From the NCBI GenBank assembly GCA_017544835.1, contig JAFYDI010000083.1:1-35746 (forward strand): a stretch of 35,746 nt of DNA. Direction: 5' to 3'. This document shows positions 1-35,746 of the stretch, piece by piece. The position numbers and the translations under genes are program-made. Origin of the DNA: Lachnospiraceae bacterium. Lineage in GTDB: Bacteria; Bacillota; Clostridia; Lachnospirales; Lachnospiraceae. The notes beneath the pieces were generated by a model that worked only from the letters and a program-made list of their open reading frames with translations, did not search any database and was not told the origin of the DNA. Every line of letters starts with the position of its first letter. Position 1 is the first letter of the stretch.

Positions 1-80
1 ACACGAAATGGCAGGTCTGAAACGCCTGCCATCGGAGCAAGAATAATATTGTTCTTAAGATTTACATTACCTATAATCAT
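1..80 (-). CDS. dusB: tRNA-dihydrouridine synthase, N-terminal fragment cut by window edge
   Basis: Reading the minus strand from the ATG at 80 gives a short N-terminus containing the stretch [14 protein letters not shown]. This is the characteristic start of DusB-type flavoenzymes that reduce uridine to dihydrouridine in tRNA D-loops: the first beta strand plus the conserved AP-M-GV-D-PFR FMN-barrel signature. The rest lies beyond the left edge. The start codon overlaps the coaX stop as ATGA, so translation is probably coupled and this is the last visible gene of the argF-DUF6145-coaX run. I recall coaX next to dusB in other Firmicutes. Identity rests on about 26 residues, but the motif is distinctive. 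Confidence 0.8.
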
Positions 81-853
81 AACTTCTTGGAATTCTTGGA
101 ATAAATAATCCTTAAGCCGTCCAAAGTAAGTGCGGGATCGTATACGTCAATCATCTCCGTCTCTTCGGATACAAGTCTTCCGAGCCCTCCGGTGGATACC
201 ACCTTACAGTTTGGAATACCGGCCTGTTTCTTAACTTCTCTTATAATATATTCGGTGGCACCGATCTGACCGTACATAAGGCCTGCCTGCATGGAAGAAA
301 TAGTCTCGCTTGCAAGAATCGATGCGGGTTTCTTAATCTCTATCTCTGGAAGCTTCGCGGTATCGGTCCACAAAGCCTTAGCCGAAATCTTAATACCGGG
401 CGCCGTAATACCAACGCCGAAGCAGCCGTCTGCCGTCACAAGGTCATAAGTGGTAGCGGTACCAAAGTCAATTACCAGTACCGGTCCGCCGTACTTCTCA
501 AAAGCGGCCACAACGTCCACTATTCTGTCCGCGCCGATTTCGCGGGGATTCTCGGTAGTAATCTTAATACCGGTCTTGGTGCCGGGGCCCACAATAATGG
601 GCTTGATATTAAGGTACTTGGTAATCGCACCGGTCAGCGCATGCATAACCTTGGGCACTACGCTTGCGATAATTGCGCCATGAATATCCTGAATGTCGAT
701 ACCGTTGTTCCTGATAAGTTCCTTAATCATAATTCCGAACTCATCGGAAGTGCGCTCAAACTTAGACATCATACGAAAAGAAGCAGCGAGTTTCTCTCCG
801 TCATAAACACCGTAGGTAATATTGGTATTGCCTACATCCACTACTAAAATCAT
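77..853 (-). CDS. coaX: type III pantothenate kinase
   Basis: Phosphorylates pantothenate, the first step of coenzyme A synthesis, in the cytoplasm. The 258-residue protein begins [15 protein letters not shown], the ASKHA-fold phosphate-binding motif, and has the second motif [12 protein letters not shown] near residue 120, preceded by GADRIVD. These are the standard type III (CoaX) signatures, and the length is normal for the family. I chose the ATG at 853 over an upstream in-frame start because GGAGGA sits directly before it. The preceding DUF6145-like gene ends one base upstream, and the stop overlaps the dusB start (ATGA), so it lies inside a tightly packed operon. No key motif is missing. 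Confidence 0.95.
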
Positions 854-854
854 C

Positions 855-1196
855 TTAATCCTCCTCCACGGATGCAATGTCCTCACCAAGGACTATCACT
901 CTGTAAAACAGATTCAAAGATTCAAACAAATCCTGTCTTGTGGCACGAATCTTGCTGACTAACAGTCCGCTTGCAATTTCGTCATACATATAGTCATCGT
1001 CGGAAGCCTGCGTGGTAATCTCAAGCTCGCCTTCCTCATCGAATCCTATCGTGATAATTCCACCCACTTCTTCTGTAAAAAGAACACATATAATATTGAG
1101 TTCCTTCTTAATCGACTCGGGTATCTTGTTAAAAGCAGGATTTAAATAATACTTGCCTTCATACCCGTTAGCGCCGCATAATACAACTTTTTCCAT
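855..1196 (-). CDS. DUF6145-like small protein of unknown function
   Basis: A 113-residue acidic, soluble protein starting [19 protein letters not shown]. It has no signal peptide, membrane segment or catalytic motif that I can see. It matches my memory of a Lachnospiraceae-restricted family, DUF6145, commonly next to coaX, but I could not run a search. It ends one base before the coaX ATG and follows argF by 50 bp, so the three are probably cotranscribed. The SD is a modest AAGGGAT about 12 nt upstream. Function unknown; an accessory or regulatory role in the neighbouring pathways would be speculation. Confidence 0.75.
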
Positions 1197-1246
1197 TAAT
1201 CTAAATATCCCTTAATTCTCTTTCTTTGGCCAAAAATGCCTTAAAC

Positions 1247-2242
1247 CTAGCCTTCGTAGCCGAGTGTTGCAGCCATGATGGCTTTAATCGAGTGCATACG
1301 GTTCTCTGCCTCGTCAAATACCTTGGAGCGTTCGGACTCGAATACTTCGTCGGTAACTTCCATGTCGGCGCGGCCGAAGCGCTCGCCCATTTCCTTGCCG
1401 ATTTCGGTCTTGTGGTCGTGGAACGCGGGCAGGCAGTGTAAGAAGATTACATTGTCGGCGGCATTATCCATGGCAGCCTTATTGACCTGATAAGGTGAAA
1501 GCTCGCGAATACGCTCTTCCCATACTTCCACAGGCTCGCCCATAGATACCCACACATCGGTGTAGATAATGTTCGCATCCTTGGTACCTGCCTTAACGTC
1601 TTCGGTAAGAGTAATGCTTCCGCCGGTCTTGGCCGCAATCTCTTCGCAAGTCTTAACAAGTGTGGGGTCCGGGAAGTAGTTCTTAGACGAGCAGGCGGTA
1701 AAGTGCATACCCATCTTCGCACATGTTACCATGAGGGAATTAGCCATATTGTAGCGGGCGTCACCCATGTATGTAAGCTTAAGGCCCTTAAACGCGCCAA
1801 AGTTTTCTTTGATCGTAATAAGGTCCGCAATCATCTGCGTAGGATGGAACTCATTGGTAAGACCGTTCCACACAGGCACATCAGCCTCGCGGGCAAGCTC
1901 CTCAACGATTTCCTGACCAAAGCCTCGATATTCAATACCGTCAAACATGCGGCTTAATACGCGTGCGGTATCGGCAATACTTTCCTTCTTGCCTATCTGC
2001 GAGCTCTTAGGGTCAAGGTAAGTGGTACCCATTCCAAGGTCATGAGCCGCAACTTCAAAAGAACATCTGGTACGAGTGCTGGTCTTTTCAAATATAAGCG
2101 CCACGTTCTTGCCCCTGAATACATCATGAAGAACACCCTTCTTCTTCATATCCTTAAACTTAAGGGAAAGGTCTACAAGATACTCAATCTCTTCCGGCGT
2201 ATAGTCCAAAAGCTTTAAAAAGTCACGGTTCTTTAAATTCAT
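1247..2242 (-). CDS. argF: ornithine carbamoyltransferase
   Basis: Transfers a carbamoyl group from carbamoyl phosphate to ornithine, giving citrulline in arginine synthesis (or the reverse in the deiminase pathway). The 331-residue protein has the full signature set: STRTRCSF (carbamoyl-phosphate loop, about residues 55-62), FHPTQ (about 131-135), [12 protein letters not shown] in the second domain, and the HCLP catalytic loop (about 270-273). I chose the ATG at 2242; an in-frame TTG 15 bases upstream would swallow the GAGAGG ribosome binding site. No arcA or arcC lies nearby, so an anabolic role is likelier, though the sequence alone does not separate ArgF from catabolic ArcB. Confidence 0.93.
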
Positions 2243-2354
2243 AGCCACACCTCTCAATTACTCATTCATTCACTTTAGCAAAATAAAGTGATACAAGGTA
2301 GATTATATACCCGCACGAAGCGAAATGTAAAGCGCTTTAATGCCCTCCGGTACA

Positions 2355-2385
2355 TAAAAAAGGGCCACCCGTTACGGGTGACCCT
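2355..2385 (-). terminator. intrinsic terminator after the SPFH gene
   Basis: On the minus strand a GGGTCACCCG-TAA-CGGGTGGCCC hairpin (2362-2384, one internal mismatch) is followed by a run of seven T (2355-2361). It lies about 20 bases after the stop of the SPFH gene and separates it from argF. Confidence 0.85.
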
Positions 2386-2404
2386 CTGCATTAATCTAAA
2401 GCAA

Positions 2405-3316
2405 TTATAAAACTTCCTTAACGGACTTAGCCAAACCTGCAATTCCCTGGATTTCCGAAGGAATAATAATCTTGGTAGCCTGTCCGTCAGCAGCCTTGGC
2501 AAATGCTTCAAGGCTTCTAAGCTTAATAACGGATTCGTCTGCGCCTGCATCCTTAATCATCTTGATACCGTCTGCGGTAGCCTGCTGAACTCGTAAGATA
2601 GCCTCAGCTTCACCTTCTGCTTCGCGAATCATCTTTTCCTTCTGAGCTTCTGCTCTAAGAATAGCTGCTGCCTTCTCAGCTTCTGCTTCGAGGATTGCGG
2701 ATTCTTTCTTACCTTCTGCAACAAGGACTGTAGACTTCTTCTCACCTTCAGCCTTAAGGATAGCTTCACGTCTTTCACGCTCTGCCTTCATCTGCTTCTC
2801 CATCGCATCACGGATGGCTGCGGGAGGCATGATGTTCTTAACTTCCACACGGTTAACCTTAATGCCCCAAGGGTCGGTAGCTTCATCAAGTGTAGCACGC
2901 ATCTTGGTGTTGATGGTCTCACGCGAAGTAAGTGTTTGGTCAAGTTCAAGATCACCGATAATGTTACGAAGAGTTGTAGCTGTAAGGTTCTCGATAGCGA
3001 TCATGGGAGCTTCGACACCGTAGGTGAAGAGCTTGGGGTCTGTAATCTGGAAGAATACAACCGTATCAATCTGCATTGTAACGTTATCCTTGGTGATAAC
3101 GGGCTGCGGAGGAAAGTCCACAACCTGTTCTTTTAACAATACTCTCTTGGCAACTCTGTCAAGGAAAGGAACCTTAAAGTGAAGACCTACGGACCATGTT
3201 CCCTGGTAAGCGCCGAGTCTTTCAATTACGAAAGCCTGTGCCTGAGGCACAATTTTGATGCAAGAGATAATAATAAGAATAAGAATTATTATCAGTGCAA
3301 TTACTGCATATTTCAT
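2405..3316 (-). CDS. SPFH/stomatin-like membrane protein (QmcA type)
   Basis: The 303-residue protein has one N-terminal membrane helix (residues 4-20, isoleucine/leucine-rich) and then an SPFH/band-7 domain (about 25-190), including PGLHFKVPFLD-like and YGVEAPMIAIENLT segments. A long alanine/glutamate-rich coiled coil (about 170-260) with repeated AEAEKAAAILRAEA-like heptads follows, and the tail is hydrophobic. This is the layout of QmcA/stomatin-type scaffolds, which oligomerise at the membrane surface. The NfeD-like gene 26 bases upstream is the classical partner, so the two form the usual SPFH-NfeD pair linked to membrane-domain organisation and stress. SD AAAGGAG precedes the start. 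No protease domain is present. Confidence 0.9.
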   Translation of the reverse strand: MKYAVIALIIILILIIISCIKIVPQAQAFVIERLGAYQGTWSVGLHFKVPFLDRVAKRVLLKEQVVDFPPQPVITKDNVTMQIDTVVFFQITDPKLFTYGVEAPMIAIENLTATTLRNIIGDLELDQTLTSRETINTKMRATLDEATDPWGIKVNRVEVKNIMPPAAIRDAMEKQMKAERERREAILKAEGEKKSTVLVAEGKKESAILEAEAEKAAAILRAEAQKEKMIREAEGEAEAILRVQQATADGIKMIKDAGADESVIKLRSLEAFAKAADGQATKIIIPSEIQGIAGLAKSVKEVL

Positions 3317-3342
3317 AGTTTTCTCCTTTGTTTGTAAAATGT

Positions 3343-3795
3343 TTAATTGTTATTGGGATCGAGCGATACGATAAGCTTTACGCCGTCAACCGCTCTTACT
3401 ACAACCACTTTGCCGGCTTCGATGGGTGTTCCGTCAAAAGAACGTGCACTCCAGTCCATGCCGTTTACTTTAACCTGGCCGATTCCCTGAATGTTGTCAA
3501 TCTCACTCATTACCACAGCCTGTTTGCCGATCATACTCTCTATGTTGGTACGTACGCGACTCTTGTTGAAATACTTAACCGCAATGGGTCTTGTAAAGTA
3601 CAAAAGAACCACGGACACTATCAGGAAAACAACAACCTGAAGCCAAATGGGAAGACTTAACGCCGCAAGTACGCAGGCTACAACCGCTCCCCCGGCAAAC
3701 CAGATGGTGGTAAGCCCCATTGTGACAAGCTCAACGATAATCAACAACGCAAAGATAATCAGCCAAAGCAATGTCATAGAAATTGTACCTATCAT
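3343..3795 (-). CDS. NfeD-like membrane protein
   Basis: The 150-residue protein has two to three membrane helices in the first 75 residues (MTLLWLIIFALLIIVELVT, then two more) and a C-terminal OB-fold domain of the NfeDC type, with MIGKQAVVMSEI and GQVKVNGMDWSARS. This is the short NfeD form without a ClpP-like domain. NfeD-like proteins partner SPFH proteins, and the gene directly precedes one in transcription order. I chose the ATG at 3795 because AAAGGAGG sits just upstream; a longer in-frame reading to 3843 has no such site. Confidence 0.9.
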   Translation of the reverse strand: MIGTISMTLLWLIIFALLIIVELVTMGLTTIWFAGGAVVACVLAALSLPIWLQVVVFLIVSVVLLYFTRPIAVKYFNKSRVRTNIESMIGKQAVVMSEIDNIQGIGQVKVNGMDWSARSFDGTPIEAGKVVVVRAVDGVKLIVSLDPNNN

Positions 3796-3843
3796 TTTTG
3801 CCCCTCCTTTTCTGATAATCCAATAGTACACTATTTTTCGCAA

Positions 3844-3882
3844 TAAAAAAAGAGCCGTAACCGATAAGTTAGACTCTTTTAT
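3844..3882. terminator. probable bidirectional terminator
   Basis: An imperfect hairpin with outer arms AAGAG/CTCTT and inner arms TAAC/GTTA is flanked by seven A on one side and a T-rich run on the other. On the minus strand it follows the SprA-related gene and precedes the NfeD-like gene. The stem is interrupted, so it is of moderate strength. Confidence 0.6.
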
Positions 3883-3920
3883 TATGCTTTTTTGATAAAT
3901 TATCCACGCGTATTAAGCAA

Positions 3921-4445
3921 TTAAACGTTTTCATCCACATTCCTGCCTGCATACTTGGTGGAATCCTGTAGCTTTAAATCTTTTTGATAAGGATTGTCTT
4001 CATTATAATATGCTATGCGCGTTGTGGTGGTGCCGCCGGATACGTAGGTTCTGCCGCACTCGGGGCAGATAGCCGTATGGATGGCCACACTTGCCTGAAG
4101 CACCTTACCGTTGTCCTGTGCCGCCTTCTTGTAAGCGTTGGAAACGTGCTCCTGTTCATGAGCCCTTACCCTGGTGGCAACCGCCGCGCTGGGAATATGC
4201 TGTGCGCTCTTAAAAGAAACCATCTCATCGGAGCCGTCCACATACTTACGCCTCTTGCAGGTCTCACACTCGCAGCTTGGGTCGCAGCGCTTCTTAATCT
4301 TCTCAGCCACTTCATCTGCGGGGCTCTTGATGCCCATGGCTTCACGCTGTTTCTTTTCCAAATCCTTTTGGTAAGGAGTCTTATTAAGTTCACTTAAATA
4401 ATCGGACGCTCCCATCAAAGGGTTAAAGCCGATATTCATGCCCAT
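3921..4445 (-). CDS. SprA-related putative metalloprotease
   Basis: A 174-residue soluble protein with a cysteine-rich segment CDPSCECETCKRRKYVDGSDE (about residues 55-75), then a zincin-like HEQEH motif in RVRAHEQEHVSNAYKKAA (about 95-112), and a C-terminal CPECGRTYVSGGTTTT segment. This order matches the SprA-related family (I recall PF12118), annotated as putative metalloproteases of unknown substrate. The four-cysteine cluster could bind a second zinc. The ATG at 4445 is preceded by AAAGGAGG at ideal spacing. It appears monocistronic, with a terminator downstream. Confidence 0.75.
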   Translation of the reverse strand: MGMNIGFNPLMGASDYLSELNKTPYQKDLEKKQREAMGIKSPADEVAEKIKKRCDPSCECETCKRRKYVDGSDEMVSFKSAQHIPSAAVATRVRAHEQEHVSNAYKKAAQDNGKVLQASVAIHTAICPECGRTYVSGGTTTTRIAYYNEDNPYQKDLKLQDSTKYAGRNVDENV

Positions 4446-4563
4446 AAGCGCCTCCTTTCCCAATATACATTGGTTTAAGGGTAAGAGTATTGTACAACAG
4501 GTGAATTATACATTTATTAGGAAAGGGGCGTTACGGTCATTTAGGATAATATGTTATGAGAGT

Positions 4564-6066
4564 TTACTGCAATCTTAACATTACAACACTGTGCGCCGGC
4601 ATTGCGAGAGAAAGCTTGCCGTCGTCGAATCTGTAGCCTGCGTATTCTTTGTCCGTGATGGCTTCTGCTTTGTTAAAGTCGTTAAAGGCTCTTACATCAT
4701 CGGCGGTTACAATCTTGGCCTCAAGAATCTTACTTACAGTCTCACCACAGAAATCTACGGATACATCGGAAGCATCCGCAAGGCTTAAATTGCTTACGGT
4801 AAGAGTCGTCACACCGTCCTTGACCGATGCGGAAGCAGAAACCTTGGGAATCTTCCATTCGTCGGGACCTTCGAATTCATTGTCGGAAATATATGAATCC
4901 ACCGCCGTTGCACCCTGATGGTGCTTGTACATCTTAAAGATATAGAAGGTAGGAGTCTTCACCATATCGGGTCCCTGAGTCAAAAGAACGGCCTGGAGCA
5001 CATTAACCATCTGCGCGATACAAGCCATCTTAACGCGCTTGCAGTGCTTATTGAAAATATCCATGGTGGCACTTGCGATAAGAGCATCACGCATAGTAGC
5101 CTGCTGATATAAGAATCCGGGGTTGGTGCCCTCTTCCACTTCATACCAGCCGCCCCACTCGTCTACGCAAAGAGCAATCTTTTCTTCGGGGTCATAATCA
5201 TCGAGAACCGCTTCATTTTTCTTAATAAGGGTGTCCATGAAGACTGCCTTGTTAAGGCTCTTGTACCAGAGTTCGTCGCTGTACCCGGTGGCACTTCCCT
5301 TATTATTCCATCCATCCGGAAATACATAATGATGAAGTGTAATATAATCCATAAATCCGTGGAAAGCGCGCTGAGCGTCTTCGTAACAAGTCTCAAGCAC
5401 GGTCTTGGTCCACTTGGTATCGGAAGTTCCGGGGCCTACGCATATTTTCTTGATAGGATTCTCGGGATCGTATGTGCGAAGGAAAGTCTGATAATGTCTG
5501 TAAAGGTCTGCATAATATGAAGCGCGCATATTGCCGCCGCAGCCCCAGGACTCATTACCTACTGCAAAATAATCTACTTTCCAGGGTTCTTGTCTTCCGT
5601 TCTTTTTACGAAGTTCGGTCATGGGTGAGCTTCCGGTTCCGGTCATGTACTCTACCCACTCAGACATCTCGCGGGGAGTGCCCGTTCCGAGGTTGCCGTT
5701 AATGTATGCCTTACAGCCCAGGAGCTCACAGAGTCGCATAAACTCGTGAGTACCGAAACTGTTGTCTTCGGTTACGCCGCCCCAGTTGGTGTTGACCATT
5801 TTCTTGCGGCTTTCTTTTGGGCCGATACCATCCATCCAGTGATACTCATCCGCAAAGCATCCTCCCGGCCAGCGAAGCACCGGCACATCGATCTCCTTAA
5901 GTGCTTCGATTACATCGTTTCTGATACCGTCGGTGTTGGGAATCTGGGAATCCTCACCCACAAATATTCCCTCGTAGATGCCTCGGCCGAGATGCTCACT
6001 GAAGTGGCCGTATATGTCGGGGTTGATGTAACCTATTTGTTTGTTTCTGTCTATTACTACTTTCAT
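4564..6066 (-). CDS. abfA: GH51 alpha-L-arabinofuranosidase, intracellular
   Basis: Releases arabinofuranose from arabinan or arabinoxylan oligosaccharides. The 500-residue protein has no signal peptide, so it acts on imported sugars. GH51 features seen: VLRWPGGCFADEYHW near residue 63, the acid/base N171-E172 in AVGNESWGCGG, and the nucleophile E303 in CVDEWGGWY, followed by a C-terminal beta-sandwich domain (about 390-500). Length is normal for the family. It lies downstream of the two permease genes, separated from them by a 139-bp gap filled with the structured repeat at 6094-6205. The SD is AAAGG, weaker than its neighbours. It is probably under LacI-type control as the last gene of the sugar locus. 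Confidence 0.95.
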   Translation of the reverse strand: MKVVIDRNKQIGYINPDIYGHFSEHLGRGIYEGIFVGEDSQIPNTDGIRNDVIEALKEIDVPVLRWPGGCFADEYHWMDGIGPKESRKKMVNTNWGGVTEDNSFGTHEFMRLCELLGCKAYINGNLGTGTPREMSEWVEYMTGTGSSPMTELRKKNGRQEPWKVDYFAVGNESWGCGGNMRASYYADLYRHYQTFLRTYDPENPIKKICVGPGTSDTKWTKTVLETCYEDAQRAFHGFMDYITLHHYVFPDGWNNKGSATGYSDELWYKSLNKAVFMDTLIKKNEAVLDDYDPEEKIALCVDEWGGWYEVEEGTNPGFLYQQATMRDALIASATMDIFNKHCKRVKMACIAQMVNVLQAVLLTQGPDMVKTPTFYIFKMYKHHQGATAVDSYISDNEFEGPDEWKIPKVSASASVKDGVTTLTVSNLSLADASDVSVDFCGETVSKILEAKIVTADDVRAFNDFNKAEAITDKEYAGYRFDDGKLSLAMPAHSVVMLRLQ

Positions 6067-6093
6067 TATTCTTACCTTTCATTTAAGCGGAAT

Positions 6094-6205
6094 CTCCCGT
6101 TTTGTGAAATACCAAATCGGGAGCGGAACGCTATGGCGCAAAAACGATTTTAAAGCTAATCGTTTTCGTCACAGGTGTACAATACACACCTGTGATTCCT
6201 AATAT
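6094..6205. repeat. three-hairpin structured repeat, copy A
   Basis: Given in plus orientation: hairpin 1 has arms 6094-6103 and 6114-6123 (9 of 10 pairs) around the loop GTGAAATACC; then linker CGGAAC; hairpin 2 has arms 6141-6149 and 6158-6166 (9 perfect pairs), loop TTAAAGCT; hairpin 3 has arms 6169-6178 and 6186-6195 (10 pairs), loop ACAATAC; tail ATTCCTAATA. A second copy at 21748-21858 keeps the loops, linker and tail but has different stem sequences, so base pairing rather than stem sequence is conserved. It fills the gap between the permease stop codon, which it abuts, and abfA. Which strand is transcribed as functional RNA is not clear from two copies. Confidence 0.85.
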
Positions 6206-7096
6206 TTAACCTTTTACACCACCTAAAGTGATTCCCTTTACAAAGTATTTCTGAACAAACGGGTAAATTATGATAATCGGCAGAATACCCACAACTGCCA
6301 TCGCCATACGAACGGAAGCCATAGGAATGGCACTTAAGCCGACGTTGGCGTTTTGTACATTGGAGCTTGACTGCGAAAGAAACTGTATGTTCTGCATCAT
6401 TCGGTTTAGTAAGTTCTGAACCGAGTAAAGGTCCGTTCGCTTCGTAAGGTAAATATAACCGTTCATCCAGTCGTTCCAATAAGCGATACCCGCAAAAAGG
6501 GCTATGGTCGCAAGAATAGGCTTGGAAAGCGGAATTACCACACTTAAGAAAGTTCTGGTCTCGCCCGCGCCGTCAATATAGGCTGCGTCAAGAATCTCTT
6601 CGGGAATGCTTGATACAAAGTAAGACTTCATAAGCATTACGTTGAATCCGTTCATCAAGAGTCCCGGAATGAGCAGCGCCCAGAAGGAATTCTTAATGCC
6701 GAGCATGTTGGTATAGATGATGTAAGTCGGTACCAATCCTCCGTTAAAGAGCATCGAGAACACTATCAAAAACGTAATTATTTTACGTCCCGGCATATCC
6801 TTCTTGGATATCGCGTAGGCAAGTAATGTTGTGATTGTAAGCGCCAGAGCTGTTCCGAGAAGTGTCAGTACTACGGATATGCCGTAAGCATGTACTACGG
6901 AATTGCCCGTGCTAAAGATGTATTCATATGCATAAACAGACCACTTCTTGGGGAAGTATGTATATCCTGTCGCAATGAGTTCGTTATTGTCCGTGAGTGA
7001 TGATGTAAACATCAGTATCATCGGGAGAAGTGCAAGCAGTGAAAAAAGAATGAGCACCGCATGCGAGAATATCTGGAATTTTTTGTCGCTTCGCAT
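6206..7096 (-). CDS. carbohydrate ABC transporter permease (LplC-type)
   Basis: The 296-residue protein has six predicted membrane segments and the permease EAA loop IPEEILDAAYIDGAGETRTF (about residues 167-186), where the transporter ATPase docks. It ends in VKGITLGGVKG, the typical C-terminus of LplC/YtcP-like CUT1 permeases. It partners the permease encoded just upstream (14-base gap) and the lipoprotein at 8145-9749. Substrate is inferred as arabinose-containing oligosaccharides from the GH51 gene. SD AGGAGG. No ATPase gene is in the locus; a shared MsmX-type ATPase is a known solution in Firmicutes and is inferred here. Confidence 0.92.
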   Translation of the reverse strand: MRSDKKFQIFSHAVLILFSLLALLPMILMFTSSLTDNNELIATGYTYFPKKWSVYAYEYIFSTGNSVVHAYGISVVLTLLGTALALTITTLLAYAISKKDMPGRKIITFLIVFSMLFNGGLVPTYIIYTNMLGIKNSFWALLIPGLLMNGFNVMLMKSYFVSSIPEEILDAAYIDGAGETRTFLSVVIPLSKPILATIALFAGIAYWNDWMNGYIYLTKRTDLYSVQNLLNRMMQNIQFLSQSSSNVQNANVGLSAIPMASVRMAMAVVGILPIIIIYPFVQKYFVKGITLGGVKG

Positions 7097-7110
7097 TCTT
7101 TTTCCTCCTG

Positions 7111-8052
7111 TTAAAATAAAGCGCTTTCGGGCTCAATCTTCTTAACCGAAAGGTTGGCCGCAAGAATCAGTATGAAACCTACAAGTGACTGATATAAACC
7201 GGCTGCGGAAGAGATACCGTAGTTACCGTCCTGCACGAGTCCTCTGTAGACATATGTATCAATAGTATTGGTAACTTTGAACAATGCTCCCTGGTTCATG
7301 GGAACCTGGTAGAAAAGCCCAAAGTCGGAATAGAAGATTCGTCCGATTGCAAGAAGCGTCATCATAATGATGGTGGGCTTAAGAAGCGGAATCGTAATCT
7401 TTGAAATCTGTCGCCACTTGCTGCAGCCGTCGATTGCCGCAGATTCGTATATTCCTCGGTCGATTCCAAGGATTGCCGAAAGATAGATGATACAGTTATA
7501 ACCCGTAACCTTCCATGCGTTTACGAATACGATGATAAAGGGCCAGTATTTCTTCTCCATATACCATTGCACGGGTTCCTTGCCGAGCCACTTAAGAATC
7601 GTGTTGTTGACGAAACCGTTGTCATTGCTAAAGAAACCGAATACAAGGTAGCTTACGATTACCATCGAAATCATAAATGGTAGAAGAATGAGACACTGGT
7701 ACGTCTTCTTAAGCTTTGAAGTCATCTCCGCAAGCATTATTGCAACAAACACAGCCAGTATTGTGTTGATAACTATGAATGCCAGATTATAAAGGATTGT
7801 GTTTCTTGTAATAATAAAGGCATCTTTGGTCTTAAATAAGGGTTCAAAGTTCTTAAGGCCGATAAAGTCCGATCCGAATATACCTTTCTTGGCATTGAAT
7901 TTCTTAAAAGCAAGCACCAGTCCGGGAAGAGGCATGTAGTTGTTGATAAAAAGATATATAAGCCCCGGAAGTGCCATTATGTACATTGGAAGAAAACGTC
8001 TTAAGCGCTTTTTCAGTGTTTTTTTGCCTGCAACCTTTGTATCATTCTTCAT
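7111..8052 (-). CDS. carbohydrate ABC transporter permease (LplB-type)
   Basis: The 313-residue protein has a basic N-terminus followed by six membrane segments and the EAA loop ESAAIDGCSKWRQISKITIP (about residues 205-224). The N-terminal KKRLRRFLPMYIMALPGLIY and the C-terminal NLSVKKIEPESALF match the LplB/YteP group of CUT1 permeases. It is the second half of the heterodimeric channel with the LplC-type protein downstream. A strong stem-loop at 8073-8099 separates it from the binding-protein gene upstream, probably lowering permease expression relative to the binding protein. SD AAGGAA. Confidence 0.92.
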   Translation of the reverse strand: MKNDTKVAGKKTLKKRLRRFLPMYIMALPGLIYLFINNYMPLPGLVLAFKKFNAKKGIFGSDFIGLKNFEPLFKTKDAFIITRNTILYNLAFIVINTILAVFVAIMLAEMTSKLKKTYQCLILLPFMISMVIVSYLVFGFFSNDNGFVNNTILKWLGKEPVQWYMEKKYWPFIIVFVNAWKVTGYNCIIYLSAILGIDRGIYESAAIDGCSKWRQISKITIPLLKPTIIMMTLLAIGRIFYSDFGLFYQVPMNQGALFKVTNTIDTYVYRGLVQDGNYGISSAAGLYQSLVGFILILAANLSVKKIEPESALF

Positions 8053-8072
8053 GGTGAATTCCTTCTTTAAAT

Positions 8073-8099
8073 CGGAGCCGGCCCATAAGACCGGCTCCG
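8073..8099 (-). promoter_or_regulatory. intercistronic stem-loop between binding protein and permease genes
   Basis: Perfect 9-bp stem CGGAGCCGG/CCGGCTCCG with a 9-nt loop and no T-run on the minus strand, so it is not a typical terminator. A small GAGC/GCTC hairpin lies nearby (about 8120-8132). Such stems after binding-protein genes are known to protect the upstream transcript; here that role is inferred. Confidence 0.6.
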
Positions 8100-8144
8100 G
8101 ATGTTAATCAATATTGTCCGAGCGAAGTGCTCCTGCACTGAGCT

Positions 8145-9749
8145 TTATTTAGCCCACTCGTCAAGTGCTTTCTGCTTAGCAGCCATGTACTCGTCAAGAC
8201 CTGCTGCCTTAAGAGCGTCGTTAAGTTCCTTAAGACCTGCTTCAGGCTCTACGAAACCGTAGATAACCTTGCCTGCATACTCTTCGTATGCGTTCTGAAG
8301 AGAAGTGTAGATTGAAGCGTATTCGCTGTTGTCCCAGGTAAAGCCGAGAGCTTTGGACTTAACAGGGCAGTTATCGTTGAATGCTGCGGTCTGCTCACCT
8401 ACGTCAACAGGGTCGCCTTCCCAAACGTGTGCTGCGTACTGGTTGGGCATAAGCCAAAGTACGTTGGGATAGTACTCGGAAGTGGTGGAATCAACGCCGG
8501 GACCCCAGTTAATGGTAGTATCTGCGTTAACTACGTATTCAACACCTTCTTCACCCCAGCAAGCCAAGTTAGCTACTACGGGATCGGTGTAAAGTGCTTC
8601 AAGTACCTGCATTGCTGCGATGGGATCTTCTGTGTTCTGGTTCATGCACCAAGGGAAAGAAGATACTGCCGAAGAGCTCATGAAAGGCTCGCCTACATCA
8701 AATACTGTCATGGGACGTCCGCATTCACCGGAAATCTGGTTTTCATATGCGGGCTTACCGCAAGCCATCATTGCCATGTATGCGCCGGACTTAATTCTTG
8801 CGGATGCACCGTTCTTGTCGGTAAGAGCATCGCCTGAAATGTAACCTGCCTGATTCCATCTGTAGAATCTGTCGCACCAGGTCTTGAAAATTTCTGATTC
8901 GTAAACGTTCTCAACCTTTAAGCTGTTTGCGGGATCAAGGAGTGAACCGTAGTAGTCACCACCTACAGGGTCAACACAGCTGCCCTGTGAAAGCATGTTG
9001 TCCTGAGTAGAGTAAACAATCTTGTCAGGGAATGCAGCGTGCATCTTGGCAAACATTTCATCAACGTCATCCCATGTGCACTTGTAGTAGCCAAGGCTGT
9101 CCTTGGTAAACTTGGAAAGGTCTACGCCTGCGCCGTCAAGGTACTCGGTACCGATACATACAGCTGCGGTCTGGATAGCGTAATCCTTAATCGGAGGAAC
9201 ACCGTAAAGGGTGCCGCCTACGCGACATGCATCGAAGTAATCGCTTCTTACAACGTCCTTAAGGCCTGCGCCGTAGTTGTCAAGAAGACCGTTCTCTTCA
9301 AGGTCTGCGGTGTAACCGTTGTTAACACAGGTCATGTAACCGGGTCCGCAAGTGGAGAAGAGGTCAACCTGCTCGCCTGAAGAAAGCATAAGCTTGATAT
9401 CATCGCTGTATGCTGCGGAGTCGATGATGAGAAGTTCAACATCAAGTCCGAGGGTCTCTTCGGTGTAAGCGCTTAACTTCTGATTTACTCTGTCAAGACC
9501 TGCGGGAGCGCCTGTCCAGTCAAAGAAAGAAACTACAACCTTTTTATATTTACCTGTCTTTTCAGCTTCTGCCTTTCTGTCGGCAATAGCCTGCTGTGCG
9601 AGAGTTAACTCGCCATCCGCTGTAGATGTAACTGCGGAGCTTTCTGTAGAGCTCTTAGTCTCGGTCTTCTTGTCTTCGGTCTTACCGCAACCTGCAAGAC
9701 ATGCAACAACCATTGTCATAGCTAAGAGCATTGCCAATAACTTTTTCAT
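8145..9749 (-). CDS. extracellular sugar-binding lipoprotein of ABC importer
   Basis: The 534-residue protein has a lipoprotein signal peptide: MKKLLAMLLAMTMVV then the lipobox CLAGC with the acylated cysteine at residue 21, and a Thr/Ser/Glu-rich linker to about residue 50. The mature part is a large solute-binding protein of the LplA-like group, rich in aromatic residues, and should capture oligosaccharides at the cell surface for the two permeases. I chose the ATG at 9749, with AGGAGG just upstream, over a longer in-frame reading to 9806. A near-consensus promoter lies at 9863-9891 and a LacI-like operator falls in the 5' leader. Confidence 0.92.
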   Translation of the reverse strand: MKKLLAMLLAMTMVVACLAGCGKTEDKKTETKSSTESSAVTSTADGELTLAQQAIADRKAEAEKTGKYKKVVVSFFDWTGAPAGLDRVNQKLSAYTEETLGLDVELLIIDSAAYSDDIKLMLSSGEQVDLFSTCGPGYMTCVNNGYTADLEENGLLDNYGAGLKDVVRSDYFDACRVGGTLYGVPPIKDYAIQTAAVCIGTEYLDGAGVDLSKFTKDSLGYYKCTWDDVDEMFAKMHAAFPDKIVYSTQDNMLSQGSCVDPVGGDYYGSLLDPANSLKVENVYESEIFKTWCDRFYRWNQAGYISGDALTDKNGASARIKSGAYMAMMACGKPAYENQISGECGRPMTVFDVGEPFMSSSAVSSFPWCMNQNTEDPIAAMQVLEALYTDPVVANLACWGEEGVEYVVNADTTINWGPGVDSTTSEYYPNVLWLMPNQYAAHVWEGDPVDVGEQTAAFNDNCPVKSKALGFTWDNSEYASIYTSLQNAYEEYAGKVIYGFVEPEAGLKELNDALKAAGLDEYMAAKQKALDEWAK

Positions 9750-9834
9750 AGATACCTCCTGTTTGGTAATCAACTGATAATCCGAACCAAAGAACTTACG
9801 TCTCACTTTTCGGCTCGGGATATGACCGTTTAAG

Positions 9835-9891
9835 GTAAAACGTTTTTCTTTGTTCGGTTTTCATTATATTGACAGTTATATAATCCGTCAA
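9835..9891 (-). promoter_or_regulatory. sugar-locus promoter with LacI-like operator
   Basis: On the minus strand TTGACG (9886-9891), 17 bp, TATAAT (9863-9868) gives a near-consensus sigma-A promoter. About 15 bp after it lies GTAAAACGTTTTTC (plus, 9835-9848), containing the 10-bp palindrome AAAACGTTTT centred on CG as LacI-family operators usually are. This position fits repression of the binding-protein/permease/abfA transcript. A weaker AACGTT site at 9943-9950 lies about 104 bp upstream, close to ten helical turns. Confidence 0.75.
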
Positions 9892-9999
9892 TATGGCAAT
9901 TTTATACAATTGATGGTCAAATGTTTGTGATTTTTTCACAGATAACGTTTTCGTATGATGCATAACGGGTGTATCGTTTTTCTTTTTGCGCATACAAAA

Positions 10000-10024
10000 G
10001 GGACAAAGAACATGTCTTTGTCCC
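10000..10024 (-). terminator. terminator of the LacI regulator gene
   Basis: Perfect 10-bp stem GGGACAAAGA/TCTTTGTCCC with a 5-nt loop; on the minus strand it is followed by CTTTT. It lies about 15 bases after the regulator stop. Confidence 0.85.
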
Positions 10025-10038
10025 CGACTTAATACATT

Positions 10039-11106
10039 TTAAATTGTCTTGACGGATTTTCTCTCTATAATGCTTCCCTTGATGCGGATATCCGTAATCT
10101 GCTTGCCCTTTGATAAAGGCTCCTCAATCATCTCAATAATCTTGTCTGCCGCTTTGTAACCTATCTCCTCAAGCGGAAGCGCCACGGTAGTAATCTCGGG
10201 AGTAAGAGAAGACGCAATATTCTGGTTATCGTAACCCATAATGGAAATATCTTCGCCCGGCTTAAGGCCTTTCTCGGCAAGCAGTGCATAAGCACCCGCC
10301 GCGATAGCATCTGACATACAGAACACTGCGGTAATATCCTTGTCAATCAAGGCTTTCATGCCATTGTAACCGCCCGCCTTGTTCCAGGTGGAATACTCTA
10401 CGAGACTCGGGTCAAAAAGAATACCCTCCTCAAACATGGCCTTCTGAATACCGATAATACGGTTAACGGTGTGGGTATTATCATATTCACCGGCAATTAC
10501 GCCAATCCTCTTATGACCCTTTGATACGAGGTACTTGGTAACATCATACCCGCCCGATACGTCGTCAAGTCTGAAGGTAGGAATCTCCTTGTCGGCCGCT
10601 ATGGCATAGGACATTACAATCGGGAGATTGTTGGCGCTTACAAGCTTATTGACGGTGTGCTCGTGACCGCCCACATAGAGGATACCGTCTACATTCATGG
10701 CATCCATCTTGGCAAGTACGGGCTGAAGTGCGGACTGGAATAATGCCTCATCGTGCATCCACCTGCCGCTCCAGCGACCGAACAGTCTCATATTCTCTAT
10801 GACAACATTGTAGCCATGCTCCTCACAGCAGTTCATAACGCCTTCAATCATGGACGGTGAACTGAACACGATAAGGTCCTCGGCTATAATGCCTATAGTT
10901 TTGGTAGATATTGCTCTTAAGCTTTTGGCAAGATAATTGGGGCGATACCCTGTACGCTCCACTTCGGCTCTGATCTTGGCCGACATTTCCTCGCTTACCT
11001 TATTCTTCTTGCCGTTTAAAACATTTGATACCGTTGAAATGGATACGCCACAAGATGCGGCAATGTCCTTGATGGTTACAACGGAGTCCATATTTCTTTT
11101 AGCCAT
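10039..11106 (-). CDS. LacI-family transcriptional regulator
   Basis: The 355-residue repressor has an N-terminal LacI helix-turn-helix (VTIKDIAASCGVSISTVSNV, residues 10-29), the hinge-helix region with KSLR near 62, and a periplasmic-binding-protein-like ligand domain (about 70-350). Adjacent to the binding protein, permeases and abfA, it is most likely their regulator, with an arabinoxylan- or arabinan-derived sugar as effector (inferred). SD GAGGGA precedes the ATG. Its own promoter region carries two related palindromes (11161-11173 and 11221-11228), suggesting autoregulation. Confidence 0.92.
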   Translation of the reverse strand: MAKRNMDSVVTIKDIAASCGVSISTVSNVLNGKKNKVSEEMSAKIRAEVERTGYRPNYLAKSLRAISTKTIGIIAEDLIVFSSPSMIEGVMNCCEEHGYNVVIENMRLFGRWSGRWMHDEALFQSALQPVLAKMDAMNVDGILYVGGHEHTVNKLVSANNLPIVMSYAIAADKEIPTFRLDDVSGGYDVTKYLVSKGHKRIGVIAGEYDNTHTVNRIIGIQKAMFEEGILFDPSLVEYSTWNKAGGYNGMKALIDKDITAVFCMSDAIAAGAYALLAEKGLKPGEDISIMGYDNQNIASSLTPEITTVALPLEEIGYKAADKIIEMIEEPLSKGKQITDIRIKGSIIERKSVKTI

Positions 11107-11160
11107 ACAAATCCCTCAGTATATAAAACAATGAGCCCGCCCCCAAGCGAACCCCTTAAA

Positions 11161-11228
11161 GTAAAACTTTTACCAAGATTGTATCATATTTTTGCAGTTT
11201 GTAAATAAATATTATAGGTTAAACGTTT
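11161..11228 (-). promoter_or_regulatory. LacI-regulator promoter with two operator-like palindromes
   Basis: On the minus strand TTTACA (11200-11205), 16 bp, TACAAT (11178-11183). The palindrome GTAAAACTTTTAC (11161-11173) overlaps the start of transcription and AAACGTTT (11221-11228) lies upstream of the -35. Both resemble the GTAAAACGTTTTTC site at the sugar promoter, which links the regulator to both transcripts. Confidence 0.6.
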
Positions 11229-11249
11229 CTCTATTTTCTGCGGTAGCAA

Positions 11250-11290
11250 AAAGCACCGCAGCCACATATGTCTTAAGCTTTCGGTGCTTT
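11250..11290 (-). terminator. terminator overlapping the end of the hybrid kinase gene
   Basis: On the minus strand AAAGCACCG (11282-11290) pairs with CGGTGCTTT (11250-11258) across a 23-nt loop, then TT. The left arm is inside the last codons of the kinase gene. Confidence 0.7.
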
Positions 11291-13078
11291 AACGCGTTTC
11301 TCTTTGGGAATGTATTTATCAAGTATTTCGTGAAGCTTATGCTCATCTATGGGCTTTCCAAGGTAATCGGTGAATCCCATTCCCTTGTACTCTTCTTCGG
11401 AGTTCTTGGTTTCATTGGCCGTAAGCGCCACAATCGGCGTCTTCTCATATTTGGCCGGGTAATCTTCTTTAATGTGATTAATCACATCAAGTCCGCTCAT
11501 CTCCGGCATCAGATGATCGATAAAGATTAAGTCATAATCCTCAAGTCTTATCATCTTAAGCGCCTTCTCACCGCTTTCGGCGTAGTCGGGCACAAGACTG
11601 TAGTATTTCATAAGGCCTTTGCAGACCGAGAAATTAACCTTATTGTCATCCACCACAAGCACCTTCGCACCGGGTGCATCGAAGTATTTTTCATGAGGCT
11701 TGGGCTCTTCGAAAATCGTCTTTCTGAGCGACACCTCATCGGTAACTCCCTGTTCAACGGAAAAATAAAACGTGGAGCCGATTTCGTAAGTACTCTCAAC
11801 CTTAAGCTCACTTCCCATAAGCTTTAACAGTGAAGAACAAATAGCAAGCCCGAGGCCGGTACCCTGAACATTTCTGTTATTTTCCTCGTCAACCCTCGAA
11901 AATGCCTTGCTAAGCTTGGGCAGGTCTTCTTCCTTAATACCGATGCCCGTATCGATTACAGACACGCGAAGTCGACCTTTCTTCTCGGCGGGATTGGTAT
12001 ACTCGAACCACATTCTGAGGGTAACGGAACCTTCCTTAGTGTATTTGATGGCGTTGGACAAAAGATTGATAATAACCTGCCTGATACGGACATCATCACC
12101 GTACAGTCTTGCGGGCATATTGGGGCTTACTTCGAGTTTGAATCCAAGTCCCTTGGCAACTGCATCCGAACGCATCATGTCGGCCACTTCATAGCTGATG
12201 GTCTTAGCGGAGTAATCCACGGGATTGATGCCCATCTTGCCCGCTTCCATCTTTGAAAGGTCCAGAATATCGTTGATTATCGTAAGAAGAATCTTGCCGC
12301 TTGCGCTGATTTCTTTGGACAGTTTAAGCGTCTCGTCTTCCTTGGTATCGTTAAGTATCATGCTGTTCTTGCCAAGCACAGCATTAAGAGGCGTACGCAT
12401 CTCATGAGTCATATTCACCACAAATCGCTCACGGTCTGCCTGCTGCTCCAAAATGCGCTTGGACTTCTTGTGATTGGAAAGCGCGTACTTGTACTTCTCA
12501 ATCATGATAAACGATATAAAAATCGTAAACATCGTAACATGATAGATAATCTTGGCATTGGCAAAAGAACCCGAAAGACGATATATCTGAAGTAACGTCG
12601 CAATCTGGGCAAGCACGTTGATTATAAGCACCTCAAAGGGCATAAGCGTAGTCATCGCCGCCACTATAAGGTAGATTACAATCCATACCACGATATCAAA
12701 TTCACCGGTTTCTCTGTAGGAAACGCCAAGGGAAAGATTACCCCAGGCAATAAGAAAAAGAATACTTAAAAAACAGATACACTCTCCGAAATTCGTACGA
12801 CGCCTTAAATTCTTCTCGCCTACGAACATCGGAAGATGATCCAAAAGAAAGATAAGAAAAAGACAGATTGCAGCCACAACTACAAGCGCCGCATACTGTG
12901 ATACCACGTACTTGACGCTGTCCGATACAAATCCGAGCAAAAGAAGCGGTGCCACTATTGAGTAGAGCATCGCAAAAATGCATATTCTTTTGACGGTGCT
13001 TATCTGCACCTCCACGCATTCATCTCTGAAGTCGATATAATCTGCGCGGATTAATCTCAATCTGTCTGAAAGTTTCAT
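11273..13078 (-). CDS. membrane-bound hybrid histidine kinase with receiver domain
   Basis: The 601-residue protein has about six membrane helices (residues 32-195), then HisKA with the phospho-acceptor His225 in NMTHEMRTPLNAVLG. The ATPase domain has N342 in NLLSNAIKYT, DTGIGI at 376-381 and GTGLGLAIC, and a C-terminal receiver has the phospho-acceptor Asp521 in LIFIDHLMPEMSG. No DNA-binding output domain is present, so signal must pass to a separate protein. The start ATG overlaps the stop of the Na/Pi-PhoU gene (TAATG), implying coupled translation and a functional link, perhaps phosphate sensing (inferred). The cognate response regulator is not in the window. Confidence 0.92.
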   Translation of the reverse strand: MKLSDRLRLIRADYIDFRDECVEVQISTVKRICIFAMLYSIVAPLLLLGFVSDSVKYVVSQYAALVVVAAICLFLIFLLDHLPMFVGEKNLRRRTNFGECICFLSILFLIAWGNLSLGVSYRETGEFDIVVWIVIYLIVAAMTTLMPFEVLIINVLAQIATLLQIYRLSGSFANAKIIYHVTMFTIFISFIMIEKYKYALSNHKKSKRILEQQADRERFVVNMTHEMRTPLNAVLGKNSMILNDTKEDETLKLSKEISASGKILLTIINDILDLSKMEAGKMGINPVDYSAKTISYEVADMMRSDAVAKGLGFKLEVSPNMPARLYGDDVRIRQVIINLLSNAIKYTKEGSVTLRMWFEYTNPAEKKGRLRVSVIDTGIGIKEEDLPKLSKAFSRVDEENNRNVQGTGLGLAICSSLLKLMGSELKVESTYEIGSTFYFSVEQGVTDEVSLRKTIFEEPKPHEKYFDAPGAKVLVVDDNKVNFSVCKGLMKYYSLVPDYAESGEKALKMIRLEDYDLIFIDHLMPEMSGLDVINHIKEDYPAKYEKTPIVALTANETKNSEEEYKGMGFTDYLGKPIDEHKLHEILDKYIPKEKRVKAPKA

Positions 13079-14868
13079 TAATCCTTTTTAATACGGCCAA
13101 AGAACTCCTCGTGAGCAGCCTCATATTCGCGGTTGTATCCCGCATCGCGACCCTGATGGAGGGAAGAAATGTAGGAATGTGCAAGATTGGCAACTTCGGG
13201 GTTGGCACGCGCAATAACCGCGATACCTATGTTACTGCATACGTCGGAGATTCTCTCGATATTTGAAAGAATATCAAGGAATACCGTACCCGCATGAATA
13301 TTACATGTGCCGGCTCTCAAACGTGCAAGATGATTGTCGTTAAGAGCATTGACCATATCATCCATAACCTCTTCAAGCGGCTCAATGTGACGGGCTGCCG
13401 CAACATCTCTTTTCTCAAAGGCCGATGTCGTATTATTGAAAATTCTGTTAAGCAAATCTCTTACTACCGCAAGCTCCTGAAGACCGGGATCGGAGAAAGA
13501 AATATGGTCCTCCTCCAGGCTTCGCGCGCACATCGCAAGGTTAAGCGCATGGTCGCTGAGTCTTTCAAACTCGGTCACAACCTTATAGTATTCGTCGAGA
13601 ATCTTAACGTGATAATCTTCCTTAATATGCGGGGAAAGCTGTACCATGTAGTCGCTTAGTCTGTCGGTAAGTTCGTCTACGGTGTCCTCTTCCTCGTCGA
13701 TTTCCTTGTACACCTCGGGGTCGTATTTCTCAATCATACCAAGGGCTTTGTTGATGCTGTGTAAGGAGATTGAAAGGCTTTCCCTGAGGATATCGTAGCA
13801 GCTTCGAAGTGCAAGTGCGGGAGTGGCAAAGAAAGCGGGGTTAAGTGCCGCAAGCTTCTCCTCGTACTTATCAACAGCCACGGGATCGTCTTTAACAATC
13901 TTTTTACTGAGTTTCTCATAAACTCCTACCATGGGAAGAAGCAAAATCGCGCATGTTAAGTTAAATACAGTATTAGTGTTGGCGATTACACCTGAGTTAA
14001 CGGGCATCTCCCAAATCTTGTCAAGAAGTCCGAAAGCATGGAAAATATTGACACCGATAAGAACGAGAACCGTCTCACTTAAGTTAAACAAAATATTTAC
14101 GATACCGACGCGTTTCTGATCGGCCTTGGCACCGATGGAGCACACAATAGCGGTGGTAACGCAGTCTCCGAGGTAAATACCCGTAATAACCGCATAGATG
14201 GCTTTAAAAGTTAAATCGCCCGATACTGAGAATGCCTGCAGAATACCGACAGTGGCACTGGAACTCTGAAGCACGAACGCAACGCCCGCACCGGTTAAAT
14301 AGCCGACAACATGATTGTTGCCAAGTCCCGTAAAGAGGCTCTGCATAAGAGGCGTATCCGTAAGGGAACTTACTGCTCCCGTCATATTCATAAGTCCGGA
14401 AAACAAAATACCGAAGCCCATAGCGATGGTACCGATTGTATCGGAACGCTTGAACTTACAGAACATTATAAGAACTATACCGATAATAAGAGCTATCGGC
14501 GCAAGAGTCGAAGGTTTGAAAAACTGAAGCACCGAACCTGCGCTTCCGTCAATATCAAGGAGTCTGATAATCTGACCGGTAACGGTGGTACCTACATTGG
14601 CACCGATTATGATACCGAGAGACTGTCTCAAAGAAATAATACCGGCAGCCACAAGACCGGAAGTAATAACGATTGTGGCCGTCGAAGACTGAATAATAGC
14701 GGTTACCGCAACACCGAGTAAAAAGGCATTAATCGGGCTGTTGGTAACCTTCTCCATAATATTCTTAAGTGTACCTGAGGCACTTGACTTAAGGCCGCCG
14801 CTCATCATACGCATTCCGTACAGGAACATTGCAAGGCCGCCCAGTAATGTTATAGCATTAAAAAACAT
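13078..14868 (-). CDS. Na/Pi cotransporter family protein with C-terminal PhoU domain
   Basis: The 596-residue protein starts MFFNAITLLGGLAMFLYGM and has duplicated Na/Pi-cotransporter membrane repeats, each with a QSSTA/QSSSA motif (IIQSSTATIVI near residue 55, FVLQSSSATVGI near 200), in the first 310 residues. A cytoplasmic PhoU-like helical domain (about 340-570) follows. This is the NptA/YjbB type, which moves phosphate, by most evidence outward in bacteria. The ATG at 14868 has GGAGA upstream; a longer reading to 14907 does not. The stop overlaps the hybrid kinase start. It has its own candidate promoter at 14906-14914. Confidence 0.92.
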   Translation of the reverse strand: MFFNAITLLGGLAMFLYGMRMMSGGLKSSASGTLKNIMEKVTNSPINAFLLGVAVTAIIQSSTATIVITSGLVAAGIISLRQSLGIIIGANVGTTVTGQIIRLLDIDGSAGSVLQFFKPSTLAPIALIIGIVLIMFCKFKRSDTIGTIAMGFGILFSGLMNMTGAVSSLTDTPLMQSLFTGLGNNHVVGYLTGAGVAFVLQSSSATVGILQAFSVSGDLTFKAIYAVITGIYLGDCVTTAIVCSIGAKADQKRVGIVNILFNLSETVLVLIGVNIFHAFGLLDKIWEMPVNSGVIANTNTVFNLTCAILLLPMVGVYEKLSKKIVKDDPVAVDKYEEKLAALNPAFFATPALALRSCYDILRESLSISLHSINKALGMIEKYDPEVYKEIDEEEDTVDELTDRLSDYMVQLSPHIKEDYHVKILDEYYKVVTEFERLSDHALNLAMCARSLEEDHISFSDPGLQELAVVRDLLNRIFNNTTSAFEKRDVAAARHIEPLEEVMDDMVNALNDNHLARLRAGTCNIHAGTVFLDILSNIERISDVCSNIGIAVIARANPEVANLAHSYISSLHQGRDAGYNREYEAAHEEFFGRIKKD

Positions 14869-14905
14869 AGCGCTGTCTCCGTTCTCAACGAGTTTCCCCA
14901 AATAC

Positions 14906-14914
14906 AATATAGCA
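14906..14914 (-). promoter_or_regulatory. candidate extended -10 promoter for the Na/Pi-kinase operon
   Basis: On the minus strand TGCTATATT reads as an extended -10 element (TGnTATATT). A TTGACA lies only 9 bp upstream and cannot serve as the -35, so the call rests on the extended element. Confidence 0.4.
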
Positions 14915-14934
14915 CAAATTTGTCAAATGTCGAA

Positions 14935-15501
14935 TTATTTATTTTTGTTGAGAATGAAGCCAAAGAAAGCGCCCACAATGCCGCCGATAATGTGCATAAG
15001 ATTGGCAACATTGTCCTTAATAAACAAGCCCTGATAGACCTCGTTGCCTATGTAAAGCAGTGCCACCACGATAAAAGTAAGCGGAATATTGCCGCCCTTG
15101 TATCCGGTAAAAGAAGCAAGAAGAATAAACGTAAACACTATACCGCTTGCCCCAAGAAGCTGAATTCCCGGGAAGAAAATAAAGTGAATCACCCCGGTAA
15201 CAAAAGCCGAAATAAGCATTATTATAAACAAATCCTTAGAGCCGTACTTCTCCTCCAAAATGGGGCCGATTACCACAATAAGCATAATATTTCCGATAAA
15301 ATGCTCAAAGTTGGCATGACCGAGCACATGTCCGAAGAATCTTAGATATGTAAACGGGCTTGATAACGGAGCCCTGTATACGCTGAACAAAAGAAGGTTG
15401 CTCGCACCGCCGGTAGCATAATTAATAATCAAAGTAATGGCGCATAAAAGCGTAAATCCGAGCACCAGCTTTGAATTGTTGGTTATTTTGATCTTACTCA
15501 T
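14935..15501 (-). CDS. rhomboid family intramembrane serine protease
   Basis: The 188-residue protein has six membrane helices and rhomboid signatures: HANFEHFIGNIM (the H-xxx-H-xxx-N segment of helix 2, about residues 83-94), the catalytic serine in GASGIVFTF (about 120-128) and the catalytic histidine in LMHIIGGIVGAFFG (about 168-181). It cleaves membrane proteins within the bilayer; the substrate is unknown. Length fits the minimal six-helix form without extra domains. It follows the YgjP-type gene by 30 bp in the same direction, so the pair and the cupin upstream are probably one transcript. SD GGGAAGGGG. Confidence 0.93.
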   Translation of the reverse strand: MSKIKITNNSKLVLGFTLLCAITLIINYATGGASNLLLFSVYRAPLSSPFTYLRFFGHVLGHANFEHFIGNIMLIVVIGPILEEKYGSKDLFIIMLISAFVTGVIHFIFFPGIQLLGASGIVFTFILLASFTGYKGGNIPLTFIVVALLYIGNEVYQGLFIKDNVANLMHIIGGIVGAFFGFILNKNK

Positions 15502-15530
15502 AATTCCCCTTCCCTTAAATACGCCGCACC

Positions 15531-16085
15531 TTACAGTCTCGCCATTAACAGGTCGCCGTTTCTCTTAAGATATAATCTTTGTTCTTTGTAATCGGGCATG
15601 TATTCTTCCACCATGCTCCAGAAAGCCTTCGAGTGATTCATATGCCTCCTGTGGCTAAGCTCATGCACCACCACATAACGCATTACTCCCTCGGGGCAAA
15701 GCGCCAGAAGACAGTTAAAGTTAAGATTACCCTTGCTCGAGCAACTGCCCCAGCGGGTCTTCTGTGCACGAATACTCACTGTACCGTACGTTACTCCCAT
15801 GAGGTCCGCATACTCTTCCACAAGAGGCATAATCATGGTACGCGCTTTCTTTTTCAAGGCTTTAAGTTCAGTGTCAGTCATGCGCTCGACTTCGGAAAGT
15901 CCTGCGTTTTTAACAAGAACCTTTTTAACGGTCTTTTCAATCCAGCCCGAGCGTGACCTTACAAATCGCCCTATCTCGGCATCCGACACAAACTTCGGCG
16001 CCTTTATCATAACAGTGCCGTCAGGCTTAACTTCCATCGAAAGTGTGCGCCTGCGGCTCTTTTCTATCGTATACTCAATTTCCAT
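15531..16085 (-). CDS. YgjP-type metal-dependent hydrolase (DUF45, M48-like)
   Basis: The 184-residue soluble protein has the zinc motif VVHELSHRRHMNHSKAFW (about residues 139-156; HELSH plus a third histidine) and the preceding RWGSCSSKGNLNFN block (about 112-125). These two blocks define the YgjP/COG1451 family, whose E. coli member has been reported to act on UTP although the fold is protease-like. The true substrate cannot be told from sequence. The start overlaps the cupin gene by 11 bases, indicating coupling. Confidence 0.9.
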   Translation of the reverse strand: MEIEYTIEKSRRRTLSMEVKPDGTVMIKAPKFVSDAEIGRFVRSRSGWIEKTVKKVLVKNAGLSEVERMTDTELKALKKKARTMIMPLVEEYADLMGVTYGTVSIRAQKTRWGSCSSKGNLNFNCLLALCPEGVMRYVVVHELSHRRHMNHSKAFWSMVEEYMPDYKEQRLYLKRNGDLLMARL

Positions 16086-16413
16086 TAACCTTAGGTACTA
16101 CTCCCATAAAATAAAGTGGCTCATCGCCGGTATTTACAAGGCTGTGAGTATGTCCTTCGGGACAGTAGCTTACAGAGCCTGCCATCATAGGCTCTTCCAC
16201 GCCGTCGCAAATCATCTTGCCCACGCCCTTAAACACATAAACGGTCTCGGTCGAACCGATGTGTCCGTGCATTCCGATGGAGGAACCTTTCTCAAGATAT
16301 CCGTTAAGAATCGTTACGGAATCGTCAATATATCTTCTGGCCACAAGGCAACCCTCGCCGCCTTTGAAATGCTCTAGTCTTTCTTCGGGAATTTTTTCAA
16401 AATCAATTTTCAT
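16075..16413 (-). CDS. small single-domain cupin protein
   Basis: The 112-residue protein is one cupin beta-barrel: motif 1 GMHGHIGSTETVYVFKG (two histidines and a glutamate as metal ligands, about residues 47-63) and motif 2 CPEGHTHSLVN (about 82-92). Such proteins bind a metal and often a small ligand; the function of this one is not known. The ATG at 16413 has AAAGGAGA upstream and is preferred to an in-frame start at 16434. It is the first gene of the cupin-YgjP-rhomboid run. Confidence 0.88.
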   Translation of the reverse strand: MKIDFEKIPEERLEHFKGGEGCLVARRYIDDSVTILNGYLEKGSSIGMHGHIGSTETVYVFKGVGKMICDGVEEPMMAGSVSYCPEGHTHSLVNTGDEPLYFMGVVPKVNGN

Positions 16414-16502
16414 GATTGTCGTCTCCTTTTGCAAAAGAAATCGTTCACGTTTCTACGCGAGATTCATTGTACCACGAATCGGTTTCTTTTGAAATATGCG
16501 AA

Positions 16503-16524
16503 AGGGCCGTGTCACCACGGCCCT
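16503..16524 (-). terminator. hairpin terminator after the LiaF-like gene
   Basis: Perfect 9-bp stem AGGGCCGTG/CACGGCCCT with a 4-nt loop, 10 bases after the LiaF-like stop. The T-run is short (TTT then C), so termination may be partial. Confidence 0.7.
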
Positions 16525-16534
16525 CTTATAATCG

Positions 16535-17245
16535 CTATATTCTTTCTATACGAAGCTCGCCGAAGCGAACCTTGCCTGTGATGGTGCAGCGAACGCTTCC
16601 GATGCCGGGCTGGGGTTCCGCGCCGCCGTAGCTGCAATCGCCTGCAATAACACTTACACGATTGATAATCTCCCACTCTCTGGGTACGTAAAGAATTGTC
16701 TCTCCGCAGAAAGTCTTGGTTGCAATCGTCAGTTCACCGGTCGGAACGGATACGCTATCCAAGTAAGCTCTCATTTCACCGATACATGTCTTGAATCCTG
16801 CTTTTTCAAGGCAATCTGAGCGGATATACTTGGTAGTCTCGCCGAGTGCCATGTAGTGATAAACGGTCTTACTGTTACCGTCACCGCTATTTACGGGATC
16901 GGGAGTAAGTTCTTTTTTCATAGGGTCCGGAAAAATCTTCTCGTAAGCCACGTTCAAGAGTCCTGCCACAATCAGGATAATCCAGGGGCTTAAAGCCTCT
17001 ATGCCGAGGGGCTTTCTGAAGATAATGGCAATTATCGCAAGCGGAAAGAAAATCGAAGAAATGTTTAAATCGATTATTGCCGCTATTACATATGCCGCAA
17101 GTAATATCGCTACGATGAGCCAGAAGCCTCCGACTCCCGCGATTGTAAAGTGAAGTGCAATTTTACCGAGTTTCCAGAGTACCAGGCCGATTGCAATGAT
17201 TATAAGGCAGATGCCCGTTATCAAATTTCTGATTCTGTTGTTCAT
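16535..17245 (-). CDS. LiaF-like membrane protein (cell-wall stress type)
   Basis: The 236-residue protein has four membrane helices in the first 105 residues and a C-terminal beta-helical domain (about 145-236) with FCGETILYVPREWEI and GDCSYGG, typical of the LiaF-like C-terminal (DUF2154-type) domain that modulates envelope-stress signalling. It starts 12 bases after a single-domain LytTR regulator, a common pairing in Firmicutes. In this arrangement the membrane protein may be the target or the antagonist of the regulator; the sequence does not say which. SD GAGGAG. Confidence 0.82.
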   Translation of the reverse strand: MNNRIRNLITGICLIIIAIGLVLWKLGKIALHFTIAGVGGFWLIVAILLAAYVIAAIIDLNISSIFFPLAIIAIIFRKPLGIEALSPWIILIVAGLLNVAYEKIFPDPMKKELTPDPVNSGDGNSKTVYHYMALGETTKYIRSDCLEKAGFKTCIGEMRAYLDSVSVPTGELTIATKTFCGETILYVPREWEIINRVSVIAGDCSYGGAEPQPGIGSVRCTITGKVRFGELRIERI

Positions 17246-17257
17246 ATATACTCTCCT

Positions 17258-17728
17258 CTATGGTGTCATGCTGTCTTTAAGCGATTTATAGTAGTTTCTG
17301 GAGCAATAGACAATCTTGTGACTGCCTCTGAATTCGACCTTGCTTGCTCCGGTTAAATTTCTTGTAATCGAGTAAACCATGCGAGTGTTAAGTATCGTCG
17401 ATTTGGAGACTCTCATAAAGCTCCGCGGAAGCTTTTCTTCGAGTTCATACAGTTTAAACTTCACATCAAACTCATCTTCGGCGGTATGGGCCCTTATAAT
17501 GCCGCCGTCTGTTTCAAAGAACAATACATTCTCAAGAGGGAGGAAAAACTCTGTATCGTCTTTAAAGAAGCTTATCTGTTCTCCCGTATTCGATGCTGCG
17601 GATATAAGCTTTTGAAGCTTAATGACGGATTCATCCGCCTCCCTGCATCTTATGACGACTTCACAATCATTTAGTTGTTCATCGATTTCGATTTTAACTT
17701 TAAAGTTGTTCATGGTTGTATTATACAT
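17258..17728 (-). CDS. single-domain LytTR transcriptional regulator
   Basis: The 156-residue protein (from the ATG at 17728; an ATG at 17713 is also possible) has a short N-terminal helical region and a LytTR DNA-binding domain (about 55-153) with FLPLENVLFFETDGG, SFMRVSKSTILN and the C-terminal NYYKSLKD. There is no receiver domain, as in the small LytTR proteins that sit next to membrane partners. Neither start has a strong SD. It is probably cotranscribed with the LiaF-like gene. The upstream region has CTAACAG and CTGTTAAG arms (about 17780-17808) that could be its binding site. Confidence 0.85.
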   Translation of the reverse strand: MYNTTMNNFKVKIEIDEQLNDCEVVIRCREADESVIKLQKLISAASNTGEQISFFKDDTEFFLPLENVLFFETDGGIIRAHTAEDEFDVKFKLYELEEKLPRSFMRVSKSTILNTRMVYSITRNLTGASKVEFRGSHKIVYCSRNYYKSLKDSMTP

Positions 17729-17924
17729 GACGAGTCCCGATTTTAAAGGCTTTTTGACTAAGAGGTAAAAATTCACACCTAACAGGTACAAAAGTTGTCT
17801 GTTAAGTGTTTTCCTTCCTTGACGGACAGATGCCTTTGTGGGAAAATAAGTTGCAAGACGGTATATACCTTTTTGCGAAAGGTTGTATCGTTTATTTTTA
17901 TTTCTACGGAGAGGAGTTCTTTTT

Positions 17925-19349
17925 ATGGAAAAGTTTTTCAAGCTTAAGGAAAACAACACCACCGTAAGGACCGAAATCATCGCGGGCCTTACAACGTTCA
18001 TGACAATGGCTTACATCATTGCTCTTAACCCAAACCTCTTAACAGGCTTCGGTTCCGAGGGCGGTAACCTTTGGAATGGCGTATTTCTTGCTACCTGTAT
18101 TGCTTCCGCAATCGGTACAATCTTCATGGGCTTAGTTGCCAACAAGCCCTTTGCAATGGCACCCGGTATGGGACTTAACAGTTTCTTTGCCGTTGTAGTG
18201 ACCAATATTGTTGCCATCACCGGACTTAGCTATCTTCAGTCCTTCAGAGCGGCACTTTGCATCATCTTAATCGAAGGTATTGTATTCATCATTCTTTCGG
18301 TTCTTAATGTAAGAGAAAAAATCGTTGAGGCTATTCCGCTTCCCATAAGACTCGGAATCGGACCCGCAATCGGTATGATGCTTATGAATATCGGATTTGG
18401 TTCCAACGTAGGCGTATACGGTGAAAGCGGCGAAGCTTCTTATGTTATGCGTGACTTCTTCGGCGCCCTTACCGCTAAGTCGGCCAAGGATTCCATGGGC
18501 GGTGCATTCCCCGTAATGGTTCTTACCGTTATTACCATTTTCTTTGGCTTATTCCTTATCATTGGTTTGGAGCACAAGAAAGTTAAAGGTGCGGTACTCT
18601 TTGGTATGCTCGGCGCTTCGGTTTTGTACTGGGCAGGCGAGGCATTAGTTCTTAAGGTTAATCCTTTCGAGAGCCTTAAGACAGCTTCGTTCCTTCCTCC
18701 TTTTGCCGACATGGCAGAGACCACGCTTTTCAAGCTTGATTTTGCGACCTTTGTAAGCATCGGATGGGTTACCATTACTACCTTGGTGGTTACCTTCTGT
18801 ATCATCGATATGTTCGATACCATCGGAACTTTGGTAGGTACCGCAAGCCGTGCAGGTATGCTTGACAAGGACGGCAACATGCCCAAGATGCGCGAAGCTC
18901 TTTTATCCGACGCTGTCGGCACCGTAGCAGGTTCCCTTACCGGTACCTCTACCGTTACCACCTTCGTTGAGTCGGCTTCCGGCGTTGAAGCAGGCGGACG
19001 TACCGGTCTTACAGCCGTAACCACCGGTATCATGTTCCTTCTTTGCATGTTCATTGCGCCCATCGCAGGCATCATCCCCGCAGCGGCTACATCCTCCGCA
19101 CTTATTTACGTAGGATTCTTAATGCTTGCCAACTTAAAAGAAATCGACTTCAAAGATCCCGCGCAGCTTATTCCCGTAGCTATCATGCTCATCGCAATGC
19201 CCATCTCCAGCTCTATCGGCCACGGCATCGGCCTTGCGCTTATCAGCTACTCCTTCATTAAGATCTGCACCGGTAAGGCCAAGGACGTATCAATTCTTAC
19301 CTATGTGCTTTCAATACTGTTTATTGTTAAGTTCTTCGTAGCTTTATAA
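17925..19349 (+). CDS. NCS2-family purine permease (AzgA type)
   Basis: The 474-residue protein has 12 to 14 membrane helices. The first helix region RTEIIAGLTTFMTMAYIIAL (about 15-34) and the pair GTLVGTASRAGMLD and GTSTVTTFVESASGVEAGGR (about 305-350) are signatures of AzgA/PbuG-like guanine-hypoxanthine importers, as opposed to UraA-like ones. It is the only plus-strand gene in the left half and stands alone, with the SD GGAGAGGAG and a terminator right after the stop. I searched the leader for a purine riboswitch core and did not find one. The substrate is inferred from the subfamily. Confidence 0.93.
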   Translation: MEKFFKLKENNTTVRTEIIAGLTTFMTMAYIIALNPNLLTGFGSEGGNLWNGVFLATCIASAIGTIFMGLVANKPFAMAPGMGLNSFFAVVVTNIVAITGLSYLQSFRAALCIILIEGIVFIILSVLNVREKIVEAIPLPIRLGIGPAIGMMLMNIGFGSNVGVYGESGEASYVMRDFFGALTAKSAKDSMGGAFPVMVLTVITIFFGLFLIIGLEHKKVKGAVLFGMLGASVLYWAGEALVLKVNPFESLKTASFLPPFADMAETTLFKLDFATFVSIGWVTITTLVVTFCIIDMFDTIGTLVGTASRAGMLDKDGNMPKMREALLSDAVGTVAGSLTGTSTVTTFVESASGVEAGGRTGLTAVTTGIMFLLCMFIAPIAGIIPAAATSSALIYVGFLMLANLKEIDFKDPAQLIPVAIMLIAMPISSSIGHGIGLALISYSFIKICTGKAKDVSILTYVLSILFIVKFFVAL

Positions 19350-19363
19350 TTTATTGCATAGTT

Positions 19364-19402
19364 AAAGCCGTCGCGGCGTGTGCTGCGGCGGCTTTTTTCT
19401 TT
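19364..19402 (+). terminator. intrinsic terminator of the NCS2 permease gene
   Basis: An 11-bp stem AAAGCCGTCGC/GCGGCGGCTTT with one wobble pair, followed by a T-rich run, about 15 bases after the stop. Confidence 0.9.
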
Positions 19403-19433
19403 TTGTCCCAATACGCAAAAATCATATGACTTG

Positions 19434-19633
19434 GGAGCAATAACGTTGATTTAAGTCCTTTTATTGCTCCTGATTTTCTCAATATCAAAAAATATAGTGA
19501 ATTGGGAGTAGTTTTTGCTAAAACTACTCCCAAACTAAATGTTTTTCCAATATAGGGACAAATTATCTTCCGCTTAAGCCCCAAAAATCTCTAAATGCTC
19601 CCAATTTAGGTTCTTTTTAGCTATAGGGAGTAT
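19434..19633. repeat. cluster of three dyads with a shared GGGAG/CTCCC core
   Basis: Three inverted repeats lie between convergent genes. Dyad 1: GGAGCAATAA (19434-19443) with TTATTGCTCC (19461-19470). Dyad 2: a perfect 14-bp stem TTGGGAGTAGTTTT (19502-19515) with its complement at 19520-19533, loop TGCT. Dyad 3: ATGCTCCC (19595-19602) with GGGAGTAT (19626-19633). TTTGTCCC (about 19403) and GGGACAAA (about 19555) also match across 150 bp. No protein-coding signal is seen here; the 77-codon frame on the minus strand runs through the hairpins and the permease terminator. Confidence 0.65.
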
Positions 19634-19638
19634 TGGCA

Positions 19639-21255
19639 TCAGAAATTAAAAAGGTCTGATTCCAATAAGTACTCTATATTTGTGTCGCCCTTGGAAAAGA
19701 AGCCTACGGCTGCAGAATCGTCATTGAAAAAAAGGTATTTGTCGGTTCCTGCATAATACTTCCTTATTTCAACGTGCAGGTGCGGACCGGTAGACCTTCC
19801 TGTGTTACCGCTCGTTGCAACCACATCTCCCGCTTTAACGCTGTCGCCTTCTTTCACCGATATATCTTTCAGGTGGTAGTAATGATATGTGGTATCATCA
19901 TCTATACGAATTATCAGGAAGTTACCGGCCTGCCAATCATAACCGGCCGACTCTACAGTGCCATCACACATTGCGTGGATGTCGGTTCCTTCGGGAATTG
20001 CAATATCGTAACCCCCATGTACTATCACTTCGTCTTCGAACCTTCGCTCTTTGGGAGTGTCGGCTATATGTCCGGACTCATCATAAGCTATCGGGCGGTA
20101 GTATTTCCTGTCATCCGAAATGTTCATGGTAAGTTCGGAATCCTGCTTTGTCACAATTTTCTCTTCGCCCGTGGCAGGTTCTTCTGTTTGTGGTTCCTGA
20201 ACCACTGCTTCATCAGCGGAGACATCTTCAGCGACAATTTCTTTGACTGTTTCATCATTCTCCGAAACCACCTCAGCACCACTGACATCACGCCCTTCAG
20301 CCTGTGCGTTAGGCGCTATCACAAAGCATATCACCAGAATCGCCGCAAGCAGTATCACGCCTGCGATTGTGGATATAATACCCTTCTTTTTAAATGTCAT
20401 AATGTTCTTCACCCTCCGTTTTGTATCGGTTTCTCCGAAGGCTGTGGGGGCAAGACTTACGAAGCGTGACTCGGTGGAGTAATAAAGAAGCCATCTCGAA
20501 TACTCCTCGCGCTTCTCTAATCCGGCGCGGCGAATTACCGCTTCGTCGCAGCTAAGCTCCATATCGAGGTTAAAGAGTTTGAACGCTACCCATGCAAGGG
20601 GGTTAACCCAGTAAGCCGCAAGAATCAGGAAAGCAATCAGCTTAAAATACACGTCTCCGCGCCTGATGTGGGTCTTCTCGTGTTCTATCACAAAGCGCAT
20701 CGCATTTACGTCGCAGTCCGATGGTACATACACTCTCGGTTTAAGGAAGCCAAACGCGATGGGCGACTCTATGTAGTCGCAGCGATATAATCCCGACCCT
20801 TCTGCAAAAGAAACCGCGGTCGCTTTCTTAACCTTAATGAAATTAGCTATGCCGTAGGCTACCATCGCAAGAATACCCACTGCCCAGATTCCAAACAGAA
20901 CTCCCGGCAGGATATCCCTTGCAGTAAGCGCAGCCTTAACCGGCGCATCATATTTACTATCTGCAGTACCAAACTCAAATACATACTTCTGCCCCGCAGC
21001 CACAGCGGAATTAATTGTTTCGCTTACATCCGTCTCAAAATGCGTAGTCTTAATCTTTGGAAGCTTAATACGAAGGCCTATGTCAAAAAGTGCCCTCACA
21101 CCGAGGCATGCCCACAAAAGGTAGGAATATCGCTTCGGAAACTTCTTAAGAAGCAGGCGTCCCAAAATAATCGCAACTATTACTACAGACAGCGATATGT
21201 TCTTTTGCGCAAAGCTTATGAAAATCTTTGAAACAGTATTTAATATCCCTGTCAT
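19639..21255 (-). CDS. M56 (BlaR1-type) sensor fused to an M23 peptidase domain
   Basis: The 538-residue protein has an N-terminal BlaR1/MecR1-type membrane metalloprotease: helices in residues 1-130, zinc motif HEKTH at about 185 followed by YWVNPLAWVAF and LSCDEAV. A membrane helix (about 290-315) is followed by an acidic linker, then a C-terminal LytM/M23 domain outside the cell with HGGYDIAIPEGT and GPHLHVEIRKYY (about 410-515), the metal-binding H-D and HxH pattern. The usual penicillin-binding sensor domain is replaced by M23. The upstream blaI gene ends one base before this ATG. SD AAGGAGAA. The pair should respond to a peptidoglycan-related cue (inferred). Confidence 0.9.
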   Translation of the reverse strand: MTGILNTVSKIFISFAQKNISLSVVIVAIILGRLLLKKFPKRYSYLLWACLGVRALFDIGLRIKLPKIKTTHFETDVSETINSAVAAGQKYVFEFGTADSKYDAPVKAALTARDILPGVLFGIWAVGILAMVAYGIANFIKVKKATAVSFAEGSGLYRCDYIESPIAFGFLKPRVYVPSDCDVNAMRFVIEHEKTHIRRGDVYFKLIAFLILAAYWVNPLAWVAFKLFNLDMELSCDEAVIRRAGLEKREEYSRWLLYYSTESRFVSLAPTAFGETDTKRRVKNIMTFKKKGIISTIAGVILLAAILVICFVIAPNAQAEGRDVSGAEVVSENDETVKEIVAEDVSADEAVVQEPQTEEPATGEEKIVTKQDSELTMNISDDRKYYRPIAYDESGHIADTPKERRFEDEVIVHGGYDIAIPEGTDIHAMCDGTVESAGYDWQAGNFLIIRIDDDTTYHYYHLKDISVKEGDSVKAGDVVATSGNTGRSTGPHLHVEIRKYYAGTDKYLFFNDDSAAVGFFSKGDTNIEYLLESDLFNF

Positions 21256-21256
21256 C

Positions 21257-21619
21257 TCACTTCTCCTTGTACTCATCTATGAGCTTCTTAAGCTCCAGCG
21301 CTTCCTCTTCGGAAATCTTCTTGCCGCCGTAAAAGGCCGCGAACATGTCAAAGAAAGAGCCCCCAAAAGTCTTGTCCACAAAGTCAACCGTCGCTTCTTT
21401 CTCAGCCTGATCCCTGCCGATAAGCACGGTAATCGTGGCATTGTTATTCTCAATATAACCTTTCTCCGCCATCTTCTTAATCATGGTGTATGTTGTGGAT
21501 TTCTTCCATCCAAACGCCTTATCGCACAGCTCTACGAGCCTTCCCGAATTCACCGGCGCATTCTCCCATATCACCTGCATAAATCTGTATTCGCCTTCAA
21601 ACAGCTTCTCATGTTCCAT
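21257..21619 (-). CDS. BlaI/MecI-family transcriptional repressor
   Basis: The 120-residue protein has the BlaI winged helix (residues 8-75, including FMQVIWENAPVNSGRLVE and GWKKSTTYTMIKKMAEKGYI) and a C-terminal dimerisation helix region ending LKKLIDEYKEK. Repressors of this family are inactivated by proteolysis triggered by the partner M56 sensor, which is encoded next, one base after the stop. Two operator-like dyads at 21656-21698 sit just upstream, so it probably represses its own operon. Confidence 0.93.
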   Translation of the reverse strand: MEHEKLFEGEYRFMQVIWENAPVNSGRLVELCDKAFGWKKSTTYTMIKKMAEKGYIENNNATITVLIGRDQAEKEATVDFVDKTFGGSFFDMFAAFYGGKKISEEEALELKKLIDEYKEK

Positions 21620-21655
21620 AACTCTTTATCTGCGGCTTGCGCAGCCTCCTATATT

Positions 21656-21698
21656 GGTCTATTGCAATCGACTTATTGTTAGTCTACTCCGATAGACC
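21656..21698. promoter_or_regulatory. two BlaI-type operator dyads
   Basis: GGTCTATTGCAATCGACT (21656-21673) and AGTCTACTCCGATAGACC (21681-21698) share the pattern GTCTA-6-TMGAC, centres 25 bp apart. They lie 37 to 80 bp upstream of blaI. Family practice and position support autoregulation; the binding is inferred. Confidence 0.6.
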
Positions 21699-21747
21699 TG
21701 TTTTGTCAAGGCTCTCAATTCTTAAGATTTAATGGCTACCACTACTA

Positions 21748-21858
21748 CACACATTTTGTGGAATACCAAAATGTGTGCGGAACTCTTCGCGTGTCGAGCA
21801 TTTTAAAACTAATGCTCGACATCATGAACCTACAATACAGGTTCATGATTCCTAATAA
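21748..21858. repeat. three-hairpin structured repeat, copy B
   Basis: Plus orientation: hairpin 1 arms 21748-21757 and 21768-21777 (10 perfect pairs), loop GTGGAATACC; linker CGGAAC; hairpin 2 arms 21792-21802 and 21811-21821 (11 pairs), loop TTAAAACT; hairpin 3 arms 21821-21831 and 21839-21849 (11 pairs; the end base is shared with hairpin 2), loop ACAATAC; tail ATTCCTAATA. It matches copy A at 6094-6205 in loops, linker, tail and spacing but not in stem sequence. It lies beyond the terminator of the gene at 21917-22411, so it is not simply that gene's 3' end. Confidence 0.85.
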
Positions 21859-21859
21859 T

Positions 21860-21888
21860 AAAAAAACCACCACCGGCGTCGCCGGTGG
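21860..21888 (-). terminator. terminator of the DUF6935-like gene
   Basis: Perfect 8-bp stem CCACCGGC/GCCGGTGG with a 3-nt loop, followed on the minus strand by TGG and seven T. Confidence 0.88.
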
Positions 21889-21916
21889 CAGTAATCCCTT
21901 TTACACAAGCGAAAAG

Positions 21917-22411
21917 CTAGGACCATGGGTCTTCTTTCGCCGGTGTTTTCACACTCATAAGAATACCTGAGTACTCGTAGATGAACCAGTCATTTCCCTT
22001 TGACCTGAAAGTTGCATAGCGGGGATTGTCGAATCCCTCCTGCTTAACGAATACTCGCCTAAAATTGTCACCCCCCGCATATTGCGGAGCAGGGTCCTCT
22101 TTCGTAACAATTGTAAGAGGAGTTGACGGTGTATAGTTATTGGAAGGCGTAGCCCCATTTAAATACACCATCGGAAGATATTTTTTGTCAGACAGTCTTT
22201 CTCTTAAAAAGCTTACATCCATCGGTGAGAGCGGAACCGGACCTCGTAAGATGTTAATACACTCTTTGCCGGCTTCTTCGTCCTGTACAAAAATCTCGAG
22301 GGCTACAATGAACATCGCAAAGGTGTTATGAGCGTCCTTCAAGTCTAAATACGGGCACGTTTTGAATTCTTCAACCGTGGAGGGCAGCTTGTCAAAAGTA
22401 TACGCTGACAT
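21917..22411 (-). CDS. small soluble protein of unknown function (DUF6935-like)
   Basis: A 164-residue protein without signal peptide or membrane segments, starting MSAYTFDKLPSTVEEFK. The C-terminal half is rich in aromatic residues and beta-type segments (DNFRRVFVKQEGFDNPRY, GNDWFIYEYSGILMSVKTP). I associate this with a Lachnospiraceae family that I recall as DUF6935, with no known function; this is memory, not a search. The SD (GGGAGG) is good. It stands alone between the structured repeat and the nicotinamidase-like gene. Confidence 0.7.
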   Translation of the reverse strand: MSAYTFDKLPSTVEEFKTCPYLDLKDAHNTFAMFIVALEIFVQDEEAGKECINILRGPVPLSPMDVSFLRERLSDKKYLPMVYLNGATPSNNYTPSTPLTIVTKEDPAPQYAGGDNFRRVFVKQEGFDNPRYATFRSKGNDWFIYEYSGILMSVKTPAKEDPWS

Positions 22412-22498
22412 ATATTACCTCCCATTTACACATTTCGTGGATAAATAGTAACAGAAGGCATGTAACTTAACACTACCCGTTTAGGTAGTTTTTTCCAT

Positions 22499-23035
22499 TT
22501 AGTTTAAATTAATTACCTCAACCTGGCACATTTTCATGGCTTCAAGAGCATTTAAATGGCTTTCAACCGTAATTCCCGCGCAGCATGAAGCATCAACCTT
22601 CACGTGAGTATTGGGCAAGAACGCGCGCACAATCATGGCGTTGGAGATTACGCAGATGTCGGTGCATACTCCCACCAGTTCAACCTCATCGTATGCGGCG
22701 GTTTCTTTTAACGTTTCGCCCAAAGAAACACTGCCGAAAACAGGCTTGTCAACGATTACGACACCGTTCTTTTCGGAAAGTGCTTTAAGTTCGGGCACAA
22801 TCTCCCACCCTGCGGTATCCTTGATGCAGTGCGGAACAGGCAGATTCTTGCCTTCCTCCGTGGACATGTAATTGTCATAATGCGTATCTCTTGTAAAATA
22901 AACATCTGCGCCGCTATTTAGTGCAGCTTCAACCTTCTTAGCTATAGCAGGAATTACCTTTACCGCTTCTTCATTGGCAAGTGCCCCTGTTGTAAAGTCC
23001 ACCTGCATATCCACTACTACCAATGCTTTTCTCAT
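22499..23035 (-). CDS. nicotinamidase-type cysteine hydrolase (isochorismatase superfamily)
   Basis: The 178-residue protein has the catalytic triad of nicotinamidases: D9 in VVVDMQVDF, K97 in IVDKPVFGS and C128 in GVCTDICVISNA. It also has a metal-site pattern, D50, H52 and H69. It probably converts nicotinamide to nicotinate for NAD salvage, though related enzymes act on other amides. I chose the ATG at 23035, with TGGAGG directly upstream; an ATG at 23047 has a weaker site. Two CTCTCTTTAT repeats (23095-23124) lie in its leader. The next gene upstream is divergent. Confidence 0.88.
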   Translation of the reverse strand: MRKALVVVDMQVDFTTGALANEEAVKVIPAIAKKVEAALNSGADVYFTRDTHYDNYMSTEEGKNLPVPHCIKDTAGWEIVPELKALSEKNGVVIVDKPVFGSVSLGETLKETAAYDEVELVGVCTDICVISNAMIVRAFLPNTHVKVDASCCAGITVESHLNALEAMKMCQVEVINLN

Positions 23036-23094
23036 ATAAACCTCCATAATCTCCTTAATAAATCTATTATATAGCAGACATAAAAAGAAAGCGA

Positions 23095-23124
23095 CTCTCT
23101 TTATGGGAACCGCCCTCTCTTTAT
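23095..23124. repeat. 10-bp direct repeat in the nicotinamidase leader
   Basis: CTCTCTTTAT occurs at 23095-23104 and again at 23115-23124, exactly 20 bp apart (about two helical turns). On the minus strand these follow a possible -10, TATACT (23125-23130). A regulator site is a possibility; nothing identifies the protein. Confidence 0.45.
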
Positions 23125-23164
23125 AGTATATTGGCATTTGTAAATTGGTAACCGTAAGTATTTT

Positions 23165-23351
23165 GAGAACTTGGGTTGCGACATGTGTCGCAACCGTAAT
23201 GAAGTCGGGTAAAAAGGGAATAAGCCCGGCTCCTGTTCCCAAGATTGTTAGTTTGAGTTGGAAGCATGTCTGATGATCTGCCTCACTTATGCTTTTAGCA
23301 GTAAAAGCACGTTACTCCGAAGCCGGAGGGGCCTCGGAAAGGAGTTATGGG
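23165..23351 (+). ncRNA. candidate structured non-coding RNA with pseudoknot
   Basis: Seen in plus orientation: hairpin 23174-23182/23187-23195 (9 bp, GGTTGCGAC/GTCGCAACC). An H-type pseudoknot is formed by CGGG 23206-23209 with CCCG 23225-23228 and GGGAA 23216-23220 with TTCCC 23236-23240. AAGCAT pairs with ATGCTT (23262-23267/23289-23294). A 7-bp hairpin GCTTTTA/TAAAAGC lies at 23291-23308. CTCCG/CGGAG or ACTCC/GGAGT closes 23314-23345. Two stems need G-U pairs in the plus reading that would be mismatches on the other strand, which favours plus. The layout and clostridial feel suggest a known family such as the raiA motif, but I cannot confirm that. No terminator is obvious. Confidence 0.6.
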
Positions 23352-23355
23352 TTGG

Positions 23356-23411
23356 GTTAGTGTTTGCTAACTTGCATATATAAATATAGTTAGTTTCCGC
23401 TAACTTGTCAA
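23356..23411 (-). promoter_or_regulatory. near-consensus promoter with two DtxR-like operators
   Basis: On the minus strand TTGACA (23406-23411), 17 bp, TATATT (23383-23388). The 17-bp spacer is filled by the dyad GTTAG-6-CTAAC (23389-23404), and a second copy of the same dyad lies at 23356-23371 just past the start of transcription; the two are 33 bp apart (about three turns). The TTAG/CTAA half-sites resemble the DtxR box. The divergent gene at 23510 encodes a DtxR-type regulator. This layout is that of a repressed promoter. Confidence 0.7.
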
Positions 23412-23434
23412 TAGGTTTTTTTATTTCTTTTTTA

Positions 23435-23464
23435 TTGATTGTCGATGTATTGCGATGCTATACT
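23435..23464 (+). promoter_or_regulatory. promoter of the DtxR-type regulator gene
   Basis: TTGATT (23435-23440), 18 bp, TATACT (23459-23464), about 40 bp before the SD CCGGAGG and ATG at 23510. The operator at 23389-23404 lies 30 bp upstream of the -35. Confidence 0.6.
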
Positions 23465-23509
23465 GTTTTTAAGGCATTATGGGAACAAATAATCCGGAGG
23501 TTTGACAAA

Positions 23510-23866
23510 ATGCAAGAATCAGGTGAAATGTACTTAGAAACCATACTTGTTCTTTCGAAGAAGAACGCTGTTGTTCGTTCCATCGACATTTGTGAAGAAA
23601 TGGGCTACTCAAAGCCTTCGGTTTCAAGAGCAATGTCGATATTAAGAAGTGGCGGCTACATCGAAATGGATGCCAAGAACTACATTACTCTTACCGATTC
23701 CGGTCGCGCCATTGCCGAGAAGATTTACGATCGCCATAAGTGCTTGTCCGCACTATTAGAGGGCATCGGCGTAGATCCCAAGACTGCTGCCGAGGATGCG
23801 TGCAAGATTGAGCATGTAATCAGTGACAAGACCTTTAAAGCAGTCAAGAAATATTTGAAGAATTAG
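23510..23866 (+). CDS. DtxR-type metal-dependent transcriptional regulator
   Basis: The 118-residue protein has an N-terminal winged helix (residues 1-60, with DICEEMGYSKPSVSRAMSIL) and the dimerisation/metal domain (65-118) containing RHKCL and DACKIEHVIS. The CxxEH pattern equals the primary metal site of DtxR/IdeR, pointing to iron rather than manganese (MntR has ExxEH). There is no C-terminal SH3/FeoA-like domain, so it is the short form. The ATG at 23510 has CCGGAGG upstream; a frame extending to 23405 runs through the promoter and is not used. Two operator-like dyads nearby suggest autoregulation. No iron transporter gene is adjacent. Confidence 0.9.
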   Translation: MQESGEMYLETILVLSKKNAVVRSIDICEEMGYSKPSVSRAMSILRSGGYIEMDAKNYITLTDSGRAIAEKIYDRHKCLSALLEGIGVDPKTAAEDACKIEHVISDKTFKAVKKYLKN

Positions 23867-23922
23867 GATGTATTCACAGTTTTTGTGTGATACGATAGAT
23901 TTTCTTTCACGGAGGTACCGTT

Positions 23923-23955
23923 ATGGTTATGTTCTTAAGATTACGCAATATCTGA
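23923..23955 (+). CDS. candidate 10-codon leader peptide
   Basis: ATG at 23923 with a strong SD (GGAGG at 23911-23915) opens a reading frame encoding MVMFLRLRNI and a TGA. It ends just before a hairpin (23957-23988) in the leader of the kinase-GNAT gene. The SD is too good and too well spaced to be ignored, but no homologue is known to me, so translation is a prediction. Confidence 0.4.
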   Translation: MVMFLRLRNI

Positions 23956-23956
23956 T

Positions 23957-23992
23957 AGCATGAAGCTGTTTATAAATAGTTTCATGCTTGTT
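23957..23992 (+). terminator. leader hairpin, possible attenuator or terminator
   Basis: AGCATGAA (23957-23964) pairs with TTCATGCT (23981-23988), followed by TGTTTT. It sits between the candidate leader peptide and the kinase-GNAT gene, so it may be an attenuator, or simply end the DtxR transcript. Confidence 0.5.
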
Positions 23993-24031
23993 TTCGTGAT
24001 TAAGCATACTATTTATAAGGAGAACATTATT

Positions 24032-25129
24032 ATGATATTTGCAGACAATTGTATAAAGAAACAGTTAAGAAACGTGTATTTTATTACAGGTACGCCTTGC
24101 GGCGGCAAGACCACGGTGTCACGGGCACTGAGCGCCAGGTACGGCATACCCGTTTACGATATCGATGAGCAGTTTCCTCATCATCTGGCTATGTCAGACC
24201 CTGAGTCGCAGCCTAACATGAACCGTAAGTTTAAGAATGCGGATGAATTCTTCGGGCGCTCCGTTTCGGAGTACAAGCAATGGCTACTTGATAATCTTCG
24301 TGAGCAGACTGATTTCATCATTCTTGATTTAATAAGGCTTTCTCAGAACGGGCCTGTCATATGCGACTGCCATCTTACGATGGATGAGATAAGACGCTTG
24401 TCGGATTCCTCGCATGCGGCGTTCATGATTACCGACCCCACGGACCTTGTGGAGACTTATTGTGACCGTCCCGACCATCAGGATTTCAGTGATTATCTTC
24501 ACAGCACTTCCGATTACGAAGCTGCCAAGAAGACTGTTACCGACACCTTATATTCGCTGAATATGACTAATTATGAGGCGATTAAGAAAAGTGAGTTTTT
24601 CTGGGTTGAGCGGGATATGTCCCGCAGCGTTTCGGATACCGTCGCGTTGGTTGAGGAGCATTTCGGCTGGAGACTTCTTAATAATTTCGAGATTAAGAAG
24701 GTTGAGAAGGATTCGGAGTTTGCGAAAGAGTTTTTATCTTTCGTGGAAAATTGCTCGTGGGTTGAAGTTCGCGACCACCTTGCAGGTCTTATTCGCAATT
24801 GGGAGTTTACCGATTGGGAGGCGATGTTTGCGGCGGTTGAAGACGGTAAGATTGTGGGAATGGCTTCGGTTCTTAAGACTGATTACTACCCGCTTCCTAA
24901 GATTACACCTTGGGTATCTTCCATATTCGTATCTGAAAGTCATCGTGGGCTTCGCATAAGCGGTAAGCTCATTGATTACGCCAATGATTATCTGCGCGGG
25001 CTTGGATTTCGCCGTAGCTACATCCCCTCGGAATTTACGGGGCTTTACGAACACTACGGATATCACTACGTTAAGGAAATCGAGAATTACGGCGGACACA
25101 CGGATCACTTGTATGTAAAGGAAATTTAG
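24032..25129 (+). CDS. P-loop kinase-GNAT acetyltransferase fusion
   Basis: The 365-residue protein has an N-terminal P-loop domain with the Walker A GTPCGGKTTVSRALS (about residues 20-34) of the adenylate/shikimate/gluconate-kinase-like type, with DIDEQF after strand 2. A GNAT domain follows in the C-terminal 140 residues (about 225-365) with VSSIFVSESHRGLRISGKLI, the acetyl-CoA-binding loop, and LYEHYGYHYVKEI. A combined kinase and acetyltransferase recalls bifunctional modifying enzymes, but the substrate is unknown. The ATG at 24032 follows AAGGAG. The leader contains a possible 10-codon peptide and hairpin. A strong terminator follows. Confidence 0.88.
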   Translation: MIFADNCIKKQLRNVYFITGTPCGGKTTVSRALSARYGIPVYDIDEQFPHHLAMSDPESQPNMNRKFKNADEFFGRSVSEYKQWLLDNLREQTDFIILDLIRLSQNGPVICDCHLTMDEIRRLSDSSHAAFMITDPTDLVETYCDRPDHQDFSDYLHSTSDYEAAKKTVTDTLYSLNMTNYEAIKKSEFFWVERDMSRSVSDTVALVEEHFGWRLLNNFEIKKVEKDSEFAKEFLSFVENCSWVEVRDHLAGLIRNWEFTDWEAMFAAVEDGKIVGMASVLKTDYYPLPKITPWVSSIFVSESHRGLRISGKLIDYANDYLRGLGFRRSYIPSEFTGLYEHYGYHYVKEIENYGGHTDHLYVKEI

Positions 25130-25148
25130 TTTTCTTGTTAAAAATTTT

Positions 25149-25185
25149 AACCTCTGTCTCGGCGAGACAGAGGTTATTTTATTTA
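25149..25185 (+). terminator. strong terminator after the kinase-GNAT gene
   Basis: Perfect 12-bp stem AACCTCTGTCTC/GAGACAGAGGTT with a GGC loop, followed by ATTTTATTT. It also faces the convergent GNAT gene, preceded there by AAAATTTT, and may work both ways. Confidence 0.92.
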
Positions 25186-25216
25186 ATGGCTATGTCGTCA
25201 AAGTATGACTATGCCG

Positions 25217-26179
25217 TCAAGGTAACTTGTGAAAACGAGGTCCCTCTTCTCCTATGACTCCGCTTGGAGCAAATCCGCACTTTTCAAGGACTCTCTGCGA
25301 TTTTTTGTTATCAGGCTCGGTCTCTGCTTCAACTCTGCCGACTCCGGGTTGCCTCAGCGCCCACGCCACAGCAGCTTCTACCGCTTCAGTCGCATATCCT
25401 TGTCCTTGGTATTCTTCCGTAATACCATAGCCGATTTCAACAGAACCGTCCGCGTTAAATCCCTTGAAACAGAGGTCTCCGATATGAGTACCGTCTTTAA
25501 GTTCAATCATCCAGATAGCATACCAGTTCCATTCTTCCGGATGGTCAAGGCAGCCTTGAAGCATTTCTTTGTATGCCTGTATCAAGATTTCATCCGTCTG
25601 CCCCGCAATATGAGCCGTCATCTCCTGTTCGGACGCAACGTGTATCGTCAGACGATTTGTCTCTATTATCGGTCTATGGTTTTCTCTTTTCAGAACCATG
25701 TTGCAGCGGTCCCAGAGTTCGTCTTTGTAAGCGAAGGCTTGGGGTGTGGTCTTACGCTCCGTGAAGCCAGCTTTTTCATAGCAACGTTTGGCTCTGGCAT
25801 TCTCAGGGAATACGTTTAAGTGAAGCGCTTGAGTGTCGAGGTTCTTAAAAGCCTGGTCAGCCGCGAGTCGGAGCATCTTACGTGCCGTTCCCTTGCCCCT
25901 GCGCTCAGGGTCCACGACGATGAACTTAAGCATACCTTCTTTGGTCTCTTGATTGTATGAATATATGAAGAAGCCTACTGCGGTGTCGCTGTCATCGGTT
26001 GCGACATACGGCGTGTCGCCAAAGTTTCGGTTACCTTCTTTTAACGTGGCTTCGAAATTCTCGTAATCGAGCGGATAGCTGAATCTGTTCGCACTCCAGA
26101 ATGCATGAGTTCGCTCGTCGGTTATCCAGGTTTTTATTGTGTCAAAGTCCTTGTCGGACTCAAATAATCGCAATTTCAT
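25217..26179 (-). CDS. tandem GNAT acetyltransferase (two domains)
   Basis: The 320-residue protein is two GNAT domains in a row. Domain 1 (about 1-160) has FIVVDPERRGKGTARKMLRL and CYEKAGFTERK. Domain 2 (about 168-320) is RimJ/RimL-like, with IETNRLTIHVASEQE, EIGYGITEEYQGQGYATEAV and RVLEKCGFAPSGV. Each keeps the acetyl-CoA-binding loop (R/Q-x-x-G-x-G/A). N-terminal amines of proteins or small amines are possible substrates; none can be fixed from sequence. The last bases carry a 19-bp imperfect direct repeat spanning the stop codon. Confidence 0.9.
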   Translation of the reverse strand: MKLRLFESDKDFDTIKTWITDERTHAFWSANRFSYPLDYENFEATLKEGNRNFGDTPYVATDDSDTAVGFFIYSYNQETKEGMLKFIVVDPERRGKGTARKMLRLAADQAFKNLDTQALHLNVFPENARAKRCYEKAGFTERKTTPQAFAYKDELWDRCNMVLKRENHRPIIETNRLTIHVASEQEMTAHIAGQTDEILIQAYKEMLQGCLDHPEEWNWYAIWMIELKDGTHIGDLCFKGFNADGSVEIGYGITEEYQGQGYATEAVEAAVAWALRQPGVGRVEAETEPDNKKSQRVLEKCGFAPSGVIGEEGPRFHKLP

Positions 26180-26290
26180 AACTGTAACCCCCCAAGTTGC
26201 TTGTAATGCTCCATTGTGCCCCCTAATGCTGTATTTAACATATTCCTAATTCTATCATAATATTGGTACTGTGTATCATAAATAATAAGC

Positions 26291-26336
26291 AATAGCGGGC
26301 CTGATTGCCATTTTCCGGGCGAATTGACCCGCTATT
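26291..26336 (-). terminator. terminator-like dyad after the winged-helix-like gene
   Basis: AATAGCGGG (26291-26299) pairs with CCCGCTATT (26328-26336), 9 bp around a 28-nt loop; on the minus strand it is followed by GCTTATTATTT. A second, smaller dyad AATCCCG/CGGGATT (26363-26382) lies nearer the stop. The rest of the 220-bp gap up to the tandem GNAT gene has no feature that I can support. Confidence 0.5.
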
Positions 26337-26399
26337 CATTCTGTTGATGTGGATGTCGACGAAATCCCGATTGGGCGGGATTGGTGAAGTTGCCTGCTT

Positions 26400-27020
26400 T
26401 TATGCGGCTTCGCCGTTAAGAATCTTTTCCATGTTGTTAACTACGTATTCCTGTGCTTCCTTGCCAAACATTACAGAAATGTAGCTTCTTCCGCCGAGGC
26501 CCGATTCTACGCGCCTGTTGGAAAGGCCAAGTTCTTTGCCTTTTTCGGTAACTGATTTGTAGTTAACTTCGAGGTCTTTGTCGTATGCTTCTTCAAGATA
26601 GCCTTCAAGCACAAGCCAGTTTAAGATTGTAGCAGCCTTTACGGGCTTGAATTCGTCGGTTTCTGCGCAGGCGTACATGTCTTTTATGAAATGCGTGACC
26701 GTGGTTTTTCCTTTGAACTTGAAATTGTCGACAATTTCAGGCGGGAAGCCAATGGGGCGGGTGTCGCGGGGCTTCTTGGGAGTTGTTGCTGTAGTCTGAG
26801 TGGGGGCTACAAACTGCATGTTCTGTGTGTGCTGTGGGCTCAACGCCTCAAATGTGAGTTTTTCCTGAAGGACTTCTTTGACCGTGAACATGGTTCTGAT
26901 TACCTCCGGGCGGTTTAAGATGCTGCCTTCTTCGGTCTCATCGCCTGTGAGCGGGTCGAGGCCCATTGCGATGTTGATTACATGGTTAAGCGCTGTTTCG
27001 ATTTGTTCTTTTTGTGTCAT
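26400..27020 (-). CDS. Lachnospiraceae-type protein, putative C-terminal winged helix
   Basis: A 206-residue soluble protein. The N-terminal part (1-65) is helical with GLDPLTGDE; a Pro/Thr/Gln-rich linker follows (about 70-85); the C-terminal part (90-200) has AATILNWLVLEGYLEEAYD and VTEKGKELGLSNRR, which read like a winged helix and remind me of helicase-associated or phage-antirepressor C-terminal domains. I know of no function. It lies 77 bp downstream of the PD-(D/E)XK-like gene, same strand, with its own SD (GGAG), so they may be cotranscribed. Confidence 0.65.
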   Translation of the reverse strand: MTQKEQIETALNHVINIAMGLDPLTGDETEEGSILNRPEVIRTMFTVKEVLQEKLTFEALSPQHTQNMQFVAPTQTTATTPKKPRDTRPIGFPPEIVDNFKFKGKTTVTHFIKDMYACAETDEFKPVKAATILNWLVLEGYLEEAYDKDLEVNYKSVTEKGKELGLSNRRVESGLGGRSYISVMFGKEAQEYVVNNMEKILNGEAA

Positions 27021-27097
27021 AGTGTCTTTCTCCTTTTAGTTGAATTGTTGTTGTATCGGATACTGTTATTTCAACTTGAGCCGCCATTTCGGCCGAT

Positions 27098-27892
27098 TCA
27101 GATAAAGTCTGCAAGAATAGATTCAAGGCTTCTTGCATCGAAGGGCGCGCCGGCGGTTTCAAAGGTCAGGAACAGATTCCGTCCGAGAACGATATTGTTT
27201 CTTTCGTAAGTTCTTACTTTGGCCACTGCATTCGCAGCGTATTCAGCATCGTCCATAATTCCAAAGTGTTCAAGCACTGCCGGTTGAAGGGTGTACTTGT
27301 TAAGAAGCGTGAAATCGGGATATATTGTTCCGTATCCCCTAAGCTCCATCGGGCACTCATACTTGTACGGAATTTCAAGAAGCCTTAGCTTATCAGCAAT
27401 CATCTTCTCTGACTTCGACCTCACCCGCTCGCCCGCTTCGGTATAAATTTCCGGATCGCCGTCTTTAAAGTCTTTGCGCTCATAAGGTGTATCAAGCCAC
27501 TCCCGAACAGCCTCTTGCCTAAGCTTAATTCTCGGATTAATCAACTGCTTTCGCGCATCGGTCAGGCTGTAGTAGACCTGTTCCAACTTAAGGCGCCCAT
27601 CTTCTTGTTGAACGCATTCCAGTGCATTGAGCCGGCTTTCAGCTTCTTTTAACAGCCGCTTATCATAATCTTTCTGTGCCAGAGCTTTAATCAATTCTTC
27701 ATCTTTCCTTCCTAAATACCTGCCGGTCATTCCCGATGTTCCTGCTCCTTCATCACAAATGTAGTATTGCGGTGTCTTACGCTTATAGTTGGTCCTTAAC
27801 CTGCCTTTTGGTGCGGCCTTGATTTCAGCGTCCAGGATTCTGATAATTCTTTCTAGTTCATTCTTTTCCCCTTTCAGAGTTATTCTTTTCAT
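27098..27892 (-). CDS. PD-(D/E)XK nuclease-like protein of unknown role
   Basis: A 264-residue soluble protein. The N-terminal half is helical and charged (KNELERIIRILDAEIKAAP, KDEELIKALAQKDYDKRLLK). The C-terminal half has GERVRSKSEKMIADKLRLL, then IPYKYECP, YGTIYPDFTLLN and AVLEHFGIMDDAEYA (about residues 155-225). The E, then PDF, then E-H-F-G order is the pattern of the nuclease-like domain found in UvrD-type helicases and related restriction-fold proteins. I recall multiple copies of this family in Lachnospiraceae genomes. The ATG at 27892 has AGGAGG at good spacing. The nine-unit dyad array begins 80 bp upstream, which may be its leader or its target. Confidence 0.75.
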   Translation of the reverse strand: MKRITLKGEKNELERIIRILDAEIKAAPKGRLRTNYKRKTPQYYICDEGAGTSGMTGRYLGRKDEELIKALAQKDYDKRLLKEAESRLNALECVQQEDGRLKLEQVYYSLTDARKQLINPRIKLRQEAVREWLDTPYERKDFKDGDPEIYTEAGERVRSKSEKMIADKLRLLEIPYKYECPMELRGYGTIYPDFTLLNKYTLQPAVLEHFGIMDDAEYAANAVAKVRTYERNNIVLGRNLFLTFETAGAPFDARSLESILADFI

Positions 27893-27972
27893 ATTAGACA
27901 CCTCCTTTCTCTTTGTATTTATTCTCCCTATTGCTTCTCAAGTCCTCAGTTTTCCTCATACAAGTGCTCTTT

Positions 27973-28516
27973 CACACCTCGTATGACTCATCTGATTCAA
28001 GGTGTGCACTCAAATGATTTTCCGGCCTTGTCTTTTCACACCTGTCGTGGCGTTTTTGCCTCAAGGAGGGCCTTTTAATGCCCATTTTGCGCAGTCTTTC
28101 ACACCTTGCTACACTTTGTTGTTATGAGGTGTGGTTTTTTTGCCTAAACAATAGGCAATATTTCACACCTTATAAAGCTAGTATTATTCAAGGTGTGAAT
28201 TACAGTCTCAGCATTTCTTGTTTTCATCACACCTCGCCGACAGTTTTTATCCTGAGGTGTGCTTTTGAGTAGTAATGTGCCTTGGATTTTTCACACCTTT
28301 TAGCTTAGGTGCTGTTTAAGGTGTGATTTTGAGCAGTAATGCACCCCAGGATTTTCACACCTCTTGGCATATGTGCTGTTAAAGGTGTGATTTTGAACAA
28401 TAACACGCCTCGGGATTTTCACACCTCTTGGCTTAAGCTCGGATAAGGTGTGCCCTTGCGCACAATTCGGAGTCGCCAGCGTCACACCTTGCAGCTTATA
28501 TCCACAAAGAGGTGTG
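27973..28516. repeat. nine-unit regular array of CACACCT/AGGTGTG dyads, period 64 bp
   Basis: Units begin at 27973, 28037, 28100, 28164, 28228, 28292, 28356, 28420 and 28483. Each is CACACCT, a 20-nt loop (19 in unit 8), and AGGTGTG; spacers between units are 30 nt (29 once). Only the right arm of unit 2 (AGGAGGG) is degenerate. Loops and spacers vary freely, although units 5 to 8 are alike. Arm sequence is identical between units, not just complementary, which suggests a binding protein. Arm centres alternate 27 and 37 bp. No coding frame here is convincing: a minus-strand frame of about 88 codons at its right end simply follows the repeats. No cas gene is present. Confidence 0.95.
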
Positions 28517-28631
28517 AATAACGGCCTCAGACATAGGACATTAATCTCAAAGCACAGCCAAAGCATGCCTTGTGCCTACAGCAATAACAACTATGTTGAA
28601 CCATGCAGCAACATAATAAAACAGTCTTGAG

Positions 28632-28682
28632 AATTCACAGGGAAGAGTCTCCCGCATGGACCGATAAGCGGTCCGTTGAATT
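28632..28682. other. small three-way-junction-like inverted repeat
   Basis: AATTCA (28632-28637) pairs with TGAATT (28677-28682). Inside lie a GGGA/TCCC hairpin (28640-28653) and a perfect GGACCG/CGGTCC hairpin (28658-28674). It lies between the array and the GH39 gene in 343 bp without genes. The remainder of that gap is AT-rich, except for the GC-rich stems at 28757-28845. Confidence 0.45.
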
Positions 28683-28774
28683 AACAGTATCTAGATTAGC
28701 ATTGTAACATGAAATCGAAATATGTAAAGAGTAATTTTCTTAACCAGACGTCACAAGGCGGCCAAAGAAAGTCC

Positions 28775-28845
28775 GGCGGGCGCGAGGCAAAAAGCCCCCC
28801 GACAGCACGCCGCCTCAATATAAAGCAGCGCCCGCCGAGGGGCTT
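28775..28845 (-). terminator. GC-rich terminator region after GH39, with interleaved stems
   Basis: On the minus strand AAGCCCC (28839-28845) pairs with GGGGCTT (28792-28798), followed by TTTT (28787-28791). A second pairing, GGCGGGCGC (28828-28836) with GCGCCCGCC (28775-28783), is interleaved with it, so the two are alternatives or a pseudoknot. Function beyond termination is not evident. Confidence 0.6.
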
Positions 28846-28859
28846 CACAGATTCAACAA

Positions 28860-30353
28860 TCAGTGGAATGTAATGACCTTTTCGTAGTCATAGCCACGAT
28901 CGGGAGTGAATGAGCGCTCCTCGAGTTCAAAGTACACTACACCGTTCTTCTTAACAGTCACAGGTGCAACTGCAACGCTGTCGCCGCCGGCAGTAACTAC
29001 AGAGCTCTGCGCCAACGGATAGGCCGAAGACCTGATTAAGTCCACAACCTCTTTCGAAGGATTGGCGGGCTCGCCGAGATCATGCCATAACTTCAAGGGA
29101 TTGCAGCACTCCTCATCAACAGTCTTGGTCACGAGCGTATATTCGCGGCCGTCAACAGGCAATTCAAACTCGCGCGTAAATTCCTCGCCGTCGATATTCC
29201 ACACAACGCCGGCATATCCCTTTAAAGACTTCACAATCACGGAATTCTTATCCTTAAGCACGCACTCGCTGCCCTTTAACTTAAGCTTCTTGTAAAAAGC
29301 AAACGTCCAGAAAGTAGGCTTGGGAATACATCCGTGAGCCACAAGACCGAAACCGCCGTGGAAAGGAGTATACGGAACGCCCTGCTCCTCAAACACATCT
29401 CCGAAAGTCCAGTACGAATATGATTCGTTCATATCTCCGAGACGTGATAACTGCTCCGCAAGATAAGCCGCATTCAAATTCGTATCATGAATAACTCCCT
29501 TAGGCGTATACGAAGTACTGAACTCCGTAATATGAATAGGCGTACCCTTAAACTCGTCAAAAGAATCGATAATATCTCTTGATGACTGCAGATTAGCCAT
29601 TCTCTCATCTGCATCCTGAAGCTTGGAATAGTCGTAATGTCCGATGTTCTCGGGAAACTCTACGCAATAGTGATGGCGCGTAACGGAATCGGGCTTCAAG
29701 CCGTTCTTCTTACAGAACTCAAGAAACTCACGAATCCACACATCGTCACGCACACCGCACACAGCAGGTCCGCCGACCTTAAACCGAGAGTCATACTCCT
29801 TAATCGCAGTAAAGGTCTCCTTGAAGAGCTTAAAATACTTCTCCATATCGGCTTTATACCAGAATCCGGGGAGGTTAGGCTCATTCCAGACCTCGATGGG
29901 CCAGTCAAGCACTTCCTCGCCATAACGACTGCGCAAGTGCTTAAGCAAAGCCACTACCATATCCGTCCAAAGCTTATAGTCCTTAGGTGGCGTGGTGTTA
30001 CCCTTCCAGTAAAAAATCGTCTGCGTACCGCTTGCCATCTTGCCCGGCATAAATCCAAGCTCAAGAAAAGGCCTGATACCAAGCTCCAAATACTTATCAA
30101 ATATACGATCGATATACGTATAATTGTACTCAACCTTCGTCTCGCCGTTCTCCTCGTACTCATGGTAAATCGCCACATCGTCGGAGAACAATCCGTGACC
30201 TCTGATATGCTTAAATCCAATCTCCTCCTGCGCAAGCTTTAACTCGTCAAGATACTCGGAAGTAAGCGCAAGCCCAAGTCTTCCCGTACCCACACAGAAG
30301 TCAACATTGTTGTAAAAAGAAAATCTCTTATCCTTTTCAATCTTAACTTTCAT
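28860..30353 (-). CDS. GH39 beta-xylosidase, intracellular
   Basis: The 497-residue protein has no signal peptide and acts on imported xylo-oligosaccharides. GH39 features: the acid/base N157-E158 in EVWNEPNLPGFW, RHHYC near 225, and the nucleophile E276 in IHITEFSTSYTP, in an (alpha/beta)8 barrel, then a C-terminal beta-sandwich (about 385-497). The length is right for XynB-type enzymes. It complements the GH51 enzyme at 4564-6066 in arabinoxylan breakdown, though 22 kb away and under its own control. The SD is weak (GAGAG). Confidence 0.92.
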   Translation of the reverse strand: MKVKIEKDKRFSFYNNVDFCVGTGRLGLALTSEYLDELKLAQEEIGFKHIRGHGLFSDDVAIYHEYEENGETKVEYNYTYIDRIFDKYLELGIRPFLELGFMPGKMASGTQTIFYWKGNTTPPKDYKLWTDMVVALLKHLRSRYGEEVLDWPIEVWNEPNLPGFWYKADMEKYFKLFKETFTAIKEYDSRFKVGGPAVCGVRDDVWIREFLEFCKKNGLKPDSVTRHHYCVEFPENIGHYDYSKLQDADERMANLQSSRDIIDSFDEFKGTPIHITEFSTSYTPKGVIHDTNLNAAYLAEQLSRLGDMNESYSYWTFGDVFEEQGVPYTPFHGGFGLVAHGCIPKPTFWTFAFYKKLKLKGSECVLKDKNSVIVKSLKGYAGVVWNIDGEEFTREFELPVDGREYTLVTKTVDEECCNPLKLWHDLGEPANPSKEVVDLIRSSAYPLAQSSVVTAGGDSVAVAPVTVKKNGVVYFELEERSFTPDRGYDYEKVITFH

Positions 30354-30452
30354 ACCAATCTCTCACTTTACTTTAAATTAGCGCCCACCCGCAGGAAGGC
30401 GCCATGAAACTCAATATAGTTATCGCGGCCAAAGAACACGCGCGCGAAGCCT

Positions 30453-31985
30453 CTACCTCTGTCGACGGTCCTTACCCGTCTGCTGGTAGTAAGCTCTCTT
30501 ATCCTTGTACATTGCTTCATCCGCAATGCCTATAATCTCTTCAATGTTGCATTCGGGATTGTCAGCCGACTTGCCGACACCCACGGACATAGTCAGATGG
30601 TTGCCGTAAGAATCGCTCCACTCCGACAAATGCTTACGAAGAAGTGCCACAACCTCCTCATCGGGGAAATTGGTAGCACGGATAATTGCCGCAAATTCAT
30701 CGCCGCCCACGCGGAACACGTTACCGTAATTGCCCATCGTCATCTTAAGGCAATCTGCGGCGCCTCGTATATAATCATCTCCGGCCTGGTGACCGTATGT
30801 ATCGTTAACATGCTTAAGACCGTTAACGTCCATGGAAAATACAATGACATTGTTCGGAAGCTGACCGTTAACCCGCTCTGCAATAATACTGTCAACCTCT
30901 GCCTCGTACGCATGACGATTGCCGATGCCGGTAAGCTCATCGGTCATGGCTCTGGCTCTGTATTGCTTCTCCATTTCATATGCCATCATTTCGCCTATTA
31001 CTTCATGGCGGCGAATCTCGCAGTCATTGTCGTAATACGCCCTTAAAGTGGCAAAATAATCATTATGGATACCCGCATACTTAACTCTGTCCACCTTGAT
31101 ATCGTTAATCAAAAGACTGTACATCTCAAGCTTGTCGGCAATAATCTCCGATGCATTTATCATCGAAAGAACATATTCCGTAAGCTTTTCCGGGGCAACA
31201 TCATTCTTAATCCACTTAAAAATGGGTACAACCATCTCCGCATAATCGGCGGTAAGTCCGGTACGAAAAGCACCGTTCTCCATCAGCTCGCAGACCTCTC
31301 TGACATACTCTCTCGTAGGCTCTCTGTCCGAATCGATTAAAGCCTCCGAACCAAGTACGTACAGCTTAACTATGCTCATTACACCTTCATCAAGAGAATT
31401 CTCGGGATACCTTGACACGCTCTTTCTGAAATACTCATATTCTTTCCTGCGTCCCATATAGGCGTAAGCCTGCATAAGATTACAGTCAATCATTATAAGA
31501 TTTCTGGCCGGAAGGTCGCAGACGTTGGAGAAAACACGCATGGCCTCGACATACTTCTCCGCTTCCTTGGTAAGGCCGCAGCCCATGAATATATCAATGG
31601 CCTGAGACAGGCACGCGCCCATACAGAAATCGGGCACCTCGCCCAAATCCATAATCTTATTGACTATGCGCACGCACTCGGAGTAGGAATTAACCAGCGT
31701 ATAGTACTCCATCTCCTTAAGATACAGGTACGGTAAATGAAGCTTCTTAAGATCTGCCTTGCCCTGAACAGTAGCTATATACATCTGATTGCACAGGTGC
31801 AAATCGTCCAGGAAAGGATTCCCTTCAAACCTGCCAAGTGCGAATCCGAAGCGCAGGAACTCACTGACGTACAAAGCCTCGCCCTCTGCGTCTTCTTTAA
31901 AAATCTCTATTGCTTCAAGGAACTCCTCCTTGGACATTTCCCTGTTGCCGTTTTTGATGTATTCGCTGATATCGTTAATGGTCAT
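30453..31985 (-). CDS. cytoplasmic diguanylate cyclase (GGDEF) with helical repeat sensor
   Basis: The 510-residue protein makes cyclic di-GMP from GTP. The first 330 residues are all-helical, TPR-like, without membrane segments. The GGDEF domain (about 345-500) has MTDELTGIGNRHAYE, FSMDVNGLKHVNDTYGHQAGDDYI and the intact active site RVGGDEFAAI. No RxxD product-inhibition site is seen before GGDEF, so feedback by c-di-GMP is probably absent. No EAL domain or c-di-GMP riboswitch is nearby. SD GGAG. Confidence 0.9.
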   Translation of the reverse strand: MTINDISEYIKNGNREMSKEEFLEAIEIFKEDAEGEALYVSEFLRFGFALGRFEGNPFLDDLHLCNQMYIATVQGKADLKKLHLPYLYLKEMEYYTLVNSYSECVRIVNKIMDLGEVPDFCMGACLSQAIDIFMGCGLTKEAEKYVEAMRVFSNVCDLPARNLIMIDCNLMQAYAYMGRRKEYEYFRKSVSRYPENSLDEGVMSIVKLYVLGSEALIDSDREPTREYVREVCELMENGAFRTGLTADYAEMVVPIFKWIKNDVAPEKLTEYVLSMINASEIIADKLEMYSLLINDIKVDRVKYAGIHNDYFATLRAYYDNDCEIRRHEVIGEMMAYEMEKQYRARAMTDELTGIGNRHAYEAEVDSIIAERVNGQLPNNVIVFSMDVNGLKHVNDTYGHQAGDDYIRGAADCLKMTMGNYGNVFRVGGDEFAAIIRATNFPDEEVVALLRKHLSEWSDSYGNHLTMSVGVGKSADNPECNIEEIIGIADEAMYKDKRAYYQQTGKDRRQR

Positions 31986-32039
31986 AACTGCTCCGCAACG
32001 TTTTTCTTAAAGTATACAGAATACCTATTAAAAAACCTG

Positions 32040-32435
32040 TTAAAACTCGATAGTCTTGGGAACACCTGCAAAAGAAGAAATAGTGGCAACCGCACTTTCA
32101 AAATAAAGAACCTCTGTATTGCCGTCATCTTCGCTGTACATTCTTCTTAAATCGGGGTAGGAATCAAGCATTGCGGTCTTAGCTTCTCTTCTCTCATCGG
32201 CGATAAGCTTACCTGCTACTCTGATCCATCTTCCGTCAGCGGCAAAAGCACAAATCTCTGCCTTGGGATTGATGTGAAGCTGCTTGGAAACTTCCTTGGA
32301 CTTGCCGGTCTGAATGTAGAGCTTGCCGTCAAAAACATTGACGGTTCCGAAAGGACGAACTCTGGGCTGGTCGCCTTCAACCGTAGCAAGATAATATACT
32401 CCGCATGTTTTCAAAAATTCATATACTTCGTTCAT
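32040..32435 (-). CDS. pyridoxamine 5'-phosphate oxidase-like flavin-binding protein
   Basis: The 131-residue protein is a single split-barrel domain: YYLATVEGDQPRVRPFGTVN (residues 14-33), LYIQTGKSKEVSKQL and NPKAEICAFAADGRWIRVAG. This is the small PNPOx-like family that binds FMN or F420 and is usually annotated without a defined substrate. It is too short for true pyridoxamine oxidase. SD AAGGAGG. It stands alone. Confidence 0.88.
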   Translation of the reverse strand: MNEVYEFLKTCGVYYLATVEGDQPRVRPFGTVNVFDGKLYIQTGKSKEVSKQLHINPKAEICAFAADGRWIRVAGKLIADERREAKTAMLDSYPDLRRMYSEDDGNTEVLYFESAVATISSFAGVPKTIEF

Positions 32436-32548
32436 GTTGTAACCTCCTTATTTTTATACTTAAAGTGTATCACTAATGCCTTGTGCATGCACCAATTTTT
32501 ACGTCAATATCAAAAGATTTGGGCAATATACAGCACAATTTAAGCAAT

Positions 32549-32576
32549 AAAAAACCGCCGTATCTTCATACGACGG
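32549..32576 (-). terminator. terminator of the XRE regulator gene
   Basis: The CCGCCGTAT/ATACGACGG stem (one mismatch) with a CTTC loop, and six A (32549-32554), which is the T-run on the minus strand. T's on the other side suggest that it also works in plus orientation. Confidence 0.8.
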
Positions 32577-32589
32577 ATTTTTACTGCGA

Positions 32590-32811
32590 TTAGCGACCTT
32601 TTCTGGGTTTCTCGGGTGTGTAATCCACGATGTCAGAAAATGATGTGCCGAGAATGTCGCAAATTCTGCACAAAACATCCATAGAAACGGTCTCGTCCTT
32701 ATGGATCTTGGTCATGGTGTTGGGAGAGATGTCTGCAAGTCTTCTCAATTCTGCAGCGCTCATCTTCTCGTCGATGAGTCTCTTCCAAAGCTTGTTGTAG
32801 GAAATAGCCAT
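32590..32811 (-). CDS. small XRE-family helix-turn-helix regulator
   Basis: The 73-residue protein is little more than an HTH of the Cro/XRE type: KRLIDEKMSAAELRRLADIS, then NTMTKIHKDETVSMDVLCRI and a C-terminal DILGTSFSDIVDY (the pattern of HTH_26-like proteins). It lacks a ligand domain. SD CGGAGG. Its target is unknown; autoregulation is common in the family. Confidence 0.88.
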   Translation of the reverse strand: MAISYNKLWKRLIDEKMSAAELRRLADISPNTMTKIHKDETVSMDVLCRICDILGTSFSDIVDYTPEKPRKGR

Positions 32812-33204
32812 TGTTTGTACCTCCGCTTTTTTATAATAAATGCGCTTTATAAACGCACTATTAACTCATCCCGGTATTGAATTGTGTGCAATTTTCGCAA
32901 AAGAAAGTGAAATTAAATTTGCCTCGCAGAATAAACGCGCAGATACGCGGAACCTAGAAAAAGCTTTTACCTATCTTTACCCAATAGAAAAAGACCTCTT
33001 GACAGGTCCGAAAGCGGAACAGTCAAAAGTATTCAGATTCGGTTTCCGAGAAAATATACGTTTGTCCCCCATAGAACAAATTCACGATTATCATATAATA
33101 CTTTTTAACGAATTAAAAGTACCAAATCGAATTTAATTATAAAAAAATTGATATATCTTGTCGGAATTTGAATACATACTCCTACTAAACACCTATTAAT
33201 TTCT
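32812..33204. other. AT-rich intergenic region without a supported gene
   Basis: 393 bp between two minus-strand genes. A 98-codon plus-strand frame (32840-33136) has no SD and no recognisable domain. A small GACCT/AGGTC hairpin lies at about 32993-33008. The promoter of the XRE gene should lie at the left end; I see no clear -35/-10 pair. Confidence 0.6.
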
Positions 33205-33777
33205 TTACATTTCCTTGATAATTTCACTAAACGGAATAAATGGTTTAACTACTTCAGGCCTTTCGCTCAAATTCTTCTCAAGCCAGCATACGCCATACCA
33301 GTTTCCAAACTTGTACCCACATTTGGCATGTTTGCCAATCAGTTCGTATCCGAGTTTTCTATGAAACTTGATACTGTCATCAGTAACATGGGTATCTTCT
33401 TTATTATCTGTGAAAGTTACATTGGCATATACCACGTAAATATTTTGTTTTAGCAACAATTTCTCTATCTCTGCATATAAAGCGCGCCCTATTCCCGATT
33501 TTCTATAGTCTTTATCGACGTATAGCGACATCTCAACGCAATGATCGTAAGCTTCTCTTACTCTGAATCTTCCCGCATAAGTATATCCGCGCACGATTCC
33601 GTCATCGTCTTCAGCCACCAGATAGGGGTATTTTTCAAGCGTTGCCTTGATGCGTCTTTCCATCTCTTCTGCGCCCGGGGCTGTATATTCAAAAGAAATT
33701 GCCGTTTCATCCACGTATGGAGCATAAATTTCCGCAATCCTCCTCGCATCGGAAGAACCGGCTACCCTGATTTTCAT
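33205..33777 (-). CDS. GNAT acetyltransferase (phosphinothricin acetyltransferase-like)
   Basis: The 190-residue protein has one GNAT domain of the Pat/Bar-like group: RIAEIYAPYVDETAISFEY (residues 13-31), VEMSLYVDKDYRKSGIGRAL (about 81-100, the acetyl-CoA loop R-K-S-G-I-G) and FHRKLGYELIGKHAKCGYKFGNW-type end. Members acetylate small amines or amino-acid analogues; the true substrate here is unknown. An insert TFTDNKEDTHVTDDS (about 121-135) is longer than in typical Pat. SD AAAGGAG. Confidence 0.87.
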   Translation of the reverse strand: MKIRVAGSSDARRIAEIYAPYVDETAISFEYTAPGAEEMERRIKATLEKYPYLVAEDDDGIVRGYTYAGRFRVREAYDHCVEMSLYVDKDYRKSGIGRALYAEIEKLLLKQNIYVVYANVTFTDNKEDTHVTDDSIKFHRKLGYELIGKHAKCGYKFGNWYGVCWLEKNLSERPEVVKPFIPFSEIIKEM

Positions 33778-34028
33778 GATAAATCTCCTTTATTGTCATT
33801 TTATTTTATACACAACGAATGTGGATAATTTAAAAAACGAGAAAATGCCGATTTTATGCGGTATGTAACGCTTGTTATTTTTAAGCTCACAAGTACTTTC
33901 CATAGCATCCGCATTTTGCTAAATCTCGATTTAATTTTCAACTGCATGCCGAATGCATCAATATCACGTGTGTTATTCTATCGCGCATTTCCCTCAACCA
34001 AGCCAATTATAAAACTTTTATGAATCGC

Positions 34029-34057
34029 TTGTATAGTCATCAATTAAATTATACAAT
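34029..34057 (+). promoter_or_regulatory. msrA promoter with overlapping dyad, probable leaderless start
   Basis: TTGTAT (34029-34034), 17 bp, TACAAT (34052-34057) places transcription start at about 34064, which is the A of the msrA ATG. TTGTATA (34029-34035) and TATACAA (34050-34056) also form a 7-bp dyad across the promoter. The rest of the 286-bp divergent gap is AT-rich with no other feature that I can support. Confidence 0.6.
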
Positions 34058-34063
34058 ATCTTT

Positions 34064-34561
34064 ATGAAAAAAGCATATTTTGCAGGAGGATGTTTCTGGT
34101 GCATCACTCCCATATTTAAAATCTATAAGGCATCATCAGTTATAAGCGGTTACAGTGGCGGAGACGAAGTCAATCCCAAGTACGAAGACGTAAAGGCACA
34201 ACGCACAGGGCACAGGGAGACCATTTGTGTGGAATATGATGAATCTCTCACCGACTACGAAACGCTTCTTGAAATTTATCTTGCTAATGTAGATCCTTAC
34301 GATTCCGAAGGGCAATTTATAGATAAAGGCTTTTCCTACACCCTTGCAATCTATTATACCGACGAATTCCAGCGTGAAGCCGCCGAGATAGCACTTAAAT
34401 CTCTTGAGGAAGAGTCAGGTCGCAAGCCGGCCATCGCCCTTGAGCCCTTTAAGTCCTTCTATCCTGCCGAAGAATACCATCAGGACTACTATTTAAAGAA
34501 TCCCGAAGCCTTTGAGAAAGAGCTCGAAGAATCCGGCAGAAAGGCATACTTTAATAATTAA
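34064..34561 (+). CDS. msrA: peptide methionine sulfoxide reductase A
   Basis: Reduces methionine-S-sulfoxide in proteins and free methionine. The 165-residue protein has the catalytic Cys10 in AGGCFWCITPIFK, the conserved GYSGG (28-32), YEDV, and the acidic E in TGHRETICVEYD (about 47-58), then FYPAEEYHQDYY near the C-terminus. The usual glutamate after GCFW is absent here (CITP), as in a subset of clostridial enzymes I recall. There is no SD; the promoter position implies a leaderless mRNA. It is followed by the Gfo/Idh/MocA gene 28 bp downstream. Confidence 0.93.
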   Translation: MKKAYFAGGCFWCITPIFKIYKASSVISGYSGGDEVNPKYEDVKAQRTGHRETICVEYDESLTDYETLLEIYLANVDPYDSEGQFIDKGFSYTLAIYYTDEFQREAAEIALKSLEEESGRKPAIALEPFKSFYPAEEYHQDYYLKNPEAFEKELEESGRKAYFNN

Positions 34562-34589
34562 ATCATGATTTAATCAAGGAGGTTACGCT

Positions 34590-35564
34590 ATGACAAAGGT
34601 CAAATGGGGCGTTTTAGGTACTGCGGGCATCGCCAAAGGTGCCACAATTCCCGGAATGCTTTTGGCAGACAACTGCGAAGTCTATGCAATTGCAGGCAGA
34701 AATCCCGAGAAGGTCTCAGACTTTGTAAAACGCTTTGGATTTAAGAAGAGTTACTTAAGTTACGAAGAGCTTATTAACGATTCCGATATTGAGGCCGTAT
34801 ACATTCCTTTGCCCAATAATCTTCACAAAGAGTGGGTTATAAAGTCACTCAGAGCCGGCAAAAACGTTTTGTGTGAGAAGCCCCTTGCACTTAATGCCGA
34901 GGAAGCTCGCGAAATGTACGCAGTTGCAAGAGAGACGGGCAAGATTTTGATGGAAGCATACGCATATCTCCACAGTCCTTATATGGAGTCTCTTATCGCA
35001 GATGTTAAGAGCGGTCTTATAGGTGACCCGATGTATATCGACACTTCCTTCATGACCCAGGGCTACAAGGAAGACTTCCGCCTTCATAAGGAGCTTGGCG
35101 GCGGCATGATATACGATGTGGGCTGTTACTGCACCACAATGATTCTTTCGCTGATAGATTCCGATATAGACTACGTGAAATGCGTGGCAGAAATGACCGA
35201 TGAAGGCGTAGATGCTTTTGCCGGAGCCATTATGGGCTTTAAGAACGGCGCCAGAGCTGCTTTTGACGTAGGAATGGTACTTGGCAAGGACTCCAATGCC
35301 CGCTTCGACAGGCTTTACGTACACGGCACCAAAGGCGACATTCATTCCATGGTTCCTTATAATGCGTCAGGCGACGTTACATACAATGTTATCTCCGAGG
35401 GGCGTCATATCACCAGAATGATCAATGTCCCTTCCAACTACACCCTTGAAGTAGCCTCCCTCGGCGAGAGCATACTGACCGGCAAGCCTCAGTTCATCAC
35501 TCCCGAGTTCTCAATTAAAAACGCGGAGCTTCTCGATAAGCTTCTTAACTACATCGGCTATTAG
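34590..35564 (+). CDS. Gfo/Idh/MocA-family NAD(P)-dependent oxidoreductase
   Basis: The 324-residue protein has an N-terminal Rossmann fold (WGVLGTAGIAKGATIPG, residues 6-22) and the EKPLA motif (about 96-100) that carries the catalytic lysine, then a beta-sheet substrate domain (about 125-320) with LGGGMIYDVGCYCTTM. Members oxidise or reduce sugar and inositol derivatives; the substrate is not determined by the motifs. SD AAGGAGG. It is probably cotranscribed with msrA, since the gap is 28 bp without a terminator. Confidence 0.92.
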   Translation: MTKVKWGVLGTAGIAKGATIPGMLLADNCEVYAIAGRNPEKVSDFVKRFGFKKSYLSYEELINDSDIEAVYIPLPNNLHKEWVIKSLRAGKNVLCEKPLALNAEEAREMYAVARETGKILMEAYAYLHSPYMESLIADVKSGLIGDPMYIDTSFMTQGYKEDFRLHKELGGGMIYDVGCYCTTMILSLIDSDIDYVKCVAEMTDEGVDAFAGAIMGFKNGARAAFDVGMVLGKDSNARFDRLYVHGTKGDIHSMVPYNASGDVTYNVISEGRHITRMINVPSNYTLEVASLGESILTGKPQFITPEFSIKNAELLDKLLNYIGY

Positions 35565-35585
35565 TAAGACATCAAGACATTAAAA

Positions 35586-35607
35586 CGGGGTCCTCTACAG
35601 GACCCCG
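35586..35607. terminator. shared hairpin terminator between convergent genes
   Basis: Perfect 9-bp stem CGGGGTCCT/AGGACCCCG with loop CTAC. On the minus strand it is followed by TTTTAATG, giving a T-run for the gene at the right edge; the plus-strand side lacks a good T-run. Confidence 0.75.
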
Positions 35608-35746
35608 ATATCATTTGTATATATAGGCGTATCTTCTCTTGAATACTTCTTAATCTTCTTGATTACCACAATATCCACAACAATTATGTAGACAAAGAAC
35701 ACCACAATTGCCACCCATGAATCCACCGACAGGCAGAAATCAAAGA
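35595..35746 (-). CDS. C-terminal part of a membrane protein cut by the right edge
   Basis: The minus-strand frame entering from the right edge encodes a hydrophobic helix (VAIVVFFVYIIVVDIVV) followed by a basic/charged tail KKIKKYSREDTPIYTNDIGVL and a TAG stop at 35595-35597. The hydrophobic segment with positive residues after it suggests a membrane protein with a cytoplasmic C-terminus. The family cannot be told from 49 residues. The stop lies in the loop of the terminator hairpin. Confidence 0.6.
   Translation of the reverse strand, partial: FDFCLSVDSWVAIVVFFVYIIVVDIVVIKKIKKYSREDTPIYTNDIGVL

What the first reader, a model, noticed from the sequence alone, without database searches (positions are those of the whole stretch)
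27973..28516. Nine-unit, strictly phased array of CACACCT-N20-AGGTGTG dyads with variable loops and spacers
Arms stay identical in eight of nine units (one right arm is AGGAGGG) while loops (19-20 nt) and spacers (29-30 nt) diverge. The period is 63-64 bp throughout. Keeping sequence and spacing but not loop content implies selection on arm sequence, arm spacing and periodicity: a phased protein-binding array (parS- or iteron-like), a multi-hairpin RNA, or a guide-like array with 20-nt variable parts. Units 5-8 are alike across loop and spacer, so it grew by duplication. It does not match the known CRISPR or TIGR designs that I know.
Basis: partly seen in the sequence, partly recalled or inferred. 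Interest (0 to 1): 0.88.

Follow-up and report, generated by a model that had tools for sequence, protein, structure and literature searches.

The report
Nuclease gene with matched DNA array
The repeat array is one example of a widespread, apparently undescribed bacterial module in which a nuclease-like gene is preceded by a row of paired DNA sites, lined up on one face of the double helix, whose sequence seems to change together with the front half of the protein.

Summary
The nine-unit array is real. It lies just upstream of an unnamed gene (window 27098-27901, minus strand) whose protein has a variable front half and a PD-(D/E)XK-type nuclease back half. The arrangement is family-wide: 93 of 151 tested homologue loci carry a dyad array upstream, against 0 of 119 tiles of other sequence. 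Arm sequence differs between loci. Spacings fall on multiples of about 10.5 bp: R 0.82 over 38 protein clusters, 0 of 2000 smoothed nulls as high. That points to protein binding on double-stranded DNA. Loops are near-constant in 32 of 90 arrays, so they need not be guides. In one pair of genus-mates a single block, array plus roughly the first 110-140 codons, is replaced between well-conserved flanks. Best reading: the array is the cognate, phased operator/tether of its own nuclease, perhaps autoregulated as I-TevI is. Binding, cleavage and role (homing, defence or other) are untested. An RNA role is disfavoured, not excluded: most consensus promoters found precede the array, and a weak G-U bias exists.

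The parts
27973..28516 (.). Array of nine phased dyads CACACCT-N19/20-AGGTGTG, period 63-64 bp
27098..27901 (-). Gene of the array-associated protein (267 aa from GTG at 27901; an ATG at 27892 with AGGAGG before it looks the likelier start): variable front half plus nuclease-like back half
   Evidence: no Pfam family up to E 0.1 and no credible NCBIfam family for the window protein
27512..27901 (-). Front half (about residues 1-130): predicted long helix, three short strands, long helix; proposed arm-binding part
   Evidence: AlphaFold2 model, in which only 3 of 12 rows cover this part; replaced together with the array between two genus-mates, block end between codons 111 and 144; DNA binding is inferred, not shown
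27101..27454 (-). PD-(D/E)XK-like nuclease domain (about residues 150-267; invariant RSK.E, YE, DF, EH.G in 54 homologues)
   Evidence: matches the C-terminal part of PADLOC PDC-S68 models in 54 of 54 and HEAT_CxxC_PDDEXK in 49 of 54 homologues at E up to 0.1; predicted alpha/beta order
28701..28728 (-). Predicted sigma-70-type promoter TTTACA-N16-TACAAT upstream of the array, directed at the array and the gene
   Evidence: consensus match only
28620..28745 (-). Conserved block (promoter plus leader) between the GH39 gene and the array, 93-94% identical in the two genus-mates that carry the module; no match in the other 15 of 18 genus genomes
   Evidence: no Rfam family at gathering score

Best explanation
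The array is a row of cognate binding sites on double-stranded DNA for the protein encoded directly next to it. Each dyad is bound by a symmetric pair of front halves. Dyads sit a whole number of helical turns apart, so successive dimers line up on one face of the DNA and can co-operate. The resulting complex lies in the gene's own control region and most likely represses and locally holds the nuclease (autoregulation, as I-TevI does with its operator), while the nuclease half acts on other DNA. Front half and array form one exchangeable specificity module: arms change quickly and can be replaced together with the front half. Shown by sequence: array-gene association, helical phasing, one joint replacement. 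Inferred: physical binding, dimers, repression, and the cleavage target (homing into module-free alleles, or defence).
For: Association: 93 of 151 homologue loci against 0 of 119 control tiles, maximum 2.0; shuffled upstream regions of the first 91 loci never exceed 1.65. Phasing: 92 loci, 424 spacings, best period 10.5-10.55 bp; 38 protein clusters, R 0.82, 0 of 2000 nulls; within single arrays 24 odd spacings differ from the modal one by 9-12 (11), 20-23 (3), 30-32 (3), 41-44 (3), 58-62 (3) and 74 bp (1), R 0.72, with 17 missed-unit jumps set aside. Joint exchange: YSD2013 and RGIG7866 are 78-100% identical in flanking 100-column tiles (89% or more in 11 of 15) but 28-67% in the 11 tiles over array and early codons, and arms change from CACACCT to CCCATCCAT. 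Arms follow the protein: 7 of 9 pairs with at least 65% front identity share a 6-nt arm word, against 30 of 4130 pairs under 40%. Arms stay while loops diverge (L208 and L209). An arm lies inside a perfect consensus promoter in two orthologues (L105, L204).
Against: No binding, footprint, expression or cleavage data. Most consensus promoters found lie upstream of the array (18 of 28 hits, 16 of 26 loci; 8 hits downstream, 2 inside), so many arrays are probably transcribed. Single-arm changes that keep G-U pairing outnumber those giving A-C (65 against 41, p 0.025; by locus 27 against 16, p 0.13), with 6 compensated double changes, which leaves room for an RNA structure. Arm sharing also rises with nuclease-domain identity (9 of 25 pairs at 75% or more), so it does not by itself single out the front half, and the 9 close pairs are not independent. 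The Mantel correlation over all pairs is weak. The mosaic is one pair of genomes, and the RGIG7866 array is degenerate. 58 of 151 loci gave no array at the threshold. The predicted front fold could not be compared with known folds.
Confidence: 0.58

Rival explanations
1. RNA reading: the array is transcribed as a leader of many hairpins that the protein binds or processes, as a regulatory or guide-like RNA.
For: Promoters precede the array in 18 of 28 consensus hits, including the window. Each window dyad can fold as a hairpin. G-U over A-C bias, 65 against 41, and 6 compensated double changes. Loops are diverged (below 45% identity) in 33 of 90 arrays.
Against: Spacings follow 10.5 bp across and within arrays, which RNA hairpins do not need. 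In 8 of 28 hits the promoter lies between array and gene. Loops are 70% or more identical in 32 of 90 arrays, so those carry no library of guides. No match in phages or plasmids for the window array. No Rfam match.
Confidence: 0.16
2. Mobile-element reading: the dyads are the recombinase or homing-nuclease assembly sites of a very small element that inserts behind conserved genes, and their main role is insertion rather than regulation.
For: Modules lie behind comEC (10 loci), guaA (9), lysS (8), rpsI (5) and rlmD (4) by BLAST clusters (one member of each named). On a quick protein tree these labels need 4, 3, 3, 1 and 1 changes, and well-supported branches force at least 3, 2, 2, 1 and 1. guaA, lysS and rpsI are reported ICE targets in Streptococcus (abstract of PMC4701971). 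One genome has an array with no homologue in the 7 kb fetched.
Against: No direct repeat longer than 11 nt between the presumed gene end and the 341-1494 bp held downstream in the 36 loci processed (one 11-nt match; in L044 and perhaps L227 my script took the wrong gene end). Three changes on the tree can also be one gain and two losses. No integrase seen among the 14 largest neighbour clusters printed.
Confidence: 0.15
3. Centromere-like or chromosome-anchoring sites (parS or iteron type) used by the host.
For: Arrays of phased sites next to the gene of their binder are a usual layout of such systems (recalled); several modules per chromosome.
Against: No ParA-type or replication gene seen among the 14 largest neighbour clusters printed; plasmid matches cover only the nuclease end, 3 records; patchy presence, 97 of 299 family genomes; nuclease-type residues invariant in 54 rows.
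Confidence: 0.05
4. Neutral tandem duplication with no function.
For: Units 6-8 are recent copies; TRF finds a tandem repeat at 28255-28435.
Against: Arms kept while loops diverge between genera, helical phasing, 93 of 151 against 0 of 119, replacement together with the front half.
Confidence: 0.02

Closest known systems
I-TevI and other phage T4 intron endonucleases that repress themselves
   Same: A nuclease with a separate DNA-binding part and a binding site upstream of its own gene that overlaps the promoter (passages of PMC2988022 read); here an arm lies in a promoter in L105 and L204.
   Different: I-TevI is a GIY-YIG enzyme in an intron with an operator site; here a PD-(D/E)XK-type domain, no Rfam match in the window, and rows of up to 16 detected phased dyads whose sequence can be exchanged with the binding half.
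TIGR-Tas dual-repeat and stem-loop arrays
   Same: Repeat array beside the gene of an associated protein, some with a nuclease; repeat sequences constant within a locus and different between loci (passages of PMC12045711 read).
   Different: TIGR units have alternating 8-12 nt repeats with 9-nt spacers, 36-nt RNAs and a Nop-domain protein. Here no Nop match was listed, and spacings of about 50-95 bp are phased at 10.5 bp.
CRISPR arrays
   Same: Direct repetition of a short conserved part with stretches between.
   Different: The conserved parts are inverted pairs, loops are 70% or more alike in 32 of 90 arrays, and PADLOC Cas models matched only 1 of 54 homologues each, weakly (Cas12f, Cas9).
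PDC-S68 (PADLOC candidate defence protein), C-terminal nuclease domain
   Same: Same nuclease domain: 54 of 54 homologues match.
   Different: For the window protein the match lies at the C-terminal end of models 1202-1273 positions long; its front half does not match them.
Iteron, parS and phased operator arrays
   Same: Multiple cognate sites on one DNA face (recalled principle).
   Different: Presumed binder is a nuclease-like protein; sites are wide dyads; arm sequence differs from module to module, also within one genome (0 of 97 same-genome pairs share a 6-nt arm word).

Membership tests
PD-(D/E)XK nuclease superfamily | Conserved acidic/catalytic motif in an alpha-beta core | tested here: met
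   Invariant K163, E165, E182, D196, E211 in 54 rows; PADLOC PD-DEXK model matches 49 of 54; core order predicted. The usual E-x-K reads E-H here; catalytic roles are my assignment and activity is not shown.
CRISPR | Direct repeats with unique spacers of foreign origin | tested here: not met
   Inverted arms; loops 70% or more alike in 32 of 90 arrays; no phage or plasmid match for the window array.
CRISPR | cas genes beside the array | tested here: not met
   No Cas family among Pfam matches of the eight window proteins scanned round the array; other window ORFs were not scanned.
TIGR-Tas | Tas protein with Nop domain | tested here: not met
   No Nop family among the 25 listed of 31 Pfam families matched by any of 54 homologues, nor for eight window proteins.
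TIGR-Tas | Alternating 8-12 nt repeats with short variable spacers, about 36-nt units | tested here: not met
   Spacings 50-127 bp, peaks at 53, 63-64, 73-74.
TIGR-Tas | Array processed into small RNAs | not testable with these tools
   No reads available.
Self-repressing homing endonuclease (I-TevI-like) | Binding site overlapping own promoter | tested here: inconclusive
   Arm inside 3 of 28 consensus promoters against 0.06 expected from shuffled arms; two of the three are orthologues, and in the third (L218) the arm overlaps the -35 word itself.
Self-repressing homing endonuclease (I-TevI-like) | Cleaves module-free allele and is copied into it | not tested
   Recurrent neighbours on separate branches fit but do not show it.
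parS/centromere or iteron system | Partition or replication protein partner | tested here: inconclusive
   None seen among the 14 largest neighbour clusters printed, with at most 2.5 kb upstream and about 0.7-1.5 kb downstream held.
Phased operator array | Site spacing in whole helical turns | tested here: met
Phased operator array | Sequence-specific binding of the regulator | not testable with these tools
   Inferred from joint replacement and arm-protein tracking.

The most novel reading that the evidence does not exclude
A new class of selfish or defensive module: a site-specific PD-(D/E)XK nuclease whose own phased array acts as operator and molecular sink, keeping the enzyme bound and silent. 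Specificity half and array are swapped as one cassette under pressure to differ from other modules, so a genome can hold several mutually blind modules (9 matches in each of three family genomes), settled behind conserved genes such as guaA, lysS and rpsI.
Probability: 0.33. Interest if true: 0.92.

Novelty: categorically new. Interest (0 to 1): 0.81.

Why it matters
If right, this is an undescribed nuclease-array system common in one family of gut and rumen bacteria (97 of 299 sampled genomes) in which DNA-binding specificity can be read straight from the genome: each protein sits beside many copies of its presumed site. That gives dozens of ready protein-site pairs for learning a recognition code and for testing whether such modules are homing elements, defence, or regulators. 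The helical phasing also makes the mechanism testable with simple spacing mutants.

Tried and rejected
Guide-array reading: rejected as main reading (32 of 90 arrays with loops 70% or more alike; no phage or plasmid match; DNA phasing). CRISPR and TIGR: defining features tested and not met. Neutral repeat: rejected. att-type direct repeats: one 11-nt match, none longer, in 36 loci processed (gene end wrong in L044, doubtful in L227). A conserved partner gene: among the 14 clusters printed none but upstream housekeeping genes, an ABC-transporter-like group and antisense frames. Strand of the nearest upstream gene: plus in 91, minus in 42 of 133 loci with one, no more than I would expect of such genomes. 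Viral carriage: one viral scan found 9 loci sharing only the nuclease end; two more scans found no relative. The one 'phage' hit (MT839528.1) reads by eye as a bacterial fragment. The five viral contigs with a CACACCT pattern were used only as control sequence. Empty sites: of 20 guaA-like loci from 15 genus genomes only that of G005 held the homologue, but several end soon after the gene and some of the matches may not be guaA; seven other genus stretches with the GH39 gene showed no homologue, some of them short.

Papers: ten searches of an open-access library listed no description of this system. Lists were capped (8 of 25, 6 of 16 and 10 of 236 shown); titles and starts of abstracts were seen, plus outline with abstract of PMC4701971 and passages of PMC12045711 and PMC2988022. 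PMC1189080 on PD-(D/E)XK relatives was listed, not read.

Sampling and dropped rows: I took the 30 supplied loci and the next 60 listed, leaving out two (G107 truncated, G249 with a stop) and everything listed after G268, 60 of the listed places of my choice. With L025 and L026 that is 152 loci; L077 had too little upstream sequence, so 151 were tested. L084 and L098 hold an in-frame stop: left out of alignment A2 and the tree, but L098 entered as a 64-aa piece. L026's array was found by eye, missed by the detector and not counted among the 93. A weakness: the mosaic rests on one genome pair.

Full report
Observation. The array is as described, with one small correction (units 6-8, not 5-8, share loops). 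Nine dyads lie at 27973-28516; the pattern exceeds all 100 shuffles and exact dyads occur nowhere else in the 2.87-Mb assembly. Loops average 33% identity and spacers 39% between units.

What lies beside it. Read in the direction of the next gene, the order is GH39 gene, predicted promoter, array, then a gene at 27098-27901 (minus strand), then a 206-aa gene. The window protein has no Pfam match up to E 0.1 and only an E 0.13 NCBIfam match; profiles of the family found no convincing relative among solved structures (best E 0.37 and 0.061). Its back part matches the C-terminus of the PADLOC PDC-S68 models; so do 54 of 54 homologues, and 49 of 54 match HEAT_CxxC_PDDEXK. Two PHROG endonuclease families and a Holliday junction resolvase family match 15, 7 and 12 of 54. 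Residues invariant in 54 rows include R161, S162, K163, E165, Y181, E182, D196, F197, E211, H212 and G214, which I read as a PD-(D/E)XK-type site with a histidine in place of the usual lysine. An AlphaFold2 model from 12 sequences, 3 of them covering the front, has mean pLDDT 77 and pTM 0.52: a long helix, three short strands and a second long helix in front, then the nuclease core.

The association is general. Homologues occur in 97 of 299 genomes of the family and 36 of 196 of the order sample, with near full-length matches also in a second family, f8. In the phylum sample (13 of 299) matches outside the family begin at profile position 100 or later, that is, they cover the nuclease end. This genome has five copies. 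A detector for repeated w...rc(w) dyads scored 2.5 or more in 55 of 91 loci of the first set and 38 of 60 of the second, against 0 of 119 tiles of 1.5 kb from other sequence (maximum 2.0). The tiles are not matched for intergenic position; shuffles of the first set's own upstream regions never exceed 1.65. The arm word differs from locus to locus.

Helical phasing. Centre-to-centre spacings peak at 52-54, 62-64, 73-75, 84-85 and 94, with none at 55-59, 66-70, 77-82 or 87-93 (92 loci, 424 spacings, best period 10.5-10.55). Grouping proteins at 45% identity leaves 38 clusters with usable spacings, R 0.82 at 10.5 bp, and 0 of 2000 smoothed nulls reach the observed value. Inside arrays of mixed spacing, 24 jumps from the modal spacing measure 9-12, 20-23, 30-32, 41-44, 58-62 and 74 bp (R 0.72), after setting aside 17 that equal a missed unit. 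I know of no mutational process that favours whole turns, so I take this as selection for sites on one face of double-stranded DNA.

Loops. Of 90 arrays with three or more loops of one length, mean loop identity is 70% or more in 32, 45-70% in 25 and below 45% in 33; the window scores 0.32. So loops need not differ between units, yet in many arrays, such as the window's, they have drifted while arms and spacing remain. L208 and L209, from different genera, share TACGTGA arms, 24-nt loops and 63-65 bp spacing with unrelated loop sequence. The window array has no relative in the phage or plasmid collections.

Arms and the front half. Among 93 arrays, 7 of 9 protein pairs with at least 65% front identity share a 6-nt arm word, 2 of 24 at 50-65%, 8 of 115 at 40-50%, and 30 of 4130 below 40%. 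The close pairs are not independent (three come from one orthologue set), and sharing rises with nuclease identity too (9 of 25 at 75% or more, 8 of 47 at 65-75%). At nuclease identity of 60% or more it is 0 of 20, 10 of 86 and 9 of 33 as front identity goes from under 35% through 35-50% to above. None of 97 same-genome pairs share an arm, but the background rate predicts under one, so this shows diversity, not avoidance. The Mantel correlation over 54 loci is weak: rho 0.081 and 0.070 for two front segments (1 and 21 of 500 permutations as high), 0.030 for the middle (83 of 500), 0.006 for the nuclease (228 of 500). The strongest single piece is a mosaic: YSD2013 and RGIG7866 are 97% identical in the promoter block and 78-100% in the other flanking tiles (89% or more in 11 of 15 flank tiles), but 28-67% in the 11 tiles over the array and early gene, with the change-over between codons 111 and 144. 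The window and YSD2013, more distant overall, do not show this drop in the early gene (58-77%). RGIG7866 carries CCCATCCAT/ATGGATGGG-type arms at centre spacings of 64, 64.5, 55 and 128.5 (an ambiguous first unit; up to 3 mismatches an arm; 2 chance dyads in 32 control tiles). I read this as replacement of array and front half as one block; it is one event.

Where modules sit. Upstream neighbours recur: comEC (10 loci), guaA (9), lysS (8), rpsI (5), rlmD (4) by BLAST clusters, one member of each confirmed above NCBIfam cut-offs. A quick tree needs 4, 3, 3, 1 and 1 label changes; starred branches force at least 3, 2, 2, 1 and 1. Repeated arrival behind comEC, guaA and lysS is therefore likely but not proven. 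Several loci show a terminator-like hairpin between the housekeeping gene and the array (by eye). No direct repeat longer than 11 nt was found across the module. guaA, lysS and rpsI are named as ICE targets in Streptococcus (abstract, PMC4701971); whether this means shared targeting or tolerated sites is open. One genome has a TACGTGA array with no homologue in the 7 kb fetched.

Transcription. Strict sigma-70 matches number 28 in 26 of 93 loci: 18 upstream of the array, 8 downstream, 2 inside. Up to 200 bp before the array 12 of 88 loci score 10 or more on the coding strand, against 3 of 88 on the other strand and 3 of 88 after shuffling; between array and gene 8 of 67 against 2 of 67. In L105 and L204 a perfect TTGACA/TATAAT promoter has an arm in its spacer. 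So arrays are often in a transcribed leader, yet not always, which suits DNA binding better than an obligatory RNA. Arm substitutions lean towards G-U (65 against 41, p 0.025; 27 against 16 loci, p 0.13) with 6 compensated doubles of 12; transcription-linked mutation could cause this, but so could RNA pairing.

Mechanism and standing. I commit to a cognate, phased operator/tether array for the adjacent nuclease, with autoregulation as in I-TevI (passages of PMC2988022). What the nuclease does to other DNA is open: homing into module-free alleles and defence both fit. The binding principle is known; the pairing of a PD-(D/E)XK-type protein with a long phased dyad array, exchangeable together with its presumed binding half, appeared in none of the listings of my ten searches of an open-access library (some lists capped).

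Noticed in passing
window 28620-28745: Block between the GH39 gene and the array, 93-94% identical in two genus-mates, with a predicted promoter and, by eye, a possible branched RNA fold; no Rfam match at gathering score.
   Followed up: partly
L272 (G392:C4), 2967-3132: Array with TACGTGA arms but no nuclease homologue in the 7 kb fetched; by eye its units resemble the last units of the array at G392:C17.
   Followed up: partly
L105 and L204, about 107 bp before the gene: Perfect consensus promoter whose spacer holds an array arm, in two species.
   Followed up: partly
L132 (MT839528.1): Record labelled 'Bacteriophage sp.' seems by eye to carry an ABC transporter and other bacterial-type genes beside a homologue; probably a mislabelled bacterial fragment.
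   Followed up: partly
homologue places listed: By eye, a good number lie within a few hundred bases of a contig end; long arrays may break assemblies. Not counted.
   Followed up: no
window 25186-25224: Two copies of a 19-bp tandem repeat between two acetyltransferase genes.
   Followed up: no
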